The notes under the pieces: model-generated
Databases searched by the model: none
Told to the model about the DNA's origin: nothing
The model's input: the letters and a program-made list of their open reading frames with translations, nothing else
Part shown: positions 1 to 34,457 of the stretch, in pieces
Numbering within the stretch: the stretch's first letter is position 1
How the letters are laid out: every line of letters begins with the position of its first letter
Program-made: the position numbers and the translations under genes
Virus record (IMG/VR): IMGVR_UViG_3300046167_000151
Location: 1-34,457 of that record
Source: a virus
Reading direction: 5' to 3' (one strand)
Length of the DNA stretch: 34,457 bases

Positions 1-209
1 ATGAGATCGACGGCCAACCCGTCTATGTGCTTCGATTTCATCGTCTGCGACGCGCCGCTTTTTACAAGCTCGCGCTGCCCAAGAAGATGCGCAGCCTTGA
101 CGCGGTCAAGCCCGTAGTGCTTTGTGATTGCACGCGCCGTATTTGGCCCGTATGCGCCATCTGGTTCAACGCCAACCTTTTCCTGCAGTAGCTTTAATGC
201 GACGCTCAT
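1..209 (-). CDS. Endolysin, N-terminal part (PG_binding_1-like, then M15-like motif), cut by window edge
   Basis: This is the 5' part of a cell-wall hydrolase; 69 codons are visible before the left edge. Residues 1-35 resemble a PG_binding_1 repeat (LLQEKVGV, then DGAYGPNTA). Residues 38-45 read like the start of a GH19 catalytic domain (KAAHLLGQ). After that the sequence does not continue with the GH19 HES motif. It changes to SGASQT, then SKHIDGLAVDL, which matches the SxHxxGxAxDL zinc-binding motif of M15 peptidases. The ATG overlaps the holin stop (ATGA), so the two are translationally coupled, with GGTGA as a weak ribosome site. It is either a true PG-binding/M15 endolysin or an assembly junction between two endolysin alleles. 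The reading frame does not join directly to the GH19 fragment at the right edge. Confidence 0.7.
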   Translation of the reverse strand, partial: MSVALKLLQEKVGVEPDGAYGPNTARAITKHYGLDRVKAAHLLGQRELVKSGASQTMKSKHIDGLAVDL

Positions 210-583
210 TTCGTCACCTGTTTAACCTTTTCATATGACCTCATGCCCGCCAATCCGAGCATGCCCGTCAGCACCGGCATCATTACCGACATATCGGCTT
301 GCGGAACCATAAACCCAAACCCCGCAGCTATTGGCGAGATCAGAAAGTTGACCGCCAGCCCCAGAACGCACACATAACCGCAAAGCGGCCTCCACGACGC
401 TTGAAACCAGTTTCCGGCTGCCTCGGCCTTGTTGACCTCTATCTGCGCCAGCATGGCCTGCTGGGCCTGCTTATCGGCAAGCGTGGCCAGCTCATGCGCC
501 ATCTTGGCAGCGGCATCCTTATCTTGGATAAACTTGCCAGCGAGATCCGTTGCAGGCCCGATCAGGGCGCTCAGAATGCTCAT
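206..583 (-). CDS. Holin, GTA_holin_3TM-like
   Basis: This 125-residue protein probably makes the inner-membrane lesions that release the endolysin encoded just downstream. An amphipathic, charged N-terminal half (DLAGKFIQDKDAAAKMA) leads to WRPLCGYVCVLGLAVNFLI and a second hydrophobic stretch with PVLTGMLGLAG, then a basic tail (SYEKVKQVTK). The W-RP-x-x-G start of the first membrane segment is typical of the 3TM holin family of phages and gene transfer agents. The start at 583 is chosen because GGAGG lies 6 bases upstream and it overlaps the previous stop as ATGA; an 11-residue longer form has no such signals. Confidence 0.8.
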   Translation of the reverse strand: MSILSALIGPATDLAGKFIQDKDAAAKMAHELATLADKQAQQAMLAQIEVNKAEAAGNWFQASWRPLCGYVCVLGLAVNFLISPIAAGFGFMVPQADMSVMMPVLTGMLGLAGMRSYEKVKQVTK

Positions 584-777
584 TTCTTGCCTCCGTTCAC
601 ATATAGACCGAACCACGCCGCTCCGGCGCCCACGATCACGCTGACAAAGCCTGCCTGCGCGTTGTTTGGCAATTCAAGCCCCATGAACCAGCTACACGTC
701 TGATAAAACACGACCATGTAACTCAGGATAAGCAGGCGCGGAACAATGCGCCAAGCGTCTAGTTTCTCTGGTGTCAT
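580..777 (-). CDS. Small two-span membrane protein of the lysis cluster
   Basis: About 65 residues with two hydrophobic segments (PRLLILSYMVVFYQ and GFVSVIVGAGAAWFGLYV) and a short lysine tail. The N-terminus (MTPEKLDAWR) is polar. I do not recognise the family. Position directly before the holin suggests a second holin, antiholin or holin-associated protein. The ATG at 777 has AGAGG 7 bases upstream; an in-frame TTG at 783 is too close to that site. Its stop overlaps the holin start. Confidence 0.6.
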   Translation of the reverse strand: MTPEKLDAWRIVPRLLILSYMVVFYQTCSWFMGLELPNNAQAGFVSVIVGAGAAWFGLYVNGGKK

Positions 778-779
778 AT

Positions 780-1034
780 TCAAACCTCTATATTGATGTT
801 TGTGCCTTGCGGCCTGTCAGCAGTGGTCTTGGTGCCAAACCTATCATAACCCTTGCCTAAGTCCAACTTCTGCTCCCTGAGCGCGTCCAGATGCGCGTGG
901 TTGGCCCTATGCTCCTTGGCTACCTTCTGCTCCACCAGATGCGCTTCTATGCGCTCACGCGTCTGCGTTTGCTGGTGTATGTCGCTGCCTACGTTAAACG
1001 GTGCGCTGCCTATGCCTGACACGCCGTCAGCCAT
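780..1034 (-). CDS. Hypothetical protein with central helical segment
   Basis: An 84-residue protein with no recognised domain. A glycine-rich start (MADGVSGIGSAPF) is followed by a long charged helix likely to form a coiled coil (QTQTRERIEAHLVEQ, KEHRANHAHLDALREQK) and a short C-terminus. A longer reading frame extends upstream to 1205, but that part overlaps the preceding gene. The ATG at 1034 overlaps the upstream stop as TGATG. Its place between membrane proteins of the lysis block suggests lysis or late-virion function, which is inference only. Confidence 0.6.
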   Translation of the reverse strand: MADGVSGIGSAPFNVGSDIHQQTQTRERIEAHLVEQKVAKEHRANHAHLDALREQKLDLGKGYDRFGTKTTADRPQGTNINIEV

Positions 1035-1495
1035 CAGCGTTTCACCGCGATCCAGACAAAGCCAAACAGCGCGCCCACGCAGAGCAAGAACAGGAACAGG
1101 CCAGCCGCCCACGCGATGATGGTTTCCTTGCGCTCGATGCGCTTGTACTGCGCATCCTTCTGCTTCTGCCGGATCTCGTTTTCCATGCGGATAAGCTCTT
1201 GCCACGCAGACGGGCCAAGCGTTTCGCTAATCATTTTGCGAAGATCATCACGCATATTCTCGCGCTGCTTCTTCTGCACGAACAGATCCATCGCCTGCTG
1301 CTCGACGCTGCCGAAGCTCTGATACCATTTTGGGTTTTCTACGCGCTTCGCTGCAAAGTCGAAGTCGCTGATCGCCTTAGACCATCGCCCCAGATCGCCT
1401 GCCATACCCTCCAGATCACGCCCGATCTGGCAACCCTTCTTGATTGCGTTAAACGCAGCACCAGCGGCCATGATTGCAGTTGCGGGGTCTATCAT
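1034..1495 (-). CDS. Hypothetical protein with C-terminal membrane anchor
   Basis: A 153-residue protein. The N-terminus has a small hydrophobic stretch (AIMAAGAAFNAIKKG), the middle is charged and helical (VQKKQRENMRDDLRKM, ENEIRQKQKDAQYKR), and the C-terminus is a clear transmembrane segment (IIAWAAGLFLFLLCVGALF) ending in WIAVKR. This tail-anchored coiled-coil layout, within a lysis block, would fit a spanin-like or membrane-associated role. No family was recognised. Both ends overlap neighbours by one to four bases, so it belongs to the same operon. Confidence 0.65.
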   Translation of the reverse strand: MIDPATAIMAAGAAFNAIKKGCQIGRDLEGMAGDLGRWSKAISDFDFAAKRVENPKWYQSFGSVEQQAMDLFVQKKQRENMRDDLRKMISETLGPSAWQELIRMENEIRQKQKDAQYKRIERKETIIAWAAGLFLFLLCVGALFGFVWIAVKR

Positions 1496-1668
1496 TTGGC
1501 ATCTTTACCCACGTCGGCAAAACGCGGGCATCCACTATTATACTCTACCCTTATAACATACGGATAATGATACCAGAAGGATGGATATGGGCATCTGTAT
1601 ATACACGCGGTGTAAAGCTGCCCGTATGCAAGCACGCCAACGGCTACGCTGGCGAGCGAGCAGATCAT
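1492..1668 (-). CDS. Small Tyr/Cys-rich membrane-like protein (58 aa)
   Basis: A 58-codon gene easily missed because of its size. It fills the only apparent gap in the lysis block exactly: its ATG overlaps the upstream stop as ATGA (1668-1665) and its TGA overlaps the next start as ATGA (1495-1492). The product starts with a hydrophobic stretch (LASVAVGVLAYGQLY). A section rich in Cys, Pro and Tyr follows (CIYRCPYPSFWYHYPYV), with Cys at residues 3, 22, 26 and 47, and a polar end. It could be an exported or membrane-anchored peptide of the lysis system; no family was recognised. Confidence 0.7.
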   Translation of the reverse strand: MICSLASVAVGVLAYGQLYTACIYRCPYPSFWYHYPYVIRVEYNSGCPRFADVGKDAK

Positions 1669-1898
1669 CTCTCCATCAGGCGGTCTATTTTCTCTTCGAT
1701 GCGGTCAAAGCGCGCCACGATCTGCGCCATGACGGCTGTGCTGTCTGCCTTGGTGACGTAATCCTTGGCCATTTCCTCGCGGGTCTTGTTCAGCAGAATA
1801 TTGAGGCGCTGCATCTCGTCCACAGCGCTCTTCAATACCCAGCCGATTAGGCCCATTCCGGCAGTAAGTGCCGTTGTCCAAAGCAAATCAGCGTCCAT
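1665..1898 (-). CDS. Small N-terminally anchored coiled-coil protein
   Basis: A 77-residue protein with one N-terminal transmembrane segment (LLWTTALTAGMGLIGWVL) followed by a long charged helix (DEMQRLNILLNKTREEMAK, then RFDRIEEKIDRLMER). An N-in anchor with a coiled-coil tail is the layout of inner-membrane spanins and of some phage haemolysin/holin accessory proteins, but sequence alone does not decide. It starts at a TGATG junction with the upstream gene. Confidence 0.65.
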   Translation of the reverse strand: MDADLLWTTALTAGMGLIGWVLKSAVDEMQRLNILLNKTREEMAKDYVTKADSTAVMAQIVARFDRIEEKIDRLMER

Positions 1899-2185
1899 CA
1901 GTAAGACCCCTCCCAGACGCGCATCTTGGCGAACTCGCCTGACATCATCTTACGCTTGACGACTTCCTTGGCCGCCTCTGTATCAGACCATGATACACCG
2001 GCTTCCTTGAGCCATGCGCCAAGCACAGCGCCGTCTACGAAGCCCACAAGCCGGTTTTCGCCTGACATACCTATGCCAGCGTCTTTCGCTGCCTGCGCGT
2101 CTCTCAGCGACTGGCTGACGTCATGGCGTTGCTTGATAACCATGTGGTCATGCTCGAAGTCGATCTTTTCCGAAATCTTCGCCAT
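1898..2185 (-). CDS. Conserved hypothetical protein downstream of the capsid gene
   Basis: A 95-residue soluble, charged protein. The first third is His- and Asp-rich (KIDFEHDHMVIKQRHD), followed by DAQAAKDAGIG and a C-terminal helix (EAAKEVVKRKMMSGEFAKM). There is no signal peptide or membrane segment. It sits between the small post-capsid gene and the lysis cluster and is separated from the former by 3 bases. I do not recognise the family; a minor virion protein is possible. Confidence 0.6.
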   Translation of the reverse strand: MAKISEKIDFEHDHMVIKQRHDVSQSLRDAQAAKDAGIGMSGENRLVGFVDGAVLGAWLKEAGVSWSDTEAAKEVVKRKMMSGEFAKMRVWEGSY

Positions 2186-2188
2186 GTC

Positions 2189-2380
2189 TTATTTCTTCTT
2201 GGCGCGTTTCGTTGGTGCGGGTGCAGGCGCTGGCTCAACATCGCCAAGCACTTTCAGTGCGTCTGGGCGAACGCGCATCAGCGTTTCAACCTCTGCGTTT
2301 GGCAGCTCGGCGTTGTCGCCTTTTACCAGCTTGCCGATTGACGTGTGTACCTTGTGGCCTACAACTGTAACTTTTTTCAT
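2189..2380 (-). CDS. Small protein following the major capsid gene
   Basis: A 63-residue protein with a compact beta-rich start (MKKVTVVGHKVHTSIGKL), a polar middle (NAELPNAEVETLMRVRPDA) and an Ala-Pro/Lys-rich tail (EPAPAPAPTKRAKKK). Short proteins of this pattern, with a hydrophobic strand, an LPxAE turn and a basic tail, often lie next to capsid genes in marine phages. Their function is not established. It begins 20 bases after a hairpin that separates it from the capsid gene. Confidence 0.6.
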   Translation of the reverse strand: MKKVTVVGHKVHTSIGKLVKGDNAELPNAEVETLMRVRPDALKVLGDVEPAPAPAPTKRAKKK

Positions 2381-2399
2381 GTCGATCCCTCGTTAAGCA

Positions 2400-2423
2400 G
2401 AGGGGGCGTGAAGCCGCCCCCTC
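2400..2423 (-). terminator. Hairpin after the major capsid gene
   Basis: Ten bases after the capsid stop there is a strong stem on the minus strand, GAGGGGGCG pairing with CGCCCCCTC around a 6-base loop. It is followed by TGCTTAA rather than a run of T. It may act as a partial terminator or protect the 3' end of the abundant capsid mRNA. Confidence 0.55.
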
Positions 2424-2433
2424 TTGTAGTATA

Positions 2434-3390
2434 TTACGATGTGGTGTTGTCGTAAATTGCGCCGTTGGCTTTCTCGTTTTTCGAGCAAAGCGCCAGCTCT
2501 GTTGTCACCTGACGTGTGGTGTTGTCGCCATTTTTGGCCAAGGCAACGTTCTTGGTTCCACGCAATACTGCGCATTCCCACATGTTGTCCTGCAGCACGA
2601 ACACGTCACGGCTACGGTTTTCGCGTGACGGCATGAACTGTACTGTACCCCACGGTGTCACGTAAACTGCGAGCGACTTGACCACAGTCTCGTCACCGGC
2701 TTGTACCGCTGAGCGCTGGTTGTTGTTACCAGTGAAGCCCAAAGCAACGTTCATCTGGAAGGCTGACAGATATACTGTATCTGGCTTGCCGCCTTCTTCC
2801 CAGATTGACTGCATAACGTCGTCAAACTTGGCCTGCGAGAATGCAGTTGGAGTGCCGTCGTCTGTACGCGCGTCTGTGCCGTCGCCGGTTGGGTTTGCAC
2901 CAGAGTTACCAGACTGGAAGTTTACGTTTGTAATCAACCATGATGGTACACCACCAGTTTTACGCGCAGCAGTGTTAGACCCTACTACGTTTCCTTGGTT
3001 GGCAAACAACGCCTTTTCGATGTCGAGCTTCTGCTCTTTAGCGATAAGCAATGTTTGGTACGCCATTTCCTTGGCGCGGCCAGCATTGTCTACTGCTTCA
3101 TCGGTATCGGAAATCACCACAGCGTTCTTAAATATCTGTGTTCTCGCTCCGAGGCGTACAGTTGGCGTGACGGCATCGGCAGCTGTTGCGTCGCCTTCAA
3201 TGTGAGCGTTTACCGCAGATGCGCGCAACGCTTGTGTTTGCCACTCAACCAGAGTGTTCTTGGCTTTTGTTTTAGCAGACTTGCTGTAAAACGGTGTTTC
3301 AGATGGGTCTACATTGTAGATTACATCTGACAGGTCTTCACGGATTCCCACGGAATCGTAAGTGTCGAAGAGATTCGCTGGCTGAGCCAT
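2434..3390 (-). CDS. Major capsid protein, SU10-like (DUF5309 type)
   Basis: A 318-residue protein that should build the icosahedral shell. It begins NLFDTYDSVGIREDLSDVI, with the early PSETPFYS segment and the EWQTQALRA strand typical of the SU10-type HK97-fold capsid proteins. Later segments also fit: EGDATAADA, the long helix EMAYQTLLIAKEQKLDIE, and AALFANQG-like and KFDDVMQSIWEEGG sections. Length agrees with the family. AAAGGAAA lies upstream of the ATG. The scaffold gene is directly upstream and a hairpin follows the stop, so this gene is probably the most strongly expressed of the block. Confidence 0.88.
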   Translation of the reverse strand: MAQPANLFDTYDSVGIREDLSDVIYNVDPSETPFYSKSAKTKAKNTLVEWQTQALRASAVNAHIEGDATAADAVTPTVRLGARTQIFKNAVVISDTDEAVDNAGRAKEMAYQTLLIAKEQKLDIEKALFANQGNVVGSNTAARKTGGVPSWLITNVNFQSGNSGANPTGDGTDARTDDGTPTAFSQAKFDDVMQSIWEEGGKPDTVYLSAFQMNVALGFTGNNNQRSAVQAGDETVVKSLAVYVTPWGTVQFMPSRENRSRDVFVLQDNMWECAVLRGTKNVALAKNGDNTTRQVTTELALCSKNEKANGAIYDNTTS

Positions 3391-3410
3391 TGTCGTTTCC
3401 TTTCAAGGAG

Positions 3411-4394
3411 TTAGCTTTTTAACATCAAGCTCAATGCGTCATCGATTGAGCCTGTCTTCTGCAAGCGCTGTTGCGCCTTTTTACGGGTAGCAGCCTGTCC
3501 GTCTGGGCGTTTCTTTGCACCAGCTTTGACAACGGGTCGAACGCCATCAGCTTTTGACTGTGACTTCTGTTTGTTGGCAACCAGTTGACGATACTTACGC
3601 GCGTCGTTTAACGCCCGCACATATCTCGCATCGGATACGCCAGCCATCTCCTCCGGCGTGAAGCCGTAGTGGATGCCTGCATCCATGATACCCGCCTTCA
3701 GCTTTTCGCCTTTTTCGGGATCTGCGATCTCAGGGATATACTGCTTCAGCACCTCCGCTTGCTCTGCAAGGTAGGCTTGTCTAGCCGCTTGACTTTGCTG
3801 CGCTTGTTGCTGCTGCATTCCCTGCAACTGCATTAATTGCTGGTCGTGCGCGGCCTTTGCCTCGTCATATGTGAGCTTCGCTTCCATGTATCCAATCGGA
3901 TCTTGGTCAAAAAGCTCTTTAGACGGTGGGGTTGGGGCTTGCAGACCACCTTGCTGGGCTTGTTGATATAAAGCCAAGACTTGTTGCTGCTGTTGGGCCA
4001 ATGCTTGAGCCTGCTGCTTGTATTGCTTTTCCAAGGCAGCATTTTCTTGCATTTTTTGATTGATGTAACCCTGACCCGCCGCAGATTGCTTTAACTGATC
4101 CAGTGTCCAATGCTCTTCTTTGCCGTCAATTTTAACGGGGATGAGATTGGTGTCTTCAGCCGCCTCTACTAGGTCGTCGTCATCAATTTGGTCATCTTCG
4201 ACATATTCTGCGTCTTCTATGTCTTCGCCGGATGCCTCGACGTCATCATCGCCCTCGGCAATATCTTCAACTGCTTCGCTCTCAACGTCTTGAGTTGGCG
4301 TTTCAGCTGCTTCCACTGCTTCGCTTTGATTTTCTTCACTTGGCTCTGGGGCCAACATTGCCTCTACGGCATTATCTAGGCTAGTCGCTTCCAC
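3411..4394 (-). CDS. Scaffolding protein candidate
   Basis: A 327-residue acidic, low-complexity and helical protein. Residues 1-100 are Glu/Asp-rich (SEAVEDIAEGDDDVEAS). The middle is rich in Gln and helical (KQYKQQAQALAQQQQQ), and the C-terminus is basic (KAGAKKRPDGQAATRKK), ending DDALSLMLKS. An acidic rod with a basic C-terminal capsid-binding end, encoded between portal and capsid, is the usual form of phage scaffolds. There is no sequence signature as such. The start is a GTG with AAGGAAC upstream. Confidence 0.75.
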   Translation of the reverse strand: MEATSLDNAVEAMLAPEPSEENQSEAVEAAETPTQDVESEAVEDIAEGDDDVEASGEDIEDAEYVEDDQIDDDDLVEAAEDTNLIPVKIDGKEEHWTLDQLKQSAAGQGYINQKMQENAALEKQYKQQAQALAQQQQQVLALYQQAQQGGLQAPTPPSKELFDQDPIGYMEAKLTYDEAKAAHDQQLMQLQGMQQQQAQQSQAARQAYLAEQAEVLKQYIPEIADPEKGEKLKAGIMDAGIHYGFTPEEMAGVSDARYVRALNDARKYRQLVANKQKSQSKADGVRPVVKAGAKKRPDGQAATRKKAQQRLQKTGSIDDALSLMLKS

Positions 4395-4398
4395 GGTG

Positions 4399-4641
4399 CT
4401 AGTTCCTTCGTTTGCGATCTAAAATGACCTCTGCTGCAATCGCAGCGTCGAGTGCGTCACCGATCTTGTTTAACGCACGCAGTATTGCGTGCGCCTCCTC
4501 GCGCATCTCTATGTCAGAGGCTGCGCTGTTAGCGAAGATGCGCATTTGCTCTTCGCGAACATCGTCCACGAACGTCTGAAACGCCGTGTCATTCTTTAGC
4601 CGCTTTGCGTCGTCGGCTTGTATGCGGATGTCGGCGCTCAC
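4399..4641 (-). CDS. Hypothetical protein between portal and scaffold
   Basis: An 80-residue, charged, all-helical protein (DDAKRLKNDTAFQTFVDD, EMREEAHAILRALNKIGD, ending ILDRKRRN). The start overlaps the portal stop as ATGA, and the scaffold start follows 4 bases after its stop, so it is translated with the head genes. The family is not recognised. A small head-assembly factor is the natural guess. Confidence 0.6.
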   Translation of the reverse strand: MSADIRIQADDAKRLKNDTAFQTFVDDVREEQMRIFANSAASDIEMREEAHAILRALNKIGDALDAAIAAEVILDRKRRN

Positions 4642-6731
4642 TGTGGCGTACCCTGCGCCATGCCGCCGATCATGCGAACTTTATCCTGCTCTGCCTTGAT
4701 GCGCGCTGTATCCACTGCGGTTCCGTATTGGCCATATATCTTGGCTGCGTCTACCATGAGATCCTGAGCCATCTGGTCACGCTTCAGATCATCATCTGCG
4801 GCTGCTTTTTGCGCGTCAAGCTGCAGCTTCATCATGTCAGACTGCATCTTGCCCTGCGCCTTGATCTGCTCGGCCTGCAGGAATGCGGCGTTTGGATCTT
4901 GCGCCTGACCCTGCTGCGCCATCTGCGCCTGCTGTTGCTGCTGCATCTGCAGCATCTGCATTTCGATCTCCGGCGTAATCGGCGCGAAGTAGCGGTCGGC
5001 ATTGCGCACGCCTGACAGCGCCAGACTGTCGGCCAATGTGTTGCGGATATTGGTCAGCGATACCAAGCCGTTCATTGGCCCGTATTGCTGGTAAACCATC
5101 TGCTGCATCTGCAGCGCCTGTTGCAATGCCATCTGCTTTTCTTCTTCGCGGCCAGTGCCAAGCCCGACGTTGATGCTGATGTCCATAGACGTATCCCAGA
5201 CACGCGGATCGACGGGGATATACTGCCCGTTCATCCGCATCATCACCTCTTCGTCCATGTTCTTGTTCATCAGGCGCAGCATGACGCCAAACAGGTCACG
5301 CAGACCGTCAGCCAAGTTACGCACCATCACCTCTGTCTGGCCCGCAGCGGCCTGCACAGACGCCTGAACGGCTGCCTTGGTGGTAGACTGCAATGCGTCA
5401 GGATTAAGCCCCACAGAGGCGCTTGTGACGCCCGTCTTCTGCTCTGTGAGCTGATCCATGTATGCGAGCGCAGATAGCGTCTGACCGGCAACAAACGGCA
5501 CGCTGAGATCCTGCACAGATCCGGCTTGGCGCATCCGCACAAGTGACCCGATCTCGTTGTTCAGCACGTCGTCGATATTTACTGCGCCATCCACGATCCC
5601 AATGCGCGGATTGTTGGTCATCGCCACGTTATCCAAGATGCCACGCAGAATAGACGTCGCGGCGTCTTGGTCATTTCTCCACCAGCTCAGAAAGGCTGTG
5701 TCCGTACCAGCTATGTGGCTCTGGGTCGATCTCAAACTTGGCAAACGGGATCTCGTCGCACGGCATGAAGTCTAGCAGCTCGTATGATGTGCCGCCGCAG
5801 AGAAACTTGTACAGCACCGGCACGCCGGTTCCGTCAACATCCATACGCATGTAGGCTTCTGTGATGCCCACAAGCTTCATGGATGGGTCTAGCTCGTCTT
5901 CGTCTGACAAGTCTTCCTCGTAGCCTTGGCGCTCAAGCACCTCTGCGCCAGACATGTCGTTTGTGCCGTCAAATGGCGTCAGGTTGGATATGACCTCGAA
6001 GTCGAAGCCCATCTCGACCAGATCGCCGACGCGCATGTCTGTGCGGTGCGCCACGACATATGCGTCGTCAAATGACCGGCAATCGCGGTTTACAAAAAAC
6101 TCTTCCGGCGGGATGCTTTCTATACGCATCTCGCCCTTCATCTCAGTGCGGCTAATCTTGACCGAATGGACAGGAAGCTCGATCTGCCATGCCCATCTCG
6201 TCCATCTCGATGGACATTTCCATCGTATGCTCGATCACGTCCACGTTATCCTCTTGGATCAGGAACGTGTATTCATCATCAGACAGGTCGGTGTAGGTGT
6301 ATATTCTCGGCCACGGGGTAGTCATGCCAATACGCCTTCACGATGCCCTGCTTCTTCACCATGGCGTCTTGGAATGCGTCGTTTAGCACGCGGTATCCGT
6401 TCAAGCGCGTAAACTCGTGCTGGATGTAGCTGGTGGCCTGCTCGGCCAGCGCAACGTCTTCCGGCCCCTTCGGGATAAACTCTACCGGCCTCGCGGTGGA
6501 CATGAAGATCCGCATTAGGCTTGGCTTAACAGAGCGTACGGTATCCCGTACCTTTGTGGCCACAACCTTGCTGCGCCCGTCTTCGTGGCCAATATCAACC
6601 TCGCCGTCGTAGTAGCGCTGCGCCTTGATGCGGTCTTCGCTGATCTCGCTCTCAACGAAGTCAACGGCCTCGCTGATCGCGTTCTGCACGATGCTTTCGA
6701 TTTCACGGCGATCTTTTGGCTGTGGTTGCAT
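4638..6731 (-). CDS. Portal protein (P22/SU10-like), interrupted by three +1 frameshifts
   Basis: The dodecameric portal, about 696 residues when read through. The parts are MQPQPKDRREIESIVQ to AYWHDYPVAE; IYTYTDLSDDEYTFLIQE onward; QIELPVHSVKISRTEMKG with ESIPPEEFFVNRD; and NDQDAATSILRGILDN with NPRIGIVDG. The IPPEEF and LDNxxxxNNPR segments are typical of large podovirus portals. A Gln-rich helix (EMQMLQMQQQQQAQMAQQG) lies near the end, as in P22-type barrels. The breaks are at about 6304 (AA for A), 6187 (GG for G) and 5675 (AAA for AA); together they restore the original frame. Conserved sequence on both sides argues for sequencing overcalls, not decay. Confidence 0.8.
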
Positions 6732-6732
6732 G

Positions 6733-8695
6733 TTATTCTCCGCGTGTTGCGCCGTAAGTTGTCAGGCCGAAAGTGGTCAAGGCGTCAAGCACTTGCTGCG
6801 CCCGTGTTGGGTCTTGAAGCCGCTTTGCCTCTTGTAACAGAATTGGCACTATTATGTCACGATCTGCGCCCTGCATCGACAGTAATTCACCAATCTCGCG
6901 GTTTAAGTTTGAGCGCCTTTTGCCGTACATAATTTCGTCTATAATGCGATTGAGCGGATCAGCTATAGCGCCTCTGTAAATGCGCGAAAATGGCCCTTCT
7001 CTTTGTGTTCCAGAAGGATCGCGCAAATCAGCGACATCAGCCGCCCCTTCTGTGCGGAACGCAGTTTGCGATCCGGCCAAAACATCGCCGCGCGTGCCGG
7101 AAAACTCTTTTTCGGCAAACAACCTCTGTATAACGGCATCCGCGTCAGGCTTGCCAAGTAGAAGTTGCAATTTCTCGCGGTTCCAAGACTTGTCGAATTG
7201 CTGCCACGCGGTTGCCGCATCGCTTCTTGACGTACCCATAAGGGCTGCAATGTATTCTCTCGCGCCTTTCACATATGCGTCACGCTCAAGCGGCTTCATT
7301 TTATCAAGCATTGCTTTTAATTGCGCTGGGGGCAAAGCAGACGTTGGGCCGCCAGAAAACACAGTGCGGCCATTATCTACCGCACGCTCGATCTGTGAGC
7401 TTTCGGCGTATCCGGCGCGCGCCGTGGCGTAGTTTGGTATCTCATCAAGACGCCTGTCCATATCATCTAATATGGGCATCAACTGCCTTGCTTTGTTCTT
7501 CTGACCGGCTATTTTGGCAGATTGTATCGCGTCGTTCAAAGCGCTGCGGGCGTTGTGGAGTTTAGACGCCGAAACTGGCCCCTCCTTGCCCAGATCACGC
7601 AGAACGGCGTTTAGGCCGCTTCTGACGTTAGACGCCGCATCGTCTGCCATCATGATCAAGCCAGAACGCAACGCGCTAATATCGAACTTTATATCGCTCT
7701 GCGTAGCCGCGTCATACATTGGGCCAAGCTCAGACGACTTGCGCATTTCCTGCGCTGCGCGCTCCTCAATAGCGGCTATTTCTGGGCCAAGCCTCTCGGT
7801 AACAATGTCTTCAGTGCGTTGTCCTGCGCCGCCTGCTCGTTGCTCTATTCGCGTGCGTAATGCGTCCGAACCCTCCCCTTGCAACACTGCTAAAGATTGC
7901 GCCAGCCCGCGCGGAGATCCGGCAATATCAGCCACCATCCCCTCTGGGCCAAGAGACTGCAAGTATTCTTCAATATTTCGCCCCGCCACCATCGGGCTTT
8001 GCAATTTTTTCCCAACTCTGCGCAACGAAGCTCCGCTGAAGCCCCCCCTCGCCAGCACGGCCTATATCTTGAATGCCTCTGGTAACAGCACCAGCTACGC
8101 GACCCGCCACTGGCGCAACAGCGCCAAGCGCTGCACCTGTCGCTGCGGTAACTGGAGAAACCTCTGCCATGCGCGGCCCGAAGCCTCCTTCGCCGCCAGC
8201 GAACTCTGGCAAAGTTGCTGTCGCCGCGCCGGTGCCTGCCCCAACAGCAACTTTACCTGCCGTTCCCAATCCTCTAGCCAAACGCATAGACGTGCCGACA
8301 GGCAACACTGCACCCGCAACGCCGCCTGCGACTTCGCCTTTGGCAAACTGCTCTGGAGCCAGCAGCTGCGCCGCCTCGTCGCGCTGGCGAACAAGGTCAC
8401 GATATTTTGCGTATGCTTTTTTCGCGCCCTCGATGTCGCGTTTGCGGAGCAACTCGTTTGCCGCTTGGTATGCGCCAGCGATCTCGTCAGCCAAGTTTAA
8501 GCTGGCACCTTTCTGGAAGCCGCGATATGTGGCGATGGTTTCAATTTCAGCCTGCCTTGCTGGCTTGCGCTTTTTGCGTGCAGCGTCCAGCGCCTTCTGG
8601 CCGTCTTCGCTTATCGTTCCGGCGGCCTCAAGCTTTTCCAAGGCGGCGATTGCCGCTTGGACATTAGAGGCTTCGGCGTATGTCATCTCAGCCAT
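6733..8695 (-). CDS. Internal virion (ejection) protein, one +1 frameshift in a G run
   Basis: About 653 residues across one break. The N-terminus is helical and charged (EALRKKRKPARQ-like, ARQAEIETIATYRGF), followed by an Ala/Gly-rich hydrophobic stretch (VAGGVAGAVLPVGTS, GAALGAVAPVAGRVAGAV) that could insert in a membrane. Next comes RRVGKKLQSP, then LGPEGMVADIAG, a motif seen in marine phage internal virion proteins. The rest is helical to TTYGATRGE. The break is a run of seven C on the plus strand (8042-8048); with six, GEGG joins FSGASLRRVG. It lies next to a transglycosylase, so a role in DNA ejection is likely. Confidence 0.72.
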
Positions 8696-8696
8696 G

Positions 8697-10232
8697 TTAA
8701 CCTCCGCTCGATGGGTTTAGCGTTTTAAGCGCTTCTTCTTCTGTCATGGACGGCGCGGGTATATCTGCGCCACCCCCAAGGAAGCTTCTGACGCTTTCAA
8801 ATGGATCTGGCAATGCTGCGATTTCCTCTTCGGCTTGCTGGATGCTAAAGTCTGGGTCAGTTAGCGCTCTGGACGCTATTCTGCCAACTCTGGCATTGTG
8901 TTCAGTAATCGCCACCATGCTCTTCACGATAAGCTTGTTGCCGTTTGGCTGGTTCTGGATGGCTGGCAGCGATGCCTTATACAGCGCCAAGTCTGCATCC
9001 GAAATAACGCCAGAACCGGCTGGCCTTTGCGCCGGAACAAGTTGGCTGATTATGGCTTCGGCGGCTGCCGCTGGGGCGCTTCTAAAGTCTACGCCAAAAT
9101 ACTGGTTGGCGCGTGACAAGAAGCCTGCGCTTAATCCTGTGTCACTTTCATCAAGCAGATCGTCAAGAAGCTTAATGCGCCCAAGATTAGACGTCGCGTC
9201 TCGTCCGGCCTGCGCCATCTCGGCAAAGTTTCTTGCCAACTCTGCTTGGCCAACCTTCACAAACTCACCTTCACCGCCGCCAATCTGAACCATTGGGCCG
9301 CCGCCGATCTTATTGGCAGTGCCGTCTGGCTTCAAATTGTACAAGCCTTCAGCGATTTCCGCATTCGGGTACATCTTGCGCAACTGCTCGGCGCTTACGA
9401 TCTGGCCTTTGCCCTTCGGCGTCTCCAGCGATTTGCTGACCAACGCATTCATAATATCCTTTGCGCCGATTGACCCGCCCTCTACGGCGTCAGCATAATC
9501 GTCGTACCCCATCCTGCGCAGATACTCGACCGTCTTGTTCTTCGTTGCAGTCGCCTGCCGCTGCGCGCCGCGCGCCCTGATCGCCTCGCCAGCCCGCAGC
9601 TCCGGCATGATGAGCGGATCGAGCGCCGCAGCAAATTGCTCCGCTCTACTTAGACCCGTCGTCGGGCTTGGCGTGCCAAGGTAATCCATGATGCCGCCGA
9701 AGCCGCCTCTGCGCTGCTGCGGCGCTGCCGCTGCCGCTGCCTGCGGGCGATCCTGCATTAGCGCTGACAGTGGCGCGCGTGGCGCTGTTTGTGGGGCCGT
9801 TCCGCTGGCCAGCATCTGCATGCGCAGCTCTTCTTCGCGCGCCCTATCCATTGGAGTTGCCATCGTGGTTTGCCCTTCTCCTAAAATCGTCTTCACATAG
9901 TTTTGCGTTTCCGCAATATTTGGCACCCTGCCAAGCTTAGCCACACGCGTTGGCCCAGCGTTATACGCAGCCAGCGCAAGCTCTGGGCTGCCAAAGCGTT
10001 TAAGCTGCTGGCTTAGATACTTTGCAGCGCCTTCCAAGTTTTGCATCGGATCTGTCGGGTCTACGCCAAGCTCCTGCGCCGTGGCAGGCATAAGCTGGCC
10101 GAGGCCGATCGCGCCCTTCGGGCTTACGACGTCCGGCCTAAAGCTGCTCTCCTGCTGTATGAGGCGCAGGAACATTTCGGGGTCTATCCCGTATTTGCGT
10201 GCCGCGTCTCTGGCTGCTTGGCGGTAGTCCAT
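8697..10232 (-). CDS. Internal virion protein with N-terminal lytic transglycosylase (SLT) domain
   Basis: 511 residues. Residues 1-115 form an SLT-type lysozyme-like domain: catalytic Glu28 in [21 protein letters not shown] (41-53) and [10 protein letters not shown] (about 85-94). It would cut peptidoglycan during DNA entry. The rest is helical with Ala/Pro/Gln-rich linkers ([17 protein letters not shown]) and a C-terminal helical region ([16 protein letters not shown]). The lack of a signal peptide and the virion-protein neighbours point to virion-associated entry rather than lysis. The start has no upstream competitor and lies 3 bases from the previous stop. Confidence 0.85.
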
Positions 10233-10235
10233 GTG

Positions 10236-11213
10236 TTACCTCGGCATCCCCATTATCGTCTGGAAGTAATTAAACAGACCCGGAGTGAATGATTCAGTCG
10301 TCGTCGACTGATCTGGCGTTGCCCCAAGCGCCGCCAATGGCGCTGCAAGCGCGGCCTGCGGTGCGCCGGTGTAGCCAGCATATTGCGCCTTGGCCGCGTC
10401 GATGAGCGACTGCTGCAACATCTGCTGCAGTAGCCCCTGCTGCATCTGCTGCTGCTGGATCGCCTGCCCTGTGCCGAATGCCTGCTGGCCAAGCCCCGCG
10501 AGCTGCTGAGCTGCGCCCAAACGCGTACCCATCGCAGCCTGCTGCGCCGCCAAGTTTTGCGCCTGAGCGGATGCACGCTGCTGCGCCGCGTATTGCGCCG
10601 CAGCCGTCTGAGCGCCGACATCCTGACCGGCGAGGCCAAGTGCAGTCTGGTATCCCTGCTGGCGTAGCCTTGACGCGGCGTCTAGCGCCTGCTGCCCGTA
10701 GCCAAGCCGCGTCTCTGCCTCGGCAATGCCTTGGCGTGAGCCGCCGAACGCGCCTGCACGCTGCGCCTGCGCGCCTTGCAGATTTAGCGCCTGCTCCTGC
10801 GCGGTGCCAATGTCACGCATCGTCTGCTGCACGACTTGGCTCTCATACGGGTTGGTGTATGGCGCGAGGCTTGTGCCTGCGATCTGCGATGGTCGGTATG
10901 CGGTCGGACGTATGCCCATCGGCGTGAAGCCCAGACCCTGCTGCGTCGCGCCCATTGCCTGCTGCAATGCGCCAGCCGCTGCCTGATTTACGTTAAACTG
11001 ACCCTGCGGCGCGAGCGGCGCGTATTGCGCTTGGCTTGGCAGAGGGGCTGCTGGCTGGCCGCCCACACCGCCCTTCGCTGGCATCACCGGCATCGCAGGC
11101 ACGTTGCTGGTTGAGCTGCCACGCATTCCGGCGCTCGGCATCAGTGGGCCGCCCATCGCCTGCGCTGCTGGCATTGCGACCTGACCGCCGCCCTTTGCAC
11201 CTTGTCCAGCCAT
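10236..11213 (-). CDS. Ala/Gln-rich internal virion protein candidate
   Basis: 325 residues of low-complexity sequence. A Gly/Pro/Met-rich start is followed by Ala/Gln-rich helices (AAAGALQQAMGATQQG, QQRASAQAQNLAAQQAAM, QQQQMQQGLLQQMLQQ). Between these lie motifs common in marine phage virion proteins: ALNLQGAQAQRAGAFGGSR and AETRLGYGQQALDAAS. The end is SFTPGLFNYFQTIMGM. It lies inside the ejection-protein cassette, so a structural or injected role is likely, but no catalytic motif is visible. Confidence 0.7.
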   Translation of the reverse strand: MAGQGAKGGGQVAMPAAQAMGGPLMPSAGMRGSSTSNVPAMPVMPAKGGVGGQPAAPLPSQAQYAPLAPQGQFNVNQAAAGALQQAMGATQQGLGFTPMGIRPTAYRPSQIAGTSLAPYTNPYESQVVQQTMRDIGTAQEQALNLQGAQAQRAGAFGGSRQGIAEAETRLGYGQQALDAASRLRQQGYQTALGLAGQDVGAQTAAAQYAAQQRASAQAQNLAAQQAAMGTRLGAAQQLAGLGQQAFGTGQAIQQQQMQQGLLQQMLQQSLIDAAKAQYAGYTGAPQAALAAPLAALGATPDQSTTTESFTPGLFNYFQTIMGMPR

Positions 11214-11214
11214 C

Positions 11215-12717
11215 TTATGCGCTCCTTCTAACTAAGCCGACCACAAAGAATTGGGCCGTGCGGGCGGCAAAATGTATGCCACCCATGATTGTGCGTTTCT
11301 TGCCTCTTGCGAAGTCAATGTAATCCCTAAACTCTGAATAATGGTTGTGGGCCTTGCCTTCCGCAATCTTCTTGCTGCCAAGATGCCGATAACCTCTGCG
11401 TATGGCCTCGCCCCACCACTTGCCGTGCAGCTTATCCATACACCAAACAACGGCCTCGCGCTTCATGCGAGGCGTAAACGCACCAGAGTTTACAGCGTGG
11501 GTCGCAACCACGCATCCACCGCCGCCGCCACCGCCGCCTCCGCTGTCACCGCTATCGCTAGATGTTGGACGTGCGGGTGGAGCGGTTGAGGCCGCAGATG
11601 GAACCAAGTCGCCGCTTGGCGTCATGACATACTGCGTCGGGGCTGCGCTTACATCGTCTGGCCGCTCGTAACCGCCGGTTGACGTGCTATAAATCATCCC
11701 AGATGGCGCGGCCTCCTGCATCTCCGTGACGGTCGGGGTTTCAATCGGGTTATTTACACCGCCAACCTGATAAGTGTCATCAAGCAATATCTGGCCAAGC
11801 AATGTATTCGCCGCAATGCCAGTTACGCCTTCTTGGATGTCGTCCACTACCTGCTGGACAGTTGACGCTTCACTTGTGTCGGTTATCCCTTCGGCGGGAT
11901 CTGTAATCATCGTGGAAGCCTGCACGTTTGATGGCGGCAAATACGCCGCAGCACCCGCTGCGTCAACCATCTCCGGCGTTATCCCGTAGCCAGTTGATTG
12001 GCCTGTCGGGTCTTGCGCTGCTTGCGCGGCCTGATAATCGTAAACAGTTTGGAAGGCTTCATCGTATTGTGGGTTAGTTGGGTCGGTTGCCACGATTTGC
12101 TGCGCAATCTGAACCTCTGGCGGCGCGATATTGAATATCTGGTCATTAGGCTGGACGGCCAAATTTGGGTTAGCGGCAAAGCTAGTCATCTCGTAAGATA
12201 CGTTTTGCGGCCCCGCCATTGCTTGAGCCTGCGCAATCGCCAGCTCGTTTTCGCGCTGACGCTCACGCTCCTGCGCACCTGTCATATATTGGCCATAGTC
12301 AACAGGCTGCTGGACGCGTGATCCGACTTGGCCGGTCACGGGATCAATGAAGAAGCTGTCGATAAACTCTTTCTGCGCTGGTCGTCTCGCCGCAAGCTCG
12401 GCAACAGATTGCTCGTACATTGGCGCGGCGCTGTAGCCAGACACGCCGCCCGCATATTGCGTTGGCGGGGCCATGCCGCCCATGACGTCTGCCTGAGACA
12501 TCTGCGGCCCCAAGCCAAATGCAGACGCAACGTCAGCGGTTTGCTGGAAGCCCGCCTGCTGAAACGGCGTAAACGCGGCAACATCTGGCCCGAAATACGG
12601 CACATAGCCAATCTGGCTAATGCCTTCGGCCTTTGCCAAGTTACGGCGCGCAGCCTCTTCAATGTATTCTGGGATCGTAACTGATGACGTTGTTGACCCG
12701 CCTTTGCCGCCTGCCAT
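11215..12717 (-). CDS. Structural protein with poly-Gly linker and conserved C-terminal domain
   Basis: 500 residues in two parts. The first about 390 are Ala/Gln/Pro-rich and probably extended (SVTIPEYIEEAARRNLAKAE near the start, FTPFQQAGFQQTADVA). A run of nine glycines then leads to a compact basic domain of about 100 residues starting CVVATHAVNSGAFTP, with WCMDKLHGKWWGEAIRRGY and YIDFARGKKRTIMGG, and a hydrophobic end. The CxxATxA start recalls the CFIATA-type motif found in other secreted or phage proteins; that link is tentative. It is encoded with the ejection proteins. Confidence 0.65.
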   Translation of the reverse strand: MAGGKGGSTTSSVTIPEYIEEAARRNLAKAEGISQIGYVPYFGPDVAAFTPFQQAGFQQTADVASAFGLGPQMSQADVMGGMAPPTQYAGGVSGYSAAPMYEQSVAELAARRPAQKEFIDSFFIDPVTGQVGSRVQQPVDYGQYMTGAQERERQRENELAIAQAQAMAGPQNVSYEMTSFAANPNLAVQPNDQIFNIAPPEVQIAQQIVATDPTNPQYDEAFQTVYDYQAAQAAQDPTGQSTGYGITPEMVDAAGAAAYLPPSNVQASTMITDPAEGITDTSEASTVQQVVDDIQEGVTGIAANTLLGQILLDDTYQVGGVNNPIETPTVTEMQEAAPSGMIYSTSTGGYERPDDVSAAPTQYVMTPSGDLVPSAASTAPPARPTSSDSGDSGGGGGGGGGCVVATHAVNSGAFTPRMKREAVVWCMDKLHGKWWGEAIRRGYRHLGSKKIAEGKAHNHYSEFRDYIDFARGKKRTIMGGIHFAARTAQFFVVGLVRRSA

Positions 12718-13079
12718 TATTCAAACTCCTTCACATATGAGGCGTGCAGTGGCACCCAGCCATGCGCCTTCAGTGGTTTCTTCCAGCCAAACCGGCCCGT
12801 CATGGTCAACGCAGAGCATCCTTGCGCTTTTGCCCATGCTATCACATCTTCATGCATTTCTAAAATCTGATCCAACTCGCCGCCGCCAAGAAACACGTTT
12901 AAAACTTTCTTTCTCGGATATACCACTATTTCGGTCACTATGCACCCCCTCGGCGTGGGCCAGAGCTGCATCGTTCCTTTGTATATACCTTCGGCCACGT
13001 CGATGAAGTCATGCGTGCCGCCGGAATGCTCCAAGGCAGCCTCAATCCAGTCACGGCATCTCTCCAGCTCTTTATCCAT
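12717..13079 (-). CDS. Conserved hypothetical protein, possible GNAT-like fold
   Basis: A 120-residue protein with alternating helices and strands: RCRDWIEAALEHSGG, GTMQLWPTPRGCIVTEIVVY, KVLNVFLGGGELDQILEM, then AWAKAQGCSALTMTGRFGW and LKAHGWVPLHASYVKEF. The closing pattern (GRxGWxxxLxxxGW, Tyr, acidic end) and the strand-turn-helix order resemble an acetyltransferase-like fold seen in phage proteins near tail genes. No acetyl-CoA loop is certain. It starts 8 bases inside the previous gene and ends on a TAATG junction. Confidence 0.6.
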   Translation of the reverse strand: MDKELERCRDWIEAALEHSGGTHDFIDVAEGIYKGTMQLWPTPRGCIVTEIVVYPRKKVLNVFLGGGELDQILEMHEDVIAWAKAQGCSALTMTGRFGWKKPLKAHGWVPLHASYVKEFE

Positions 13080-13734
13080 GAAGCCTCGTAATTGCTAAGG
13101 TTGACGCGGGTATCGCTGGCACCGGCGAAGACGCTGCGGTGTAATTCAGAAAGCCGCTTGTGCTGTCGATCATGTAATTCACTTCCAAGTAGTCATTCGC
13201 CGCAACAGTGAATATCTGCGTGCGCGACGTGACCAGCGTGGCGTTATTCTGGTGCAGCGCAGTGGTCATGCCGCTATCTGCCACGTTGGTTCCGTTTACG
13301 CTGGGCCAAAAATAGAAGTGAACAGTGCTGGCTGACGTTGATGATATTTGCGCCGAGAACGATACAACATATTGGCCCGCCTCCTCGAACACGATGCGCG
13401 ACGCTGGCGTGCCTTGCGTGATGCCGTCATTGCCTGTGGGCGCGTCATATGTGAGCTTGTACGCCGTGTTGGCGGCAACAGGCGTGACGTCTGACGTCAG
13501 GATGAAATCAGCGTGGCCATCTTCCAGCACGATCTGCCGCCACTCGCCGTTTTTGCTGACAACGGGATACAAGTTTGTGCGATCCCACATCAGCACGCCA
13601 TCTTCTGCTGCGCTTTCGCCGCCCGTCTGCTGCACAAGCGGTGATCGCGTCTGACCAAGATAGAGCATCATGCGCCGCGCCCATGACTTCCAGTCATCGC
13701 CCTGCGGCTCTGGTGCGCGGTACTGCTGCGTCAT
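13072..13734 (-). CDS. Tail or decoration protein with beta-sandwich-like C-terminus
   Basis: 220 residues. After a short helical start (WKSWARRMMLYLGQTRSP) come strands with GESAAEDGVLMWDRTNLYPV. The second half is rich in Ser/Thr/Val and reads like a C1q/TNF-type jelly roll (RIVFEEAGQYVVSFSAQI, TVHFYFWPSVNG, TRTQIFTV-like, NDYLEVNYMI). Such modules usually form trimeric appendages on tails. It lies between the gp10-like hub candidate and the ejection proteins and begins at an ATGA overlap. Confidence 0.62.
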   Translation of the reverse strand: MTQQYRAPEPQGDDWKSWARRMMLYLGQTRSPLVQQTGGESAAEDGVLMWDRTNLYPVVSKNGEWRQIVLEDGHADFILTSDVTPVAANTAYKLTYDAPTGNDGITQGTPASRIVFEEAGQYVVSFSAQISSTSASTVHFYFWPSVNGTNVADSGMTTALHQNNATLVTSRTQIFTVAANDYLEVNYMIDSTSGFLNYTAASSPVPAIPASTLAITRLHG

Positions 13735-15213
13735 CTACGTCCACCCGCAACAGTGTCCAGTCGGTTTATGCCAACGCGCCAATCCGCAAGCCTTGCGCCA
13801 TCAACGCGCATCCGCACCTGACGGCCAGTGAAGCGCATGCTGGTGGGGTTGGACATGCTAAACGGCCCGTATGATCGCTCGGTGCCGTTAGGATAGAAAC
13901 GCGTTTTGAACGTGGCGCTGACATCGCCCTGCGTCTTCTCGTCGGGGATCATCTCCGTCACGCTGACAACGTTATCGCCGGAGCCAAGCATGATGGGGCC
14001 AGTTTCCGCAAACGGCGTCAGGCCGCCATACTCAAACCCGATCTCATGCTCGTATATTTTATTGTCAGACGGGTCGGCCATCATCGGCTGACGGAACGTG
14101 CCTGCGTCTGTTCCCGCCGTACGGGATAGCGTACCGATTGACCACGTATTTTCCACGTAATTATACGCCACGTAGCGGTCGTTTTCTGTGGACGCGCTGG
14201 ACGGATAGAACCACCACACCTCGCCATACTGGCCGTTTGACATGGCAAACGCCTTACTGATTTGCGCGCGGTTGATGTCGTTAAACACGTAATCAGACAC
14301 GTCGCTCTGGATCTCCTGCACGCCGCCGCCTGTGTAGGCGTAGAACGCATGCACGCCCATCCAGAAGCAGCCGACGTCCACGTTGGCGTATGCAAGTTTT
14401 GCCGCCAGCCCGCAGGAAGAGCCGACGCGCTCAATGCCGTAGACGTATGGCGGGCCAATATAGTTGGCGACATGCGCGTCACGCGTCGTCAGAATAAGCG
14501 TCTGGCCGCGCACAGAAACGCCCGCCATGATCTCGCCCTCGGTTTGCAGCTCAAGATCGCCAGCCTCGTTTGTCGCGGCAGGCGTCCACGTCGTGTTGTC
14601 TTCGCGGTCAGACCACTGGACAAGGCGCGGATTGCCGCCAGCGCCAAGGCAGAATAGGAAGCGCTCAGCCGTGACGACGATGCTCTTGTTATCGACAGGC
14701 GCGTTGGCGACTTGCGCGGCGACCGCGCCGGTGTTTAGCTGCCACTCGTAAACCTTGCCGTCGTCTTCGTTATTGGCCAGCAGATACTGCCCCCACGCCT
14801 GCAAGTTCCACGCGGTAGCTGGCTGAATGCGTACAGTGTCTGGCCGCGCAACGCCGTATGCGTAGCTGCCAAACAGGCCGCCGCCGAAACCGGTAAACGC
14901 TATGGCGTCTTCGCGGCCAGCGGTCAGGCCGACCGGCGTGATGTCGTATTGCGTGCCAGCGCTATTGTAGGCGTAGAGCGTGTTATATGTGCCGGTGGCA
15001 ATCCTGTCTGGCATTGGTATTGTCTGACCAAGTAAGCATTCCACGCGGCGTGGCGTTCGTGGCGGTGTTGGATCTTGTACGCCAACCCCTGACCGGCTGC
15101 ATCGTGCCGTCGATCCAACGGATCAAGCTAGCATCGCGCCAGCGGCCCATGCTCTGCAAGTCGGTTCCGTTGCGGTAAACCCCAGCGGGTACGTCTAATC
15201 TAATCAGGGCCAT
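13731..15213 (-). CDS. Beta-rich tail hub candidate (P22 gp10-like), one +1 frameshift
   Basis: About 493 residues when read through. It starts MALIRLDVPAGVYRNGTDL, with GAGG upstream, and passes RWRDASLIRWIDG and GWRTRS. After the break it continues RIATGTYNTLYAYN and repeated blade-like beta units (GVARPDTVRIQPATAW, YLLANNEDDGKVYEWQL, RFLFCLGAGGNPRLVQWSD, GQTLILTTRDAHVANY, NDRYVAYNYVENTWSIG). This is the layout of podovirus tail hub/stabilisation proteins such as P22 gp10, but the family name is inferred. The break lies near 15005-15020, where one surplus base separates TWSDN from RIATG. Confidence 0.65.
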
Positions 15214-15271
15214 CGTTGCCTCGTTGGTGTTGCGCGCTTGCCGCAGTGTAACACATGACCATTTGATGCGC

Positions 15272-15295
15272 AAAAGGGCAGCGCTTTGCTGCCCC
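15272..15295 (-). terminator. Intrinsic terminator
   Basis: On the minus strand GGGCAGC pairs with GCTGCCC around a 5-base loop and is followed directly by TTTT. It lies 26 bases after the DUF6447-like stop and before the gp10-like gene, so it would reduce read-through from tail-fibre genes into the hub, ejection and head genes. Confidence 0.8.
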
Positions 15296-15320
15296 TAGCG
15301 TTTTCGTTATGCTGCGACGG

Positions 15321-15528
15321 CTATTCGTCGTCAGGCTCAAGGGCAGCTTTCAGCTCGGCCATGAAGCCCTGCCTGCCCATCTGAAGCTGCACCAAGTTAA
15401 ACTGCGCAGAGCCGATCTTCTGGTCTAGCGAGTTGATGTGATTTATGCACATGCTTTGCAGTGTCGCTCAGTTGATCTTCAGTGTATTCTACATCGTCAA
15501 TCGTAATGACCTTTTTGTCTTCAGTCAT
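15321..15528 (-). CDS. Small DUF6447-like protein, one +1 frameshift
   Basis: About 68 residues once a single surplus base is ignored. The first part is MTEDKKVITIDDVEYTEDQL with a very good ribosome site (AAAGGAGA). After the break near 15455 (AAA on the minus strand) it reads CINHINSLDQKIGSAQFNL, then QMGRQGFMAELKAALEPD and TAG. The pattern of an I-x-I-D-D-x-x-Y strand followed by one long coiled-coil helix matches small phage proteins of the DUF6447 type, whose function is unknown. Neither half alone would be a plausible gene. Confidence 0.65.
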
Positions 15529-15545
15529 AGTGATCTCCTTTCAGG

Positions 15546-15857
15546 TTATGCTGCCCACGGCACACCGTCAGCAGTCGTTGGATTAGCTATTGCGTCAATT
15601 TTTGACGCTATGGTAGCTTCGGTATCCTCTTGTGATACATGACCCCAGACCCAGCCTTGAGCTTGAGCCTCAGTGATATCGTCATACGGTGTGAAGTCAG
15701 CAGCAGAGGCATCGTAGGTTAGCCCACAAGTGCCATAGCTAGATGCGCTGTTGCCATCGTCATCAACGCCTGTGCAGCGCCAGTGAGCAATGTAAACGCC
15801 ACCGTCAGCGATTTCGTGTTCCAATGTTGGAATAGTCCAAGTGTAGGTAATAGCCAT
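15546..15857 (-). CDS. Small conserved marine-phage protein (DUF7936-like)
   Basis: 103 residues. It begins MAITYTWTIPTLEHEIADGG and continues VYIAHWRCTGVDDDGN, a strand pattern seen in small proteins next to tail fibres of marine phages. Residues 60-103 contain YDDITEAQAQGWVWGHV, then ATIASKIDAIANP and a short hydrophobic end. The product could cap or assemble the fibre, but that is only inferred from position. It follows the fibre gene by 18 bases. Confidence 0.65.
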   Translation of the reverse strand: MAITYTWTIPTLEHEIADGGVYIAHWRCTGVDDDGNSASSYGTCGLTYDASAADFTPYDDITEAQAQGWVWGHVSQEDTEATIASKIDAIANPTTADGVPWAA

Positions 15858-15875
15858 AGCTTTTTCCTTTTCTGA

Positions 15876-17756
15876 TTATGCGTTTTCTAGGGCAGTGATC
15901 CGTGCCTCTAGTTCTTGGATTGTAGCGACCAAGAGTGGCACTAACTTGGCTTGGTCAATGCCTTGGTAGACAGGGTTGCCATCTGCATCGACTTCGTTGT
16001 GTTCGCCTATAATTGCTTCTGGCACGACTGTCTGGACTTCGTGTGCTAGGAAGCCGTCAACGGTTGTATCATCAGTGTCAGCAATGAAGTTGAAGCGTTT
16101 TGGCTCTAGCTGTTTCAGGCGTGTTGTTGCATTTGTTAGTTCAACTACGTTTTCTTTTAGGCGATAGTCTGATGATGTTGCAAACACGGTGCTAGAATTG
16201 ACAGTATATATTTGACCAACCGTTCCATTTGGATTGTTAAAATATATATGTGTGCTGCCAGCTGTGCTTGGCTGATATGATGCAAAAGTAGCTGCGCCTG
16301 ATGAAATAAAATTGTTTTGTCCAGTGACCCCGCTATTTGGCATAGAAAAACCGCCAACCCACAAATTCCCGCTGGCATCGAGGCGCATACGTTCTGTGTT
16401 GCCGCCAGTATAAAACAATAAGTCTGCACTATTAAGTGCCTTACCCTGTGAGCCAATGGCTGCACCAGATGTAGAAGTCCCCGATGTAAACTGAAGTCTT
16501 GGCCCATCATTAAGACTTGTTCCAGTGTTTCTAAGCCTCAAAGTATCAACAACACCCGAGTTATTAGTTGACGAACCAATAATGTCTAGCTTTGTATTCG
16601 GGCTTGTGTTGTTAATCCCAACATTACCTGCTGATGTGATGCGCATGCGTTCCCCATCAACAGTATCAAATATGTATCCATTGAAGTTTGCTTGCGTTGC
16701 TCTGAAGTTTAACAGCCCACTACTGTCTCGTTTAATAGTGTATGCAGCAATGTCTGGGCCAATTTGTATGCCTTGGTCAGATGCTGTTATTGATAATTTA
16801 CCGCTGCTGTCGATGCGCATGGCTTCTGTGTAAGTCTCAGAACCTATGCTGCCTGTTGTAGTGTATACTGAAAAAGTAGATGCGGCAGGTGAGCCAATCG
16901 CAGAGCCAGCGCCACCATTATAACTGTACTGACTGAAAGCACCAGTTGTAGATGATATAACTTGTTTTACATCACTGGAAGATGGCGCTGTTGTAGTTCC
17001 CAAGCCCAAACTCTCAGCACTCGCATCCCAGAAGAACTTTGGCGTGGAACCTGTGTCCTCACGGAACGAAATATCCCCATTGTCATCAAGGTTAAAATAA
17101 GCCTTATCTCCGACACCTAATTGCAAAACTCTATCGCTATATTCATTTGCACTATCAGCAGATATAACAAGGTGGCCTGTAAAAACGGCCATATTTGCTG
17201 AACCGCCATCTGTGTCAGTCATTGTAAAAACAGGGGTGCTGTCACTCATGTTCATATCACCATCCACAGTCAGCCCATCGCTGGTCACTGTGCCAGTGAT
17301 GTCTACACCTGTGCTGGTGGTGGCGAGTTTTTGAGAGCCATTGTGGTATAATCGAACAGCATCCGTATCTATAAAACGCGCCGAATAACGTGAACCAGTT
17401 GGGTCTTGAATAGAAACTTCACTCGACCCTCGTATTACAAGATTGCCTGTGCTTTCATCTGAAATAAAACTATTAGACCCATCATGGTAAATCTGTAGGT
17501 CAGACCCTGCGCCGAAGATGGCTTTACCATTATCTGCAAAGGTAGCGTTTCCTGTTACGCTGATACCTGTGCTGGTGGTCACCAGCTTCGCGCTATCTGC
17601 ATACGACAATGTTCCGGCAGCGGTCTTCCCGCCAATCGCGTTGATGATCGTATCGAGGCTGTCCAGATCTGTGTTTAGCTTCGTTCCCCACGTATCCTCT
17701 GACGCGCCTACCTCTGGCTTCGTTAAGCCATATGCCGTTGTTGTCGTATCTGCCAT
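15876..17756 (-). CDS. Tail fibre with C-terminal S74 intramolecular chaperone
   Basis: 626 residues. The N-terminus ([20 protein letters not shown]) is the virion-attachment end common in marine phage fibres. The middle is a long beta-rich shaft with many GNxGI/DASG turns ([43 protein letters not shown]). Residues 529-626 are a Peptidase_S74 chaperone: SDYRLKENV with the self-cleavage Ser529 and Lys534, DGFLAHEVQ (539-region onward) and a closing coiled coil ([17 protein letters not shown]). The chaperone trimerises the fibre and then cuts itself off. This is the likely receptor-binding protein. Its coding strand is more A+T-rich than neighbours, which fits exchange of host-range modules. 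Confidence 0.87.
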
Positions 17757-17766
17757 GTTCTATCTC

Positions 17767-18483
17767 CTATGCCGCATCGGCCCAAGTTTCGCTTGAAGCT
17801 GATGCCGGTGTCCAATCCGTCGATGTGGGGGAAACAGCCGCCCAGCTTTCTGGCGTGCTGCCTGCATCTTGCCACGTTTTGCTGTTTTCCGCAACAGGCG
17901 TCCACGTCTCAGGCGTGTCAGGCTCAGGTTCCCACTTTTTGCGACCATTTGCGACCACAGACGCCGCGCACACGATAACCGAAGCAGCATTCTGCACGCG
18001 GTTGCATGTGGCGCTGACAGTTGCTACGCAGGCGGCGGTGGCGCTGTCCTCGAATATCGCAACGGCGCTTGCCGTTGTGGACGCCTGCACAGCAATCGCG
18101 GCAGCGCCATCACGAACCCTAAGACCAGACGCAGCAACAGATGCAGCAGCGGATACGGAAGCGGAGCCGCTTTGCACGCGGTTAGCGGCAGCCGTGACGC
18201 TGGCAGACGCCGCAATCGTGGCAGACGCCTCCCTGACGCGCGTGGCAGACGCCGCAACGGATGCGGCGGCGGCAATGGTGGCGCTGCCCTCTCGAACGCG
18301 ATCAGCGGCAGACGCGGTGGTCGTGACCGTCTCGATGATCGACGCAGCGCCGCGAACGCGCACAGACGCAGCGGCGGTGGCAGATGTGACGGCAACAATG
18401 GAGGCAGCGCCAATAATAGCGCCGTCCAAGCCGTAGTTGTAGCTGCCGTAGGTGCTTCGCCCGTAGCCGCTGCGATACGTCAT
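17767..18483 (-). CDS. Tail-associated repeat protein with 20-residue and 10-residue periodicities
   Basis: 238 residues, no recognised domain. After a Tyr/Gly start (TYRSGYGRSTYGSYNYG), residues 22-181 are eight back-to-back units of exactly 20 residues. Six of them start RVR or RVQ (for example RVREGSATIAAAASVAASAT), with alternating small residues. Residues 182-238 hold a second array in which Trp recurs every 10 residues (184, 194, 204, 214, 224, 234) in units such as TPETWTPVAE and TPESWAAVSP. It begins where the Gp80-like gene ends and lies just before the fibre gene. A solenoid or trimeric spike segment is plausible. Confidence 0.7.
   Translation of the reverse strand: MTYRSGYGRSTYGSYNYGLDGAIIGAASIVAVTSATAAASVRVRGAASIIETVTTTASAADRVREGSATIAAAASVAASATRVREASATIAASASVTAAANRVQSGSASVSAAASVAASGLRVRDGAAAIAVQASTTASAVAIFEDSATAACVATVSATCNRVQNAASVIVCAASVVANGRKKWEPEPDTPETWTPVAENSKTWQDAGSTPESWAAVSPTSTDWTPASASSETWADAA
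17770..17940 (-). repeat. Tandem 30-bp coding repeats with periodic Trp
   Basis: Six Trp codons lie exactly 30 bases apart, in units of the form (T/S)xxxW(x)5. The array follows directly on the 60-bp array and runs to the stop codon. Confidence 0.7.
17941..18420 (-). repeat. Eight tandem 60-bp coding repeats
   Basis: The DNA encoding residues 22-181 of the repeat protein consists of eight 60-bp units that have diverged at the base level but keep length exactly. Conserved positions are the Arg-Val-Arg opening and alternating Ala/Ser/Val. Confidence 0.75.
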
Positions 18484-18863
18484 TAGTCTAGCGTGATGTC
18501 GAGATCGCCCGCAGGAATGCGGAACACGTCGCCGGTGTCAATCGTCTTGCTGGCGGTCAGGTTGGCGTAGGCCAGCAGATTGCCGCCCGTGGCAGCGTCA
18601 AAGATGCCGACAGCAACAACGGTGCCATATCCCGCCGTGGCGACGGGCCACTCTTCAGCGGCGCTATTTGTCGCCGTGTTGCCTGACACGGTAAACGCCG
18701 TGGCTTGGCGCGCGTAGCCCCCGCCGGATACCTCTGTGCCGCCGCCAGTATCGTCAGGCGCAACGGTGTAAAGCGCGGTGTGCCATTCTGTCGGGCGTGT
18801 CGCGCTGTTGGTGGTGAACGCCCATGTCAGGACGGTTGTTTCGAAGGTGTTGGTGAAGCTCAT
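18483..18863 (-). CDS. Phage tail protein, Gp80-like
   Basis: 126 residues that match the pattern of a widespread small tail-fibre family. Characteristic parts are MSFTNTFETTVLTWAF at the start, ALYTVAPDDTGGGTEVSGG, YARQATAFTVSG, VGIFDAATGGNLLAYANL and the end TIDTGDVFRIPAGDLDITLD. Spacing and length agree with the family. It lies directly after the adaptor gene, and its stop overlaps the repeat-protein start, suggesting that both are tail components made together. Confidence 0.82.
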   Translation of the reverse strand: MSFTNTFETTVLTWAFTTNSATRPTEWHTALYTVAPDDTGGGTEVSGGGYARQATAFTVSGNTATNSAAEEWPVATAGYGTVVAVGIFDAATGGNLLAYANLTASKTIDTGDVFRIPAGDLDITLD

Positions 18864-18864
18864 C

Positions 18865-19485
18865 TCAATACGCCTTTATCTTCATGCGGCGACCAGACCC
18901 GCCGAATTTCGCTTTATCATTGTCTGCGGTTATACCACCAATCGCGTTGCCATACAAAGATGACCACACCTGCAAACGCGCATCGTCTTTCAGATACGGC
19001 GCAGAATGCGATAGAGCGCCATATAAATATGCGTCGGGAAAGTATTCCAGCAGCCAGTTGGACGTGTTGCTATCGGACAGCGCGTCGATCTTGGCGTAGT
19101 AGTACAGCTCCGTCGAATATGTGCCATCGGGAACGGGAAACACCTCGATCTCGCCAGCCGTGATCGCATAGTAGCGCGGCTCATATGTGGCGTTGGCCGT
19201 GCGGCGCTTGCGCTCCAGCAGCTGAAACTGGCTCAGCAGCTCAAGCGGCTGCGTATTACCCGACGTAATATACATCCGTATGACCTCGTAAAAGTCAGAC
19301 GGCACGGCGCTATACTGCGTGTCGATGTTCGCCGTGGCGCGCTTCTCCTGACGCCAGTGGCGTATCTGGCGGTTCATGTCTGCCTCGGCCAGCGAAATAA
19401 ACGTCGGGATGACGCTCGTCAGGTCATCGCGGTCAAGGAAGTCTGCGATGCTGGATTGCAGCTCTGCGTATGTTGTTATGGGCAT
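18865..19485 (-). CDS. Head-tail adaptor, SU10-like
   Basis: 206 residues. TTYAELQSSIADFLDRDD opens the protein, followed by PTFISLAEADMNRQIRHW. Further parts are TQYSAVPSDFYEVIRMYI, LELLSQFQLLERKRR, YYAITAGEIEVFPVPDG and TELYYYAKIDALSD, ending in helices with YFPDAYLYGALSHSAPYL. This is the pattern of SU10-type adaptor proteins, which form a ring between portal and tail. Here the gene is far from portal (about 12 kb), which is unusual. It begins at a one-base overlap with the gene before it. Confidence 0.82.
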   Translation of the reverse strand: MPITTYAELQSSIADFLDRDDLTSVIPTFISLAEADMNRQIRHWRQEKRATANIDTQYSAVPSDFYEVIRMYITSGNTQPLELLSQFQLLERKRRTANATYEPRYYAITAGEIEVFPVPDGTYSTELYYYAKIDALSDSNTSNWLLEYFPDAYLYGALSHSAPYLKDDARLQVWSSLYGNAIGGITADNDKAKFGGSGRRMKIKAY

Positions 19486-21353
19486 TAGTCTAACAATCCT
19501 CTCTTGAGGTTAAATGCTGATCGCGGATCTAATATGCCACGTCTTTGAGCCATATCCAAAACATTTTCAATTTGCGGCGTTGTTGCTGTGCTTATGTCAA
19601 CATTTTGACTTTCAAACAAGTCGCCAAGTTTTTTATTGCCTCTAGCTTGCTGCTCAATGACCAAAAGGCCAGTAGGCTTAGAAACGTTGGCGGCAGTGGT
19701 GTCGGGGAAATAGCCAAACTCGTTTACATCATCGCCAGCAAAGTAAACGTCTTTTACTTTTACCTTTTGCGATATTACCTTGCCCGCATCTTCGCCGCGT
19801 GGCCCGTATCCGCTTGACGCGTGCAACTCCGCATATTTTGGGCTAAGCGTAACAAAGTCGCCAGCATTTATCGACGTTATGCTTTCCTCGTTTGGCACCC
19901 CACGGTATATTGTTACCTCTGCATCAGGATTGCCGCGTGCCGCTTGTATGGCGCGATAGCTTTGCTGATTGGCAATGCCGAACTCGTCATCCGAAAAACG
20001 TGGCCCCTGCGCGTATAAGCGCTGGCCTTGGCTGCTGTAGAAGTCGCTCGGATAGCCAGCCTGCTCGCCTGTCGTGGATATAGTAACATCATCAAGGCGC
20101 ACGGGGTTTTCGTCTTGCGGGCCAACCGGCTGGTGGCCGCCGCGATATGACGTGTCAACTTCCGGCGTTTCATTCGGGTCATAGCCAAAGCGCTCTATGT
20201 TGGCCTGCCTGCGCAAGTCGGCTGCGCTCGATGTCAGCAAGCCAGTAGGCTTTGAAGCATTCGCCGCCATAATATTAGACAAGTGCGCTAGTCTGGGGTC
20301 GGCGCGTGCAGAACGGGAGCGGATGTTGGCGGGGTCAAAAATCGTGTATTCGCCAGCGCCGCCTACGCCTGCGAAGCCTTGCTCGGAAACTCTTTGCTCT
20401 GCCAAGCGGTCTGCGGCGTCTCTAGTTACGGCGCTACTTTCACCAAGGTCTTCCATAGCTTGCTGGAAAATATCGTCATAGCTGCCGCGCTCCATCAGCT
20501 TACCTTTAGTCAGCAGCGGATAATATGTGCCTGACGTGCCAGCTTCCCGACTTCTTGGCTCAGCGTAATATCGTGAAACTCCTATGTCTCCGTCTCTGAC
20601 GGGGTCAACATAAACACCCCGCCCGTAAGCGCCAGCGGTGGACGGACGGAAAGCCAATATGTCAGGCGTTTCAGTAGTGCCAGCCGTTTCCTTTGACGTG
20701 CCGTGCATGCCCTCGCGCCTATAGCCCATCTGGAACAACCGCTGCGCGCGGCTCTCTGCATCCATCGGCAAGTCGTAATTTTCAAACAGATACTGGTTTA
20801 GCTGCGTCGTCTTTACGCTGTCGCCCATGTCAAACATGTCGTCGGTAATATTGGCAGCGTCGCCCTCCTTCAGCATGCTAAGTATCATGTCGCCGCGTTC
20901 TTTCGGAGCGCTTGGCAGCGATGGCTTCTTTGGCCTTAACGTGCTTGCGGCAAGCCCGCCGCCAGTCATGGCCAAGCCAGCCATAGCAAGCGCATCGTTT
21001 AAGGCGTCTGCGCGTGGCGGCACGCCTTGCGCGTATTCTCTAGCAGACTCAACGCCGCGCGTGCCGCCGGTAATAAGATCCACCAAACCCTGCGGCACGG
21101 CAGGCGTAGCTTGGCCAGACCGCAAAGCGTCAAATATAGACATCCCTTGCGGTGCGTCTACCGGCAAAAACGTAGACCGGCGCTTACCCTCTTCCGGCGC
21201 AAGCAGCCCCATCAGCTTGCCAGCCATGCTGTTGCGGTTGCGGTATTCGCGGCGCAGCTCGTCAAGCTCCGCAGGCGTGCGATACATCGCCTCTTCCTGC
21301 ATCTGCAAATTAAAGTCGCGCGGCGACAGGTTAAATATGTCTATGGTAGCCAT
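19485..21353 (-). CDS. Large protein with two ADP-ribosyltransferase-like modules
   Basis: 622 residues. Residues 1-150 are helical, with a hydrophobic patch at 118-136 (ALAMAGLAMTGGGLAAS). Module 1 (about 207-355) has MHGTS (216-220), LAFRPSTAGAYGRGVYVD (233-250), TYYPLL and YTIFDPANIRSRS (336-348), the arrangement of an HGT-type ART fold. Module 2 (about 465-551) has TIYRGVP (481-487), VTLSPKYAELHAS (501-513) and DDVNEFGYFP (541-550), compatible with the Arg, Ser-Thr-Ser and Glu motifs of R-S-E type ARTs. A SKPTGLL motif follows each module (367 and 558). It lies between terminase and adaptor, so a virion-packaged, injected effector is possible. Activity is not proven. Confidence 0.7.
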   Translation of the reverse strand: MATIDIFNLSPRDFNLQMQEEAMYRTPAELDELRREYRNRNSMAGKLMGLLAPEEGKRRSTFLPVDAPQGMSIFDALRSGQATPAVPQGLVDLITGGTRGVESAREYAQGVPPRADALNDALAMAGLAMTGGGLAASTLRPKKPSLPSAPKERGDMILSMLKEGDAANITDDMFDMGDSVKTTQLNQYLFENYDLPMDAESRAQRLFQMGYRREGMHGTSKETAGTTETPDILAFRPSTAGAYGRGVYVDPVRDGDIGVSRYYAEPRSREAGTSGTYYPLLTKGKLMERGSYDDIFQQAMEDLGESSAVTRDAADRLAEQRVSEQGFAGVGGAGEYTIFDPANIRSRSARADPRLAHLSNIMAANASKPTGLLTSSAADLRRQANIERFGYDPNETPEVDTSYRGGHQPVGPQDENPVRLDDVTISTTGEQAGYPSDFYSSQGQRLYAQGPRFSDDEFGIANQQSYRAIQAARGNPDAEVTIYRGVPNEESITSINAGDFVTLSPKYAELHASSGYGPRGEDAGKVISQKVKVKDVYFAGDDVNEFGYFPDTTAANVSKPTGLLVIEQQARGNKKLGDLFESQNVDISTATTPQIENVLDMAQRRGILDPRSAFNLKRGLLD

Positions 21354-21631
21354 ATCAACAATCCCACGCGCGGCGCGACCAGTAATTCGCGCTCAGCTTG
21401 CTCGACTGCACCCTTGATGCCGCCGGAGCGTGCGCAGTAGGACGCCTTGCGCTTCGGCTGATCCTTCTTGATGGACATATTGGGATCGCCAAAGTTGATC
21501 TTCTTCACCGTGTCGCCCTCAACTGCCAGCACCTCAAACTTTTTCGGGCCGCCGCGTCGCGGCTTATTGACCGCCGTAAACCCGTGGCGCTTCTTCGCTG
21601 CTGCGATCTTCTCTGCCCTCGTGCGGCTCAT
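21341..21631 (-). CDS. Small basic protein with FGDPNMSIKKD motif
   Basis: 96 residues, strongly basic at the start (SRTRAEKIAAAKKRHGF, KPRRGGPKKFEV). The middle KKINFGDPNMSIKKDQPKRK and SYCARSGGIKG form a motif seen in phage and prophage proteins with an SFRARH-type or SYCARS-type core. Their function is not established. The end (AVEQAERELLVAPRVGLL) departs from that family, so a late frameshift or simple divergence is possible. Its start overlaps the upstream stop as TAATG and its end overlaps the ART gene by 13 bases. Confidence 0.62.
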   Translation of the reverse strand: MSRTRAEKIAAAKKRHGFTAVNKPRRGGPKKFEVLAVEGDTVKKINFGDPNMSIKKDQPKRKASYCARSGGIKGAVEQAERELLVAPRVGLLIWLP

Positions 21632-21786
21632 TACGCGGTCTTCTTCTTCGCGGTCTTCGCGGCCTTCTTAAACGCCTTCGCGGTGGGCGCGCCCTTGCTG
21701 CCTACCTTGCGCATCTTCTCGCCAGACCCAGCAGCAATGCGTTTACGCTTCGCGTGGATGTTGGCGTATAAACCCTTCTTCGGCAT
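21631..21786 (-). CDS. Very small basic protein (DUF6321-like), 51 aa
   Basis: 51 residues, about a third Lys/Arg. The start MPKKGLYANIHAKRKRIAAG, followed by SGEKMRKVGSKGAPTAKAF, is a recurrent pattern of small phage proteins near terminase genes. The Lys/Ala tail (KKAAKTAKKKTA) could bind nucleic acid. GGAG lies upstream of the ATG and the stop overlaps the next start as TAATG. Confidence 0.75.
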   Translation of the reverse strand: MPKKGLYANIHAKRKRIAAGSGEKMRKVGSKGAPTAKAFKKAAKTAKKKTA

Positions 21787-21787
21787 C

Positions 21788-21973
21788 CTATGCTCCTTCG
21801 CCCCACTGGACGCACTTATAATCGGTTACGCGGTATGTAGGAAACACCTGCCGCGCGTATTCCAGCCCGCTTGGTATGGACTGTATGCACTGGCTCTCGC
21901 TCTGCATCACGGGGCTGCCAAACGCAAAGCAACCACCCTCGACGCTGCACAGCAAGAGCAGCGCCGTCCACAT
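21788..21973 (-). CDS. Small exported protein candidate
   Basis: 61 residues beginning with a hydrophobic signal-like segment (MWTALLLLCSVEGGCFAFG), then SESQCIQSIPSG, TYRVTDYKCVQWGEGA. Four Cys are present, two of them in the mature part, which could form a disulphide after export. The ATG at 21973 overlaps the preceding stop as TAATG. An in-frame start 18 codons upstream lacks a ribosome site and overlaps the previous gene. Function unknown. Confidence 0.65.
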   Translation of the reverse strand: MWTALLLLCSVEGGCFAFGSPVMQSESQCIQSIPSGLEYARQVFPTYRVTDYKCVQWGEGA

Positions 21974-22077
21974 TAATTGTAAGCGCCCCTGCGCTTCTTC
22001 GCCATACACGTTCCAGCGCGCTTGCATGCGGCGGGTGTCGGGCAGCCCTTACACGGCTTAAACTTCGGTGCTCTCAT
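21973..22077 (-). CDS. 34-aa Cys-rich mini-protein
   Basis: A 34-codon gene with GGAGG placed 9 bases before its ATG. It encodes a basic peptide with the Cys pattern CxxCx5CxxxxxC: CKGCPTPAACKRAGTC at residues 9-24. A four-Cys spacing like this can bind one zinc ion. The stop TAA overlaps the next ATG. It is the first gene after the terminator that follows the large terminase gene. Confidence 0.68.
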   Translation of the reverse strand: MRAPKFKPCKGCPTPAACKRAGTCMAKKRRGAYN

Positions 22078-22124
22078 GTCACACGTCCTCCGTTATATCT
22101 TCCAGCATAATAACATTAAAACGC

Positions 22125-22167
22125 CAAAAAGAAACCCCGCGCGCGCAATGGGAGGAACGCGGCGGGG
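22125..22167 (-). terminator. Intrinsic terminator after the terminase genes
   Basis: On the minus strand CCCCGCCGC pairs with the GCGCGCGGGG segment around a loop containing TTCCTCCCATT, followed by TTTCTTTTT. It lies 100 bases beyond the large terminase stop. The A+T-rich stretch after it (22085-22124) could hold a promoter for the structural genes, but no convincing -35/-10 pair was found. Confidence 0.75.
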
Positions 22168-22266
22168 CCAAGTTGCGCGAGACAGGGAGGAAACTCGCAA
22201 TGAAGCATAGATAGCGCGAGCAAGAGCGCTTGTCCATGTGTGGGGATGGTAAACGCTTTTACGCGG
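22168..22266 (-). other. Untranslated tail of the terminase mRNA
   Basis: The 99 bases between the large terminase stop and the terminator stem contain no start codon with a ribosome site and no repeat or further hairpin of note. I see nothing else here. Confidence 0.5.
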
Positions 22267-23668
22267 TCACGCAATCCCCTGCAAATTGCGCCTAAGCGCA
22301 CCACGCCAACGTGACATCGGCCCGCTCAGGGCCGTTGCCGCGTCTGACGCCATCGTCAGGCACACGGCGTCAGCAAGGTCAGGCGAGCGCAGGCCACGCT
22401 TGCGCATGGCGTCCTTGCTCTCGGCAGCCATCTTCCCAGAGGACGTGAACGCGTAGCGGATGCCGGTCAGGTCAGCCAGCAGCTCATCGTCATTAGGCAG
22501 CTTGCAGCTGCGATCCTCCAGCCACGCCTTGCACTTGAACCACAGCTCCGTGCGCAAGTTGTTATATGTCTCCTTCATCGAGGGAGCCTCGGCAACGTTC
22601 ACGCCGCGCACGGGGGCGCCAAGCTCGTGCATCCGATCCACGACGCCCGACCCTATGCCAATGCTGTCAACAAGGATCTCGCTGGGCTGCTGCGACGGGG
22701 GCAGCGCATCATACTCAGCCATCACGCGGCCAACGGTCTGCATCAGATCGAGGCCGCGCCACGACTTGATCTCCGTGATCACGCTGCCCTCGCGCTTGCA
22801 GAACGCGGTGCGGTCGGTGCCAAAGCGCGCCGGATCAATCGCCCACACGGCGCGCGTATTCGGCGCAACCTCGATGTCGCGCCGCATCGCGGCCTCGGCC
22901 AAGTGGTACGGCACGATCGTGTCATCATCTGCCAGCGGAAACTCGCCAAGCACGCGGATGCGGAACGCGTTGCTCTCCTCCCCGTAGCGCATCCGCATCT
23001 CGTCAACGAACTCGTCGCTGACAAGCGGGCTGTCAACGCACGACCAGCGGCGCGTCCACCAGCTGCCCGCCATGCGCGTCTGGCTCTCGTAAAACGTGCC
23101 AGAGGATCGCGTGGGGTTGCTCAGCAGCACCGTGGTGGCGCTGTGGCCAGACATGCTGCCAGCGGCGGCCTCGAACACCTTCTCCGGCACACCCGACGCC
23201 TCGTCGATGACCAGCAGAACATGCTCGCTATGCACTCCGGCCAGCGCCTCCGGCGTTTCGGCGCGAGACGTGCGGGCCGAGATGAACGCTTCGCTGGCTG
23301 CCGCCGTCAGCTCAACGCGGTCTGACTTCACCGTGACCATGTCCTTCAGATTTTGCGGCAGCTCGTTGATCCACCGCTTCATCTCCGCGAACAGCGCGTC
23401 AAAGAGCTGGCCAGATGTCGGCGCGGTGACGACAACCTTATTCGGGAAGCGCAGAAACAGGAACCACAGCATCGCCCAGCTGGCAGACGTCGACTTTGCC
23501 GGTGCCATGCCCAGAGCGCACGCTGATCTTGCGCTCGCCGGACGCAATGGCAGAGAGAAACTCGGCCTGATATGGCAGCGGGTCGGCGCCAAGCACCTCG
23601 CGCACAAAGCGCACGGGGTCGTCGTAATACTCGACAACGAAGTCGTCAAACGGGTTGGCTTCACTCAT
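22267..23668 (-). CDS. terL: Terminase large subunit, +1 frameshift at the Walker A motif
   Basis: About 466 residues when read through. The ATPase part has SVRSGHGTGKST (50-60, Walker A), VVVTAPTSGQLFDALF and Walker B VLLVIDEAS. The nuclease part has the acidic residues in AIDPARFGTD, EILVDSIGIGSG and SPDLADAVCL, as in RNase H-type terminase nucleases. It packages DNA through the portal and cuts it. The break is one surplus A in GGCAAAGTC at 23494-23496, exactly at the Walker A Lys codon; removing it gives GTGKSTSASW. Both sides are fully conserved, so I treat it as a sequence error. The start at 23668 overlaps terS by 8 bases. Confidence 0.88.
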
Positions 23669-24152
23669 CAGACACCTCCACATATTCCGCGTCAATCGTG
23701 GCGGCTTCGGCGTCGCTGTTCACGCGCTTCATGTCGGCGCTAAACTTGCGCAGCGCATCCAAGTGCAGATCGCCAATGGAAAGCGTGACATTGCTCTGCG
23801 GGCGCGTGCCGTAGCGCTCCTGATTCATCGAGCCAGCCATGAACTTGCGCCACTGCACCTTCTCGCGCGTGGCAGCGATCTCCGTCGGGCTGCTGGCGCC
23901 GCTCAACCCGTCAACCATCTCCAAGCCCTGCTCCACCAGCGCATCCGCTGCCTCGCCGCGAGCCTTGCTCAGCGCAGCCGCATACTCGGGAACGCTGTTC
24001 AGTGACCTGCTAACATAGCTGCGCGTGCAGCCGTATTGGCGTGCCAGCTCGGCGACGGTGACGCCCGACGCGATCTGGTCAAACAGCCAATCTGCGCCGC
24101 CGTTGGAGGCGACCTCCGTCAATATGCGCTTGCGTAACGCCTTGCCTGCCAT
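23661..24152 (-). CDS. terS: Terminase small subunit
   Basis: 163 residues. A helix-turn-helix lies at about 33-52 (TVAELARQYGCTRSYVSRSL), fitting recognition of the packaging site. Helical oligomerisation segments follow (ALSKARGEAADALVEQGL, REKVQWRKFMAGSMNQERYG) and then an acidic tail (EYVEVSDE) that may contact the large subunit. It lies directly upstream of terL. AAGGAG precedes the ATG. The PQSNVTLSIGDLHLD segment is a pattern common in small terminases of this type. Confidence 0.82.
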   Translation of the reverse strand: MAGKALRKRILTEVASNGGADWLFDQIASGVTVAELARQYGCTRSYVSRSLNSVPEYAAALSKARGEAADALVEQGLEMVDGLSGASSPTEIAATREKVQWRKFMAGSMNQERYGTRPQSNVTLSIGDLHLDALRKFSADMKRVNSDAEAATIDAEYVEVSDE

Positions 24153-24200
24153 GATGTTTCTCCTTGTACGCGGGAAATTTTAGCGCGGGGCCATGGGTAT

Positions 24201-24237
24201 GGCAAGCGCGTAGGGGGTGCGGGGGTCAACGCTTGCC
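24201..24237 (-). other. Hairpin between HNH gene and terS
   Basis: GGCAAGCG (24201-24208) and CGCTTGCC (24230-24237) are perfect inverted repeats with a 21-base loop. One arm includes the last codons of the HNH gene. There is no T run, so it may be a processing or stability element rather than a terminator. Confidence 0.45.
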
Positions 24238-24759
24238 GTGGTTTGGATGGTAGCCGTGCTGCTGCTCGGCGTCTCTGCGCGCCTTCACGGCATCTTCAAA
24301 GTGTTTAAACGTGCCAAGGTAAACTGGGCGGTTTTTGACGCCAATACTGGCAGTCCACGTCCAGTTTACCTTATCCCAATGCACACCCATGACGCCGGAC
24401 ATATTGGTTGCGGGTATTCGCGTATTACGTGAGTTTTCAACCTGAGATGCAGCGCGTAAGTTTTCAATGCGGTTATCTGAGCGAACGCCGTTGATGTGGT
24501 CTATCTGATCCGCAGGCCAGTCGCCATTATGCATGGCCCACGCAACTCTGTGCGACTTACAGCGCTTGCCAAGAAGCACCATGCGCAAGTAGCCCCTGTG
24601 GTCTTCCTCGTAAACCTGATTGCCAGCGTAGGCGCTGTTAAATCTGCGTATGGCAGACGCAGGCGCGGGGAAGCTTTCTGCGCGCTCGCGCCAGATAAAT
24701 TTACCCGTTGAAGAGTTATACTTGAGCATTTCGTGAAGCTGCTCTACAGAAATCGTCAT
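24226..24759 (-). CDS. HNH endonuclease with AP2 domain (homing-type)
   Basis: 177 residues. An N-terminal helix-rich part precedes LGKRCKSHRVAWAMHNGDWP (HR at 70-71) and IDHINGVRSDNRIENLR (DH at 87-88, Asn at 96 and 100), the HNH_3 core. A NTRIPATNMSGVMGVHWDK to YLGTFKHFEDAVKARRDAE section (about 111-165) is an AP2-type DNA-binding domain. Such genes are free-standing homing endonucleases. It sits directly upstream of terS, a frequent insertion place. The ATG at 24759 has GGAG upstream in CAAGGAGAA, almost identical to the terS ribosome site. Confidence 0.85.
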   Translation of the reverse strand: MTISVEQLHEMLKYNSSTGKFIWRERAESFPAPASAIRRFNSAYAGNQVYEEDHRGYLRMVLLGKRCKSHRVAWAMHNGDWPADQIDHINGVRSDNRIENLRAASQVENSRNTRIPATNMSGVMGVHWDKVNWTWTASIGVKNRPVYLGTFKHFEDAVKARRDAEQQHGYHPNHGKR

Positions 24760-25004
24760 TGGCGGTTCTCCTTGTCGGCTGCCGATCAGGTAGGCGGGGC
24801 GCTGCAACGTCGCCGCCTACCCCCGCACAGTACCCCCCACGCGCTCTCGGTGCAATATTTTTTCGGCAGGCGTGTGTGCGCTTTTCTATACACACACGCT
24901 CCCGCCTGAGCGCAAAGTGGGGGGGGTCAAACCTGACCGTCTGGTCAAGATCTGTAGCTGGAATCGCATAATCGTTATTATGTTAAATTTATTATGTAGC
25001 AATA
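24760..25004. promoter_or_regulatory. Intergenic regulatory region upstream of the HNH-terminase unit
   Basis: This 245-base stretch holds no convincing gene. It contains a possible minus-strand promoter (TTGCAC at 24850-24855 and TACTGT at 24827-24832, 17 bases apart). GCGTGTGTG and CACACACGC form inverted repeats around a 12-base loop (about 24869-24899). A run of eight G is followed by GGTCAAACCTGACC (24925-24938), a 5-bp inverted repeat, and another GGTCAA at 24943-24948. A+T-rich DNA follows, with TTATTATGT twice (24976-25000). A candidate control region for late transcription. Confidence 0.45.
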
Positions 25005-25217
25005 TCAGCATGTTAGCGTTTTACACCTATCTATGGTTGTATCGTTGGCGATATTGCTGCGCTGCGACATCGCAAAATTTGACCATTTGGTAAAAAATGC
25101 GTATCCGCGCGCGGGCGTCTGAGCGTCGGCGTGTCTGCCGCAGAGGCTAAGCACACCCTCACGCTCCCTCAGAGCCTCGATTAGGCACCCAAACGCCTCG
25201 CAGGCTACCCTACCCAC
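25005..25217 (-). CDS. Doubtful small gene (70 aa)
   Basis: A GTG start with GGAGG 6 bases upstream, overlapping the preceding stop by 8 bases, opens a 70-codon frame. The product begins MGRVACEAFGCLIEALRERE and later has RGYAFFTKWSNFAMSQRSN. Composition is mixed, with four Cys, and no family is recognised. Its last part lies in A+T-rich DNA and contains one arm of an inverted repeat (GATATTGCT at 25050-25058, partner AGCAATATC at 24998-25006). The signals at the start argue for a gene; the unusual composition argues against. Confidence 0.38.
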   Translation of the reverse strand: MGRVACEAFGCLIEALREREGVLSLCGRHADAQTPARGYAFFTKWSNFAMSQRSNIANDTTIDRCKTLTC

Positions 25218-25479
25218 CTGACGCCTCCAATTCGCCCGCTATCGCAGCGTAACCGCAGACGTCCACCCAGTTGTCCGAGTGATCGCTTGAGCGCGACCGC
25301 GATACCTTGAGCAGCACCATCATCGCCGCCACGTCCACCTCGGTCACGTCCACGCCGAGATACGCCGACCACATGCCAGCAATGGTCGCGTGCGACGCCT
25401 TTGCGGAGCCATACGTCCGCTGCCTGTCGCCCGTGATCAAGTCACCCGCCGTGCGTAAAATATCTTCCCTCGTTACCAT
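25210..25479 (-). CDS. DUF6378-like protein
   Basis: 89 residues. DILRTAGDLITGDRQRTYGS, ATIAGMWSAYLGVDVTEVDV, AAMMVLLKVSRSRSS and DNWVDVCGYAAIAGELE form the pattern of DUF6378. This is a small helical phage family of unproven function, sometimes compared with MazG-like or nucleotide-handling proteins. Length equals the family core. The start overlaps the preceding stop by 7 bases, so it shares an mRNA with the SSB-tail protein. Confidence 0.78.
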   Translation of the reverse strand: MVTREDILRTAGDLITGDRQRTYGSAKASHATIAGMWSAYLGVDVTEVDVAAMMVLLKVSRSRSSDHSDNWVDVCGYAAIAGELEASGG

Positions 25480-26060
25480 GGTATATCATCCTCTATGTTA
25501 TTGTTGCCATCTCCGTCCACCACACGCGTTACCTTCGCATGTGGAAACGTCTCAAACGCCTTCTGCAAAAACGCCTCGCTGAAGTGCTGCTTCAGCACGC
25601 ACGCGGCATCCTCGAACGAGTAGACCACCCACTGCGGATACCGCTTGCGCAGCTCAGCGCATCCCTGCCTCGCGAAGCACACGATCTGCCCGCCATCCAG
25701 CTCCACGCACCACGCGTGCGGCGACAGCGGCTTATGCCCCGCGCCTTCCGCTTCCGCTTCCATGCGCTTCCACCCCGCCATGAGCTGCGTGGCGATCTTG
25801 TTCGTCCTGACGACATCACGCTCGACGACCGCCTGCTTCAGCGCCTCGTAGGCTGCCTCGAACTTGCCTGCCAGATCCGGCGATACCAGCGACGGCAGCG
25901 TGTCACCCCACCGCTCTGTCATTTCCCTCGCCACCCGATCCAGCGGTTCGAGCTGACCCCAGACTGCCGCCGGTATAGGCTCCGTCCTTTCACCAACCGT
26001 AAACGTCCCCTTCGACGCTATCTGCTTTGCCGTAGGCCGACGCCCTTTCTGCTTAACCAT
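25473..26060 (-). CDS. Hypothetical protein with SSB-like acidic C-terminal tail
   Basis: 195 residues, family not recognised. The start is basic (KQKGRRPTAKQIASKG) and the middle helical (DLAGKFEAAYEALKQAVVE, KIATQLMAGWKRMEAE). A domain with AWCVELDGGQIVCFARQG, RKRYPQWVVYSFED and ACVLKQHFSEAFLQKAFE follows. The last residues, IEDDIPW, closely resemble the DDDIPF end of bacterial SSB, which binds many replication and repair proteins. The ATG at 26060 is preferred because AGGGGG lies 8 bases upstream; the ATG at 26066 is too close. It follows the palindrome/motif region. Confidence 0.65.
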   Translation of the reverse strand: MVKQKGRRPTAKQIASKGTFTVGERTEPIPAAVWGQLEPLDRVAREMTERWGDTLPSLVSPDLAGKFEAAYEALKQAVVERDVVRTNKIATQLMAGWKRMEAEAEGAGHKPLSPHAWCVELDGGQIVCFARQGCAELRKRYPQWVVYSFEDAACVLKQHFSEAFLQKAFETFPHAKVTRVVDGDGNNNIEDDIPW

Positions 26061-26268
26061 GACCATGCCCCCTACGCATCCCCATCAAATCAATCTCCGC
26101 ACCTTCAATAAATACGCCCGCACTTCTCTCCGCACCTTGCATATATATATGCAAGTGGTGCGGCGGAAGATTTCTTGCCGTATTTACCGCACCCTCGGCA
26201 CCACGCCGCACCATAAGTGCGGTAAGTGCGGAAACGCCCCCAACGCCACCCGTCTCGCTGGCCATCAT
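26053..26268 (-). CDS. Possible 71-aa gene overlying the palindrome and motif array
   Basis: The ATG at 26268 overlaps the helicase-primase stop as ATGA and has AGGAGG 7 bases upstream; the TAA overlaps the next gene by 8 bases. These are the marks of a real operon gene. The product (MMASETGGVGG, SALTALMVRRGAEGA, LPPHHLHIYMQGAERSAG) is low-complexity, with repeated GAE and SAL units that come directly from the DNA motif array. It may be a short gene, or chance open frame across a regulatory element. No domain is recognised. Confidence 0.42.
   Translation of the reverse strand: MMASETGGVGGVSALTALMVRRGAEGAVNTARNLPPHHLHIYMQGAERSAGVFIEGAEIDLMGMRRGHGHG
26097..26231. repeat. Cluster of eight CCGCAC/GTGCGG motifs (iteron-like)
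   Basis: Copies are at 26097-26105 (CCGCACCTT), 26118-26125 (CCGCACTT), 26130-26138 (CCGCACCTT), 26157-26163 (GGTGCGG), 26187-26193 and 26206-26212 (CCGCACC), 26215-26222 and 26224-26231 (AAGTGCGG, twice). CCGCACTT is the exact reverse complement of AAGTGCGG. The array surrounds an A+T-rich palindrome immediately after the helicase-primase gene. Replication origin or regulator-binding array is inferred from layout only. Confidence 0.7.
26136..26155. other. Perfect 20-bp palindrome with flanking complementary arms
   Basis: CTTGCATATATATATGCAAG is perfectly self-complementary. Allowing a 2-base bulge, the outer arms CCGCACC (26130-26136) and GGTGCGG (26157-26163) also pair, giving a long cruciform with an easily melted A+T centre inside G+C-rich DNA. 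It fits an origin-melting site or an operator. Confidence 0.75.
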
Positions 26269-28466
26269 ACCCCCGCCTCCTCTCCCGTTATCCATTCACC
26301 CACCACCACGCACGGCACATCCCTGCCGTCACGCTTGCTTGGCGCAGACGTTTTACGCAGCACGCCGTTCTCGATCCACTTGCCCACGATTGCCTTGGCC
26401 TTCGCCTTCTCGTGTCGCTTCTCCAAGTCGAGCCCCAGCACGTCTGCCACCGTGACGCCGACCCACGTCTTGGCCTGCACGTTTGCGCGGAGCGGCTCGC
26501 CCTGCGTTTCCGCGTCGCCCACCGCGCGCTGCACCTTCATCGCGTCGCGCGCCGACACGCCGTCGAAGAGATCCGGCATCGCATATTCCGTGGCCACGCC
26601 GACATATTCCATGTTTGGCAGCTGCACGCCCACCATGCGTCGGTATACCGCCTTCGCTGCTGGCGGCGCCAAGTTTGCCTTGCCGTCGTCTACGCGGAAT
26701 ATGCCGAGGCTCTCCGCTTCGCTCACGCCCAGCTTCTGCGCGTCTTCTGCGCTGATCTTGTTGATGACCCGCGCCGCACGCGCCGCCCCGATCAGCGACC
26801 CCGCGCCCCTGACGCTGTCTATGGTCGCCTCGTCCCCGTTGCCCTTGCGGATGTGATGCACCAGCGCCACGGCGCAATCTGTCTCGTCGCAAACGCTACG
26901 CACGGCACCGACGGCTGCGTTCATGGCCACGTTATCGTTTTCGTTGATCTGGTTCGCGCCGACCCACGGGTCGATCATCACCATGCCGATGTCGTTCTCC
27001 TTGATCTTGGCCGCCATGTAGTCGAGCATCTCGTCGTTGACCTCGATCCCGTCGCGCCCCTGATTGGCGAACACCATGTTCAAGCTCCTGCCAGCGTCGA
27101 GGAACAAGCGCCCCCGTATTTCCTTGGCGGTGACGCCGTAGTGCAGCATCGCCGCCGCAAGGCGTCTCTGCATCTCCTCCAGCGGGTCTTCCAGATTGAT
27201 GATCCACACCCTGCACGGCTCGTGTATGGCCTCGCCCAGCAGCGGCTTGCCCGTTCCGATGCACAGAGCCTCCACGATCTGCAGAGACGTCTTCCCGACG
27301 CCGCCCGCCGATGCCAGCACGCTGACATGGCCTCGCACGTAATGCTGCCCGTAGATCCACCGCCGCGCCGGTATTGTCGCGGGATCTATTGGCTCGTATG
27401 CGGTTGGCCACTGGCGCTCGCCTGCGATGCGCTCCTGCTTTACTTCCTCGACCGGCTTCGCCAGCGCCAGCGCCTCGCGCAGCTTTTGCGCGCCCGCTTC
27501 CTGCAGGTAGTCGTTGGCATCCTTTACGTTTTCCACGCCCAGCGCGTCGAAGCGCACGACGTGGACGTCGGTGCTGCCGTCGCCTCGCAGCACGTCGGAA
27601 ACCGCCTCCACGTCTAAGTCTGGGTCTGCGCAGATCGTGACATCGCTGGCACGTGGCGCGTTAAACGTCTTCATGCCCGACTTGCCAAATGTGCACACGA
27701 TTGTCGCCTCGACGTGGCCCATGATTGCCTGACGCACGCTCAGCGCATCCTCTGGCCCCTCGACCAGTATGATCGCGCCGCCCTCGTGCTGGTCGCCGAT
27801 CCGCATGGCGTTGCCCACCAGTGATCCGCGTGAATACTTGTTGATGTTGTTATGCTCTCGCTTCTTCCCATCCGGCGTCAGCAGCACCGACTGCACGCCG
27901 CACAGCTCGCCCTGCTCGTTGGTCGCGGGAAACAGTATCGCTGGCCCATCGTATAAGCTGGGGCTGAAGCGCGCGACGCCCTCCGCCACGCCTGCTCGCA
28001 TTCCACGGTTGTTCAGGTACAGCAGCGCCGGTCTGACGGCGTCCTTGTTCTCGCGTGATATTGGCACGCTGCGCTCCCACGCGGCCTGCGCCTTTGCGAT
28101 TTTCTCGGCGCGCGTTTCCTCGTCGCGGATCAGCAGATCCTTGCTGGCCAGCCTTACGATCAGGCGATCCATCTCGCTCGGCTGAAACGGCACCGCGTCA
28201 TCGTTTTCGAGCTGCTTCGGGTTTTCGCTGCCCCGCTTGAACCCGCTGCCAATGGTTGCCTTGATCTCGTGTTCCTGCAACCCGATTGCCTTGGCCGCCG
28301 TGTGCAAGTCTATGACGCTGCTATCAATGTTGCTGGCGTCCATGTGCGCGTGCCGACCCAGCGCGTATGCCGCGAGGTTCAGCGCCTCGTTGCGACGCCC
28401 CTGCGGAGCCATGCCGATCTCGGTTACGACGCTTTCCCGTACCTTCTGAAAATAGTTTACGCTCAT
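26265..28466 (-). CDS. Helicase-primase (Toprim plus RepA/AAA_25-type ATPase)
   Basis: 733 residues. Residues 1-225 are an N-terminal part with AALLYLNNRG-like sequence and a strand-rich segment (DGPAILFPATNEQGEL, GVQSVLLTPDGKKRE). Toprim residues are visible as ILVEGPEDAL (233-242) and ICADPDLDVE (278-287), with DANDYL (317-322). A RecA-like motor follows: Walker A ASAGGVGKTS (385-394), Walker B MVMIDPWVG, and a later VALVHHIRKGNGD. The C-terminus has a winged-helix-like segment (KAKAIVGKWIENGVLRK). It should unwind DNA and prime synthesis. As no DNA polymerase gene is visible, it probably feeds the host polymerase. There is no zinc-binding motif at the N-terminus. Confidence 0.85.
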   Translation of the reverse strand: MSVNYFQKVRESVVTEIGMAPQGRRNEALNLAAYALGRHAHMDASNIDSSVIDLHTAAKAIGLQEHEIKATIGSGFKRGSENPKQLENDDAVPFQPSEMDRLIVRLASKDLLIRDEETRAEKIAKAQAAWERSVPISRENKDAVRPALLYLNNRGMRAGVAEGVARFSPSLYDGPAILFPATNEQGELCGVQSVLLTPDGKKREHNNINKYSRGSLVGNAMRIGDQHEGGAIILVEGPEDALSVRQAIMGHVEATIVCTFGKSGMKTFNAPRASDVTICADPDLDVEAVSDVLRGDGSTDVHVVRFDALGVENVKDANDYLQEAGAQKLREALALAKPVEEVKQERIAGERQWPTAYEPIDPATIPARRWIYGQHYVRGHVSVLASAGGVGKTSLQIVEALCIGTGKPLLGEAIHEPCRVWIINLEDPLEEMQRRLAAAMLHYGVTAKEIRGRLFLDAGRSLNMVFANQGRDGIEVNDEMLDYMAAKIKENDIGMVMIDPWVGANQINENDNVAMNAAVGAVRSVCDETDCAVALVHHIRKGNGDEATIDSVRGAGSLIGAARAARVINKISAEDAQKLGVSEAESLGIFRVDDGKANLAPPAAKAVYRRMVGVQLPNMEYVGVATEYAMPDLFDGVSARDAMKVQRAVGDAETQGEPLRANVQAKTWVGVTVADVLGLDLEKRHEKAKAKAIVGKWIENGVLRKTSAPSKRDGRDVPCVVVGEWITGEEAGV

Positions 28467-28497
28467 CCCGCTACCCCGTTTTAACTTTTGTTATAAC

Positions 28498-28520
28498 CAC
28501 GCCCGCCGTAGCAGGCGTGG
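28498..28520 (-). terminator. Hairpin between SSB-like and helicase-primase genes
   Basis: CCACGCC and GGCGTGG pair around a 9-base loop; on the minus strand TTATAAC follows. This is a weak terminator or an attenuator that could lower helicase-primase expression relative to the SSB-like protein. The helicase start lies 32 bases further, with GGGG near it. Confidence 0.45.
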
Positions 28521-28531
28521 AGCTTGTTATC

Positions 28532-29119
28532 TTAGAAGCCGAAGTCGTCTGCGTCTACAACGCTTGAAACGGGTGCCGCTGCGGTTGGCACCGGCTCCGG
28601 CTTAGGCGGCGTGCTGTCTGCCGGTTTCGCAATCCACTTGGATATGGCAAAACCTAGATCGTATGACGTGCCCTTGCCGACCACGACAGGCGTGGACGTC
28701 GTGACGCTGACCACCGGCACCATGCCCTGCGCAAACTCTGGCGCGTTTTCCGCTTGGTTGTACAGCTTGGCGATGAACTGCCCCGTGCCGTATGAGTTGT
28801 TGCTGAACTGCGCCTTGGTGCCGTCCGACATCCAGCAGTCCACGTCGAAGCCCTGCTTATATGCTGGCTTGCCTTCCGCGTCTGTTTCGGTCGGCTTAGG
28901 CGTTGCCTGCGAAGGCGATGGCCACTCCTGCCAGTCGCGCGTTCCGACGGCGATCTTCAGCCACCCAAACTTGACCGCAGCAATGTCGATTGCGATACCC
29001 TTGGCCATGTCGATGACTTCGGGATCGCCGCCCTTGTTTACCGTCCAGCGGTTCTGCGGAAGGTTGACCCGTATATACGCGCCGCTCGCGTCTGATGTTT
29101 CTCCGAAAGATATTGGCAT
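28532..29119 (-). CDS. Single-stranded DNA-binding protein candidate
   Basis: 195 residues. A beta-rich body (GAYIRVNLPQNRWTVN, AVKFGWLKIAVGTRDWQEW, GFDVDCWMSDGTKAQF) is followed by a Pro-rich linker (ADSTPPKPEPVPTAAAP) and an acidic tip (VVDADDFGF). Body, flexible linker and acidic-aromatic end are the layout of phage SSBs. The body is not a clear OB fold by eye. It lies between exonuclease and helicase genes, which supports the assignment. The ATG at 29119 has AGGAGACA upstream; the longer frame to 29215 overlaps the exonuclease gene and is rejected. Confidence 0.65.
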   Translation of the reverse strand: MPISFGETSDASGAYIRVNLPQNRWTVNKGGDPEVIDMAKGIAIDIAAVKFGWLKIAVGTRDWQEWPSPSQATPKPTETDAEGKPAYKQGFDVDCWMSDGTKAQFSNNSYGTGQFIAKLYNQAENAPEFAQGMVPVVSVTTSTPVVVGKGTSYDLGFAISKWIAKPADSTPPKPEPVPTAAAPVSSVVDADDFGF

Positions 29120-29147
29120 GTTTGTCTCCTGACGTTGTGTGCCTGTG

Positions 29148-29948
29148 TTATGCGCCGTGCGACGCGGTGAAGTTGAACGCCCAGCGCGGTATCTGGAGCG
29201 TTTGCAGCTCCCCATACCCGTAGCCCCAGACGCCCGTGTTACGCGCTATCGCAAACTGCTCCAGCGCGTGTTGAACTGCCGCGTCGCCCTCGTTGAGCGT
29301 GCGCCAGTCAAGCTCGTACACACCAACGGGGTAAGGCGCTTCCTTGCCCACGCTGATGAAGATAAACCTGTCGATCTCTTCCCCGATCAGGCCCATCGTC
29401 CTGCGGTAGAAGCTTTCCTGAATGTGATACCCGAAGTTGGCCACTTGCTTGCTAAAGCCTTCGGGGTCTGGAGCTATGGTTGTCTTCAGATCTATCAGCG
29501 CCCCAATGTCACGACGCCACCCGTCTGGACGGCAGCGCAGATCCACGCCCGTCTGCGTGTCCTTCGCGAATATGCTGGCCTCGCAGATCAGATCGCCGGA
29601 TAGCAGCTTGGCCACCTCCTTGTTGCTGCGCACCGCGTTAGCCGCGTCCACGGCGATCTTGTAGTCGCCCTCCGTTAGCAGCAGCGCGCCGTTGGCGTCG
29701 GCCTCTGCCTTGTGCTGCGTCCAATCTTTGCCGCGCCGCGTCTCCGGCCCGCACCATACGGTGCTTGCGTGCTGCGGCTCAAACACCAGCGTGTGCGTGG
29801 CCGTGCCTACGTCAAATGCGGTGCTTTCCTTACGTTCAGCGTATTTGTAATGCGCCAGCGACTTCATGGCGATTGTCTTGGCCCCAGAGGCGCTGAGCGC
29901 GTCGCTCAGGTGGTATTCCTCGTTTGACATCGTGGTTGATATGGTCAC
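29148..29948 (-). CDS. RecE-like exonuclease, PD-(D/E)XK (DUF3799/PDDEXK_1 type)
   Basis: 266 residues. NEEYHLSDALSASGAKTIA opens the protein, then DVGTATHTLVFEP and catalytic residues in the order Glu123, CRPDGW (139-144, Asp142) and LIDLKTT (151-157, Asp153 and Lys155). A QVANFGYHIQESFYRR segment follows, typical of RecE-type exonucleases. It should degrade one strand from DNA ends for annealing or recombination. No RecT-like annealing protein is obvious; the SSB-like neighbour may fill that place. It lies in the recombination block, with a one-base overlap with the gene before. Confidence 0.85.
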   Translation of the reverse strand: MTISTTMSNEEYHLSDALSASGAKTIAMKSLAHYKYAERKESTAFDVGTATHTLVFEPQHASTVWCGPETRRGKDWTQHKAEADANGALLLTEGDYKIAVDAANAVRSNKEVAKLLSGDLICEASIFAKDTQTGVDLRCRPDGWRRDIGALIDLKTTIAPDPEGFSKQVANFGYHIQESFYRRTMGLIGEEIDRFIFISVGKEAPYPVGVYELDWRTLNEGDAAVQHALEQFAIARNTGVWGYGYGELQTLQIPRWAFNFTASHGA

Positions 29949-30454
29949 TATCTTTGCTCCTCCACTACTTTCTTTATGCAGTCAATGACGTCATCAATGT
30001 AAAACACCTCACGATTTGACACGGGGAAAAATGGCTGCATCGACTTCAGCTTCTTGGATTCCAGCCAGCCTTTTAAATGAAAGTTGTTGATCCCAACAAG
30101 GCTCGCCACTTCACCTTTAGTCAAAAACATTTTCCCATTATTTTCCAAATGACGCATGACTTGCGCGTTCATGCCTTGAAACTCTCTCGCATCATGGCGG
30201 AACTTTGGTACACGCTCATCGCCATCATTAATGTGATGCTTGTTGCATTCTGGCTGCTCAACTCTAATCGCCTCACGCTCAGCCTTTAAAGCTTCTTCAC
30301 GCGTGTCAAACCACTGCAGCTCAATATTAGTTACATCTAAAAACCAAGCAGATCCCTTGTAATGCTGCTTAATTCTTTTTGAGTAATCTAGGCTGATGCC
30401 CACATATAAAAGTTTATTTTCTTTATTAAACTGGCGATATAATGCTGTCTTCAC
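29948..30454 (-). CDS. GIY-YIG-like nuclease with C-terminal HTH
   Basis: 168 residues. The GIY-YIG core is visible as ALYRQF (4-9), LLYVGIS (15-21) and the RIKQH segment (Arg27, His31). The first Gly-Ile of GIY is replaced by Ala-Leu. A middle helix (EALKAEREAIRVEQPE) carries a Glu-rich part, and the C-terminal third (KMFLTKGEVASLVGINNFHL) is a helix-turn-helix of the excisionase type, with YIDDVIDCIKK. The DNA is visibly A+T-richer than its neighbours, which suggests recent acquisition as a homing-type gene. It overlaps both neighbours by one to four bases. Confidence 0.72.
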   Translation of the reverse strand: MKTALYRQFNKENKLLYVGISLDYSKRIKQHYKGSAWFLDVTNIELQWFDTREEALKAEREAIRVEQPECNKHHINDGDERVPKFRHDAREFQGMNAQVMRHLENNGKMFLTKGEVASLVGINNFHLKGWLESKKLKSMQPFFPVSNREVFYIDDVIDCIKKVVEEQR

Positions 30455-30906
30455 GCCTTCCCCCTTCCATATAGCGCTATCAGCAGCGCCTCTGCTCTGT
30501 GTTCATCTTTCTTGCGCTTCAGCTCGCTCGCCCTGTCGGGAAACCACTGCTGCGCCATGCGACGCGCCGCGTCTTTATCCTTTGGCAGGTTCATCGCCCG
30601 CTTCCACACGACCGGCGTCACCATGGTGTAGCGCGTGCGCGACAGCGCCACGGTCGTCGTGATCTGGCCAAACGCATACCCCAGCTTAAACGTGCTGGAC
30701 ACGCCTTGCTTTGGCATCGCCTGCTGCTTCTCGATCCATATGTGATCGAGCCGATCCACCGACGTGAGAATATCCATCAACGCCACGACGTCTACGCCGC
30801 CCTCGCTGTAGACGGGTAGGTCATGCACCTCCGACCAGTTTTCACCGACCAGCGCCACGCCGCCCGTGCGGTAGCCGCAGTCTATGCCACACGTAACAAT
30901 GCTCAA
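30451..30906 (-). CDS. RuvC-like Holliday junction resolvase
   Basis: 151 residues with the RNase H-fold acidic residues in the usual places: CGIDCGYRTGG (Asp9), IWIEKQQAM (Glu59) and KKDEHRAEALLIALYG (Asp134, Glu139). The VSSTFKLGYAFGQI segment and VTPVVWKRAMNLPKDKDAAR are also as in phage RuvC-like proteins. It would resolve branched replication intermediates before packaging. It starts on an ATGA junction with the gene before and ends on one with the GIY-YIG gene. Confidence 0.85.
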   Translation of the reverse strand: MSIVTCGIDCGYRTGGVALVGENWSEVHDLPVYSEGGVDVVALMDILTSVDRLDHIWIEKQQAMPKQGVSSTFKLGYAFGQITTTVALSRTRYTMVTPVVWKRAMNLPKDKDAARRMAQQWFPDRASELKRKKDEHRAEALLIALYGRGKA

Positions 30907-31202
30907 TGCATGTCCTCCTTATCGGGCGTGCTGTACGTCTCGAATATGATCCCCATGGCCATGGCAATCGCGTCCTGCACGTCGCAATCGTTTTCGCGCA
31001 TGAAGCCGATCACAGACTGAAGGGCAGCGCCCAGCGCGTACACCTTGGCGAGATCCGGCAGCTCGGTGCGCTCGGTGATCGCCAGCATGTCACGCATCAG
31101 CGCGTTTGCCTCTGACATCGTGTTGCTGGCAACCGCTGACATCTCTGCGTGCTGCTCCGGCGTCAGCGTAAAATCATCATCCACGCTGCACGTCCACGCC
31201 AT
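30903..31202 (-). CDS. Hypothetical helical protein
   Basis: 99 residues, no recognised family. DDDFTLTPEQHAEMSAV is followed by helices (EANALMRDMLAITERTELP, KVYALGAALQSVIGFM) and an end (AIAMAMGIIFETYSTPDKED). The annotated ATG lies 26 bases inside the RHH gene; a GTG at 31184, overlapping the RHH stop by 8 bases, is an alternative start. It ends on an ATGA junction with the RuvC-like gene. Confidence 0.55.
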   Translation of the reverse strand: MAWTCSVDDDFTLTPEQHAEMSAVASNTMSEANALMRDMLAITERTELPDLAKVYALGAALQSVIGFMRENDCDVQDAIAMAMGIIFETYSTPDKEDMH

Positions 31203-31338
31203 GCTCGTCCAGCAGGCGCAGTATCGCCATCTGCGTCAGCGACGCCATGCTTATGCGCTTCTCCTTGGACAAGTCACGCAGCGCCTCGAATACCTTGGCG
31301 TCGATCCGCGAGCCAAGTTGCTTCATCTCAGTGTTCAT
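31177..31338 (-). CDS. Ribbon-helix-helix regulator candidate
   Basis: 53 residues. MKQLGSRIDAKVFEALRDLS would be the beta strand and first helix, KEKRISMASLTQMAILRLLD the turn and second helix, as in Arc/CopG-type repressors. Such proteins bind DNA as dimers of strands. The start at 31338 has GGAGG 7 bases upstream. It is the first gene after a promoter that carries GTTAACAT between -35 and -10, so it may regulate itself and the similar promoter at 33.64 kb. The DNA target is inferred, not shown. Confidence 0.72.
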   Translation of the reverse strand: MNTEMKQLGSRIDAKVFEALRDLSKEKRISMASLTQMAILRLLDEHGVDVQRG

Positions 31339-31360
31339 AATTACCTCCGTTGATCCGGCC

Positions 31361-31388
31361 ACTATAACGCCGCGTTAACATTGTGCAA
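31361..31388 (-). promoter_or_regulatory. Promoter of the RHH/recombination operon with GTTAACAT site
   Basis: Read on the minus strand: -35 TTGCAC (31388-31383), 16 bases, -10 TATAGT (31366-31361). The spacer contains ATGTTAAC, which reads GTTAACAT on the plus strand (31374-31381) and includes the palindrome GTTAAC. The same -35, spacing and octamer occur at 33639-33666. Confidence 0.65.
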
Positions 31389-31391
31389 GAG

Positions 31392-31724
31392 CTAGAACGC
31401 GAACTCTTCCTGCGTGCGCAGCCGATACAGCTGCTGGCCCTCAATGAACGACGTCTTCACGATTGTGCGCCGCTCCCGCATGGTCTTCAGGCCAATGTCG
31501 ATATGCACGGCGTCCTGCTCGATCATGCTGCACAAGTCGCCCACCGACAGCTCGTTATGCCTGCTCAGGCAGCGCTTAATCTCCTTGCGCAGCTTTTCCA
31601 GAGGCCACGGCTTGTGGGCGTATGCGTGCATGTCATCGCGGCCAATCAACCTGCGCTTCATGCGCGCATTCTCGATGATCGCCAACTCCTTCCAGCGTTC
31701 CAGCGGTGTCATGTTTTCCGTCAT
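31392..31724 (-). CDS. Hypothetical protein, possible winged-helix
   Basis: 110 residues, basic. TPLERWKELAIIENARMKRR forms the start, then WPLEKLRKEIKRCLSRHNEL and SVGDLCSMIEQDAVHIDIGL, helices spaced like a winged-helix core, and a strand-rich end (RRTIVKTSFIEGQQLYRL). DNA binding is plausible, but no family was recognised. The start overlaps the upstream stop as ATGA; it is the last gene before the promoter of the RHH operon. Confidence 0.55.
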   Translation of the reverse strand: MTENMTPLERWKELAIIENARMKRRLIGRDDMHAYAHKPWPLEKLRKEIKRCLSRHNELSVGDLCSMIEQDAVHIDIGLKTMRERRTIVKTSFIEGQQLYRLRTQEEFAF

Positions 31725-31951
31725 AGCCGCTTCTCCAGCATCTCGCAGAGCGCCATGATCTCTTCGGCGCGCTGCTTGATCGTCAGGCGCTCAGGGCCAC
31801 GCCCCGCGTCCATACGCATGATGTCTGCCTTGCGCCGGATCGACATGACCAGCATCTGCGGCGTTGGCTGCGTCGGCGTGCTGCTGTCCTCGTCGATATG
31901 CGCGCCAACGCTGGCGCTGTTTTCCAGTTTTGATAGATCCCATTTAGCCAT
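31721..31951 (-). CDS. Hypothetical small protein
   Basis: 76 residues. A polar, probably disordered first half (SASVGAHIDEDSSTPTQPTP) and a helical second half (MSIRRKADIMRMDAGRG, LTIKQRAEEIMALCEMLEKR). The ATG has GAGAACGA upstream and overlaps the previous gene by 8 bases. Nothing indicates a function. Confidence 0.55.
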   Translation of the reverse strand: MAKWDLSKLENSASVGAHIDEDSSTPTQPTPQMLVMSIRRKADIMRMDAGRGPERLTIKQRAEEIMALCEMLEKRL

Positions 31952-32144
31952 TTTCGTTCTCCTGTGTTGGCCGTGGCTGTGGTCTTACGTCGGGCCACGG
32001 GCGGCGGTAGTCTGCCTCTCCGCCCATCTCGACGCATTGCGGCTCAAAGATCCGCGCTAAGTCGTAGTATTTCGCAAACGCTTTGCACTCGTCTGCGGAT
32101 GAAAAGACGGCGAATGCCATGAAGACGGGTTCTGCTAGGGTCAT
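31944..32144 (-). CDS. Hypothetical small protein
   Basis: 66 residues. A strand-helix start (PVFMAFAVFSSADECKAFAK) recalls small ferredoxin-like folds, followed by YYDLARIFEPQCVEMGGEA and a Pro/Arg-rich tail (RRPWPDVRPQPRPTQENENG). No family recognised. ATGA overlap with the endonuclease VII gene upstream. Confidence 0.52.
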   Translation of the reverse strand: MTLAEPVFMAFAVFSSADECKAFAKYYDLARIFEPQCVEMGGEADYRRPWPDVRPQPRPTQENENG

Positions 32145-32533
32145 ATCGCCTCTCCTCTGTAATGCGCAGAAAGCTTTGCCTCTACGATCAAGGCTTCATA
32201 TTTGGTGATGTTTGCCTCAACGCGGCCAAGATCCAAGTTGCAGCTATTGCACAGCAAGCCCCGCAAGATCGGCGGGTTGGTGCCATGCACATGGTCAACT
32301 TTAAGGGATGCCTTTTCGCATTTCTCGCCGCACACTTTACAGCATCCATTTTGCTGCTTGTAGGTGATGTCGATCCACTCGATGCCAATGCCATATTCCG
32401 ATTTGAAATAAGACTTTCGCTTAGACGCGGTGCGGCATTTTTTGCATTGGCTGGTCATACCGTCAGGCTTTGTCCTGTCAATTGCGAAAAAGTCGCTGCT
32501 CTTTTTTTGCAAACACTTTGAGCAAACCTTCAT
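32141..32533 (-). CDS. Recombination endonuclease VII-like
   Basis: 130 residues. An N-terminal zinc ribbon (CSKC at 4-7, CKKC at 30-33) is joined to the Endonuclease_7 core: CCKVCGEKC (64-72), LKVDHVHGT (77-85, Asp80-His81) and LRGLLCNSCNLDLG (90-103, Cys95 and Cys98). T4 endonuclease VII of this fold cuts branched DNA before packaging; many phage members are general structure-specific nucleases. The ATG at 32533 overlaps the previous stop as TGATG and is preferred over one 3 codons upstream. Confidence 0.82.
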   Translation of the reverse strand: MKVCSKCLQKKSSDFFAIDRTKPDGMTSQCKKCRTASKRKSYFKSEYGIGIEWIDITYKQQNGCCKVCGEKCEKASLKVDHVHGTNPPILRGLLCNSCNLDLGRVEANITKYEALIVEAKLSAHYRGEAI

Positions 32534-32625
32534 CACATCCACCCCATGCTAACAGCGCCGATCCAGCCCAGCACCGACGCGGCAATCGCTGCGGCGATGA
32601 TGATGTCTTGCGTCCAGTTTGTCAT
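32533..32625 (-). CDS. 30-aa single-span membrane peptide
   Basis: A 30-codon gene enclosed by TGATG junctions on both sides (32627-32623 and 32535-32531). The product has a polar start (MTNWTQD) and one transmembrane helix (IIIAAAIAASVLGWIGAVSM). A membrane micro-protein of the early region is likely; no family is recognised. Without it, a gap would remain in an otherwise fully overlapped set of genes. Confidence 0.65.
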   Translation of the reverse strand: MTNWTQDIIIAAAIAASVLGWIGAVSMGWM

Positions 32626-32774
32626 CACTCTTCCTCCTCCTCGTTGCGCCAATCGAAGTCGTCTTCGTCTTGGCATTCTGGGCAGCGCACCGTTGTCCAC
32701 GCGTCGCTGTCCGGCGTGTTGACGAAACGCGGCAACTCGATAAAGCCGGTTCCGTCGCAGGTTGCGCAGATCAT
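32625..32774 (-). CDS. Small DnaJ-type zinc-finger protein
   Basis: 49 residues with CATCDGTG (Cys3, Cys6) and RCPECQ (Cys31, Cys34), the CxxCxGxG pattern of a single DnaJ-like zinc module, and a very acidic end (EDDFDWRNEEEEE). The ATG at 32774 overlaps the upstream stop as ATGA; a longer frame to 32855 would overlap the preceding gene by 85 bases and is not favoured. It may bind protein or nucleic acid; function unknown. Confidence 0.65.
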   Translation of the reverse strand: MICATCDGTGFIELPRFVNTPDSDAWTTVRCPECQDEDDFDWRNEEEEE

Positions 32775-33313
32775 TTGTACACATCCGCGTTGATGCTCCA
32801 CAGCACCAAGGTTGCGCGCTGTTGGTTTGCGCGCTGGTTTACGTGCGCTCGGCATATCTCGCCGCGTGAGTGCATGTTTTCGAGGTGCTGCGAAAGCTTG
32901 CGCGGCTCAACGCCAACGACGTCGGCAATGTCTGCCGTCTCGCAGTAGGTGACGTCGTCGCTCTGCAGCATCGAGCGGATCTTACGCTGGACGTCAGCCC
33001 AGTCTACCTGCTTAGGCTCCTCGGTGGGAGCTTCTACGGCCTCTGCTGGCGCGTCAGTCGCCAAGCCCAGCACGTCACGCGCTGCGCGTCGTTCCTGCAC
33101 GTAGGCGGCGACCCAAGGCGTGCGCTCGCGCTGCTCTTCGACAGCGTTCTGCACGATGATGCCTTTGCAGATGTCGTCGAGATTTGCGTGCGCCTGCTGG
33201 AGCAGACGCGGCGAGATGTGTACGCTCTCGCCGTTGTCGGTGCGCACGCCGAAGCCTGTGCCGCTGTCGGTGATGTGCGTGATTAAAAATTCATGTGTAT
33301 GCGTAAGGTTCAT
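32771..33313 (-). CDS. Hypothetical early protein with possible winged-helix C-terminus
   Basis: 180 residues. Residues 1-60 look like a small beta-barrel (FLITHITDSGTGFGVRTDNG, SVHISPRLLQQ, CKGIIVQN), similar in shape to cold-shock or SH3-like domains. A charged linker with Ala/Glu (DAPAEAVEAPTEEPKQVD) leads to RKIRSMLQSDDVTYCETADI and VVGVEPRKLSQHLENMHSRG, a helix-turn-helix/winged-helix pattern. A DNA- or RNA-binding regulator would fit, but this is inference. It follows a UUCG-type hairpin. Confidence 0.55.
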   Translation of the reverse strand: MNLTHTHEFLITHITDSGTGFGVRTDNGESVHISPRLLQQAHANLDDICKGIIVQNAVEEQRERTPWVAAYVQERRAARDVLGLATDAPAEAVEAPTEEPKQVDWADVQRKIRSMLQSDDVTYCETADIADVVGVEPRKLSQHLENMHSRGEICRAHVNQRANQQRATLVLWSINADVYK

Positions 33314-33342
33314 TATGGTTTCTCCGATTAGAGTTGAGTTGT

Positions 33343-33356
33343 GGGGCCGAAGCCCC
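33343..33356 (-). other. Short UUCG hairpin upstream of the 180-aa gene
   Basis: On the minus strand GGGGC-TTCG-GCCCC forms a 5-bp stem with the very stable UUCG loop. No T run follows. It lies 8 bases after the stop of the first early gene and 30 bases before the next start, so RNA processing or translation control is more likely than termination. Confidence 0.5.
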
Positions 33357-33364
33357 GAGGGTTA

Positions 33365-33610
33365 TTATTTGGCTAAGTCTGTGCCAAAGGCTAAGTTGAT
33401 GCCGTAAGTTGCAGCATTGTGTGCGTAACGTGCGCGGTGACCCGCAACGCTCTGCGGCTGCTCTTTGGCAATGCGCTGATACTTCAGGGCTTGAGCAGAG
33501 AAAAATTCAATGGCCTTTGAGCCGTTGTTATCAAACGCTTTCATTTTAGCGTTAAACATTCTGCGGGCTTTTTGCCACTTAGTTTCATATCTTGGGTTCA
33601 TGCTTGCCAT
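33365..33610 (-). CDS. First early gene, small basic protein
   Basis: 81 residues, helical and basic: PRYETKWQKARRMFNAKMKA, SKAIEFFSAQALKYQRIAKE, GHRARYAHNAATYGINLAFG. No family recognised. It follows the minus-strand promoter directly and has a strong GGAGG site, so it is probably expressed first and strongly. Small basic first genes often modify the host, but nothing here shows this. Confidence 0.6.
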   Translation of the reverse strand: MASMNPRYETKWQKARRMFNAKMKAFDNNGSKAIEFFSAQALKYQRIAKEQPQSVAGHRARYAHNAATYGINLAFGTDLAK

Positions 33611-33638
33611 CTGTATTTCCTCCGTTGCTTATATTGTT

Positions 33639-33666
33639 AACATACAGTTACCACAGCACGGTGCAA
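33639..33666 (-). promoter_or_regulatory. Leftward early promoter with GTTAACAT site
   Basis: On the minus strand: -35 TTGCAC (33666-33661), 16 bases, -10 TATGTT (33644-33639). ATGTTAAC overlaps the -10, so a protein bound there would block transcription. It reads into the early genes; GGAGG follows before the first ATG. Confidence 0.65.
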
Positions 33667-33679
33667 GCAAAAAATGCAC

Positions 33680-33713
33680 TCGACGGAAACTTTTTTTCGC
33701 CTCTATATAAAAT
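33680..33713 (+). promoter_or_regulatory. Rightward promoter for the plus-strand nuclease
   Basis: TCGACG (33680-33685) and TATATA (33704-33709), 18 bases apart, the latter inside TATATAAAAT. The spacer contains seven T. The -10 lies so close to the ATG at 33721 that the transcript would start about 4 bases or less before it: a leaderless mRNA. Confidence 0.55.
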
Positions 33714-33720
33714 CGTTTAA

Positions 33721-34101
33721 ATGCAGTATGTTGCGCGCGTGGCCAACAGCATCAACGTCGGACGTGCTGGCGAGTTTCTCGTCGCAGCCGAGCTTGAGCA
33801 GCGCGGGATACGCTGCCATCGGGTAGACATGCAGGACGATGACCTATGGGTGAAGTCGGCCAGCGGTGAGCTATTGACGATGCAAGTCAAGGCGACCCTT
33901 GATCCACGCACCGAGCATTACCGCGCGGCGCGCTACGTGTTCACACGCGCAAATGGCGATGCGCACATATTTGCGTATGTGGCGCTGGATATACGATTGT
34001 TTATACTGAGCACCGCGCCAAGCGGCAAAACGGTACGCATAAAGCCCGCCGATTTTACGCGGCAGGCTATGGATGACAGCATTGAGGCGATGCTAGGTTA
34101 G
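33721..34101 (+). CDS. PD-(D/E)XK nuclease-like protein (Hjc/archaeal-resolvase-like), only plus-strand gene
   Basis: 126 residues. VGRAGEFLVAAELEQRGI (13-30, Glu18), DMQDDDLWVKS (36-46, Asp41) and LLTMQVKATL (51-60, Gln55-x-Lys57) give the nuclease core in the order of Hjc-type resolvases and restriction-like nucleases. Strands such as AHIFAYVALDIRLFIL complete the fold. There is no ribosome site before the ATG and the -10 lies 8 bases upstream, so leaderless translation is likely. The gene runs opposite to all others and its stop overlaps the endolysin stop region by 9 bases. It may be a recent insertion or a gene that must be expressed at another time. Confidence 0.75.
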   Translation: MQYVARVANSINVGRAGEFLVAAELEQRGIRCHRVDMQDDDLWVKSASGELLTMQVKATLDPRTEHYRAARYVFTRANGDAHIFAYVALDIRLFILSTAPSGKTVRIKPADFTRQAMDDSIEAMLG

Positions 34102-34457
34102 CCAGTTAAATGCTTGGCGTGTTCGCTCGGCACGATCATCCAGACCATGATAGCCGCCGTTGACGCGCTTGGTGATAAGCTTGATCGTTTCGTCATTTAC
34201 GCCGCCCGCAGCGATATTAAACAGGCCGTTTTTATCGAAGAACCACATGGCCGTTTCAAAGGCGTAGTCTTCCTCGACCAGCGACGGATCTGTCAGCACT
34301 TCCGGCAAACGCATGTCATGCGCAAACGATTTATAGTTATCCTTGCCGGTAAGCTGTAGGAACCCGCGTCCGATAAAGTTTGCGGCGTCTTCCGGCGTTT
34401 CATTACCCATGCGACCGACATACACCTTGCCAGCAAGCTTAGCGCCGTTGCGGGCAT
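34093..34457 (-). CDS. GH19 endolysin, C-terminal part, cut by window edge
   Basis: The last 121 residues of a GH19-type chitinase/lysozyme that cuts peptidoglycan at lysis. VYVGRMGN matches the YGGRMGN site of the family, followed by ANFIGRGFLQLTGKDNYKSF, DYAFETAMWFFDKNGL, KLITKRVNGGYHGLDDR and the end NWLT. The catalytic HES segment is not in the window. The frame continues through the right edge (ARNGAKLAGK). It is probably the same gene as, or an allele of, the endolysin fragment at the left edge. Confidence 0.85.
   Translation of the reverse strand, partial: ARNGAKLAGKVYVGRMGNETPEDAANFIGRGFLQLTGKDNYKSFAHDMRLPEVLTDPSLVEEDYAFETAMWFFDKNGLFNIAAGGVNDETIKLITKRVNGGYHGLDDRAERTRQAFNWLT

Follow-up and report, generated by a model that had tools for sequence, protein, structure and literature searches.

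A candidate replication origin in a group of tailed phages, with iteron words that follow two residues of the adjoining helicase-primase

A cluster of short repeats located directly downstream of a helicase-primase gene is, in our view, very probably the replication origin of a group of tailed phages, recognised by the helicase-primase that is encoded just upstream. This assignment is drawn from sequence comparison, in which two residues of the C-terminal domain of the protein follow the word that is repeated in the array. The stretch of DNA analysed (hereafter the window) is an entire IMG/VR virus record of 34,457 bp. All genes identified in it lie on the minus strand; its capsid, portal and adaptor families are SU10-like and its fibre family is of the podophage GP4 type. 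Along the helicase strand, the stop codon of the helicase-primase is followed by the array and then by the start of a 197-aa protein, the array ending ~30 bp before the start of the latter ORF. The array consists of the following elements (window positions).

26097..26231, both orientations: iteron array of eight GTGCGG sites, at 26097-, 26118-, 26130-, 26158+, 26187-, 26206-, 26217+ and 26226+
26214-26222 and 26223-26231: exact 9-bp tandem units TAAGTGCGG
26136..26155: perfect 20-bp palindrome CTTGCATATATATATGCAAG, between the inward-facing iterons 26130-26135 and 26158-26163
26109..26116: outer arm TAAATACG, complementary to CGTATTTA at 26179-26186
26179..26186: outer arm CGTATTTA, complementary to TAAATACG at 26109-26116

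The initial annotation of this region had described eight clustered copies of GTGCGG/CCGCAC in both orientations, two of them as exact tandem units, around a perfect 20-bp palindrome with complementary outer arms. The clustering was confirmed by exact counting and a Poisson test, and the tandem units, the palindrome and the pairing of the arms in the window sequence itself. Exact matches to the motif number 32 in the window, against a chance mean of 33.7 for the whole record; eight of these fall within the 135 bp between 26097 and 26231, where ~0.09 would be expected at the density of the other 24 (Poisson P ~1e-13). Both flanks of the array show negative GC skew, which is uninformative as an origin signal because the genes run one way. 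A comparison with Rfam yielded only one match, which was sub-threshold. The array is bordered by two genes, the first of which encodes the proposed binding domain.

26265..28466, minus strand: 733-aa helicase-primase with DUF7146, Toprim_3 and AAA_25 (RSF1010 RepA-like) domains and a C-terminal predicted winged helix
26268..26609, minus strand: residues 620-733 of this protein, predicted winged helix and proposed iteron-binding domain (AlphaFold2 and covariation)
25473..26066, minus strand: 197-aa protein (p197), present in 101 of 102 loci

The RecA-fold core of the helicase-primase is recognised as AAA_25 (Pfam, E 9.8e-38), and the sole PDB sequence match of the 733-aa protein at E 0.01 is RSF1010 RepA (1g8y, E 4e-8). 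Pfam gives AAA_25, Toprim_3 and DUF7146 only, with no helicase domain of the SF3 or D5 type. One PHROG match is titled DNA polymerase/primase, its aligned part (residues 343-578) lying in the helicase region, and Pfam scans of 30 window ORFs detected no DNA polymerase family. The 197-aa protein belongs to no Pfam or PHROG family and has no relatives among named phages in a protein search; its AlphaFold2 model (pLDDT 70) gave no clear PDB match, none at E 0.001 or better.

Searches with the helicase and the 197-aa protein retrieved more than 100 IMG/VR relatives with an array on the downstream side of the same helicase-primase gene, helicase identity among the retrieved loci ranging from 99% to about 50%. 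No near relatives were found among named phages at the DNA level, and 44 named-phage records share part of the helicase at less than 60% identity in a protein search. One relative, L241 (CAKZOI010000056.1), is a 17-kb contig of this phage group assigned to the bin of an uncultured Opitutae MAG, which hints weakly that Opitutae may be the host; in another locus (G011, L085) the helicase match is in three pieces, reflecting a frameshift or an assembly error. After collapsing identical regions, 77 unique loci had the array between the helicase and the 197-aa gene; the larger collection kept 106 unique loci out of 226, of which those with at least four copies of the word make up the 102-locus set used below. 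Duplicates were removed by exact identity of a stretch, so that near copies remain and many of the loci are near copies of one another.

The repeated word is not always GTGCGG. Depending on the lineage it is GTGCGG, GTGTGG, GTGAGG, CTGTGG, CTGCGG or CTGAGG, so that the core on one strand reads [GC]TG[CTA]GG, most copies within one genome being of the same variant. When 6-mers were counted without restriction (in sets of 43 and 33 loci), CCGCAC, CCACAG, CCACAC, CCTCAC or CCTCAG, or an overlapping word shifted by one base, usually ranked at or nearly at the top. The base that precedes C-type words is A in every distinct site (28 sites for CTGAGG, 47 for CTGTGG and 5 for CTGCGG), and that preceding G-type words is mostly G or A. 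The spacing plan is common to all six words: its commonest form, -9-9-11+19+29-28+12+21+ (orientations and distances), is recognisable in each word type, with sites missing or added in some loci and with deviations in L049/L052 and L158. L008 has an extra 9-bp tandem unit (-9-9-9), from which it appears that the outer 9-bp repeats expand and contract. The distance from the helicase stop downstream to the array is at most 2.2 kb in 102 of the 106 unique loci, the window included, and in many of them other sequence intervenes. In relatives where the spacer between the helicase and the 197-aa gene extends to 386 to 1890 bp, the extra sequence separates the helicase from the array and, in at least some of them, contains long open frames; the array still adjoins the 197-aa gene in those long-spacer relatives that were displayed.

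Variation of the word at its first and fourth bases was compared with variation in the neighbouring proteins. A first scan by mutual information covered 76 of the 77 loci, L123 being omitted for its rare word CTGCGG, and placed helicase residues 664, 710 and 718 at the top for base 1 and residue 713 at the top for base 4. The enlarged scan covered 1,898 testable columns of seven proteins in 102 loci; these seven, out of 13 neighbouring proteins, were those with enough loci, which left out the terminase small subunit (27 loci), the HNH and GIY-YIG genes and genes beyond the flanks. It yielded a single error-free column for each variable base, both in the helicase. The codons concerned, together with that of a third, associated residue, are located as follows.

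26475..26477, minus strand: codon of Q664, which tracks core-word base 1 (Q=G, R=C)
26337..26339, minus strand: codon of S710, a wing residue linked to base 1 and also, in a single lineage, to base 4
26328..26330, minus strand: codon of D713, at the tip of the wing; this residue tracks base 4 (D=C, A/H/T=T, Q=A)

Residue 664 alone follows base 1 faultlessly, with 102 of 102 loci in agreement (Q with G in 62, R with C in 40), and residue 713 is its counterpart for base 4 (102 of 102), with D and C paired in 41 loci, Q and A in 23, and T paired with A in 20, H in 15 and T in three. The runners-up for base 1 are also in the helicase (residue 718, 0.99; residue 694, 0.98). The best columns outside the helicase are residue 81 of p197 for base 1 (0.95, 13 states) and residue 19 of p227 for base 4 (0.92, 52 loci), such outside columns having 10 to 13 residue states; the best base-4 column of p197 reaches 0.87, and no column of the terminase large subunit (TerL) is error-free in the 102-locus scan. 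The preferences Asp-C, Gln-A and Ala/Thr-T fit known side-chain chemistry, whereas His-T and Gln-G are less obvious.

All three residues fall within the C-terminal tail, residues 620-733, which we propose to be the iteron-binding domain on the basis of its predicted fold and of the covariation. Its AlphaFold2 model (pLDDT 81, pTM 0.72) is a winged helix, with helices at model positions 20-35, 50-58 and 65-81 followed by a wing of strands 84-90 and 97-103. Foldseek gave no match to this model at E 0.001 or better, and a sequence search of the PDB with a profile of the tail gave no match up to an E of 1. VIA-align matched it, at Z scores of 7.4 or below, to RecQ-family, MukEF, FtsK gamma, MecI and MarR chains, which we take to be mostly winged-helix proteins. 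The entry 1KA8, presumably the structure of the P4 origin-binding domain, is not among the best 50 rows of either Foldseek or VIA-align; the two domains may nevertheless share a fold.

The rule derived from the 76 loci was applied to 33 new unique loci, 25 of which matched and none of which mismatched. Three of the remainder have a residue not seen before, T713, all with GTGTGG, and five lack an array of at least five copies in reach; two of these five, L158 and L159, carry the predicted word at four and three copies, and in L079 and L142 no array was seen downstream of the helicase. The locus kept out of the discovery set, L123 (CTGCGG), has the predicted pair R664 and D713, and L241 also fits the rule. 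In L191, the last of the five loci without such an array and a distant relative whose helicase is ~51% identical over part of its length, a clustered CAGTGGCGGA-type motif follows the helicase gene at 4640-4800. For a second test the rule was fixed with T713 read as base T and applied to 41 unique new loci (56 loci minus 12 duplicates and minus three without the tail). Thirty-six, representing seven residue combinations, matched and none mismatched; among the five without at least five copies, L276 and L296 have the predicted word at four and three copies, and L272 is an incomplete locus.

A single lineage, represented by the remaining two of these five, L264 and L265, breaks the rule: it combines Q713 with A710 and has GTGGGG at four copies (core GTGGG) in place of the predicted GTGAGG, the L264 array being otherwise normal-looking. 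Residue 710 therefore matters as well. Four further loci (L261, L266, L277 and L278), with R664, S710, H713 and P718, have mixed arrays of five CTGTGG and four GTGTGG copies, and the R664/S710/P718 lineage looks like an intermediate of relaxed specificity.

On a tree built from helicase residues 1-600 (91 of the 102 rows), a minimum of 15 changes of the word is required. Independent contrasts across supported branches agreed with the rule in every case, namely 5/5 for residue 664 and base 1 (p 0.06), 5/5 for C with D713 (p 0.06), 7/7 for T with A, H or T713 (p 0.016) and 3/3 for A with Q713 (p 0.25; sign tests throughout), the 7/7 contrast alone having a p value below 0.05 on its own. The best argument for the code comes from near-minimal pairs. 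L054 and L062 differ at three positions of residues 636-728 (H713D, I721V and S727N) and have GTGTGG and GTGCGG, respectively; L057 and L068 differ at five positions, including H713Q, and have GTGTGG and GTGAGG; L062 and L068 differ at five, including D713Q, and have GTGCGG and GTGAGG. The central palindrome is identical in these four loci, and a few off-type copies persist, such as one GTGCGG in L054. For base 1 the closest pair differs at 23 residues, so that there is no minimal pair and the role of residue 664 rests on recurrence. Finally, when L024 (CTGTGG) is compared with the window, identity is 89-100% in the initial 1,900 bases of the helicase gene, drops to 75, 79 and 53% in the tail and to 45 and 40% in the array, and recovers to 87-96% in the 197-aa gene; its tail domain and array differ from those of the window as one block.

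In 99 of the 102 loci, clustered to 21 lineages, the stretch between the inner iterons has a mean self-complementarity of 0.74 (range 0.50 to 0.91) versus 0.44 when shuffled. With the iteron words masked, the outer arms pair better with their own partner than with those of other lineages (5.33 versus 4.50; 1 of 5000 shuffles), a preference that is clear in some lineages only; with the iteron copies unmasked the values are 5.62 and 4.79 (0 of 1001). The palindrome of the window is A+T-rich, whereas those of some relatives (L037, L170) are G+C-rich, which suggests that pairing rather than A+T content has been kept. The A+T-rich melting site that had been postulated here does not appear to be general. 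The link between an origin and the helicase-primase, which formed the core of the same proposal, is strongly supported, because C-terminal residues of the helicase track the array word; the melting site and a coding role for the array are not.

From the array, its shared geometry, the residue-base correlation, the near-minimal pairs and the block exchange, all of which are present in the sequences themselves, we infer a scheme of binding, initiation, ring loading and hairpin formation. Copies of the C-terminal winged helix from several subunits would bind the 6-7-bp iterons that face each other across the palindrome, the wing of each presumably entering the major groove, a mode of contact borrowed from RFX1 and TcpK. 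Residue 664, located before helix 2, would set base 1 and the wing-tip residue 713 base 4, with residue 710 modulating the choice. The bound domains may then place helicase rings at the origin, inward-facing sites setting them around the palindrome; the palindrome or its flank would open, possibly as a hairpin, and the helicase would load, after which the Toprim domain could prime and the host polymerase take over. Origin types might change either by substitutions in the domain accompanied by conversion of most array copies or by exchange of domain and array as a block. Genes for an exonuclease VIII-like protein (29148-29948) and a GIY-YIG protein (29948-30454) are present upstream of the helicase, and those for a Holliday junction resolvase (30451-30906) and an endonuclease VII-like protein (32141-32542) further upstream; these four genes suggest that later replication is recombination-dependent.

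The helicase-primase might instead bind the array as an operator, regulating the 197-aa, packaging and late genes without any origin function. The inferred binder would be the same protein and the array is ~30 bp upstream of the 197-aa gene. However, a search of 25400-26900 limited to promoters of the sigma-70-like type found none there, and helicase-primases that bind DNA in a sequence-specific manner typically do so at origins. We consider the operator reading unlikely as a replacement for an origin, although the two roles can coexist.

It is less likely still that a separate DNA-binding protein reads the array and that the correlation with the helicase tail reflects hitch-hiking of neighbouring DNA. 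Domain and array lie side by side, so that the correlation could be inflated by linkage; block exchange does occur, and the scan was limited to proteins within the flanks. Nevertheless, the array is closer to the start of the p197 gene than to either codon 664 or codon 713, yet the best columns of p197 (0.95 and 0.87, for bases 1 and 4) are not error-free. The near-minimal pairs, moreover, differ at residue 713 among only three to five residues in all, and the same residue-base pairs recur on separate branches of the tree.

A packaging site, with the palindrome as the cut site and the repeats as sites for the terminase small subunit, as in lambda cos, would likewise place repeats around a twofold-symmetric site near terminase genes, and an HNH endonuclease gene is situated in between.

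24226-24807: HNH endonuclease gene, between the terminase small subunit gene and the array
23661..24152, minus strand: terminase small subunit (Sf6-like; PF20901 above cut-off, phrog_1482), adjoining the large subunit, ~2 kb from the array

The assignment of p197 as the terminase small subunit was rejected, because the recognisable small subunit (PF20901) is the product of 23661-24152, ~2 kb away from the array. For the same reason a cos or pac site bound by terminase at the array is very unlikely. The columns of TerL contain no error-free one, while those of helicase residues 664 and 713 are error-free, the small subunit being available in 27 loci only. The contig runs through the array in all 102 loci, an observation that is not decisive for samples of cellular DNA.

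That the repeats are incidental to a small coding gene is scarcely credible, even though the window has a 71-aa frame here (80 aa if an earlier ATG is used), which is open in all 31 close GTGCGG relatives, in many of them with an ATGA overlapping the preceding stop, and in which 30 of 83 changes are synonymous versus 18 of 82 and 22 of 83 in the shifted frames. Variable sites in these 31 relatives are distributed over the codon positions as 18/24/20, with no third-position excess; a covering frame is open in 63 of the 102 loci and missing from 19 arrays of other types and from all 20 CTGAGG arrays, which have stops in all three helicase-sense frames; and the co-varying bases are the ones that the helicase residues track. 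The combination of coding and signal functions that had been suggested is not supported, nor does the 71-aa frame persist as a protein throughout the group. Rather than a peptide kept and motifs lost, the reverse was found: the array is kept and the peptide is lost in part of the group.

The alpha protein of P4 combines priming and unwinding in one polypeptide whose C-terminal domain recognises iterons, and its helicase and primase types differ from those of a RepA-like Toprim helicase-primase. The present protein is unlike P4 alpha in this respect, and its tail profile, as mentioned, has no PDB sequence match at E up to 1. P4 alpha and its cognate ori are named together in PMC6092414 (in part), which also describes PICI origins as two iteron sets flanking a central region. 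In SaPI Rep and SCCmec Cch2 the C-terminal domains read iterons located downstream of their own genes (PMC7581432, in part). The arrangement described here resembles that of SaPI/PICI Rep in having short iterons directly downstream of the helicase gene and a C-terminal predicted DNA-binding domain; it differs in the motor, which is AAA_25/RepA-like with Toprim here and DUF927 or Primase_Cterm/D5_N in the relatives named in that source (PMC7581432, in part), as well as in belonging to a tailed phage and in having a palindrome at the centre of the array. The oriV of RSF1010 is melted first by the separate RepC, after which RepA is loaded (PMC8965321, in part). The helicase core described here is like RSF1010 RepA (1g8y), whereas its recognition function, unlike that of RSF1010 with its separate RepC, appears to be fused to the helicase. 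The best reading is of an origin bound by the tail of a RepA-like Toprim helicase-primase, which would act in the manner of SaPI Rep or P4 alpha while using another motor.

Co-variation of initiator and origin has precedents in other settings. In the PLE satellites of Vibrio phages, the DNA-binding domain of the initiator RepA and the origin covary and are swapped as a module; PLE RepA differs from the present protein in being a RepA_N initiator with an N-terminal DNA-binding domain and ~30-bp iterons, and the accessible part of PMC8263062, from which these details are taken, contains no residue-base code. In geminiviruses, iterons of 5-6 nt differ between close viruses in step with the iteron-related domain of Rep, and amino acid-base pairs have been proposed by comparison (the latter from a title cited in PMC12548392; both from that source in part); geminiviruses differ in their single-stranded DNA, rolling-circle replication and use of another protein. 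As regards the mode of contact, the beta-wing of TcpK and of RFX1 enters the major groove, and TcpK, which resembles MukF, recognises tandem repeats of 9 nt at oriT (PMC6137059, in part). MukE-MukF and MukBEF chains are also among the structural matches of our tail model. TcpK and RFX1 are conjugation and transcription proteins and not helicases. Within the accessible parts of the open-access literature, we found no report of this phage group, of an AAA_25/Toprim helicase-primase reading its own iterons, or of such a code.

A broader proposal, for which we see the prospects as evenly balanced, is that these phages possess a decodable origin code, in which the wing tip and the residue preceding helix 2 of a RecA-fold Toprim helicase-primase set the word base by base. 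The phages would form origin types comparable to plasmid incompatibility groups. They would switch type by way of intermediates with relaxed specificity (mixed arrays, and R664 with S710/P718) or by exchanging tail and array together as a cassette, and origin-directed nucleases, satellites or co-infecting phages may provide the drive for this. Two questions that are hard to approach from single examples are how a start site is selected by phages with no evident polymerase of their own and how the specificity of an initiator changes in concert with that of its many sites; with six origin words, near-minimal protein pairs and a predictive rule, initiator-origin co-evolution becomes directly testable. 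The code predicts whose origins a given phage could fire, and it would give the tail of a RepA-like phage helicase a part in origin binding. For annotation it provides a simple procedure, which is to read residues 664 and 713 and then to seek the corresponding word downstream.

Three named phage genomes with a RepA-like helicase were inspected for comparable arrangements. Rhizobium phage RHph_X2_26, the first named match, has no array beside its helicase (the top 6-mer has four copies, shuffles giving three to five). Downstream repeat arrays with other motifs were present in the other two.

KP792623.1 (L251), about 2820-2990: CTGCTAC array downstream of the RepA-like helicase
MW202557.1 (L250), about 5810-6050: GTGAGTACTCACAG array downstream of the RepA-like helicase

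The former genome, that of Rhodoferax phage P26218, has seven copies of CTGCTAC, and the latter, the environmental genome ctfPj964, has ten copies of ACTCACA. A further apparent array in ctfPj964, upstream of the helicase, was discarded as it lies inside a pentapeptide-repeat gene. The same layout, with other motifs, in two named phages may point to a wider class of self-recognising RecA-fold initiators.
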